A stretch of 33,834 nucleotides of DNA from a virus. Where the stretch lies: IMG/VR virus record IMGVR_UViG_3300021960_000276, positions 1 through 33,834 of that record; one strand, 5' to 3'. Each line of letters opens with the position of its first letter. The first letter of the stretch is position 1. Position numbers and translations under genes: made by a program. The notes under the pieces are model-generated. The model searched no databases and had not been told where the DNA came from. It was given only the letters and a program-made list of their open reading frames with translations. This document shows, one piece after another, positions 1 through 33,834 of the stretch.

Positions 1-44
1 TTCGGCTCACCGGGTACTCCGTAAGCTAGTTGATGCAAAGGAAA

Positions 45-67
45 GGGTCCTTCGGGGCCCTTTTTTT
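45..67 (+). terminator. Rho-independent terminator before the HNH gene
   Basis: The arms GGGTCC (45-50) and GGGCCC (55-60) pair around a stable TTCG tetraloop and are followed by seven T residues. Three A residues before the stem can also pair with the T-tract. It would end transcription of a + strand gene lying mostly upstream of the window. Stops at 22-24 and 27-29 in two frames are candidates for that gene's end; I cannot identify the gene. Confidence 0.88.
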
Positions 68-79
68 ATGGAAGAAAAA

Positions 80-595
80 ATGCCAAGACAACCCAAAGTA
101 AAAAAAGAGCCCTCGCAAGGCTCTCGCCTTTGCACATCGTGCAACAAAGTCAAGCTCTTGTCTCAGTTTGAACACTTCAAAGACGGGCAGGTGCGTGGTA
201 TTTGTCAGAAATGCGTCATCCTTCAACGCGCTCGTAAAGCATCTGCCACTCCCGAAGCTTATCTTCGCGTAGTAAACACTCAGCTTAAATCTGGGAGGAT
301 CAAACAAGGCATTCAGTACGATCTTTCCTCTGACGAGTTAATAGAAATCTGGGAAGCACAAAATGGTCGGTGTGCTCTTTCTGGCGTCCTTATGACGCAT
401 CAACGGGATGGGAGCTACGGAGACCGAACAAGAAAAGAGTTCAACGCCTCAATAGACAGGATAAATCCTTCTGGGCCCTATACTCGAGAAAATGTGCAGT
501 TGGTAGCTACTCGAGTAAATACTATGAAGCACACCCTTAGCCAAGACATGTTTCTTTGGTGGGTCAAAAACATATATGAAAAAATGGCTGAATAA
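80..595 (+). CDS. HNH homing-type endonuclease
   Basis: This is a small HNH nuclease, probably a selfish free-standing endonuclease that nicks or cuts phage DNA. The N-terminus has two CxxC pairs (Cys18/21 and Cys42/45) that should bind zinc. The C-terminal half has the HNH core: a Cys98-containing strand, an ASIDR motif near residues 123-127, then GPYTRENVQLV and a conserved Asn-Thr-Met segment, as in numerous phage HNH proteins. I chose the ATG at 80 because GGAAG lies five bases upstream. The ATG at 68 sits directly on the T-tract of the terminator and has no ribosome site, although the frame stays open to position 2. Its place between a terminator and the leader of the next operon suggests it was inserted between transcription units. 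Confidence 0.83.
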   Translation: MPRQPKVKKEPSQGSRLCTSCNKVKLLSQFEHFKDGQVRGICQKCVILQRARKASATPEAYLRVVNTQLKSGRIKQGIQYDLSSDELIEIWEAQNGRCALSGVLMTHQRDGSYGDRTRKEFNASIDRINPSGPYTRENVQLVATRVNTMKHTLSQDMFLWWVKNIYEKMAE

Positions 596-630
596 CCCTC
601 TTCCATTCGTCGTAAAATAATGTAATATTC

Positions 631-725
631 AAGTGTACCGGGGTCATCCGGTGTATCTGACAGTCCCGGCTGACGACATGCAGACAGATGCACCCTAAAT
701 TAACTCGCATGTGAGGATTCTCAAA
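631..725 (+). promoter_or_regulatory. Structured 5' leader of the small virion gene operon
   Basis: This non-coding stretch separates the HNH gene from the first small virion gene. GTGTATCTG (651-659) can pair with CAGATGCAC (685-693), a nine-pair stem with one G-U. The intervening loop holds TCCCGG (664-669), which can pair with CCGGGG (638-643) as a pseudoknot. An alternative hairpin ACCGG (637-641) / CCGGT (648-652) would compete with it. Just before the start codon, TGAG-GATT-CTCA (712-723) forms a mini-hairpin holding the GAGG ribosome site. Together these suggest a cis-acting RNA that controls translation or RNA stability. I see no convincing promoter here. The folding was done by eye, without energies. 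Confidence 0.5.
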
Positions 726-941
726 ATGGCGAATACTACCTTCTCCGGTCCGGTCACCTCTAACAATGGTTTTGTTGGTGCGGTAACTGCGACTACTGTA
801 ACTGCTAGCAGCACTCTTGACGTAACAGGTGACGCTACTCTTTCTGGCACTGCCAATGTAATCATTATCCCTACAAGTGATCCCGGTGTTGCGGGCGCTA
901 TCTGGAATAATGCAGGTACTTTAGCGGTTTCTGCAGGTTAA
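726..941 (+). CDS. Small virion-associated protein of unknown function
   Basis: This 71-residue protein begins MANTTFSGPVTSNNGF and is rich in Thr, Ala, Val and Gly, like the beta-rich surface of many phage structural proteins. It has no signal peptide, Cys or membrane segment. The start is the ATG at 726, with GAGG nine bases upstream; a GTG at 711 in the same frame would swallow that ribosome site. It is the first gene after the structured leader and opens a run of small genes leading to the adaptor proteins, so a minor capsid or decoration role is plausible. The Thr-Val-rich sequence also resembles a short piece of the fibre repeats further downstream. I do not recognise a defined domain. 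Confidence 0.7.
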   Translation: MANTTFSGPVTSNNGFVGAVTATTVTASSTLDVTGDATLSGTANVIIIPTSDPGVAGAIWNNAGTLAVSAG

Positions 942-966
942 TCCTTACTAACTGAAGGAGAGACCC

Positions 967-1269
967 ATGAGTTTCAGCAATATTCAGTCCGTCACTAAGA
1001 CGGCGGATGCCTCAGCCGTCACAGGCCGTACGCGTCTGGTGGGGGTGTATTTCACTAATACAGCCACCGCGTCATCTTTTGCTTTGAAGGATGGCACTAC
1101 AGACTCTGGCACCGCTAAGTTAACCATCAATACCCCTGCTGTTGCAGGAGCTCAGGACCTAATGATCCCAGATATGGGCATTTTGTTTGAGGATGGTATT
1201 TACATCGACGTCAATGACGTCAATATAACTAGTGTAACCCTCTTGTTTGAGGGCGGAGCTGCGGCCTAA
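967..1269 (+). CDS. Small structural protein, beta-rich, unknown function
   Basis: This 100-residue protein has alternating hydrophobic stretches and the pattern RLVGVYFTNTATASSFALKD followed by a C-terminal LLFEGGAA. The composition suggests a compact beta-sandwich. A good ribosome site (GAAGGAG) precedes the ATG. It resembles, in style, the 110-residue protein encoded at 19023-19355, which also speaks of tolerance to small Thr/Ala-rich substitutions and an N-terminal half ending in a polar surface strand; I infer a virion accessory role from this and from its position. The stop codon overlaps the next start (TAATG), indicating translational coupling. Confidence 0.72.
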   Translation: MSFSNIQSVTKTADASAVTGRTRLVGVYFTNTATASSFALKDGTTDSGTAKLTINTPAVAGAQDLMIPDMGILFEDGIYIDVNDVNITSVTLLFEGGAAA

Positions 1270-1559
1270 TGGCTAGCAAAAAGGGAATGGGCATCAAAAC
1301 CTCCGTCAAGTCGGGTAATTTCCGCCCGACTAAGAAGGGGGCTGGGATGACCGAGAAGGGTGTAAAAGCCTATCGGAAAGCCAATCCCGGCAGCAAGCTA
1401 AAGACCGCAGTTACCGAAAAGGACCCTTCGGAGGCTAGGGCAAAAAGACGTAAATCTTTTTGTGCCCGATCTGAAGGACAGATGAAACAGTTTCCAAAGG
1501 CTGCTAAAGACCCTAACAGTCGCTTACGACAAGCACGCAAGCGTTGGAGATGTAGATAA
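1269..1559 (+). CDS. DUF6321-like small basic phage protein
   Basis: I recognise the family pattern TEKGVKAYRKANPGSKLKTAV, a spacer, then KRRKSFCARSEGQMKQFPKAA and a C-terminal NSRLRQARKRWRC, which fits DUF6321-type phage proteins. Of 96 residues, 30 are Lys or Arg, so the protein is strongly basic and probably binds nucleic acid. Two conserved Cys (in the SFCARS and RWRC motifs) might bind metal or form a disulfide. Its role is unknown; its neighbours are virion genes, so DNA contact in the head or during packaging is a reasonable inference. It overlaps the upstream stop by one base and the next gene by one base. Confidence 0.85.
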   Translation: MASKKGMGIKTSVKSGNFRPTKKGAGMTEKGVKAYRKANPGSKLKTAVTEKDPSEARAKRRKSFCARSEGQMKQFPKAAKDPNSRLRQARKRWRCR

Positions 1560-1708
1560 TGGCTAAAAAGGGGCTTTACGCCAATATCCATGCTAAGAGA
1601 GCTAGGATAAAGGCGGGATCAGACGAAAAAATGAGGAAGCCCGGTTCAAAAGGCGCTCCTTCGGCAAAGGCGTTTAAGAAAGCGGCTAAAACCGCTAAGA
1701 AGAGGTAA
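1559..1708 (+). CDS. Tiny Lys/Arg-rich protein (49 aa)
   Basis: An ATG overlapping the preceding TAA (TAATG) opens a 49-codon frame starting MAKKGLYANIHAKRARIKAGS and ending in a Lys-rich tail (KTAKKR). Seventeen of 49 residues are Lys or Arg. The pattern 'MAKKGLYANIHAKR...RKPG.KGAP' is one I associate with small proteins of marine and freshwater phages. The coupled start, the tight packing against neighbours and the coding-like sequence make it a real gene. Function unknown; a DNA-binding or DNA-condensing virion protein is possible from charge alone. Confidence 0.75.
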   Translation: MAKKGLYANIHAKRARIKAGSDEKMRKPGSKGAPSAKAFKKAAKTAKKR

Positions 1709-1710
1709 TT

Positions 1711-1875
1711 ATGGCAGGTCGTGGAATGGGTGCTGCTACCAAAGGCGGCGGATGCGTTGGTTCAGGCCCTCGCAACAAGGTCATCAAGGAAACAAGCAAG
1801 ACTACTGGTCCTGTAATGATGAACAAAGGCGGCATGGCGGTAAAGAAGTACCGCAAAGGCGGGATGTGTAAGTAG
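1711..1875 (+). CDS. Tiny Gly/Lys-rich protein (54 aa) with KGG motifs
   Basis: The frame starts MAGRGMGAATKGGGCVGSGP and ends in MNKGGMAVKKYRKGGMCK. It is glycine- and lysine-rich and has two Cys. It begins two bases after the stop of the preceding tiny gene and its TAG overlaps the GTG start of the adaptor-like gene (TAGTG), so it lies inside a coupled operon. The C-terminal 'KGG-x-x-V-K-K-Y/F-x-x-G' pattern recurs in larger virion proteins of this window. Function unknown; the charge and context suggest a virion or DNA-associated role. Confidence 0.72.
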   Translation: MAGRGMGAATKGGGCVGSGPRNKVIKETSKTTGPVMMNKGGMAVKKYRKGGMCK

Positions 1876-2540
1876 TGGCCACCTCAGGGACAACAAACTT
1901 TAATTTAGCGATAGACGACCTCGTAGAAGAGGCGTTTGAGCGCTGCGGCATGCGGATGACTGCAGGCTATCAGCTTAACTCGGCTCGTCGGTCCTTAAAT
2001 TTGTTGTTCTTGGACTGGGCTAATCGAGGGCTAAACCTCTGGACTATCGAGCAAGCTACCTACTCTTTGGCTCAAGGGGATGCTGAAATATCGTTGCCTA
2101 CTGACACGGTCAATGTTTTAACTGCAGTTATTCGTCAGACGGTAAACGGACAGCAACAAGACATCAACATTGAAAGAATAGGACGAGAAGAATACCTGAA
2201 TGTACCAGATAAACTTACTCAGGCTAGGCCTTCTCAAATCTATATTGAAAGAACGAATACGCCCAAGGCGTATTTATATCCGGCTGCGGACAAGGCATAT
2301 ACATTGGTTTATTACCGTATACGCCGTATGGAAGATGCCGGCGACTATACTAACACTACCGATGTTAACTTCAGGTTCTTACCTTGTTTAGCGTCGGGTT
2401 TAGCGTACATGCTTTCTTTGAAGTATGCTCCAGAACGGACTAGCGCGCTTCAACAAATGTACGAACAGGACTTCCAACGGGCCGCGATGGAGGATAGGGA
2501 CACTGCAAGTACCTACATCCTGCCTGACGTAGGGGTATAA
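1875..2540 (+). CDS. Head-tail adaptor-like protein
   Basis: This 221-residue protein has an alpha-helical N-terminus (IDDLVEEAFERCGMRMTAGY, then ARRSLNLLFLDWANRGLNLW), a middle beta region with the motif PKAYLYPAADKAYTLVYYRI, and a C-terminal helical part (FLPCLASGLAYMLSLKYAPER). This arrangement is that of phage adaptor proteins of the P22 gp4 type, which attach to the portal ring and extend the DNA channel. The likeness is by pattern and context only. The start is GTG at 1875, overlapping the previous stop; the sequence upstream (AAGGCGGG) can serve as ribosome site. The gene at 2877 encodes a protein with the same organisation, so the two are probably distant paralogues. Confidence 0.68.
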   Translation: MATSGTTNFNLAIDDLVEEAFERCGMRMTAGYQLNSARRSLNLLFLDWANRGLNLWTIEQATYSLAQGDAEISLPTDTVNVLTAVIRQTVNGQQQDINIERIGREEYLNVPDKLTQARPSQIYIERTNTPKAYLYPAADKAYTLVYYRIRRMEDAGDYTNTTDVNFRFLPCLASGLAYMLSLKYAPERTSALQQMYEQDFQRAAMEDRDTASTYILPDVGV

Positions 2541-2541
2541 A

Positions 2542-2880
2542 ATGGCGCATGCAACGGGTAAATACTCATACGCCCTTTGTGATTATTGCGGGCAGCGCTA
2601 CCCTTACCAGACTCTTAAAAAGAACTGGAAAGGGTTTATGGTTTGTCCAGAGGACTATGAGCCAAAAGAGCCCCAGCTAGACCCGTTAAAGTATAGAGGC
2701 GATGCGATTGCACTACAGAACCCACGCCCAGATAGAACTGAACCAATGACGGTTATTGTAGACAACATGGGAGGAGATACCCCATTTGTTACAGTGACAG
2801 GTTCTATGCAACCCGCCCCCGCGGCAGTATCAGTTGAGGGCGTAGGCACAATAGGCACTGTAACGGTTGTTATATCATGA
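2542..2880 (+). CDS. Zinc-ribbon-like small virion protein
   Basis: The N-terminus has CDYCGQRYPYQTLKKNWKGF followed by VCPEDYEPKEPQL: Cys13, Cys16 and Cys35 are potential zinc ligands, with Asp38 in the place of a fourth Cys. The C-terminal half (from about residue 68) is Val/Thr-rich and looks like a beta-domain. The same type of protein is common in phage morphogenesis clusters next to adaptor genes. Its job is not known to me; a structural metal site in a neck or capsid-associated protein is likely. The gene ends with ATGA overlap to the next gene. Confidence 0.7.
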   Translation: MAHATGKYSYALCDYCGQRYPYQTLKKNWKGFMVCPEDYEPKEPQLDPLKYRGDAIALQNPRPDRTEPMTVIVDNMGGDTPFVTVTGSMQPAPAAVSVEGVGTIGTVTVVIS

Positions 2881-3536
2881 CATACGATGAGCTAGTCACA
2901 AATATAAGAAATTACACTGAGGTTGACAGCAACGTCTTTTCAAACAGTGTAATTGATACTTTTATCACGATGGCTGAAAACAAAATACTTCGTGATATAG
3001 ACCTTGACGTCTTTAAAAAAGAAGTCAGCGGTTCTATGGCCACATCTAACAGGTTTTTAACTGCACCCACTGATTTATTGACCCATCGTTATTTGATGAT
3101 TACTGATTCAGCGGGCGATCAAATATTTTTAGAGTTTAGGGATACTTCTTTTATGAAGGAGTATTGGCCGGACAGTGCTTCCACTGGAACCCCTAAATAT
3201 TATTCCGTTTGGGACCAAGACACATTTTATGTGGCCCCTACGCCTGACGATACATATACAGTTCAATTAGGATATATCTATCGACCAGCCCAACTCTCGT
3301 CGAGTAATACGACCACATGGATAAGCAATAACGCCCCAGAAGCACTTCTATATGCGTGTTTAATTCAAGCCTACAGCTACACTAAGGGGCCGACTGATAT
3401 GCTTCAGTATTTCACACAGAGCTATCAGCAGGCGGTCCAAGGGCTTGGCCTAGAGCAGCAGGGTCGTAGACGACGAGATGAATATAGAGATGGCATGATA
3501 AGATTGCCTATACGTTCGGAATCACCGGGGCCTTAA
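2877..3536 (+). CDS. Second head-tail adaptor-like protein
   Basis: This 219-residue protein starts with MTYDELVTNIRNYTEVDSNVF, then a helical segment IDTFITMAENKILRDIDLDVF. The middle is beta-rich (YYSVWDQDTFYVAPTPDDTYTVQLGYIYR) and the C-terminal part helical (APEALLYACLIQAYSYTKGPTDMLQ), ending in an Arg-rich tail. It has the layout of the gene product at 1875 and is a likely paralogue. I infer a neck or adaptor component that links the portal to the tail. It overlaps the upstream stop by four bases (ATGA), which implies coupled translation and a fixed ratio of the two proteins. Confidence 0.65.
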   Translation: MTYDELVTNIRNYTEVDSNVFSNSVIDTFITMAENKILRDIDLDVFKKEVSGSMATSNRFLTAPTDLLTHRYLMITDSAGDQIFLEFRDTSFMKEYWPDSASTGTPKYYSVWDQDTFYVAPTPDDTYTVQLGYIYRPAQLSSSNTTTWISNNAPEALLYACLIQAYSYTKGPTDMLQYFTQSYQQAVQGLGLEQQGRRRRDEYRDGMIRLPIRSESPGP

Positions 3537-3552
3537 GACACAGGAGCTAGTT

Positions 3553-3972
3553 ATGGCTATCACTCAAGCAATGTGCACCAGCTTTAAAGAAGAACTTCTT
3601 GGCGGCGTGCACGATTTAGACACAGACGTACTTAAAATTGCGCTATTTACTAGTTCTGCAACACTAGGCGCAACCACTACTGCTTACAGCACTACTAATG
3701 AAGTGTCTGGAACAGGATACTCTGCTGGAGGTAATACGCTAACAGGCCCAGTAATTGCTACTGATGGCACTACGGCGTACTTTGATTGTGCGAACACTAC
3801 GTGGTCAACGGCTACTATTACAGCCAACGGCGCTTTGATCTATAACAGTTCTAAAGCTAACCGTGCTATTGCTGTACTGGCCTTTGGTGGTGACAAAACT
3901 TCAACTGCTGGTGACTTTACCATCATCTTCCCTGCTCCGGGTGCAAGCACTGCTATTATTCGCATAGCTTAA
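3553..3972 (+). CDS. Conserved phage structural protein, unknown role
   Basis: The 139-residue product begins MAITQAMCTSFKEELLGGVH, then has DVLKIALFTSSATLGATTTAY and a Thr/Gly-rich middle, and ends with IIFPAPGASTAIIRIA. I recognise this as a type found in the structural clusters of many phages, with no firm function. It has a predicted beta-sandwich-like pattern with alternating hydrophobic residues. A ribosome site (AGGAG) precedes the ATG. It stands directly before the first long fibre gene, so a tail-associated or capsid decoration role is possible. Confidence 0.72.
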   Translation: MAITQAMCTSFKEELLGGVHDLDTDVLKIALFTSSATLGATTTAYSTTNEVSGTGYSAGGNTLTGPVIATDGTTAYFDCANTTWSTATITANGALIYNSSKANRAIAVLAFGGDKTSTAGDFTIIFPAPGASTAIIRIA

Positions 3973-3999
3973 TTGTGTTTTTCACGGGGGATATAGCGC

Positions 4000-6900
4000 A
4001 TGGTAAAGATGGTAAACCGCGCAAAGATGACCACCTCTACGACGGGGACAGGCACTATTACGCTTGGCTCCGCTGCGTCTGGTTATCAGACGTTTGCAGC
4101 CGCTGGGGTATCTAATGGCGATACTGTTCGATATACAATCGAAGACGGTACTGCGTGGGAAATAGGTACTGGCACTTACACTGCCACAGGTACTTTACTT
4201 GCTCGCTCCCTAGAAAGTAGCTCTACAGGTTCCCTGCTTAACCTGTCGGGCAGTGCGTTCGTATTCCTAACTGCTGCTGGGTCAGACCTCCAAAGTGATA
4301 CAGCCAACACAGCCTCTACACTAGTCGCTAGGGATGCCTCTGGTAACTTTAGTGCGGGTACGGTTACGGCTGCTTTATCTGGTAACGCTACAACCGCCTC
4401 TACGTTGCAAACCACACGCAACATTGCTCTAACAGGAGCGGTGACCGGTAACGCCAACTTTAACGGTGGAAGTAATATAAGCATTACTACTACTGCTACT
4501 TCAGACCCAACGCTTACTCTTGCAGGGGATGTCACAGGCTCTGCTACATTTACCAACTTAGGTAATGCAACCCTGACGGCGACTATCGCGGCGAACTCTG
4601 TTGCTTTGGGTACGGACACTACTGGTAACTACGTTGCCACAGGGGCTACATCGGGTAATGGTATTAGCGGTAGCGTAAGCTCTGAGGGCGGAACTTTCAC
4701 CGTCACCTCAAACGCCACCAACGCAAATACTGCCTCTACGATTGTATTCCGTGATGCCTCTGGTAACTTTAGTGCGGGCACTATAACTGCGGCTCTTAGT
4801 GGTAATGCCACTACTTCTTCGTCTACAACAGGCAACGCTGCTACCGCTACTACACTCCAGACAGCTAGAACTATCAACGGTGTTTCATTTGACGGTAGCG
4901 CCAATATCACTGTAGCTGACTCCACCAAGTTACCTTTAACTGGCGGCACGTTGACAGGCGATTTAACAGTAGGGTCAACCAGTAGAACAGCAAATACCTA
5001 TGTTAGAGCGTTAGCAGGAGACAGCTATATAACAGGTTTTGAGGCTTATGGAGCATCTCAAGGTACTGGGTATACTTATGTAGGGCAAAGTACTACTCAT
5101 GGCGGCGGGATGTTCTATAACGGAGACGGCGCTCCTGCCTTTGCTTCGGGCGAAACAGCCGATTATATTAGTTTCTATAGAAAGTCAGCAGGGGTTAACA
5201 CGGTAGTTTTTGATTATAACTACAATAATTCTGTTGTTAACTTTAAAGACGCCATAACTGTAGCAGGAAATATTAGTGTTACTGGAACTGTAGATGGTCG
5301 TGACGTTGCCGCAGACGGCACTAAATTAGACGGCATTGCTGCTGGCGCTCAAACAGGAACAGTAACAAGCGTCACTGGCGGTACTTACTTAACGGGCGGC
5401 ACAATAACAACTACTGGAACTCTAGCTGTTGACGCTACAAGTGCTAACACAGCAAGCAAAGTCGTCGCTCGTGATGCCTCGGGTAACTTCGCAGCGGGTA
5501 CTATTACTGCGGCTCTATCGGGTAACGCTACAACTGCCACGACCCTGCAAACAGCCCGTACAATCAACGGCGTGTCGTTTAATGGTAGTGCGAACATCAC
5601 TGTTACCGCAAATACGCCAAATACACTGACTCGCGGCACTTACCTTACGGGTTCCAACTTCAATGGTTCCGCCGCCACTACGTGGGCTGTAGACGCTACT
5701 TCGGCAAACACAGCATCTAAAGTCGTAGCACGAGATGCTTCCGGTAACTTCTCAGCGGGTACTATTACTGCGGCTCTATCGGGTAACGCAACCACTGCCA
5801 CAACCCTTCAGACCGCCCGTACTATAAACGGTGTTTCGTTCGACGGCTCTGCCAATATCACTGTAGCTGATTCGACTAAACTGCCTTTAACTGGCGGTAC
5901 GTTGACAGGTGACTTAAGCGTAAATGGCGGTCAGGTATACACAAACACTGTTCAATCTAGAGTTAAGTTCGCTGTTTGGTCTGATAATACCTACGGCATA
6001 GGTATGCAAAGCGGTTATACCTTTGGTGGTATTACCAATGAATATGTCCTAACCAACCAAATGAGTAATACGGCAGGGCGTGGGTTTTGGTGGGGGGATA
6101 GTGGTCACACAAACGCTCAAGGCGCGATGGCTCTCACTACAGAAGGTTTGCTAACTGTCGCTGGCGGTATGCGCTTGGGTTACGGACAGTCAGATACTAC
6201 TGCACCAACTTCAGGTCAGCTTGATGTAAACGGAACAGTCAATGCCACTACATTCTCCGGCGCTCTGTCTGGTAACGCAACCACTGCCACAACCCTGCAA
6301 ACCGCTCGCACAATCAATGGCGTTAGCTTTAACGGCTCGGCAAACATCACGGTAGCTGACGCAACTAAACTGCCTTTAGCGGGCGGGACTATGACCGGCA
6401 ATCTCGTGATGAGCAATACCTCTATTACGGGGGTAAATGATTTTGCATTTAATGATCCGGGGCCAAACGAAGGAATTGCATGGACTGGTGGTAATATTAA
6501 GATTTATGAATCACCTGATGATTTAACAACAAATAGTGCTGGTAACTTGCAAGTCGTTTATGGAAGTACTAGACGCTTAACAGTTAATAATACAGGAATA
6601 GATGTAAACGGAACAGCCACAGCCACAACATTCTCAGGTGCTCTGTCTGGTAACGCTACAACTGCAACTACACTTCAGACCGCTCGCACAATCAACGGTG
6701 TTAGCTTTGACGGCTCTGCCAATATTACCGTAACGGCTAACACCACAAATACTCTTACCCGAGGCACTTATTTAACAGGCTCCAATTTCAATGGCTCCGC
6801 TGCTACCACGTGGGCAGTTGACGCAACCTCTGCAAACACAGCAAGTAAAGTCGTAGCTCGTGACGCTAGTGGTAATTTCTCTGCGGGTACTATAACTGCG

Positions 6901-7677
6901 GCTCTTAGTGGTAATGCTACAACTGCCACTACCCTGCAAACCGCTAGAACAATCAACGGTGTTAGCTTTGACGGCTCTGCCAATATCACCGTAGCAGACG
7001 ACACTAAACTGCCTTTAGCTGGTGGTACGCTCACTGGCAATTTGGATGGAACCACAGCTACTTTTACTGGAACAGCAACGGCAGCCACGTTCAACGCGAC
7101 ATCTACTACTAACGGTGGTTTCCAAGGGATTGACGCCGACAGCGCCGCGAGTCCTTCGTTTACTTGGACTGCTGACTTAAACACAGGGATGTACCGAGCC
7201 ACTACTGATAGGATAGGTTTCACTGCTGGTGGTAATAATGAGTTTCTTATCTACACTACTTATACCTACTCGCCCGGCTCTTCCCGTGCGCCGATCTTCT
7301 ACGACTCAGACAATACTGCTTATTATGTAAACCCATCTACTACAGCAACATCAGGAAGCTTTGCGGGAACACTAATTTGTAAAAACGTAGATGAAGGTGT
7401 TTATTCTAATACTGGTACGACTTTAAACCCCAACCTCGGTGCTATTCAGTTTAAAACCCTAGCCGCTAATACTACTTTTACAGATTCTGTTGATCAGGGC
7501 GAGTCAATGACCTTGCGTTTAGATGGCGGTGCGACATACACGGTTACTTGGCCGACCATGACGTGGATTACTTCTGGCGGAAACGTAGCGCCTACACTCA
7601 ATGGCACTAAGGATGTCATTGTGCTTTGGAAAGAAGGTACAACCCTGTACGGAGCGTATGTAGGCTACGGAGCGTAA
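4000..7677 (+). CDS. Long repeat-rich tail fibre protein 1
   Basis: This 1225-residue fibre starts with a globular N-terminal domain (about 1-97) containing the pattern [20 protein letters not shown], probably the virion attachment part. It then has seven copies of a module [21 protein letters not shown] followed by SF(D/N)GSANITV and linker strands ([13 protein letters not shown]). Unique beta segments lie between copies, near residues 325-440, 645-745 and 800-870. A segment with [13 protein letters not shown] near residues 1104-1116 is typical of phage fibres. The C-terminus (about 1149-1225) matches the C-terminus of the fibre at 9348-11909. It should be a homotrimeric shaft that contacts the host surface. 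Ribosome site CACGGGGG precedes the ATG; an ATG at 4009 is an alternative start. Confidence 0.87.
4333..7041 (+). repeat. Seven intragenic fibre repeats
   Basis: The protein module '[21 protein letters not shown]' and its following '[16 protein letters not shown]' segment begin near 4333, 4753, 5473, 5731, 6259, 6640 and 6862 (two copies have a shorter '[12 protein letters not shown]' opening). The protein copies are almost identical, but the DNA copies differ at many third codon positions, for example GCCCGTACA, GCTCGCACA and GCTAGAACA for the same Ala-Arg-Thr. Confidence 0.85.
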
Positions 7678-7686
7678 GGAGGAGGT

Positions 7687-9105
7687 ATGCTGGGTTTTGC
7701 ACCATTAGCAACGCTACCTCTAGCGGATGACGGGGTTAGCGTTGCCGTAAGCGTTTCTGGTGTTGTTGGGACCACGGCACTTGGTACTGCTACAGTAACC
7801 GCTGATGCGAATGTAACCCTAACAGGGGTTGTCGCTACTGGCCAAACTGGTGTTGTATCTACTAATTCAGATTCAAATGTCGTAGTTACTGGTGTAGCGG
7901 GCACTACAGCACTAGGCACTGCCACCACAACGGCGGACGCTAATGTCTCCGTAACCGGCGTCTCTGCTACCGGCCAGCTAGGGACCGTAGATGTCAAGAT
8001 CATCTTCGCCATCGAGGTTACGGGTGTTGAGGGTACCGGAGAGACAGGCAGTGTAGATGTAACAGGTATATCCAACGTCTACCCGACAGGCGTTGCTGGA
8101 ACCACGACCCTCGGCACGGTAACTACCCAAGCGGACGCTAACGTAGACGCCACGGGACTTTCAGCTACTGGCGCAGTCGGAAGTGTCACGGTACAGGCTA
8201 ATGCCGATGTAAGCCCCACAGGGGTTGAAGCAGCCGGTCAGACAGGCTCTGTAGAAGTCAATACAGACCAAGTTATTAGTGTTACCGGCGTAGTAGGCAC
8301 CACCGCGCTAGGCACAGCTACAGTACAGGCCGATGCTGACGTAGATATAACGGGACTTTCAGCTACTGGCGCAGTCGGAAGTGTCACGGTACAGGCCAAC
8401 GCCGATGTAAGCCCCACGGGGGTAGAGGCCACAGGTGCTGTAGGAACAGCTTCTGTCAGCGCAGATGCCAACGTAGACGCTACAGGTCTTTCAGCCACCG
8501 GCGCTGTTGGAAGCGTCACGGTACAGGCTGATGCCACGGTAGAACCCTCTGGAGTAGCGGCCACAGGGCAGCTAGGCACCGTAACTACTACGTCTGATGC
8601 CAACGTACAGGTGACAGGCGTAGCGGGCACGACAGCTCTTGGAACGGCCACAGTAGCCGCAGATGCCAACGTCAGCCCGACAGGCGTATCAGCCACGGGC
8701 CAGACTGGAAGCGTCTCGATTATCGGTCATGCCAACGTCTACCCGATAGGGGTAGCTGGCACTGGACAGCTTGGTACAGCAGTAGTAGAGGCTGACGCCG
8801 ACGTACCAGTATCTGGGCTACAGGCCACGGGTGCCGTAGGCACGGTTAGTGTATCTGCCTCATGCAATGTTTATCCTATTGGTGTATTATCAACTGGGAA
8901 AATAAGCCAAGTTCTTGTATGGGGACAAATTATCCCTTCCCAGAATCCAAACTGGGACCCTGTAGATGATACCGAGGAAACAACTTGGGCAGCCGTTGAT
9001 GACAGTCAAACTGCTGGATGGATAGAAGTGGATGATTCGGAATCCACAGATTGGACTGAAGTAGACAACTCTCAAACTCCAGATTGGGAAAATATAGCCG
9101 CATAA
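7687..9105 (+). CDS. 22-residue-repeat virion protein with Trp-acidic tail
   Basis: After an N-terminal hydrophobic stretch (MLGFAPLATLPLADDG), residues 35-408 consist of 17 consecutive repeats of exactly 22 residues with consensus VTVxADANVxxTGVxATGxxGT. Such regular Val/Thr/Gly turns suggest a beta-solenoid. The C-terminal part has Trp at 423, 434, 445, 456 and 467, exactly 11 apart, each embedded in an acidic 'W-x-x-V-D-D-S' unit; this tail may be a docking element. The ribosome site (AAGGAGGAGG) is the best in the window, which suggests high expression. I infer a tail-associated or surface protein from its position between two fibre genes. No enzyme motif is visible. Confidence 0.78.
   Translation: MLGFAPLATLPLADDGVSVAVSVSGVVGTTALGTATVTADANVTLTGVVATGQTGVVSTNSDSNVVVTGVAGTTALGTATTTADANVSVTGVSATGQLGTVDVKIIFAIEVTGVEGTGETGSVDVTGISNVYPTGVAGTTTLGTVTTQADANVDATGLSATGAVGSVTVQANADVSPTGVEAAGQTGSVEVNTDQVISVTGVVGTTALGTATVQADADVDITGLSATGAVGSVTVQANADVSPTGVEATGAVGTASVSADANVDATGLSATGAVGSVTVQADATVEPSGVAATGQLGTVTTTSDANVQVTGVAGTTALGTATVAADANVSPTGVSATGQTGSVSIIGHANVYPIGVAGTGQLGTAVVEADADVPVSGLQATGAVGTVSVSASCNVYPIGVLSTGKISQVLVWGQIIPSQNPNWDPVDDTEETTWAAVDDSQTAGWIEVDDSESTDWTEVDNSQTPDWENIAA
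7789..8910 (+). repeat. 17 tandem 66-nt (22-codon) repeats
   Basis: Repeat boundaries fall every 66 bases from 7789 without an insertion or deletion. Most copies have diverged, but 8153-8226 and 8351-8424 are nearly identical over 74 bases (three synonymous-type differences). They are 198 bases apart, exactly three repeat units, which points to recent duplication or gene conversion of a multi-repeat block. Confidence 0.85.
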
Positions 9106-9114
9106 GAGGTTAAT

Positions 9115-9330
9115 ATGGTAACAATAACTAATGAAGCTCAACAAGTTGGAGACGTAATAGACCCAAAGCATGATGTTGAGGTCATATGCGCTAACTGTGG
9201 CTATGATTTAGACGAAAATGAGTTAGAGGCAGATACATGCTCTGATTGTGGGCAAGTTTTGAATTTACAACAGAATACAAAGATTTATGCAACTTCTGTC
9301 CCCGCAGCAACAGGAGACGCGTCTCTTTAA
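9115..9330 (+). CDS. Small zinc-ribbon protein
   Basis: The 71-residue protein contains CANCG (Cys25, Cys28) and CSDCGQ (Cys42, Cys45), the four ligands of a classical zinc ribbon, separated by an acidic linker (DLDENELEAD). N- and C-terminal parts are polar and probably flexible. There is no DNA-binding helix or catalytic residue. It lies ten bases after the 22-residue-repeat protein and before the second fibre, so a small structural or assembly role is more likely than transcription control, though the latter cannot be excluded. Confidence 0.75.
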   Translation: MVTITNEAQQVGDVIDPKHDVEVICANCGYDLDENELEADTCSDCGQVLNLQQNTKIYATSVPAATGDASL

Positions 9331-9347
9331 TTAAGTGAGAACATGCT

Positions 9348-11909
9348 ATGGCTACCTATAACAATGATCTTCGGCTAAAAGAAATTGCCACAGGCGATGA
9401 GAGTGGCACTTGGGGCACTAGCACCAACACTAACCTGTCTCTCATTGCAGATGGCTTTAGCTATGGCACTAAGGCTTTTTCCGCTGACGCAGATCAGACG
9501 TTTACAATGCCAGATTTTTCTGCTGATGCTACTCGAGGTCTGTACCTTAAGTTTACCGGCACATTGACAGCGACTCGCACAGCCACACTTGGCCCTAATA
9601 CTGTTAGCAAGATTTGGATCATTGAAAACGCTACTACTGGCAGCCAAAGCATCACCATTGCTCAAGGAAGCGGTGGAACTGTAACCATACCCAACGGCCA
9701 AGTGAAGGCGGTGTACACCGATGGAGCAGGAGCTGGCGCTGCTGTTGCAGACGCCCTTGTAGACCTAGCACTAAACACCCCGGTACTGACTTCACCAACC
9801 ATGACTGCTCCCGTGCTGGGAACCCCGGCTAGCGGCACGCTGACAAACGCCATAGGGCTTCCTATTTCCACTGGTGTAAGTGGCTTAGGCACTGGTGTGG
9901 CTACCTTCTTAGGCACTCCGTCCTCTGCTAATTTGGCTGCTGCAGTCACAGGAGAAACAGGGTCCGGTGCTTTGGTGTTTGCCAGCAGCCCGACTTTGAC
10001 TACACCAAACTTAGGTACACCCTCAGCAGCTACTCTTACTAACGCCACTGGGCTGCCTCTTTCTACAGGCGTAACCGGGCAGCTTCCGCTTGCTAATGGA
10101 GGCACCGCTGCTTCTCTTTCTGACCCTAACGACGACCGTATTTTGTTCTGGGATGACTCGGCTGGGGCGGTTACGTGGCTAGATATTGGTAGCGGGCTGT
10201 CTCTCACAGGGACTACTTTGTCCACCACGGATGCTGGAGGAACGGTTACCTCTGTTTCAGGCACAGGCACAGTAAATGGTCTGACCATGTCAGGCACGGT
10301 AACCACGTCTGGAAGTCTGACCCTTGGCGGTACATTGGCGATCAGTAACGCTGATTGGTCTGGAGCTGATCTTTCTCTTGCTAATGGTGGTACTGGGGCG
10401 TCTCTTTCAGACCCCAATGCAGACCGTATATTCTTCTGGGACGATTCCGCAGGAACTGCCGCGTGGCTCACAGTGGGCTCTGGACTTCAAATATCAGGCA
10501 CCTCCCTTGAAAACACTCAGTCTGGCGGGTCCGTAACTAGCGTAGCGGGAACAGGCACAGTAAATGGCCTGACTCTGACAGGCACGGTGACCACGGCAGG
10601 CAGTTTGACTCTAGGCGGAACGCTAGCAATAAACAACTCTGATTGGTCTGGTGCCGATCTTGCCCTTGCCAATGGTGGTACTGGGGCCTCTCTTGCCGAT
10701 CCAAACGCCGACCGCATACTGTTCTGGGATGATTCAGCGGGTGCGGTTACTTGGCTGACGGCTGGAAGTGGTCTGACAATCTCAGGAACAACCATAACTG
10801 CGACATCGTCAGGAGGCACAGTTACCTCTGTCAGTGGTGCAGGCTCAGTAAACGGGCTGACCCTTACAGGTACAGTGACGTCATCAGGAGATATTACACT
10901 TGGTGGAACACTGGCCATCAATAACGCTGACTGGTCTGGCACTGATCTGTCATTAGCAAACGGAGGCACAGGGGCTTCCCTAACTGCACCAACCGCCGAC
11001 AGAATAATGTTCTGGGACAATTCAGCGGGCTCTATGGCGTTCCTAACCGTTGGTACAACAATGGCCATTACAGGAACCACCTTTGATGTGTCTTCAGTGA
11101 ACCTAGCCTCTCAGGTAACAGGAACGCTGCCTGTTAATAACGGCGGTACAGGGGTCACTACTTCTACTGGAACAGGTTCGGTTGTTTTATCTTCTAGCCC
11201 AACTCTTACGACGCCAAACCTCGGCACTCCGAGCACAGCAACCCTCACCAACGCTACTGGGCTGCCTATTTCTACGGGCGTTAGTGGCCTAGGTACTGGC
11301 GTTGCTACCTTCTTAGGTACGCCTTCCTCTGCCAATTTACGGGCTGCTCTTACGGATGAAACAGGAACAGGATCGGCTGTATTTGCTACCAGCCCAACTC
11401 TTACGACGCCAAACCTTGGCACTCCGAGCGCAGCGACTCTTACCAATGCTACTGGTCTGCCTATTTCCACCGGTGTCAGTGGGCTTGGTACTGGCGTTGC
11501 TACTTTCCTTGCGACGCCTTCTAGCGCCAACCTTGCAGCGGCGGTCACTGGTGAGACTGGCTCGGGCGCTCTTGTGTTTGGTACAGCCCCAAGTCTGGCG
11601 GACCCCACTTTCTCGGCGGGTTATGTAGAAACAATCTATGCGCTATCTGGCACTGCGCTAGACCCCTCTAACGGTACGATCCAGACTAAAACACTTTCGG
11701 GTAATACTACATTCACTGACAGTGTAGATGCTGGCCAGTCGATGATTTTAATGTTGGGTGCCGGAGCCTCCTACACAGTAACGTGGCCTACAATTACTTG
11801 GGTTACTTCGGCGGGTAACGTCGCACCTACACTGACAGCGAACGACACCTTCGTATTTTGGAAGATTTCAACAACCCTCTACGGTGCCTACGCAGGGAGT
11901 TACGCATAA
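9348..11909 (+). CDS. Long repeat-rich tail fibre protein 2
   Basis: This 853-residue protein has an N-terminal domain (about 1-140; MATYNNDLRLKEIATGDESG, TWGTSTNTNLSLIADGF) that I recognise from fibres of many marine phages and that probably anchors the fibre to the virion. Residues about 150-245 and 600-745 carry copies of TTPNLGTPSAATLTNATGLP and GVATFLGTPSSANL. Residues 248 to about 580 hold repeats of a 96-residue module with FWDDSAG. The C-terminus (about 777-853) is homologous to that of the first fibre: [20 protein letters not shown] and YTVTWPTITWVT. The stop overlaps the next start (TAATG). It should be a trimeric, host-contacting fibre. Confidence 0.87.
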   Translation: MATYNNDLRLKEIATGDESGTWGTSTNTNLSLIADGFSYGTKAFSADADQTFTMPDFSADATRGLYLKFTGTLTATRTATLGPNTVSKIWIIENATTGSQSITIAQGSGGTVTIPNGQVKAVYTDGAGAGAAVADALVDLALNTPVLTSPTMTAPVLGTPASGTLTNAIGLPISTGVSGLGTGVATFLGTPSSANLAAAVTGETGSGALVFASSPTLTTPNLGTPSAATLTNATGLPLSTGVTGQLPLANGGTAASLSDPNDDRILFWDDSAGAVTWLDIGSGLSLTGTTLSTTDAGGTVTSVSGTGTVNGLTMSGTVTTSGSLTLGGTLAISNADWSGADLSLANGGTGASLSDPNADRIFFWDDSAGTAAWLTVGSGLQISGTSLENTQSGGSVTSVAGTGTVNGLTLTGTVTTAGSLTLGGTLAINNSDWSGADLALANGGTGASLADPNADRILFWDDSAGAVTWLTAGSGLTISGTTITATSSGGTVTSVSGAGSVNGLTLTGTVTSSGDITLGGTLAINNADWSGTDLSLANGGTGASLTAPTADRIMFWDNSAGSMAFLTVGTTMAITGTTFDVSSVNLASQVTGTLPVNNGGTGVTTSTGTGSVVLSSSPTLTTPNLGTPSTATLTNATGLPISTGVSGLGTGVATFLGTPSSANLRAALTDETGTGSAVFATSPTLTTPNLGTPSAATLTNATGLPISTGVSGLGTGVATFLATPSSANLAAAVTGETGSGALVFGTAPSLADPTFSAGYVETIYALSGTALDPSNGTIQTKTLSGNTTFTDSVDAGQSMILMLGAGASYTVTWPTITWVTSAGNVAPTLTANDTFVFWKISTTLYGAYAGSYA
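10089..11090 (+). repeat. Exact 288-nt (96-codon) repeats in fibre 2
   Basis: The segment LANGGT-ASL---DRI-FWD-SAG begins at residues 248, 344, 440 and 536 (positions 10089, 10377, 10665 and 10953), giving an exact period of 96 residues. The fourth copy lacks the later GTVNGLT part of the module. The DNA copies differ mostly at synonymous sites. Confidence 0.88.
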
Positions 11910-13351
11910 TGCTTAGTAGAAAACTAATTGCAGCAGCAGGTAATGCAGGTGGGGGTGTTTCGTATTGGATTGACGAGTGGGTTCCACCCAACACCGATGA
12001 CTATATAACAAGAGTTTCTGTTAATTCCAATAGAAGCTCAATTCTTCTTGTTGCAATTTCTGCCTATCCGTATTTTATTGAGCTTGATTATGATGGAAAC
12101 CCGATTAGAAAATCTTATTTTTCTACAACTACATCATTGAATAATTCATACCTTCTTGATGTGTTTCCTTATGGTAGTGATTATGCGGTAGTGCATCAAA
12201 ATCCGTATTCAGGCGGTTATGTTTGGACTTTGGGACTTGTAGATGAAACATCATCCACAAATTTAAGGGAAGCATATAGGGTGACATATAATAATACAGC
12301 GTCTCCTCCCTACGCTACATACCAACCGGGCGGGTACCAACCGGGAACTCAAAGAATATACGCTAATGATAGTTATATAGCTAAATTTGATGGGGGCTAC
12401 GATTCATTTTCCCAATCCCCAAACTATGTAACCGCTGTAGGCGCAGCAAAGATGACTTATTCAGGTACGACATTGACAGTAGCAAATACAAATGGGTTTA
12501 TTACGAACAGCGGGTACGAAGAAGCCTATGATGATCTTCGTAGAGCACAAATATCTTCTCCTTATGGAAGTAATTATCACCTTATAAGATGGTGGCATTA
12601 TAGCTACAACTCGAATTGGTATTCTACATGGAACGCTTCAACTGGAGCTGTTTCTACACCAATGCGTGTTGCAGGTGCAAATCAGAGTAGCGGTATTAAG
12701 TTAGGTGTAAACCCAACTAACGGCTATCTATTCGATATTACAAGCAACAACGGAACAGCTTGTGTTATCTATTACCAAACCACAGGAAATGTAAACACTT
12801 ATTATTATCCAGACACACGGCGAAACATTAACTGGAATACTGTAACTTCTAGCACCACTGGTTACATAATGGATGCTGCCATTGACTCTGATGGCAATAT
12901 GTATTTGTTGTGGGGGAGAGGATACATAATGAAAATAAGCTCTTCCTTTACTTTAGAGTGGGCAGCATCAATAACAGACAGTACCGCTTCGTATGTGTTA
13001 GCTTCAAACGACGAACCTATCAATAGTATTCGTATTGAAGACGTAGACGGCACTGAAGTTATGTTCGTCACTATGCGGCTTAGTGCAAAGTCAGGGCAGA
13101 CTACAAAAAATATACAAATACATAAACTGCCTTTAGATTTAGATAATTACTATGGAACCTATGGGAACGTAACTTATGCGGCTGTAAATTCTTCATACGT
13201 TACTATTGGGTCTGCTACAGCACAGGCTACGTATAACGCACCAGTTTATTACGGTGAGACAGGTACAAATAACAATTTAACAGGAAATCTTATAGGCCCT
13301 ACCGATATGACATCAGCAACTTGGACAGTAAATCAAGAGCCAATAACATAG
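11909..13351 (+). CDS. Putative receptor-binding, propeller-like tail protein
   Basis: The 480-residue product starts MLSRKLIAAAGNAGGGVSYW and is rich in Tyr, Asn, Ser and Thr. It has repeated patterns such as FIELDYDGNPI and MDAAIDSDGNMYLLWGRGYI, the 'xDxDGNxY' strand-turn type seen in beta-propellers and tail receptor-binding proteins. No catalytic signature is evident. The ATG at 11909 overlaps the fibre 2 stop (TAATG); an upstream in-frame start at 11858 lies within the fibre gene and is not needed. The sequence is more AT-rich than the fibre genes. Position between fibre 2 and a fibre-assembly chaperone supports a receptor-binding tip. Fold assignment is inferred. Confidence 0.68.
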   Translation: MLSRKLIAAAGNAGGGVSYWIDEWVPPNTDDYITRVSVNSNRSSILLVAISAYPYFIELDYDGNPIRKSYFSTTTSLNNSYLLDVFPYGSDYAVVHQNPYSGGYVWTLGLVDETSSTNLREAYRVTYNNTASPPYATYQPGGYQPGTQRIYANDSYIAKFDGGYDSFSQSPNYVTAVGAAKMTYSGTTLTVANTNGFITNSGYEEAYDDLRRAQISSPYGSNYHLIRWWHYSYNSNWYSTWNASTGAVSTPMRVAGANQSSGIKLGVNPTNGYLFDITSNNGTACVIYYQTTGNVNTYYYPDTRRNINWNTVTSSTTGYIMDAAIDSDGNMYLLWGRGYIMKISSSFTLEWAASITDSTASYVLASNDEPINSIRIEDVDGTEVMFVTMRLSAKSGQTTKNIQIHKLPLDLDNYYGTYGNVTYAAVNSSYVTIGSATAQATYNAPVYYGETGTNNNLTGNLIGPTDMTSATWTVNQEPIT

Positions 13352-13360
13352 GTAAATAGT

Positions 13361-13816
13361 ATGTATATAAAACACGATGGAAGCGAATTAATAAAATTTC
13401 CGTATTCTATTTCAGATTTTAGAAAAGATAACGCAAATACATCTTTTCCAAAAATAATAACCGAAGCTACATTGGCTGAATTTGGGGTTAGCCCAATAAC
13501 CATACCAGAAGCTCCTTCATACGACCAACAGACACAAAAAGCTGTTCTGCTAGAAGATAACCCTATTTATTCGGATGGCGTATGGTGTTTGTCTTGGGAA
13601 GTTATAAACAAAACAGAAGAAGAAATGGCCGAAGAGCTTGCTATGGCTGCGTTACACGTAAGAGAAAAACGAAATAAGCTGCTTAGTTTAACCGATTATC
13701 TGGCCCTTACAGACTCAACTCTGACCACAGAAATGGCGGCTTACAGACAGACTCTGCGAGACATAACAGATCAGGATGGGTTCCCACATACCATCACATG
13801 GCCGACTAAACCATAA
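13361..13816 (+). CDS. Tail fibre assembly chaperone-like protein
   Basis: The C-terminal half has the characteristic sequence VREKRNKLLSLTDYLALTD followed by MAAYRQTLRDITDQDGFPHT and a final ITWPTKP. This is the Phage_tail_APC type, in which 'R-RN-LL--TDW', 'YRQ-LRDI' and 'WP--P' are conserved. These proteins accompany fibre or receptor-binding proteins and help them fold and join. The N-terminal half (MYIKHDGSELIKFPYSISDF) is a variable beta domain usually matched to the cognate fibre. Its position right after the receptor-binding candidate fits. The gene is very AT-rich (15 of 60 bases are G/C at 13381-13440). Confidence 0.82.
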   Translation: MYIKHDGSELIKFPYSISDFRKDNANTSFPKIITEATLAEFGVSPITIPEAPSYDQQTQKAVLLEDNPIYSDGVWCLSWEVINKTEEEMAEELAMAALHVREKRNKLLSLTDYLALTDSTLTTEMAAYRQTLRDITDQDGFPHTITWPTKP

Positions 13817-13830
13817 TTAAGGAGATATAA

Positions 13831-14175
13831 ATGGCTATCACCTACACGTGGAAAGTGACCGACATGATGGTCCGCAATGAGACCATTGAAGGTACTACCT
13901 ACGACGAAACTGTAGTCCAGACATTCTGGGAAAAAATCGGCACTGACGAAAACGGTAATACCGGTATGTTTGCGGGAGCAACCCCATTTGAGTACAACCC
14001 AGAGTCCTCGACGTTTATTCCTTTTGCGGATTTGACTCAAGAGATTGTTGTCGGTTGGATTCAAGGTGTGGTTGTCGGAAGTTATGAAGAGCATGTAAAT
14101 GAGCAAATTCAGAAAGAAATAGACGAAAAAATAAATCCAGTTGTTGATCCCGGTTTGCCTTGGGCGACGGAATAA
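13831..14175 (+). CDS. Conserved small phage protein, unknown function
   Basis: The 114-residue protein begins MAITYTWKVTDMMVRNETIE and contains the conserved run VVQTFWEKIGTDENGNTGMF followed by GATPFE, which I have seen in cyanophage and other marine phage genomes (the DUF7936-type pattern, named from memory). Its C-terminus (HVNEQIQKEIDEKINPV, then PGLPWATE) is a charged helix. A strong ribosome site (AAGGAGAT) precedes the ATG. It lies between the fibre chaperone and the lysis cassette; a small tail or receptor-module accessory is possible. No enzyme motif is visible. Confidence 0.75.
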   Translation: MAITYTWKVTDMMVRNETIEGTTYDETVVQTFWEKIGTDENGNTGMFAGATPFEYNPESSTFIPFADLTQEIVVGWIQGVVVGSYEEHVNEQIQKEIDEKINPVVDPGLPWATE

Positions 14176-14186
14176 GGAAGTAGACT

Positions 14187-14468
14187 ATGGCCACTCAACG
14201 TGAAACGCAAAAATTAACGCGTTTAGAAACTAAGATCGACAACATCACAGAGCAGTTAGTGGCGATAGTGCGTATGGAAGAGCAAGTTAAAACTATTTTT
14301 AATCGAATAGAAAAAATAGATGCAAAACAAGATCATATAGAAAAACGGGTCAAGGATGTTGAGGATACCTCACGCGGCGCTAATATTATGGTGACATCTA
14401 TCGAACGCCTTGTTTGGGTAGTAATAACCGCACTTGCTTCCTATATAGTGTGGCAGCTTAATCATTAG
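14187..14468 (+). CDS. XhlA-like small coiled-coil membrane protein
   Basis: Residues about 5-65 form a charged coiled coil (LTRLETKIDNITEQL, IFNRIEKIDAKQDHIEKRV). The C-terminus has one hydrophobic segment (about 72-89, LVWVVITALASYIVWQL), making a tail-anchored protein. This is the design of the haemolysin XhlA family, which cooperates with a holin in phage lysis. Position at the head of a gene run ending in an endolysin supports a lysis role. Its stop lies at the start of a short repeat discussed separately. Alternatively it could be a membrane-bound regulator. Confidence 0.7.
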   Translation: MATQRETQKLTRLETKIDNITEQLVAIVRMEEQVKTIFNRIEKIDAKQDHIEKRVKDVEDTSRGANIMVTSIERLVWVVITALASYIVWQLNH

Positions 14469-14500
14469 AGATAGAAAAAGAAAACTAATATGGTTTTAAG
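14465..14500 (+). repeat. Decayed copy of part of the downstream lysis gene
   Basis: The first 21 bases match 14864-14884 exactly. The next 15 match 14885-14899 with six differences, all C-to-T or G-to-A relative to the gene copy. In the gene it encodes LEIEKENQYGPK; here it reads LEIEKEN, stop, YGFK. It begins within the stop codon region of the XhlA-like gene and looks like a remnant of an earlier duplicate or a recombination scar. Confidence 0.7.
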
Positions 14501-14510
14501 AGTATGACAA

Positions 14511-14723
14511 GTGACGCATCTATTTTTGTTATATGTTCTGGTCAACGGCCAGATACAGTCTTCGGACATGTACTTCTATGACATCAATAGATGCAATTAC
14601 TTTGCTACAGCTATTGTTAGGGGGAAGGTAGAACGGACACTTAATTACGAGCCGAGAGGCGTGGCCCTTGCAGCTTATTGTTTACCACGAAGGGCAGACC
14701 CCGAAGCAGTGAGACCGTACTAA
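14511..14723 (+). CDS. Small conserved phage protein in the lysis cassette
   Basis: The frame starts with GTG at 14511, because an in-frame TGA lies directly upstream, and encodes 70 residues beginning MTHLFLLYVLVNGQIQSSDM. A hydrophobic N-terminal segment (HLFLLYVLV) could be a membrane anchor or signal. Two Cys occur (NRCNYF and AAYCLP). The ribosome site is weak (AAGAG). Its stop overlaps the next ATG (TAATG). I have a sense of this type in marine phage genomes next to endolysins, but no function. Lysis accessory is inferred from context. Confidence 0.62.
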   Translation: MTHLFLLYVLVNGQIQSSDMYFYDINRCNYFATAIVRGKVERTLNYEPRGVALAAYCLPRRADPEAVRPY

Positions 14724-15196
14724 TGGACCCCGTAACGATAAGTGCCTGTATAGCAGGAGCGACAAGAGCGTACAACCTCGTTGCCAAGGCAGTAAATGCC
14801 GGACGAGAGATAGAGGATACCGCCCAGTACATAGGTAAGTTCTTTGATTCTAAGGAAAAAATCTTAGAGATAGAAAAAGAAAACCAGTACGGCCCTAAGT
14901 TTTTACGAGGCTCATCGGTAGAAGCTCAAGCCCTAGAAATACAGATGGCGAAGCACAAGACGCAGCAAATGGAGTCTCAACTCAGAGAGATTATTGTGCT
15001 ATACGGGCCGGGCGAAGGTTTTTACAGCGAGATGATGAAGACACGGCGCACCATACGCGCACAACGCCTAGCGGCTGCTGAAGCACGGGCTAAGCAGAAA
15101 CGGTTAATTATAGACGGAGGCCTAATTTTGGGCATGTTTGTAGTTACCGTAGCGTTTGTAGGATGGTCGATTAACTTGGTTATAGGAGCTAGATAA
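14723..15196 (+). CDS. Membrane-anchored lysis-cassette protein
   Basis: The 157-residue product begins MDPVTISACIAGATRAYNLV and has a long charged helical middle (about 45-125; GSSVEAQALEIQMAKHKTQQ and the Arg/Ala-rich RRTIRAQRLAAAEARAKQKR), then one transmembrane segment near 130-152 (GLILGMFVVTVAFVGWSINL). The true start is the ATG overlapping the previous stop; an upstream in-frame start at 14678 lies inside the neighbouring gene. The topology might suit a spanin or holin partner; there is no lipobox or signal peptide, so the assignment is open. It ends with a TAATG junction to the next small gene. Confidence 0.7.
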   Translation: MDPVTISACIAGATRAYNLVAKAVNAGREIEDTAQYIGKFFDSKEKILEIEKENQYGPKFLRGSSVEAQALEIQMAKHKTQQMESQLREIIVLYGPGEGFYSEMMKTRRTIRAQRLAAAEARAKQKRLIIDGGLILGMFVVTVAFVGWSINLVIGAR

Positions 15197-15318
15197 TGAG
15201 TTTATTTAAAAGTGTAGGCAAAATAGTAAAGTCTAAAGTGATGGACTTAACTGAAGTGCAAGCGGGATGGGCAACTGTTGTGCTTCTCTTCGTTATCATT
15301 GTCTTGGCGGCAGTCTAA
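15196..15318 (+). CDS. Short single-span membrane protein, holin-like
   Basis: This 40-residue protein starts with the ATG overlapping the previous TAA, with AGGAG eight bases upstream. The N-terminal half is basic and amphipathic (MSLFKSVGKIVKSKVMD) and the C-terminal half one hydrophobic helix (WATVVLLFVIIVLAAV). Its own stop overlaps the ATG of the next gene (TAATG). The tight coupling on both sides, with good coding sense, argues for a real gene. Size and topology would fit a small holin, antiholin or lysis modulator; this is inferred from context. Confidence 0.72.
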   Translation: MSLFKSVGKIVKSKVMDLTEVQAGWATVVLLFVIIVLAAV

Positions 15319-15803
15319 TGAAATTCGGTGCCCTTAAAAAGATTGTCGGAGGTATTGCCCCCACCTTAGGCGCTACGCTTGGTGGCCCGCTGGGTGGCGC
15401 TGCCGGTAAAGTTATCGCTGAAGTTTTGGGTTGCGAACCTACTCCTGATGCAATCGAAAAGCGGATGCAGGCAGCTACAGCGGAAGACCTGTTTAAGATC
15501 AAGGAAGCCGAACTGAAATACGCTGCCAAAATGAAAGAGCTAGGCGTAGACATGTTTGAGCTGGAGACTAAAGACAAGCAAGATGCCAGATCGCATTTCT
15601 CCTCTGATTGGACCGCTAGGGTTATCGGGATACTCAGCCTTTCCGGCTTTCTTGGATATATTTTCCTTGTTACGCTTATGCCCCCTGACCAGAATAGCGA
15701 CACGATTGTAAGCTTGGTACTTGGCTATCTCGGTGGCACAGTCAGTGCTGTTATAAGTTTTTACTTCGGGGCGAGCCAGAGCCAAAATGGAAAAGATAGT
15801 TAA
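15318..15803 (+). CDS. Probable holin with two or three membrane segments
   Basis: The 161-residue protein has a Gly-rich hydrophobic N-terminal stretch (about 9-37; GGIAPTLGATLGGPLGGAAG), a charged helical middle and two clear transmembrane segments (about 101-120, VIGILSLSGFLGYIFLVTLM; about 130-150, IVSLVLGYLGGTVSAVISFY). This layout resembles the three-TM holins of the gene-transfer-agent type, which form lesions in the inner membrane so that endolysin can reach the wall. It overlaps the endolysin gene by 17 bases in another frame, which suggests co-ordinated expression. The start is the ATG of the TAATG junction. Confidence 0.72.
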   Translation: MKFGALKKIVGGIAPTLGATLGGPLGGAAGKVIAEVLGCEPTPDAIEKRMQAATAEDLFKIKEAELKYAAKMKELGVDMFELETKDKQDARSHFSSDWTARVIGILSLSGFLGYIFLVTLMPPDQNSDTIVSLVLGYLGGTVSAVISFYFGASQSQNGKDS

Positions 15804-16236
15804 AATGCTTAGACTTCACGAAGGTGAAGTCAAGACCAACGGACGACACGTGGCATATAAATGCAGCGCGGGCTACTGGACTCTGGGAATTGGGAGAAAC
15901 ATAGACCCAAATGGGGGCCTTGGACTTTCAGATGATGAGGTTGATTACTTACTAAGCAATGATGTTGACCGAGTTATAAAAGAGCTCGGAAGCGCCTTTT
16001 CTTGGTTCAGCGGTTTAGATGAAGTACGCCGCGATGTTGTAATTGACATGTGTTTTAATCTCGGTCTGCCCCGGCTCAAGGGCTTCAGTAAGACCTTGAA
16101 TTACATTGAGAATGATCTCTTTGAGGCCGCAAGTACGGAGATGCTCGACTCGAAATGGGCGACAGAAGTGGGCCAACGTGCTATAACTTTGTCGGAAATG
16201 ATGCGAACAGGAAAATATCCAGATGAGCTTCTTTAA
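15787..16236 (+). CDS. GH24 (T4-type) lysozyme endolysin
   Basis: This 149-residue protein is a muramidase that hydrolyses the bond between N-acetylmuramic acid and N-acetylglucosamine in peptidoglycan. The catalytic Glu12 lies in MLRLHEGE. Cys26 and Thr32 (in KCSAGYWTLGIGRN) fit the E-(D/C)-T triad, with Cys in place of the usual Asp of T4 lysozyme and five residues between Cys and Thr. Conserved family features follow: WFSGLDEVRRDVVIDMCFNL, then LPRLKGF and KWATEVGQRA. There is no signal peptide, so release needs the holin encoded just upstream. It overlaps both neighbours (17 and 14 bases). Confidence 0.92.
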   Translation: MEKIVKMLRLHEGEVKTNGRHVAYKCSAGYWTLGIGRNIDPNGGLGLSDDEVDYLLSNDVDRVIKELGSAFSWFSGLDEVRRDVVIDMCFNLGLPRLKGFSKTLNYIENDLFEAASTEMLDSKWATEVGQRAITLSEMMRTGKYPDELL

Positions 16237-18094
16237 GCTAACCCTTGCCGCGGGCATTGACAAGCAGAACACTGAGTACGGTGCTGAAGGCGGCTGGAGT
16301 GACTGCGATAATGTACGTTTCCGTTATGGCCTACCGGAAAAGATAGGTGGCTGGACGTACTTTGAGTCTGGAGAATTTTACCTAGTAGGGCACGTTAGTG
16401 AGGCCTTCTCATGGGAATCACTGATTGGGGTGCCCTATTTTGTTGTCGGAACAAATCGGAAGGTTTACGTCAATACAGGCGCCTTCTGGTACGATATAAC
16501 GCCTTTACGCCTAACCTCCAGCGCAGGTGATGTTACCTTCTCCGCTTCCACTGGGAGCACTACCATCACTGTTACACATGTTGATCACGGAGCTGAGCAG
16601 GGAGATTTTGTAACCTACTCAGGCGCCACGGCACTTGGAGGAGATATTACCGCTCAGATTCTCAACAGTGAGTGGGAAATAGGGGCCATAATTGACTCTT
16701 CCACATATACCATAACCGCTCCGGTAGAGGCTACAGGTGGGGACTCTGGCAATGGGGGTTCTTCTGTTGTTGGAAAATATCAAATTCACGTAGGTTCGGA
16801 TGTAAGCTTTTACGATTACGGCTTCGGTACTGGCACATGGGGCGCAGGCTCCTTTGGTACGCCTCGTCCAGAAACATTAGTCCAAAGCCTGTTGTCCAGA
16901 ACATGGGTTTTTGACAATTATGGCGAAAATTTGATACTGCAGTTGGTTGACGGTGGCATCTATCAGTGGAGTCCTACGACAGATGGGGTGTCTGTGCGTG
17001 CAACAGCAATCTCTGGTGCGCCTACAAAGAGCGTCTATGCGCTCGTTTCCAGCCCCGACAGACATCTGGTGTGCCTTGGCACAGAGTCCACGGTAGGAGA
17101 CCCTACCACTCAGGACCCTATGTTTGTTAGGTTCTCAGACCAAGAGAACATCAACACCTTTATAGAGAGCGCCACTAACACTGCAGGTGGTCAGCGCTTG
17201 TCTGATGGAAGCTACATTGTTTCGGCTATTCGTTCTCGAGGCCAGATTCTGGTTTTCACAGACACCTCCCTGCATGGCATGCAGTATATAGGTCCGCCCT
17301 ATACCTTTGGTTTCCAACAATTAGCCGCTAACTGTGGATGTCTGGGCCCACACGCTGCCGTCGATGTTAATGGACTGGCGTTCTGGATGGGTGTAGATGC
17401 CTTTTTCGCATTCGATGGTACAGTTAAGAAGATGCCCTGCACGGTACAAGACTATGTATTTAAAGACATAAACCTAGTCCAGCGCAGCAAGTTCTACGCC
17501 GCATTAAACAACGACTTCAACGAGGTAACATGGTTCTACGCCAGTTACACCAGCGACTATATCGACCGATGTGTCACTTATAATTATTTGGAAAACGTCT
17601 GGTCTATAGGGACATTGAGCCGTACCGCGTGGCAGGATGTAGGTGTCTACGTTAAACCTGTTGCCGCAGAATACCTGCCCAATAGCAATGAGGCTACTAT
17701 CTCAACCATCTATGGACTCACTCAGGGGCGCTCTTTGATCTACAATCAAGAGGACGGTATCAACAAGGCAGACGGGTCCGCTATCGTGGCAGACATAGAG
17801 TCAGGTTACTTTGACATCGGCGATGGTGACTCGATGCTGCTGATGAGTCGTTTTATTCCTGACTTTAAAGACCAGCAGGGTAACGTCATTGTTAATCTGT
17901 ATCTGCGGCCATATCCGCAGGCCTCTGCCAGCCCTAGCTCTCTTGATCCTTATACTGTGACTCCAACCACTCAAAAAGTGGATACTAGAGCGCGTGGCAG
18001 ACAGATAGCGGTCAAGATAAACAGTAACGAACCTGATACGTGGTGGCGATATGGCACGCTGCGTGTAGACATTAAGCCGGACGGCATGCGATGA
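16223..18094 (+). CDS. Large tail hub / stabilisation-type virion protein
   Basis: The 623-residue product starts [20 protein letters not shown], then [24 protein letters not shown], a sequence I know from a widespread phage family of large tail proteins. Residues about 100-185 look like an inserted Thr/Gly-rich domain ([20 protein letters not shown]). The rest is beta-rich with repeated aromatic strands ([24 protein letters not shown]), suggesting a propeller-like body. I infer a tail tube end or hub comparable in role to the P22 gp10 accessory factor; that comparison rests on context, not on visible homology. The ATG overlaps the endolysin end by 14 bases. Confidence 0.72.
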
Positions 18095-19023
18095 GCAAAA
18101 TCCAAAACGTCCGTTTACCGAACGCGCCATCTGCTCAGTACAGCCCCGAGCAATTCAACCAGCTTGTAAGATCGCTTGAGCAAGTCATTTTTCAGCTAAA
18201 CTCAAGCTATACGGCTATCCCTGACCAGAATGTCGCGGCCTCGATGTTGTGGATGAAGGGCAACGCGCCGGGTGTGCGTGGGTTTCAGTTAGATTATGGC
18301 ATTCAGCTTCCCTACGCGATGCTGATGAACAATACCGATCTAATAAATTTAGGCACAACGATAGAGAATATCGTTACTTTCGATACGCCTATATTTGAAC
18401 GAGGCATACGATTAGGAACTCACCAAGCGGAGTTTACTGCTGAGATAGACGACGGGGCAGGCTTAGCGGGCACCGTAATGGACGTCACCGCAGTCGCCTC
18501 AGGCACATTGCTCTCTGGCATGACGCTTACTGGCACGGGGGTCACGGCAGGTACCCGCATTGTCTCTCAAACCAGTGGCACGACAGGTGGCGTAGGGCTC
18601 TATGTTGTGGATACGTCGCAGCTTACAGCAAGCACCACGGTCAACGGATCACGGGCCTCTAAGCTTTTATTTGATAACACTGGCCAGTATCAAATAGGAA
18701 TCAGGCTGCAGGGAGCTAACTTAGATAATACTATACATGAGATTGAGATTTGGGCCAAAGATTCGGGTGTAAATTACCCTTACAGTAACACTAGATATGA
18801 CGTGCCTGTGAGAAAAAACGCGACTACCTTTGGCCATACTGTAGCGGATATATCCGGTATTTTTACAGTCACAGACCCTCAAAACAATTACTTAGAGATG
18901 GCGTGGTGGTCAGATGGAGACCTTGTGCATTTAGAGCATTTTGACCCCAATACTAACCCTGTTCGCCCTGAGATACCCTCAGTTATTTTGACGGCCTCAC
19001 TGTTATCGGCGGAGACAAGCTAA
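18091..19023 (+). CDS. Tail accessory protein with inserted repeat-type domain
   Basis: The 310-residue protein begins [20 protein letters not shown] and [20 protein letters not shown], a helix probably used for oligomerisation, followed by a beta-rich body. Residues about 114-188 form a separable domain ([20 protein letters not shown], then a Gly-Thr-Gly turn and [16 protein letters not shown]) that resembles an Ig-like or beta-prism module inserted in many phage tail proteins. Flanking strands (FERGIRLGT before, SKLLFDNTG after) read on naturally from each other without it. ATG overlaps the previous TGA (ATGA). The role is a tail or neck component by context. Confidence 0.7.
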
Positions 19024-19355
19024 TGGCTGTAAAATACTTTAGAGAACATTTAACGCCAAGTGCTGCAACAGAGACAACGATTTACACGGTTCCTGCGGCG
19101 AATACTGCGATAATTTCATCGTTGCGGATCACTAATACAGGCGCTTCTACGACTACTTTAAACTTGGCCATCTACCCTGATGGTGGAGCTACTCCCTATA
19201 AAATACTTGAAGACACTGTGCTGGCCATTGACAGCACAATGGACGCCTTTAATGGGGTGTCTTGTGTGATGGAAGAATCAGATATAATGAAAATAACCAG
19301 TAGTCAGGCAAATGTTGATTTCTATTTGTCGTATATGGAAGTGGACAGAAACTAG
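19023..19355 (+). CDS. Small virion protein, beta-sandwich-like
   Basis: The product has 110 residues beginning [20 protein letters not shown], then a strand pattern IYTVPAANTAIISSLRITNT and NLAIYPDGG. It ends with a strand DFYLSYMEVDRN. No Cys pair, no membrane segment. The TAATG junction couples it to the tail accessory gene. It probably builds a small tail or capsid accessory. The following 81 bases (19356-19436) are non-coding and contain only a short inverted repeat (CGCGT / ACGCG) without T-tract; I see no promoter there. Confidence 0.72.
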   Translation: MAVKYFREHLTPSAATETTIYTVPAANTAIISSLRITNTGASTTTLNLAIYPDGGATPYKILEDTVLAIDSTMDAFNGVSCVMEESDIMKITSSQANVDFYLSYMEVDRN

Positions 19356-19436
19356 TATTTTGTTGATAATTGACGTAATTCCGCGTTTTCCCGACGCGCG
19401 ACCCTGTGTGGTCCCCTACAACCTAAGGACAAGAAC

Positions 19437-21359
19437 ATGGCAGAAGCGATGTCGGGAGGACTAGCGGGGCTCCCAATGCAACAACCCGCCGAAATGCGAC
19501 CTGAGGACCTTGCTGCGTTTGAGCAGATGAGGCAGGACATTTCCCCCTCAGAATTTAATGAAACGGTGTTGAGCTCCGCGGCTGAAGCGGACCCTATGGC
19601 CGTTGCGGAGTTTAAGGCTGAGCTGCGCGATCTGCAGCTCCCTCGTGAGGTTTTAGACGTCCTCAATACGATGGTAGATGAAATTCTAGCCTCCCCTGAG
19701 AAGTACCAAGAACTTCGCATGAAGTACATGTCTCAGGACATTCCTGAGGACCTGCTTCCGCCCCAGTTTGATCCAGAGTTTTTCTCCGCGCTTAACCTTG
19801 CCGTTGACGAGATCATGGCGAGTTCTGGCCCCGAGATGGCCATGGGCCCACAGAATTTTGCTGAAGGCGGTCTTGCGACCCTTCGCCCCATTACTGAGGC
19901 TATCCGACAGCAGGGTCGCTACGGCGACACAATGCTTGCACACATCTCCCCACGTGAGGCGATGGTCTTGAAAGAGATGGGTGGTAGCGGAACAATCAAC
20001 CCCTATACTGGTTTGCCTGAGTTCTTCCTGAAGAAGGTGCTCAAAAAAGTCGGTAAGGCGCTCAAGAAAGTCGGTCAGGCAGTTAAGAAATTTGCTAGCA
20101 GCAAAATCGGCCGTATTGTTACTACTTTGGCACTTGCCTTTGTCCTCGGACCGGCTGCCGCTACCGCGTTGGGCGTGAGCTCAACAGTCGGCGTAGCAGC
20201 GGTCTCGGGCTTTGTTGGCAGCGCAGGCTCTACTCTTTTGGGTGGTGGTAATCTCAAAGACGCATTGAAAGCAGGCGCTATCGGCGGGTTGATTGGCGGT
20301 GCAGGAGCAGGCGTATTTGGTGGCGCAGGAGCCTTCAAAGCAGGCAGCTACACTGGTCCTACCACAATAGGTGGACAGCTAACTCGAGCTAAAGAAGCAG
20401 TATTCGGCGCGCCTGATCAGGCACTACCTGATCTTGGTACAGCAGCCACGGAAACTGCAGCAGAGACCACGGCTCAGTCATTCCCGGCTACTGTTGATAC
20501 TGCTGCAGGAATTACTCGAGCACCCCTTCCCTCTTCTCCTGTCGGCATTGAGACCTTGGGTCAGGCGCCTACGCCGACGACAGACTTTAGATTCTACGAA
20601 GCAGGCCGCGGAGTCGCCGCGCCGGCCCCGGCTACCGCAGCGCAGAAACTTGGCTCAATGGTCGGCGCCACAGAGGCTCAATTTGTGCCTGCAGAAGCGC
20701 AACGAAGCTTGGTTCAACGCGGACTCGACAGGATTCTTCCCGGCCGTATTCAAACTGCTGCAGAAGAAAGCGCATTCCAAACGGTTGCTGATCAATTTGA
20801 AACTACTGCGGATGTAATAAAAAATCAAATAGTAAACAATACAGCAAGTGACGCCGTAACCGCCGCTTATACTAAGGCAGCTACTCCAAGCCTACTTGCT
20901 AAGTATGGACCTGCCGCAGCTACGGGCCTCGGTATCATGGGCTTGACTGGTGGATTTAAGGCAGAAGAGGCACAGGTACCGCCGGGCTTTGAAGACATGG
21001 CAATGGGTATCTCTCCCGGCCAGAAACTGCTTGAGGAGCGCCCAGACCTCTATGGTCTGCGCTTCGGTGGTGTTAACACCGTCTCTACTACGTCGCCTTT
21101 CCAATACTACCGGCCACAGCAGGCACAGCCAGTGATGGGTGCGGCCAAAGGTGGTGAGGCGGACCGCTCTAAGTTCCCACGTAAAAACGGTCACATAAGT
21201 GGACCGGGCACTGGCACGTCAGACGACATCCCTGCGATGCTCAGTGACGGCGAGTTTGTATTCACCGCTAAGGCAGTACGCAACATGGGCGACGGATCAC
21301 GGCGCAAAGGCGCCAAGCGTATGTATGCGCTAATGAAGAAACTGGAGGGCCGTGCATAA
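19437..21359 (+). CDS. Internal virion / ejection-type protein 1
   Basis: This 640-residue protein has an acidic N-terminus, a central motif LAHISPREAMVLKEMGGSGT with INPYTGLPEFF (about 162-192), a Lys-rich stretch (KKVLKKVGKALKKVGQAVKK) and a long hydrophobic Ala/Gly segment (about 222-300) that could insert in membranes. The C-terminus contains GHISGPGTGTSDDIPAMLSD, then GEFVFTAKAVRNMG and a Lys-rich end; I know this motif from marine phage structural proteins. I infer cargo ejected with DNA and possibly forming a channel across the cell envelope. It also contains 'EGG' and 'AKGGE' motifs like other virion proteins here. It ends in a TAATG junction. Confidence 0.7.
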   Translation: MAEAMSGGLAGLPMQQPAEMRPEDLAAFEQMRQDISPSEFNETVLSSAAEADPMAVAEFKAELRDLQLPREVLDVLNTMVDEILASPEKYQELRMKYMSQDIPEDLLPPQFDPEFFSALNLAVDEIMASSGPEMAMGPQNFAEGGLATLRPITEAIRQQGRYGDTMLAHISPREAMVLKEMGGSGTINPYTGLPEFFLKKVLKKVGKALKKVGQAVKKFASSKIGRIVTTLALAFVLGPAAATALGVSSTVGVAAVSGFVGSAGSTLLGGGNLKDALKAGAIGGLIGGAGAGVFGGAGAFKAGSYTGPTTIGGQLTRAKEAVFGAPDQALPDLGTAATETAAETTAQSFPATVDTAAGITRAPLPSSPVGIETLGQAPTPTTDFRFYEAGRGVAAPAPATAAQKLGSMVGATEAQFVPAEAQRSLVQRGLDRILPGRIQTAAEESAFQTVADQFETTADVIKNQIVNNTASDAVTAAYTKAATPSLLAKYGPAAATGLGIMGLTGGFKAEEAQVPPGFEDMAMGISPGQKLLEERPDLYGLRFGGVNTVSTTSPFQYYRPQQAQPVMGAAKGGEADRSKFPRKNGHISGPGTGTSDDIPAMLSDGEFVFTAKAVRNMGDGSRRKGAKRMYALMKKLEGRA

Positions 21360-22483
21360 TGGCTGACGTAACCTACACTGGTCAAATAGTTAGAGAAGCG
21401 CCTGAGGTCGAAGCGTATAAGCTTGGTCTTTTGCAAGAAGGACAGAGGCTTTACCAGCAGCCTTTAAACCTGCCGGCGGTTGAAGCGGCCGGATTATCAG
21501 GCACAGAACAGCAGGCTATCGATCTTGCAAAGCAGGGGGTGGGTAGTTACGAGCCCTATATCCAAGCAGGAGCTCAGGGCGTTAGTCAGGGAATGGACCT
21601 GACCCAGCGGGGTGCATTGGCAGCCGGCGGTATTGATACCACTGGACAGTTCCAAGCAGCTCAGGACATGATGGGGCGTGCTGCTCCAGTTCTAGGACAG
21701 GGTATCGGCGGTATTTTAGGTTCTGCTCAGGCATATGATCCTAACCAAGCTGCATCCTATATGAACCCCTACCAACAGCAAGTAACACAAAACGCTCTTG
21801 GTGAAATGCGTCGTCAGGCGGATATTGCTCAGAACCAAGCCGCCGCTCAGGCAGTAGGAGCAGGGGCTTTCGGAAGTACCAGAGAAGGTGTTCAGCGAGC
21901 TGAGACAGAGCGTGGCGTTCAGGACCTGATGCAGCAGCGGATTATGCAGGACTATGCTGCTAACTATGCTCAGGCCCAACAGGCCGCTATGACTGGTTTT
22001 GAAAATCAACAGCAGCGTCAGCTGGCTGGTGGCCAAGCCCTTGGGCAGGCCGCTATGAACTTTGGCCAGCTTGGGCAAGGTATCGGTGCACTTACCTCAC
22101 AGCAGGCAAACATCGATCTTTCCAAAGCCTCCACACTTGGTGGTCTAGGTGCACAAATGGGAAGCCTTGGCACGCAGTATGGTTCTCTTGGTCAAGCAAC
22201 CTCACAGTTGGGTCAAGCAGACGTCGGCACGCTTGCGGGTCTTGGTGGAATTGAACGCCAAAACGAGCAGGCCCAGCTAGATGCGATTAGAGCTACTCAG
22301 ACGCAGCAGGCAATGGCTCCGTATCAACAACTTGGCTTTGTTTCTGACATCTACCGAGGCGCGCCTACCTCTCAGATGGCATTGACGTCGCAGACAGCAC
22401 CTAGCGCTAGCCCAATGCAATCCGCTGTTGGTCTTGGTATAGCCGGACTCTCTACCGCAGCCGGCGCGGCAAAAGTATTTTAG
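21359..22483 (+). CDS. Internal virion protein 2, Gln/Ala-rich
   Basis: The 374-residue protein is very rich in Gln, Ala and Gly, with long helical runs. Its signature section is YMNPYQQQVTQNALGEMRRQ followed by ADIAQNQAAAQAVGAGAFGS (about 138-180), a motif I recognise from marine phage structural clusters. A hydrophobic Gly-Ala C-terminus (AVGLGIAGLSTAAGAAKVF) could contact membrane. There is no enzyme signature. It is coupled to the preceding gene by TAATG and to the next by a 12-base gap. Likely part of the ejection cargo or inner core. Confidence 0.7.
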   Translation: MADVTYTGQIVREAPEVEAYKLGLLQEGQRLYQQPLNLPAVEAAGLSGTEQQAIDLAKQGVGSYEPYIQAGAQGVSQGMDLTQRGALAAGGIDTTGQFQAAQDMMGRAAPVLGQGIGGILGSAQAYDPNQAASYMNPYQQQVTQNALGEMRRQADIAQNQAAAQAVGAGAFGSTREGVQRAETERGVQDLMQQRIMQDYAANYAQAQQAAMTGFENQQQRQLAGGQALGQAAMNFGQLGQGIGALTSQQANIDLSKASTLGGLGAQMGSLGTQYGSLGQATSQLGQADVGTLAGLGGIERQNEQAQLDAIRATQTQQAMAPYQQLGFVSDIYRGAPTSQMALTSQTAPSASPMQSAVGLGIAGLSTAAGAAKVF

Positions 22484-22494
22484 GGGACAGACGA

Positions 22495-24270
22495 ATGGCT
22501 AAGGAAAAGATTCAGATGGTAGATGATGACGAAGTTGAAAACGTCGGCATCATGGCCGGATTTATGGACGACTTCGAAGATGTCCTAGAAGAGATCATGG
22601 GCGAAGAAGCCGAGATGAAAGAGGGCGACGACGCTGACATGGCCAACATGATGAATCGCCGTCCTGATTCTCCTGAAATCCTAATGAACAATCTCCGCGG
22701 CGACATCCGTTCTCTCGACGCACGTCGTGAAGAGCTCGCTGACCTCGTAGGATATAATGCGGCCGCTGAAACGCCTGAAGGTGTTTTGGCGCTTTTGCAG
22801 CCTATATTGGCCCAGCAGCAGGCCGCAGCGGCAATGCCTCCAATGGCTCCGCCTCCAGTTGCACAACCCGGTTCCTCCCCTACCGGTTCTTCTATGCCCC
22901 CTGCGGATGCGGGGGGCATAGCTTCTTTGCCCATGGACCAAGGACAAGGACCAATGAGCCCTCCAATCATGGACCAAGGACCTGCTCCTATGGGCATGGC
23001 TAAGGGGGGTTACGTCCAATCTTTTCAAGAAGGTAGCGGTGAGGCGGGCGTTACCCCTGCAGATGGTGCTTCATACTCGCCTGACATCGTAGAAATGGCA
23101 AATGCCGCAATACGTTCAAGATTAGCACAACAGCCTGCGGCCCTTCCTGACGTAGCTGCTAGGACAGAGGAGCTTTACCCCGAGTACGAGCGCTTGCTTG
23201 GCGGTGGTGGTAAAGACGCTGCTCAGGCTCAAATACTGTTTGACATTGCACAAGCAGCGTTAGGTTATGCCGGTAATGTAGGTCCCGGCGGTCAGCCGCT
23301 ACGTGGGTCTCAGGCGGCACGTTTAGCCGGAGCAGCTAGTCAGTTGCCGGGCAAGATTGGTGCTACAGCAGCGGGCATGTCAAAAGAAGCCCGTGCGCTT
23401 AAGCTTGCTGCAATGCAGCGAGCTGAACAAGAACGCGCCGCGGTCCAAGCAGCAAATACACAGCTCTCTGAGCAACAGACAGACCTCTATAAGGAAATTG
23501 TCAAAACAGCAGGAACGAGGCCTATGTCAGACGTTGAGAAACAGGCCTATGGAATAACCGGAGACTCAGCGAAACTTCCTTGGGTCATGAAAAACGGTGC
23601 TCCTTCTTTGCCGGGTGGCTATCCAACACCTTCTGCAGTGCCTGATCCAGAGGCCATTGCTTTAGAGTCTTATATGGGAAGTATGGGTACAAAGTTAAGC
23701 GAACAACGGCTTGAATATGCTAAGTCGGCTTCCTTGCTTCCAGACATTGCCAACCTACAAATCCTGTCAAAAGCAGCAGGCGAAGGTCGGGCAAACGAAG
23801 TATTGACCAACTTATTCCCTGCCTATAATGAGGTGGGAGCAGCCTATCGAAGTGTTGTAAGTAGACTTCTTCCTCAAATGCGTGCGCCGGGAAGTGGTGC
23901 CCAATCAGATAAGGACATTGAGGTGTTGAGACAAGGCTTTGGCGGTCTAGCAGATACGGCAGATGTGCGCGAGCTTGTTCTCACGACCATGCAAAATAAA
24001 GCGCAGCTGGATAAAGAAAAACTAGACATAATGGCCAAAATAGGACTGCCTGCGGATGAGGGTGGAATATCTATAATGGAGGCAAACAGGCTAATTACTG
24101 ACCTTAACAATAGATCAGTAATGACTCCTTCTTTGATGGCTGCTTTGGAAAAAATAGTTCCATCCGAGCTTATGGAATCTATTTATTCAGGAACAGCTCA
24201 GTCCACCATTAGAACACCAGAAGAGATAGCTGCAGCCATCTCAGGCGCGCAGGCAGCGGGAGGCAATTAA
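22495..24270 (+). CDS. Internal virion protein 3
   Basis: The 591-residue product has an acidic N-terminus (VDDDEVENVGIMAGFMDDFE, EEIMGEEAEMKEGDD), a Pro/Gln/Met-rich low-complexity linker (about 100-165), a MAKGGYVQSFQEGSG motif near 165 and a helical C-terminal two thirds (DIVEMANAAIRSRLAQQ, ARALKLAAMQRAEQERAAVQ). The low-complexity linker and charge segregation suggest a flexible internal protein. No catalytic motif is visible. Start ATG at 22495 follows GGGACAG. Its neighbours suggest ejection cargo or scaffold; a scaffolding role is less likely at this place in the operon. Confidence 0.7.
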   Translation: MAKEKIQMVDDDEVENVGIMAGFMDDFEDVLEEIMGEEAEMKEGDDADMANMMNRRPDSPEILMNNLRGDIRSLDARREELADLVGYNAAAETPEGVLALLQPILAQQQAAAAMPPMAPPPVAQPGSSPTGSSMPPADAGGIASLPMDQGQGPMSPPIMDQGPAPMGMAKGGYVQSFQEGSGEAGVTPADGASYSPDIVEMANAAIRSRLAQQPAALPDVAARTEELYPEYERLLGGGGKDAAQAQILFDIAQAALGYAGNVGPGGQPLRGSQAARLAGAASQLPGKIGATAAGMSKEARALKLAAMQRAEQERAAVQAANTQLSEQQTDLYKEIVKTAGTRPMSDVEKQAYGITGDSAKLPWVMKNGAPSLPGGYPTPSAVPDPEAIALESYMGSMGTKLSEQRLEYAKSASLLPDIANLQILSKAAGEGRANEVLTNLFPAYNEVGAAYRSVVSRLLPQMRAPGSGAQSDKDIEVLRQGFGGLADTADVRELVLTTMQNKAQLDKEKLDIMAKIGLPADEGGISIMEANRLITDLNNRSVMTPSLMAALEKIVPSELMESIYSGTAQSTIRTPEEIAAAISGAQAAGGN

Positions 24271-26739
24271 ATGGCTGAACCTACCCCACAAGAAGCTGTT
24301 CCTTCGCTTAGCAATGAAGACCGCCTAATATATGAGTCGTTCTTAGGTGGAAGCAGGGCAGACCTAAATGGTATGTCTCGAGAAGGACTCAATATCCTGA
24401 CACAGTCTGTGGCGCCACAAGAGCCCAGCACACTTGAAAGAATTGGAACAGGCATATCACAGGCTCCTGCAGCGACCTATGATTGGCTAACTAGCGCTAA
24501 TGTTGAGTTCCCTGAGTTGAAAAGTGGTAGTTTCCCTGAGGGAACTAGCGCACTAGATCAGGCTAAATATCAGGCCCTGATAGCTACTACATTAGACGAC
24601 TATAAACTTGAAACTGGGATTAAAGAAATTTTCCCAGATGCTCAGACAAGGTATGACAGCTACGGTAATCTTTTAGTCACTCTTGAAAGCAAAGATGAAG
24701 AGGGGAATGTGGTTGATTCCTCTACGTTCTATCCAAACCCAAGAGGCCTTGATATTCCTACTACGTTTCAAGTAGCTACAGCAGCGGGAGCCGCTCCAGC
24801 GGTAGAAGGACTCCTTGTAAAAACATTGGGGCAAGGCCTAACAAGAGGGTATAGAGGAGCAGCTGTTGTTGCAGGAACTGAAGCAGGTATAGCTGAAGGC
24901 GTTTCCTCTTCATTAACTGGGCTTCCTTATGATTGGACCAGTCCAGTTGGCGGCCTAGTATTTGGCCCTGCTTTTTTAGGTTTAGGCAATCTTTTAGGTA
25001 AGGGTAAAAATTATTTAACTCAAAAATATTCCAGCAATCCCGCTGAAGTCATCAATCCAGATGGGACTTTAACGGACGATGCAATAGCCTACTTAAAGAG
25101 TAAAGGGGAAGACCCTGAAACAATTCAGGCTTCCTTGTTTGTTGCTTTCAGAAAACTAGTTGACGATGGTTACATCCCTTCTGAGGCAGCGGCTGCAGCT
25201 CAAGCGCAAGGGCTTCCTGTTCCCGTTAATTTAACACGTGGCCAAGTGACAAACGACTATGGCCTTATGTTGTGGGAGGACGCGGTTGCTAAAGGGGCCT
25301 CTGATGCTGAGGCAACTAGACTCCTTAGAGATTTTTATACTGCTCAGGTGAACGCTGTACGAGAGAATGTCGAAATACTCTCCTCTCAAATGGGTGTTGG
25401 GCCAAGAAGAAGAGCAGGTATAGAGGCTCAGGAACAGCTAGGAAAACAAAGGGAGCAGGCGCGGGCTGAGGCAAGTGCTAAATATGATTTGGCTAGGGCT
25501 GAACAAGTGGCTTTCTTAGACCCTGTTTCTGCAGATATGTTTGCCGAAGGTATAGATGCGACACTGGCCAGTTATGCAAGGGCAACTACTCCTAAGGCAT
25601 GGCAGTTAGTGGATTCTTTGAAAGCAGATTTAAGAAAAGGCATGACTGTTGATGAAATAGAAACAGCTCGTCAACAGTTTAATAATGCGTCAAAAGATAT
25701 TGGCCCTGAGGGAGCGGCTGCAGCTGCTGCAAGAGAAGCCATAGATGATTACTTGCATACCTACGTGGCTAATACGCTCTTTACACTAACTGATGCCAAT
25801 GGCGATGCACTTACTCCACAAGCAATAAAATTGTGGAAAGATGCAATCGACACTTGGAAAGGGTTTAAAGATACGTGGGAAACCAACGGTATTTTAAACG
25901 ACCTTACTGAAAAGCAAATGCGTGATGGGGAACTTCAGCCCAAAGTCGCCCCTGAAGACGCGGTAAATTACATCTTTGGTGTTAACTTTAACGGCCTCAT
26001 GGATAAGAAAAACATCAATAGAAATGTAGCGGTTTTAAAAGAACAACTTCCTGAAGATTACTGGAACTCTCTTCGTGGAGAAGTTGTTGTAAAACTATTT
26101 GACGGCACTTTAACAAAAACTTCAGACCAAGCATTACAGCAAGTGTCTAGCACTTTTGCTAAAGACTGGGCTACGGCCAGAGCCAGTAATAAAGAACTTA
26201 TTGATCTTCTCTTTAGTCGAGAAGAACAAGGCATGATCACACAACTAGCAAATGTTGCAGGTAGGATTGCCAATAGAACTCAAAACAGATCAAATAGTGC
26301 CCCCGCGCTCGGACAGATGTTGGGTAGGCTTGGTGCTTCTTTGAATGTGGATATTGCCGTAAGAGCTCTTACTCCAATTTTTTCCAGTCTTGTTCGTACA
26401 GGCAAGGCAGCCGCATCTACACGAGAGGGGTCCCTTACCAACCTCACCCCTCCTCGTGTTAGTCCAATCATAATAGGTGGAGCATCATCGTCCGCTCTTG
26501 ATACGGAGAACAGACAGCTGATACAAAGGGCCGCTGAGGAACTTCCTATTATCGGAACAGAAGTAGCGCCGATGCTTGAGCCAACGCCTCCTCCGCAAGC
26601 AAGAGCATTACCGCCCGCGCCGCCAACGCGCGGGGTTCCGGGCCTGACCGCTCCGGCAGCAGCGCCTCCCGCTGCACCCGCCGTGGCCCAAGGACCAAGC
26701 AGCGCGGAGATGTTTCAACAGCTCTTTCCTTTAGGATAA
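24271..26739 (+). CDS. Internal virion protein 4, last late gene
   Basis: The 822-residue product has an N-terminal region starting MAEPTPQEAVPSLSNEDRLI, a hydrophobic Ala/Gly stretch (about 168-250) and a long helical remainder (SSQMGVGPRRRAGIEAQEQL, then QREQARAEASAKYDLARAE). The end is Pro/Ala-rich (PPAPPTRGVPGLTAPAAAPP) with a terminal SSAEMFQQLFPLG. I do not see lysozyme or transglycosylase motifs. By size and position it is comparable in role to large internal virion proteins of podoviruses. It starts on the base after the previous stop and ends at the bidirectional terminator, so it is the last gene of the late operon. Confidence 0.7.
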   Translation: MAEPTPQEAVPSLSNEDRLIYESFLGGSRADLNGMSREGLNILTQSVAPQEPSTLERIGTGISQAPAATYDWLTSANVEFPELKSGSFPEGTSALDQAKYQALIATTLDDYKLETGIKEIFPDAQTRYDSYGNLLVTLESKDEEGNVVDSSTFYPNPRGLDIPTTFQVATAAGAAPAVEGLLVKTLGQGLTRGYRGAAVVAGTEAGIAEGVSSSLTGLPYDWTSPVGGLVFGPAFLGLGNLLGKGKNYLTQKYSSNPAEVINPDGTLTDDAIAYLKSKGEDPETIQASLFVAFRKLVDDGYIPSEAAAAAQAQGLPVPVNLTRGQVTNDYGLMLWEDAVAKGASDAEATRLLRDFYTAQVNAVRENVEILSSQMGVGPRRRAGIEAQEQLGKQREQARAEASAKYDLARAEQVAFLDPVSADMFAEGIDATLASYARATTPKAWQLVDSLKADLRKGMTVDEIETARQQFNNASKDIGPEGAAAAAAREAIDDYLHTYVANTLFTLTDANGDALTPQAIKLWKDAIDTWKGFKDTWETNGILNDLTEKQMRDGELQPKVAPEDAVNYIFGVNFNGLMDKKNINRNVAVLKEQLPEDYWNSLRGEVVVKLFDGTLTKTSDQALQQVSSTFAKDWATARASNKELIDLLFSREEQGMITQLANVAGRIANRTQNRSNSAPALGQMLGRLGASLNVDIAVRALTPIFSSLVRTGKAAASTREGSLTNLTPPRVSPIIIGGASSSALDTENRQLIQRAAEELPIIGTEVAPMLEPTPPPQARALPPAPPTRGVPGLTAPAAAPPAAPAVAQGPSSAEMFQQLFPLG

Positions 26740-26770
26740 AAAAAGGCCCCGTCATGGGGCCTTTTTCTTT
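26738..26770. terminator. Bidirectional terminator between convergent operons
   Basis: GGCCCC (26745-26750) and GGGGCC (26756-26761) pair around GTCAT. The stem is flanked by an A-run (26738-26744) and a T-run (26762-26766), so it works on both strands and the A/T runs can lengthen the stem to 11 pairs. It serves the late + strand operon and the small - strand gene whose stop codon overlaps it. Confidence 0.92.
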
Positions 26771-27110
26771 AGTCTATTTGATTATCCGTCAAGTGCTTAT
26801 CAACAGCCTCTTTGGTAAGTAAAGGATGTTGGGCGTCAGAAAAGTCATAACTTATCTTGCCTTTAAGGTCCGCTCTTACTTTCTTAAACCACTTATCTAT
26901 TACTTTTCCTTCTTTGTACATCGGCGTCATGCTATTAATTTCTCTTTCGGGTAATACCCTCGCCAGTGGAATAAATGAATTCTCCATACCGTTTAATCCG
27001 ACGACCATAGTTGTATTGCCGTCAGAATCTTTGGCTAACGCAATGGATAGCTCCTCGTTTCGCTCTAGCATCACAACTTTTTCAAAGGCTTTTTGCATAA
27101 AAGTCTTCAT
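26769..27110 (-). CDS. Small early protein of unknown function
   Basis: The 113-residue protein begins MKTFMQKAFEKVVMLERNEE, then LSIALAKDSDGNTTMVVGLN and GMENSFIPLARVLP, and ends with a charged helical part (KWFKKVRADLKGKISYDFSD). No known domain. It has a good ribosome site (AGGAG, read on the - strand) and its own promoter at 27165-27193, so it is expressed independently of the upstream nuclease. Because it is small and lies by the replication genes, a host-takeover or regulatory role is possible, but nothing in the sequence proves it. Confidence 0.75.
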   Translation of the reverse strand: MKTFMQKAFEKVVMLERNEELSIALAKDSDGNTTMVVGLNGMENSFIPLARVLPEREINSMTPMYKEGKVIDKWFKKVRADLKGKISYDFSDAQHPLLTKEAVDKHLTDNQID

Positions 27111-27140
27111 TACTTTCTCCTGTATTGATTTTTAAAGAAC

Positions 27141-27159
27141 TGCCATCTCTCAGATGACA
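27141..27159. promoter_or_regulatory. Operator-like imperfect palindrome
   Basis: CATCT-CTC-AGATG (27144-27156) is a perfect dyad, extended outward by TG and CA after one mismatch per side. It lies at the predicted start of transcription of the small - strand gene (-10 at 27165-27170). Either a regulator binds here or a small hairpin forms at the 5' end of the mRNA. Confidence 0.4.
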
Positions 27160-27164
27160 AAGTC

Positions 27165-27193
27165 ATTATACCACACTTTACTACTAAGTGCAA
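27165..27193 (-). promoter_or_regulatory. Extended -10 sigma70-type promoter
   Basis: On the - strand the -35 box is TTGCAC (27188-27193, a partial match to TTGACA), the spacer is 17 bases, and the -10 box is a perfect TATAAT (27165-27170) preceded by TGG, which gives an extended -10 element. It would start near 27158 and drive the 113-residue protein gene. It lies just after the end of the PD-(D/E)XK nuclease gene. Confidence 0.8.
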
Positions 27194-27197
27194 CTAT

Positions 27198-27890
27198 CTA
27201 TTTTTCACTACTCTTATGGAACTCGTCAACTCGACGCATCCACATGTCTTTGTAGCCTTGGAACTCGCGGCCGGCGGTGGAAAACTCCGCCGTGCTGCCA
27301 TCTGACCTGACAGCCATTAACACCACTGCGTTGTCGATCTTTGTTCCGTGCAGCTCGTCATGCGCGAGCGCATACGCCGCTAACTGGCAGAAGTAGTCCT
27401 CGATCCACTGCCGCTTCTTCGGCTTGTTCGACTGCTTGAAGTCGATGATGTGTGGCTTGCCTCGATACAGGCCGACCAAGTCCGTTGTGCCGGCATACTT
27501 CTCTGGATAATAAAGCGACACCTCACTTCCCCATATCTCGTCGACGTTTCGAAAGTACGTGTTGATGATCTTATAACCCATCTCATAGCCCTTGCACATT
27601 TCCCAGTTCGTCGGGCGAGGCAGGTCTCGATAGGCGACCATCCGCTCGATGACTTCGTGCAAGTACGTACCGACACGGCTCGCTTCATTCTTAATACGGT
27701 CCGCTTCTTCCTGTCCGACACGCGCGACCCACGCATCAAGGGCCTCTTTGTTGTACTTCGTGGCCGACAGGATGGTTGTTACGCTCGGCAGTTTCTGTTC
27801 GCCGTAGATGTACCGGCGCCCTTCTGGCAGGTCCTGCCGCTGCAGCGACTCGTATTTAAATTTCTTCCGTACAGGAATTAGATCAACCAT
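27198..27890 (-). CDS. PD-(D/E)XK exonuclease, RecB/Cas4-like
   Basis: This 230-residue nuclease has the family pattern: KLPSVTTILSATKYNKEALD, GTYLHEVIE (His78), Glu123, AGTTDLVGLYRGKPHIIDFK (Asp137, Asp150, Lys152) and CQLAAYALA (Gln169, Tyr173). These are the metal-binding and catalytic elements of the RecB-type PD-(D/E)XK fold, with Asp in place of the Glu in the usual ExK. It lacks a four-Cys Fe-S cluster, so a Cas4 is unlikely. It probably processes phage DNA ends or degrades host DNA in recombination or replication. It overlaps the end of the helicase gene upstream by 13 bases, so the two proteins are co-expressed and may work together. Confidence 0.88.
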   Translation of the reverse strand: MVDLIPVRKKFKYESLQRQDLPEGRRYIYGEQKLPSVTTILSATKYNKEALDAWVARVGQEEADRIKNEASRVGTYLHEVIERMVAYRDLPRPTNWEMCKGYEMGYKIINTYFRNVDEIWGSEVSLYYPEKYAGTTDLVGLYRGKPHIIDFKQSNKPKKRQWIEDYFCQLAAYALAHDELHGTKIDNAVVLMAVRSDGSTAEFSTAGREFQGYKDMWMRRVDEFHKSSEK

Positions 27891-29332
27891 TCTTTCATCT
27901 CCTCACCCAACACTTCGTTGGCAATATCAATCTTGTCGCGCAGCGCCTTGACGATCTTCTCGTCGATGGTGCCCGGAACCATTAAGTCGACGTACGTCAC
28001 TGACTTTGTCTGACCTATGCGATGAGCTCGGTCCTCGGACTGCAGCCTGACCTCGAGGTCAAAACTGTTACTATAGTACACAACGGTGCTCGCTGCTGTG
28101 AGCGTAAGTCCGTATCCGCCGGTCCTTGGGTTGCCAACAAAGAACCTGAGCTCGCTTTCGGGGTCTTGAAATTCACGGACCACGCGCCTGCGTTCCTCTT
28201 CGTCGGTGTCACCGTAATAGGTCCCGACAGCAGCCATACCGTATTCCTTTTGCAACTCGAGTTTGATTGACTCGATGTCGTGCCGGTAGTTTGCCCAAAT
28301 GATGACCTTGCCTGATGTCTCTTCGATCACGGACAAGAGCTCTTCTGTGCGTTTGGTTGGGATACTTATTTCTGTCCCGTCGTCGAGCTTCGAGTGGCCA
28401 CAGGTAATCTGATGCAGCCGCATAAGTTGAGTCAGAGCGTTGACCGTGGTGGTCAGGCCTTTGTCAAACATTGCCAAGGCCAAGGTTTTCATTTCCTCGT
28501 AAGCTTTCATTTGCTCTTTAGTCAACTGGACCTCTCTCTTGACGAACACCTTCGGAGGCAAGTCGAGACACTCTTCTTTTGTTATGCGGTAGCTGAAGCG
28601 ATCAAGTTTTTCTTTGAGCTCGTCGAGCTTTCGGTAGCCCACGATTTTCTTAAAGCTATGGCTGCCCATGTGCTTCTCGATAAGAATCGCGTACCGCGCC
28701 CGAAAGGCGTAGAAGCTTGGAGAGTCAAGGCAGTCATTCGACAGGAAGTCGCATTGTTGATATAGGTCCATCGGACTACGAGTGACGGGCGAGCCTGTCA
28801 TGATCCGACGGTATAGCGCATGCGTGCCTACCTTAACGACGTTCTTTGCCCGCTTGGCCGTCGGCGTTTTAATCGTTGTACTTTCGTCGATGGCCATAAA
28901 GCATTTAGTAAACATTGCAAACCGCTTGGCATACTCCATTCCTTTAGCAGTAGACAACGCCTCGACGTTCATCACGAGTATCTTAAGGTCCTCAGTGACT
29001 TCCCAAAGGTTGTCTAGCTCGGCCTTCTCGGCTTTACGCGGCGACGGGGTCCACAGGGCCGTGCGGCTGATGATGTGCTCAGGTAAATGCTTTGGCAGTT
29101 CCTGATCAACCCAGTTACGGTAGACTCCTTTCGGCGCAATTACTATCGCAGAGTTAATCTTACCGACGTCGTAAAGCATGGCGATGTTGTTGATCACCAT
29201 AAATGATTTGCCCGTTCCCATGTCCGCAAATAAAGCAGCCACTGGTCTTTTCCAGAAGCGTTCGAGGTATTTACGTTGATGTTCGAAGGGCTTGTTTTTG
29301 AACGGATACCGTTCTATCCACAAGTCTTCCAC
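27878..29332 (-). CDS. SNF2-type DEAD/DEAH helicase
   Basis: The 484-residue protein is a superfamily 2 ATPase. Motif I is MGTGKS (38-43), motif II DEST (149-152), motif III TGSP (179-182), motif V GGYGLTL (405-411) and motif VI QSEDRAHRIGQ (431-441), the last being diagnostic of the SNF2 group. It would translocate on double-stranded DNA or remodel protein-DNA complexes; phage members are frequently found near replication and recombination genes. The start is GTG at 29330-29332, with a good ribosome site (AAAGGAGA) upstream. It heads the - strand operon and overlaps the nuclease gene, suggesting a joint helicase-nuclease role. Confidence 0.93.
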   Translation of the reverse strand: MEDLWIERYPFKNKPFEHQRKYLERFWKRPVAALFADMGTGKSFMVINNIAMLYDVGKINSAIVIAPKGVYRNWVDQELPKHLPEHIISRTALWTPSPRKAEKAELDNLWEVTEDLKILVMNVEALSTAKGMEYAKRFAMFTKCFMAIDESTTIKTPTAKRAKNVVKVGTHALYRRIMTGSPVTRSPMDLYQQCDFLSNDCLDSPSFYAFRARYAILIEKHMGSHSFKKIVGYRKLDELKEKLDRFSYRITKEECLDLPPKVFVKREVQLTKEQMKAYEEMKTLALAMFDKGLTTTVNALTQLMRLHQITCGHSKLDDGTEISIPTKRTEELLSVIEETSGKVIIWANYRHDIESIKLELQKEYGMAAVGTYYGDTDEEERRRVVREFQDPESELRFFVGNPRTGGYGLTLTAASTVVYYSNSFDLEVRLQSEDRAHRIGQTKSVTYVDLMVPGTIDEKIVKALRDKIDIANEVLGEEMKEWLI

Positions 29333-29361
29333 TTTCTTCTCCTTTCTATTTGCTCAGGGGC

Positions 29362-29392
29362 TTGACACCAACTGAGGGTTTAAGTGTATCAT
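29362..29392 (+). promoter_or_regulatory. Early promoter for the + replication arm
   Basis: A perfect -35 TTGACA (29362-29367) is followed by TATCAT (29387-29392, 5 of 6) after 19 bases; with TGTATC as -10 the spacing would be 17. The -35 is embedded in an inverted repeat, CTCAG (29353-29357) and CTGAG (29372-29376), that could be an operator. An initiation near 29399 implies that translation starts at the GTG at 29433 and not at the ATG at 29391. I see no clear promoter for the - strand helicase in this divergent gap. Confidence 0.65.
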
Positions 29393-29432
29393 GGCGGCTC
29401 GCATTTGCGAAGTAACCAGAAAGGAGAATGAA

Positions 29433-29768
29433 GTGCCAAAAGTCTATGTTGTTTCGGAGTCCCCGAAGCATAATATCGCACCGGCGCTCGACTACGGAGA
29501 AATTGAGGTTGTACTGCCCCCCTCACAGGCGCAGGTTATTTTCTCGTCTGCCCCTACCGTAGCTAGAGTGAAGCGTGCGCTTGAGAATTTCAGCGACGAG
29601 GATTACCTGTTGTTCATAGGTGACCCGACTGCGATTAGTATTCTTGCTACCGTAGCCGCCGCTAAGAATAGGGGCCGCTTTAAGTGCCTCAAATGGGACA
29701 AGCAGGAGCGCCGCTACCTGCCTATACAGATAGACATATTCCCACATCGCGGAGGTGACGATGATTGA
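29433..29768 (+). CDS. Conserved small early phage protein
   Basis: The product of the GTG start has 111 residues, MPKVYVVSESPKHNIAPALD, with the middle pattern VKRALENFSDEDYLLFIGDP and TAISILATVAAAKNRGRFKC. This pattern, with a Rossmann-like 'DYLLFIGDP' strand and a following helix, is one I associate with a phage family common near replication genes, without known function. The GTG has AAGGAG seven bases upstream; the ATG at 29391 lies within the promoter region. It overlaps the next gene by eight bases. Confidence 0.75.
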   Translation: MPKVYVVSESPKHNIAPALDYGEIEVVLPPSQAQVIFSSAPTVARVKRALENFSDEDYLLFIGDPTAISILATVAAAKNRGRFKCLKWDKQERRYLPIQIDIFPHRGGDDD

Positions 29769-30303
29769 TTTCGAGAAAGATGCTGACGCCCTGCAAGTGC
29801 AGGACGACGACATCGCAGGAATTGCCGCTCTTGCAAAAAGAGCTAAAGAATTAGAAAAAGAAGTCGAAGACCTTGAGCAGGTCATGAAGGAAAGAAAGGA
29901 CCAGCTCCGCAAATTAACTGAGCAGTCGATCCCCGAGGCACTTGCCCAGACAGGCATGAAGGGTTTTGTGATGGATGACGGCAGCAAGATTGAGCTCAAA
30001 GCTTTTTACAGTGCTAGTATTAGCGCTGCGAGAAAGGCAGAAGCTTACCAGTGGCTGCGCGACCACGGTATGGACGACATCATTAAGAACACTGTCTCGG
30101 TCCGATTCGGACGAGGCGAAGACGAGCTTTGCTCTCGTCTACTGGGTCTACTTGGCGACCAAGGCTATCCTGCCGAGCAAGCTGAGAAGATAGAGCCCAT
30201 GACCCTCAAGGCATGGGTTAAAGAGCAGGTTGAGCGGGGCAATGAGTTCCCAACCGAACTGTTCGGCGCTTACATAGGCCAAAAAGCAATCATTAAATCT
30301 TAA
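29761..30303 (+). CDS. Coiled-coil early phage protein, replication cluster
   Basis: The 180-residue protein has an N-terminal coiled coil (about 20-60; AALAKRAKELEKEVEDLEQV) followed by a globular part with GMKGFVMDDGSKIELKAFYS, AYQWLRDHGMDDIIKNTVSV and, at the end, TLKAWVKEQVERG and ELFGAYIGQKAIIKS. I have the impression of a conserved family next to ssDNA-binding or recombination genes in phages; function unproven. I chose ATG at 29761 because GGAGG lies five bases upstream; the GTG at 29755 overlaps that site. Probably translationally coupled to the previous gene. Confidence 0.76.
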   Translation: MIDFEKDADALQVQDDDIAGIAALAKRAKELEKEVEDLEQVMKERKDQLRKLTEQSIPEALAQTGMKGFVMDDGSKIELKAFYSASISAARKAEAYQWLRDHGMDDIIKNTVSVRFGRGEDELCSRLLGLLGDQGYPAEQAEKIEPMTLKAWVKEQVERGNEFPTELFGAYIGQKAIIKS

Positions 30304-30323
30304 AGAGAAAAGGAAAAAGAACC

Positions 30324-31106
30324 ATGGCTAAAGCAGAAAACGCTGAAGTAGCAGTAAAAGGAAACACCGCAGTAGCACTCGCGGTTAATTTTGAAGCGGA
30401 CGTATCCGGTTTTGAGGAAATGGGCCAAGACGATCTTGCGCTGCCCTTTCTCCGAATCCTGACTAACATGTCACCTGAGATAGGCGAAGTCGATGGCGCA
30501 AGCCCCGGCATGATCTACAACTCAGTCACCGGTGAATTGTTTGACGGTAAAGCAGGTATTCAAGTAATCCCCTGCGCTTACGTACGGCAGTACATTGAAT
30601 GGGCACCCCGTGGCCAAGGCAGCGGCGGTCCTGTTAACATCTACGCTGCCACATCAGACATCCTATCGCGCACTCACCGCGAGCCGGGCGATAACAAGGA
30701 TTACCTCGACAATGGCAACTACATAGAAAACACAGCTAACCACTATGTCATGGTGCTTGATAAGGACGGCGTACCCAATCCGGCCCTTATCGTCATGAAA
30801 TCAACGCAGCTCAAAAAGTCGCGCAAGTGGAACAGCATGATGATGTCAGTGAAGATGAAGGGATCGAACGGTTTGTTCACCCCTCCAATGTTCAGTCAAA
30901 TCTATCGACTCACTGTGCAGTCTGAGTCAAACGACAAGGGCAAGTGGCACGGTTGGGAAATCGAGCGCGTTGGTCAAGTCGAAGACGGCGGCGTCTATGA
31001 GATGGCAAAGCAGTTCGCTACCTCAATCAAAGCCGGCGACGTTAACGTCAAGCACCAAGAAGAAGGCTCCTCAAAAGACAGCGGAGAGTCTCACAACATA
31101 TTCTAG
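30324..31106 (+). CDS. Putative ssDNA-binding protein
   Basis: The 260-residue protein begins MAKAENAEVAVKGNTAVALA, then QDDLALPFLRILTNMSPEIG, IQVIPCAYVRQYIEWAPRG, and ends in an acidic/polar tail (HQEEGSSKDSGESHNIF). The core pattern LPFLRIL-SPE-G...GMIYNSVTGE... is shared by a widespread phage family that lies beside helicases and primases. The C-terminal acidic tail with a final Phe is like that of T7 gp2.5 and bacterial SSB, where it recruits partners, so an ssDNA-binding role is inferred. A ribosome site (AAAAGGAA) precedes the ATG. A strong terminator follows the gene, so it is the last gene of the promoter-proximal early operon. Confidence 0.68.
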   Translation: MAKAENAEVAVKGNTAVALAVNFEADVSGFEEMGQDDLALPFLRILTNMSPEIGEVDGASPGMIYNSVTGELFDGKAGIQVIPCAYVRQYIEWAPRGQGSGGPVNIYAATSDILSRTHREPGDNKDYLDNGNYIENTANHYVMVLDKDGVPNPALIVMKSTQLKKSRKWNSMMMSVKMKGSNGLFTPPMFSQIYRLTVQSESNDKGKWHGWEIERVGQVEDGGVYEMAKQFATSIKAGDVNVKHQEEGSSKDSGESHNIF

Positions 31107-31113
31107 GACCTGT

Positions 31114-31138
31114 GGCCCGCAGCGATGCGGGCCTTTTT
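31114..31138 (+). terminator. Rho-independent terminator inside the early region
   Basis: GGCCCGCA (31114-31121) pairs perfectly with TGCGGGCC (31126-31133) around GCGA, followed by TTTTT (31134-31138). It would lower expression of the primase and helicase relative to the putative ssDNA-binding protein, since no further promoter is obvious before 31154. Confidence 0.93.
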
Positions 31139-31153
31139 GACTGAGAAAGAAGA

Positions 31154-32680
31154 ATGAATGCTTTGCAGAAATTTCAGTCGATCTTCAAGGGCCTTGACAT
31201 AGCGTACGGCACATACAAGATCGAAGCACAGAAGGAATCCGGTAAGCAGGCCGGACAAGCGTTCGTAGTTCGGAAACCGCCGACCGATGACCTGTGGCAA
31301 AAACATTTTGACGGTCACGACCCAAGTCTTGGCATCATCCCTATTCGAGCAGACAACACCTGCATTTGGGGCTGTATCGACATCGACCAGTACCCCTTAG
31401 ACCTTGCCGCATTGGTGGCCAAGATTAAGAAGCTAAACCTTCCGCTCGTATCCTGCCGAAGCAAGTCAGGAGGCGCGCACGTGTTTGCGTTTACCAAGGA
31501 CCCCGTGCCTGCAGCGGACATGCAGAAATATCTTAACTCCTGCGCGAGCCTGCTCGGTCAGGCCGGCCGTGAGATATTCCCTAAGCAAGCGCAAATCCTC
31601 GTGGACCGCGGCGATACTGGCAACTTCCTGAACCTGCCTTACTTCGGCGGGGACAAGACCCTGCGCTATGCCATCAAAGAAGACGGCAGCGCTGCCACGC
31701 TCGAAGAGTTCTTCGAGATGTACGATGCGAACGTGCAGGAAAAACTCGAACCGCCTGCACCCCCGCAGAAAGAAGAGCAGCCAGTAAAAGACGGACCGCC
31801 ATGCTTACAGGCGCTTTGTACACAGGGCTTTCCTGAAGGAACACGGAACAACGGCCTTTTTAACCTCGGCATCTATCTGCGTAAAGCTTATCCTACTAAG
31901 TGGGAAGACGAGCTCATGGCGTACAACATGAAATATATGACGCCCCCGCTCAGCATGCAGGAACTGCAACTGATCACGAAACAGCTCGAGAAAAAAGAAT
32001 ATAAGTACAAGTGCAAGGACGCTCCGATCAATAGTTTCTGCAACTCAGGCCTGTGCAGGCAACGCCCGCACGGCGTGGGCGGAGACGGGCCCGATAGCCC
32101 TCAGATGTCGGCGCTGAGCAAGTACGCGAGCGAGCCGCCTTTGTGGTTTCTTGACGTTAACGGGCGCCGCATCGAGCTCGAGACAGAGACCCTTTTTAAT
32201 CAAATGTATTTTCAAAAGGCCTGCATGGAGCGCCTGAATCTCCTGCCCCCTAGCATGAAAAAGAATGACTGGGAGGCCTTGATCAACGAACTGTTGAAAG
32301 AGATGGTAGAGCTCGAGTCAATCACTGAGGCAAGTGAAGACACAACCATTACTGGCCGATTCGCGGACCTTGTCGAAGAGTTCACGACTCACCTGCAGCA
32401 GGCCATGGACCGCGATGAGATATTGATGGGCCGAGTGTGGACCGACGAGGACCACGGATCAGTGTACTTCCGAATCAAGGACCTTGAGGCACACCTGCGT
32501 CGCAACAGCTTCGCTCAGCTATCAGCACCTAAAATTGCTCAGCGCCTGCGCGACATGGGCGGCGAACCAACGAGCCTATCGCTTAAGGGACGCACGGTCA
32601 GGCTCTGGAAAATGCCGACTTTTACTCGGCAGGATTCACCGTTCGATACGCCCACGAAAGATAATTCGGTGCCGTTCTAA
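31154..32680 (+). CDS. AEP-superfamily primase (TOTE-like) with PriCT-type region
   Basis: This 508-residue protein has the active-site pattern of archaeo-eukaryotic primases: CIWGCIDIDQY (Asp76, Asp78), CRSKSGGAHVFAF (Ser105, His109) and TGNFLNLPYF (about 155-164). That is the primase type found in TOTE-like conflict systems and many phages. The region PCLQALCTQGFPEGTRNN with LFNLGIYLRK and the Cys-rich stretch KCKDAPINSFCNSGLCRQRP (Cys217, 222, 287, 296, 301) resembles a PriCT domain with a possible Fe-S or zinc site. It would lay down RNA or DNA primers. The C-terminus DNSVPF resembles the SSB tip. The stop overlaps the next ATG (TAATG). Confidence 0.9.
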   Translation: MNALQKFQSIFKGLDIAYGTYKIEAQKESGKQAGQAFVVRKPPTDDLWQKHFDGHDPSLGIIPIRADNTCIWGCIDIDQYPLDLAALVAKIKKLNLPLVSCRSKSGGAHVFAFTKDPVPAADMQKYLNSCASLLGQAGREIFPKQAQILVDRGDTGNFLNLPYFGGDKTLRYAIKEDGSAATLEEFFEMYDANVQEKLEPPAPPQKEEQPVKDGPPCLQALCTQGFPEGTRNNGLFNLGIYLRKAYPTKWEDELMAYNMKYMTPPLSMQELQLITKQLEKKEYKYKCKDAPINSFCNSGLCRQRPHGVGGDGPDSPQMSALSKYASEPPLWFLDVNGRRIELETETLFNQMYFQKACMERLNLLPPSMKKNDWEALINELLKEMVELESITEASEDTTITGRFADLVEEFTTHLQQAMDRDEILMGRVWTDEDHGSVYFRIKDLEAHLRRNSFAQLSAPKIAQRLRDMGGEPTSLSLKGRTVRLWKMPTFTRQDSPFDTPTKDNSVPF

Positions 32681-33834
32681 TGCTGACTAAAGTTTTCGGA
32701 CCACCCGGCTCAGGGAAAACTACGTACCTGCTTAACATAACCGAGCAGGAGCTCAGCGGCGGCACATTGCCGATGGACATAGGCTACTTTGCCTTTACGC
32801 GTAAAGCAGCGACTGAGGCACGCGACCGCGCGATCCAGAAGTTTCCGCACCTCAATGCGGAGACGGATTTCCCATGGTTCCGCACGCTGCACTCTCTGGC
32901 GTACCACTGTCTTGGCGTCGGGCATAAGGACATGATGACACCGGCGGACTATGCGATTTTTGCGAAAGAGTGCGGGCTTGAAATAAGCACTAGCGTTGAA
33001 GACTCAGTGGTCCATGCCGATCATCCAATCCTTAACGAAATCAATATCGCACGCATCCGCGGCGAGGACCTGCGGGTCCACTACAACCGCAGCAACATGG
33101 ACATAGAGTGGTTTCACTTCGAGTACGTAGAGCGTTCCTACCGCCGGTTCAAAGCATCACACCTGCTAATGGATTTTACGGACCTGCTCGAGCGTATCGT
33201 CGAACAGGCTGAGCGTTTACCTACACTTGACGTGCTGATTGTCGACGAGGCGCAGGACCTCTCGCGCCTACAGTGGAAACTGGTTATGGCATTGGCTGAA
33301 AAATCCGACCGCACGTACATCGCCGGCGACGACGATCAGGCAGTTTATACGTGGGCAGGGGCGGACGTTGAAAGCTTCCTAAGCTGCGAGGGTGAAGTAA
33401 AGGTCCTAGACCAATCCTACCGAATACCTGAGCGGGTGTTCTCCCTTGCTAATGAGATTGCAGGGCGCATTCAGAAGCGACAGCCTAAGTTTTGGATGCC
33501 GCGAATGGAGCGCGGTGAGATAAAATACTACAGCCAGTATGAGCAGGTAGACATCACGCAGGGCCAGTGGCTCGTGATGGCTTCGACTAATTACATGCTC
33601 AACGACCTGCACAACTGGATCAAGTCTCAAGGCTTACTTTTCGAGCGCCACGGACAACGGAGCATCGCTGACTCGGTGGTGACCGCCGTGGTGGGGTGGG
33701 AAAGGTTACGCGCAGGCAAGTCAGTTAACTATGAGGTGGTACAGAAGGTCTACAAGCACCTGCCTGCCGCTGCTGTGAAGCGTGGGCATAAGTCGCTTAA
33801 GACTATTAATCCAGAGCTCTTATACAACCTCGAG
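32680..33834 (+). CDS. UvrD/PcrA-like superfamily 1 helicase, partial
   Basis: The open frame runs off the window after 385 residues. Motif I is FGPPGSGKTT (6-15), motif Ia is FTRKAATEA (39-47), motif Ib RTLHSLAY (68-75), motif II VDEAQDL (188-194), motif III AGDDDQAVYTWAGAD (about 215-229) and motif IV DQSYRIP (about 244-250). These mark a 3'-5' ssDNA translocating helicase of the UvrD type, probably the replicative or recombination helicase acting with the primase encoded just upstream; the TAATG junction couples the two. C-terminal motifs V and VI would lie beyond position 33834. Confidence 0.92.
   Translation, partial: MLTKVFGPPGSGKTTYLLNITEQELSGGTLPMDIGYFAFTRKAATEARDRAIQKFPHLNAETDFPWFRTLHSLAYHCLGVGHKDMMTPADYAIFAKECGLEISTSVEDSVVHADHPILNEINIARIRGEDLRVHYNRSNMDIEWFHFEYVERSYRRFKASHLLMDFTDLLERIVEQAERLPTLDVLIVDEAQDLSRLQWKLVMALAEKSDRTYIAGDDDQAVYTWAGADVESFLSCEGEVKVLDQSYRIPERVFSLANEIAGRIQKRQPKFWMPRMERGEIKYYSQYEQVDITQGQWLVMASTNYMLNDLHNWIKSQGLLFERHGQRSIADSVVTAVVGWERLRAGKSVNYEVVQKVYKHLPAAAVKRGHKSLKTINPELLYNLE

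Follow-up and report, generated by a model that had tools for sequence, protein, structure and literature searches.

The RNA leader at positions 631-725 of a 33,834-base virus record (the whole stretch analysed, hereafter the window) folds into a structure with two pseudoknots that recurs in at least hundreds of water-dwelling phages, as found by pattern scans of IMG/VR and in loci fetched by their gene. The analysis directly showed the fold and its position, a one-to-one association with one partner gene, and a Shine-Dalgarno sequence (SD) and/or start codon lying in or against the fold. The element is rather likely to be a cis-acting translational operator that forms the 5′ untranslated region (UTR) of genes encoding a capsid cement (decoration) protein or arm-bearing proteins related to it, with the folded RNA as the off state. 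A short form is already known as an orphan RNA (RF03012), and the larger form seen in the window is new to Rfam.

Leader Family and Its Common Plan

In the window, the leader sits between an HNH-type endonuclease gene (68-595) and a 71-aa open reading frame (ORF) starting at 726. A protein search with the 71-aa product as the query provided 80 phage loci, whose leaders differ in sequence and share one common plan. A stem, P1, stands directly before GAC[A/U]G and directly after AGAC; a hairpin, P2, is closed by CAG/CUG, flipped to CUG/CAG in some leaders, and its loop pairs upstream; and the strand immediately 5′ of the SD is the partner of the segment that follows C[U/A]GACG. IMG/VR was also scanned with patterns for the RNA, ignoring the gene, and the resulting numbers are lower bounds. 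Letters of a search pattern are invariant by construction within that pattern's subset of leaders; P1, the 5′ strand of PK1 and the 3′ strand of P3 were absent from the patterns, except for one P1 base in one pattern. For covariation, 86 leaders, each under about 88% alike, were aligned with MAFFT on sequence only. Two covariance models, R1 and R2, were built, and some gene-fetched loci supplied rows, so that counts obtained with them say where the RNA is present and do not test the models independently. The parts of the leader in the window are as follows.

622-628, + strand: putative −10 region (TAATAT at 623-628), weak in the window itself
638-643, + strand: 5′ strand of PK1, CCGGGG; pairs with 664-669 and covaries
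650-659, + strand: 5′ strand of P1, GGTGTATCTG; 10 pairs with 685-694
661-663, + strand: 5′ strand of P2, CAG; pairs with 670-672
664-669, + strand: loop of P2, being the 3′ strand of PK1, TCCCGG; pairing present, with covariation
670-672, + strand: 3′ strand of P2, CTG; covariation
673-675, + strand: conserved unpaired core A-C-G in the 86-leader alignment, partly fixed by the search patterns
676-681, + strand: 5′ strand of P3 (second pseudoknot), ACATGC; pairs with 707-712, with compensatory versions in relatives
682-684, + strand: conserved unpaired core A-G-A (alignment)
685-694, + strand: 3′ strand of P1, CAGATGCACC; pairs with 650-659 and covaries
707-712, + strand: 3′ strand of P3, GCATGT; directly 5′ of the SD
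713-716, + strand: SD, GAGG (sequence)
726-941, + strand: gene proposed to be controlled, a 71-aa short member of the MANTTFSGPV... family (arm and short C-terminal part)

Covariation and Conservation of the Fold

Because the single-sequence folding energy of the leader is unremarkable (z −0.27, with 75 of 200 shuffles folding as well), only comparison can tell its fold from chance. Across the 86 leaders, 90.1% of the P1, P2 and PK1 cells are paired, versus 66.0% after shuffling and 36-41% with slid partners, and the two-sided changes number 351 versus 139 in shuffled alignments (0 of 500 shuffles reached the true value), with 50 further pair types. RNAalifold recovers P1 and P2 unaided. Two-sided changes were found at all nine P1 pairs counted in this alignment, and the middle pair of P2 is A-U in 49 sequences and U-A in 37; in phage DSL-LC04, U-A takes the place of the G-C that closes P1. 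When partners were swapped among leaders of one group (A or B, described below), the helix length of P1, PK1 and P3 fell below the true value in every trial. P3 occurs in a dozen or so compensatory versions, including ACATGC:GCATGT, GTATAG:CTATAC, CTATAG:CTATAG, GTAGTAG:CTACTAC, GTTGTAG:CTACAAC, CATACA:TGTATG, CTAATGC:GCATTAG and TTGCAT:ATGCAA.

The original prediction had proposed a nine-pair stem (651-659 with 685-693), which is present with 10 pairs (650-659 with 685-694), including the closing G-C, and covaries strongly. The pseudoknot that it drew between the loop and the upstream strand (638-643 with 664-669) lies exactly there and covaries, both in the joint alignment of P1, P2 and PK1 and against swapped partners. 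It had also stressed interlocking alternatives, and these are not conserved. The competing 5′ hairpin (637-641 with 648-652) can form, but its pairing is barely above that of swapped partners in group A and not above it in group B, and it was rejected as a conserved switch. The mini-hairpin at the SD can likewise form (712-715 with 720-723), but only 2 of 62 group A leaders have it, and it was rejected as a conserved part. Two helices had been missed, P2 (661-663 with 670-672) and P3 (676-681 with 707-712), the latter abutting the SD; this second pseudoknot is the element most likely to matter for translation.

Compensatory changes were looked for in homologues and are abundant in P1, P2, PK1 and P3. 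The leader is also far better conserved than nearby third codon positions, with an identity to the window, versus that of third codon positions of the neighbouring genes, of 0.98 versus 0.84 in L042, 0.91 versus 0.51 in L012, 0.91 versus 0.45 in L180 and 0.89 versus 0.42 in L014. The idea of a structured leader, which a lack of compensatory change or poor conservation relative to third codon positions would have undermined, therefore stands. A blastn search of the window leader against named phages returned chance matches only. A candidate second copy on the minus strand of the window (27108-27171) was rejected; it scored 16 bits, and the promoter and SD parts of R2 match it but the core does not.

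Position in the 5′ UTR and Restriction to Phages

Regarding position, the RNA ends at the start codon in all 80 gene-fetched loci (68 by R1 and 12 by R2). In a second gene-fetched set, whose contigs partly overlap those of the first, 77 of 80 loci have the RNA by R1 or R2, and the remaining three carry a divergent version, type E by inspection. Among the matches listed from the pattern scans, 313 of 329 RNAs precede an arm-type gene, and all but one of the others listed precede visible relatives of it. The RNA fills the 5′ UTR, and about two thirds of relatives have a −10 box ahead of the first helix. In 86 of 130 group A, 71 of 103 group B and 66 of 113 group D leaders, a hexamer resembling TATAAT stands 5-11 nt (mostly 7-9) upstream of this helix, versus 1.5, 5.8 and 4.5, respectively, in control windows. 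Since this spacing holds though the D leaders are far shorter, the promoter follows the 5′ end of the RNA and not the gene. The window's own promoter gave no sigma-70 match and is weak by consensus.

The Rfam type of the short form, "sRNA", and its name, Mu-gpT-DE, would make the element a trans-acting sRNA, a 3′ element of the capsid gene or a ribozyme. The name, which we take to mean downstream element of a Mu gpT-like gene, fits a place after the capsid gene, and in the cultured relatives HTVC023P, HTVC027P, CRP-901 and DSL-LC04 the RNA and the arm gene do come shortly after the major capsid gene (in HTVC027P, two small genes lie between). However, the RNA also ends at a start codon in these relatives, in most relatives a terminator-like T-tract and a −10 box lie between the RNA and the gene before it, and the 3′ end of the RNA consists of the SD and start codon of the next gene, even in the Rfam model, which ends in SD and AUG and thus describes a cis element of the 5′ UTR. 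In the window, the leader ends at the start codon of the next gene and the HNH gene is directly upstream, the left end being the contig edge with no capsid gene in it. A downstream or trans-acting RNA is therefore very improbable. Hammerhead, HDV-like and other known ribozymes were rejected, as their strand order differs by eye and Rfam gave no match.

A 16-mer of the core gave 85 matches in 257 Gb from 84,980 bacterial and archaeal genomes, of which about 80 are chance, and host-encoded copies were rejected; the four real copies all stand before the same gene type, in metagenome bins. This distribution bears on a riboswitch-like sensor, in which the conserved core would bind a small molecule of the infected cell and time the synthesis of virion proteins. 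A compact pseudoknotted fold with an invariant unpaired core beside the ribosome site would suit such a sensor, and marine phages carry known riboswitches (PMC9004378). However, metabolite riboswitches normally occur in hosts too and precede several genes of one pathway, whereas this RNA was found in phages only and before one gene type only, the four real genome copies included. A sensor of this kind is thus improbable.

Subtypes and Their Routes to the Ribosome Site

The leaders can be categorized into several types. Group A is the type of the window, group B has a CUAG loop with P2 flipped, and both have PK1; type C resembles B with a CCUAG loop (e.g., L002 and L024). In groups A and B, the 3′ strand of P3 runs right up to the SD, with a gap of 0 nt in 62 of 100 leaders. 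In some B leaders, such as L315, L317 and L304, a further hairpin (GGU-CUAUAU-GACC and variants) carries this strand in its loop, and P3 is then a kissing contact just before the SD.

The short leaders of group D reach the ribosome site in another way. The SD is part of their P1, CCU(U)/(A)AGG, in which two of the three pairs counted show two-sided changes. Their P3 strand, UAGCCA, lies opposite AUGGCUA at the start codon. As codons are constrained, ordinary covariation is unfit for this P3 and the choice of codon 2 was used instead. In group D, Ala at codon 2 is GCU in 102 of 107 genes (95%) versus 37% of Ala codons elsewhere in the same ORFs (p 4e-36, a nominal value that counts related sequences and is not phylogenetically independent), and no such bias was seen in group A (35% versus 43%) or B (31% versus 38%). 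Type E, read by eye, comprises the cultured pelagiphage HTVC027P together with L581, L603 and L606; its PK1 is CUAUAC:GUAUAG or CUGUA:UACAG, and its P3, CCUAG:CUAGG, contains the SD. The ribosome site is thus reached by different strands in different subtypes, along three routes (D, E and A/B). As befits a translational operator, it lies inside the conserved fold in D and E and against it in A and B.

The same anatomy allows a leader for mRNA stability or high expression to be weighed, in which a 5′ end locked by PK1 would resist 5′-dependent decay and a helix would keep the ribosome site open. The structure begins at the predicted 5′ end of the transcript in A, B and D, and the SD is unpaired directly after P3 in A and B, as such a leader would have it. 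In D and E, on the contrary, the SD is inside the fold, and in D the start codon as well, which is the opposite of an open site, and the invariant unpaired core is not needed for stability. We regard this explanation as unlikely, and translational control remains the preferred reading. As the SD in A and B, including the window, is unpaired and abuts P3, the off state is less certain there than in D and E.

Relationship to Rfam Family RF03012

In Rfam 15, neither the window nor the leader has a match at the gathering score, and none was found at E up to 10; no match to any Rfam family was obtained for types A, B, C and E. Group D is RF03012, in that L385, L364, L425, L532, L411 and CRP-901 score 52-72 bits versus a gathering score of 49, and the two have the same place, partner gene and P1/P2 core, GAC[A/U]G..C[U/A]GAC..AGAC. 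This agrees with the resemblance to bases near the capsid genes of marine phages that the original prediction mentioned. The window has this core as GACAG...CUGAC...GAC, with P1 closed by G-C, at 659-685, and the alignments show it as well. Types A, B and C differ from RF03012 in a longer P1, a 5′ strand that forms PK1 and a P3 partner just before the SD; in type E, the SD itself is taken up by P3. The literature searched contained no description of the larger types, and a paper that mentions Mu-gpT-DE notes differing database structures (PMC7657543). The orphan RNA thereby gains a gene partner and a corrected address, the 5′ UTR rather than that of a downstream sRNA. It is also joined by larger pseudoknotted relatives that Rfam lacks, and its function can be framed as a concrete hypothesis.

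Partner Gene as a Candidate Capsid Cement Gene

The products of the partner genes start with MAxTTFSGPVxSxNGF, having about 16 N-terminal residues in common. BLAST sorted their bodies into 30 clusters, and the majority of the larger clusters occur with more than one RNA type; judging from these sequences, bodies are exchanged between RNA types, and arm and RNA stay together. L442 and L496 share one leader, which precedes a different arm-bearing body in each; their bins were assigned to different bacteria, and the pattern possibly reflects recent body swapping or the binning of one phage group.

The assignment as a cement protein comes from a relative, L093, the protein of the window being a short member of 71 aa. 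The AlphaFold model of the L093 body (mean pLDDT 78.9, residues 1-30 unstructured) matches KHP30 (Z 13.1), the Pam1 capsid chain H (Z 12.7), KHP40 (Z 11.9) and GP4 (Z 10.4), and also a baseplate chain of phage R4C (Z 12.2). In DSL-LC04, the arm gene is annotated as "cement protein". The cement protein of Pam1 has an elongated N-terminal loop that contacts the E-loop of the capsid protein (PMC9698820). In view of this contact and the matches of the L093 model, the conserved arm is probably a capsid-docking arm. It is poor in basic residues and came out disordered in the model, which does not point to an RNA-binding domain. The section on phage gene timing in the published HTVC027P transcriptome does not mention the arm gene, gp62.

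Proposed Mechanism and Comparison with Known Systems

Transcription would start at or just before the first helix, PK1 would lock the 5′ end of the RNA to the P2 loop, and P3 would anchor the internal loop between P1 and P2 at the ribosome-site strand. In this folded state the RNA may hinder loading of the 30S subunit and lower translation, and the invariant unpaired core, GA...ACG...AGA, may bind a trans-acting factor. The likeliest factor would be a virion protein, either unassembled cement protein or capsid protein, by which the supply of cement would be matched to capsid demand. A virion protein is preferred as the source of such feedback: the one partner that never varies is probably a capsid-binding protein, and it has to be supplied in a constant ratio to the capsid protein. 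As the arm has so few basic residues, direct binding by the arm alone is disfavoured, making the capsid protein or another phage factor possible. More tentatively, yet as a real possibility, these leaders may represent widespread double-pseudoknot translational switches in dsDNA phages, with several architectures, that couple cement synthesis to assembly and form a unit with the docking arm while the body is swapped.

Several known systems offer parallels. The leader pseudoknot of T4 gene 32 is reported to be an autogenous operator for the translation of an abundant dsDNA-phage protein (PMC535899, PMC3014915). It resembles the present RNA as a pseudoknot in a dsDNA-phage leader, homology not being expected; its product is an ssDNA-binding protein, which is a nucleic-acid binder, whereas the product here is a candidate capsid cement protein. 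In the coat-protein operators of ssRNA phages and the leaders of ribosomal proteins, an assembly component in excess represses its own translation. The logic proposed here would be the same by analogy, whereas the fold, the phages and the protein differ. To our knowledge, regulatory RNAs that set the level of structural proteins are classic in RNA phages and little known in dsDNA phages. The manA and wcaG RNAs of marine cyanophages are structured and lie in potential 5′ UTRs (PMC2864571). They precede genes of host metabolism, whereas the leader RNA described here precedes a virion gene and matches neither Rfam family. The original proposal of a structured regulatory leader before a virion gene is supported, regulation as such being suggested by the anatomy. 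The hypothesis is testable because marine phage groups that are abundant carry the RNA, among them SAR11 and Roseobacter phages in culture. The covariance models can moreover serve to find cement genes, for which a sequence search is defeated by the variability of the bodies.

Neighbouring Genes in the Window

The gene at 68-595, HNH/endonuclease VII-like, is inserted between an upstream terminator-like hairpin and the leader. An HNH gene upstream of the leader also occurs in L042 and is absent from the near relatives L005 and L007; it is possible that the window gene is a homing endonuclease. The same gene has a match (E 2.4e-8) among the PHROGs, to one described as a decoy of host sigma70. 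Further downstream, the genes at 1875-2540 and 2877-3536 both match the SU10 adaptor family PF24175, and an unlisted 49-aa lysine-rich ORF lies at 1559-1708 among the small virion-region genes.
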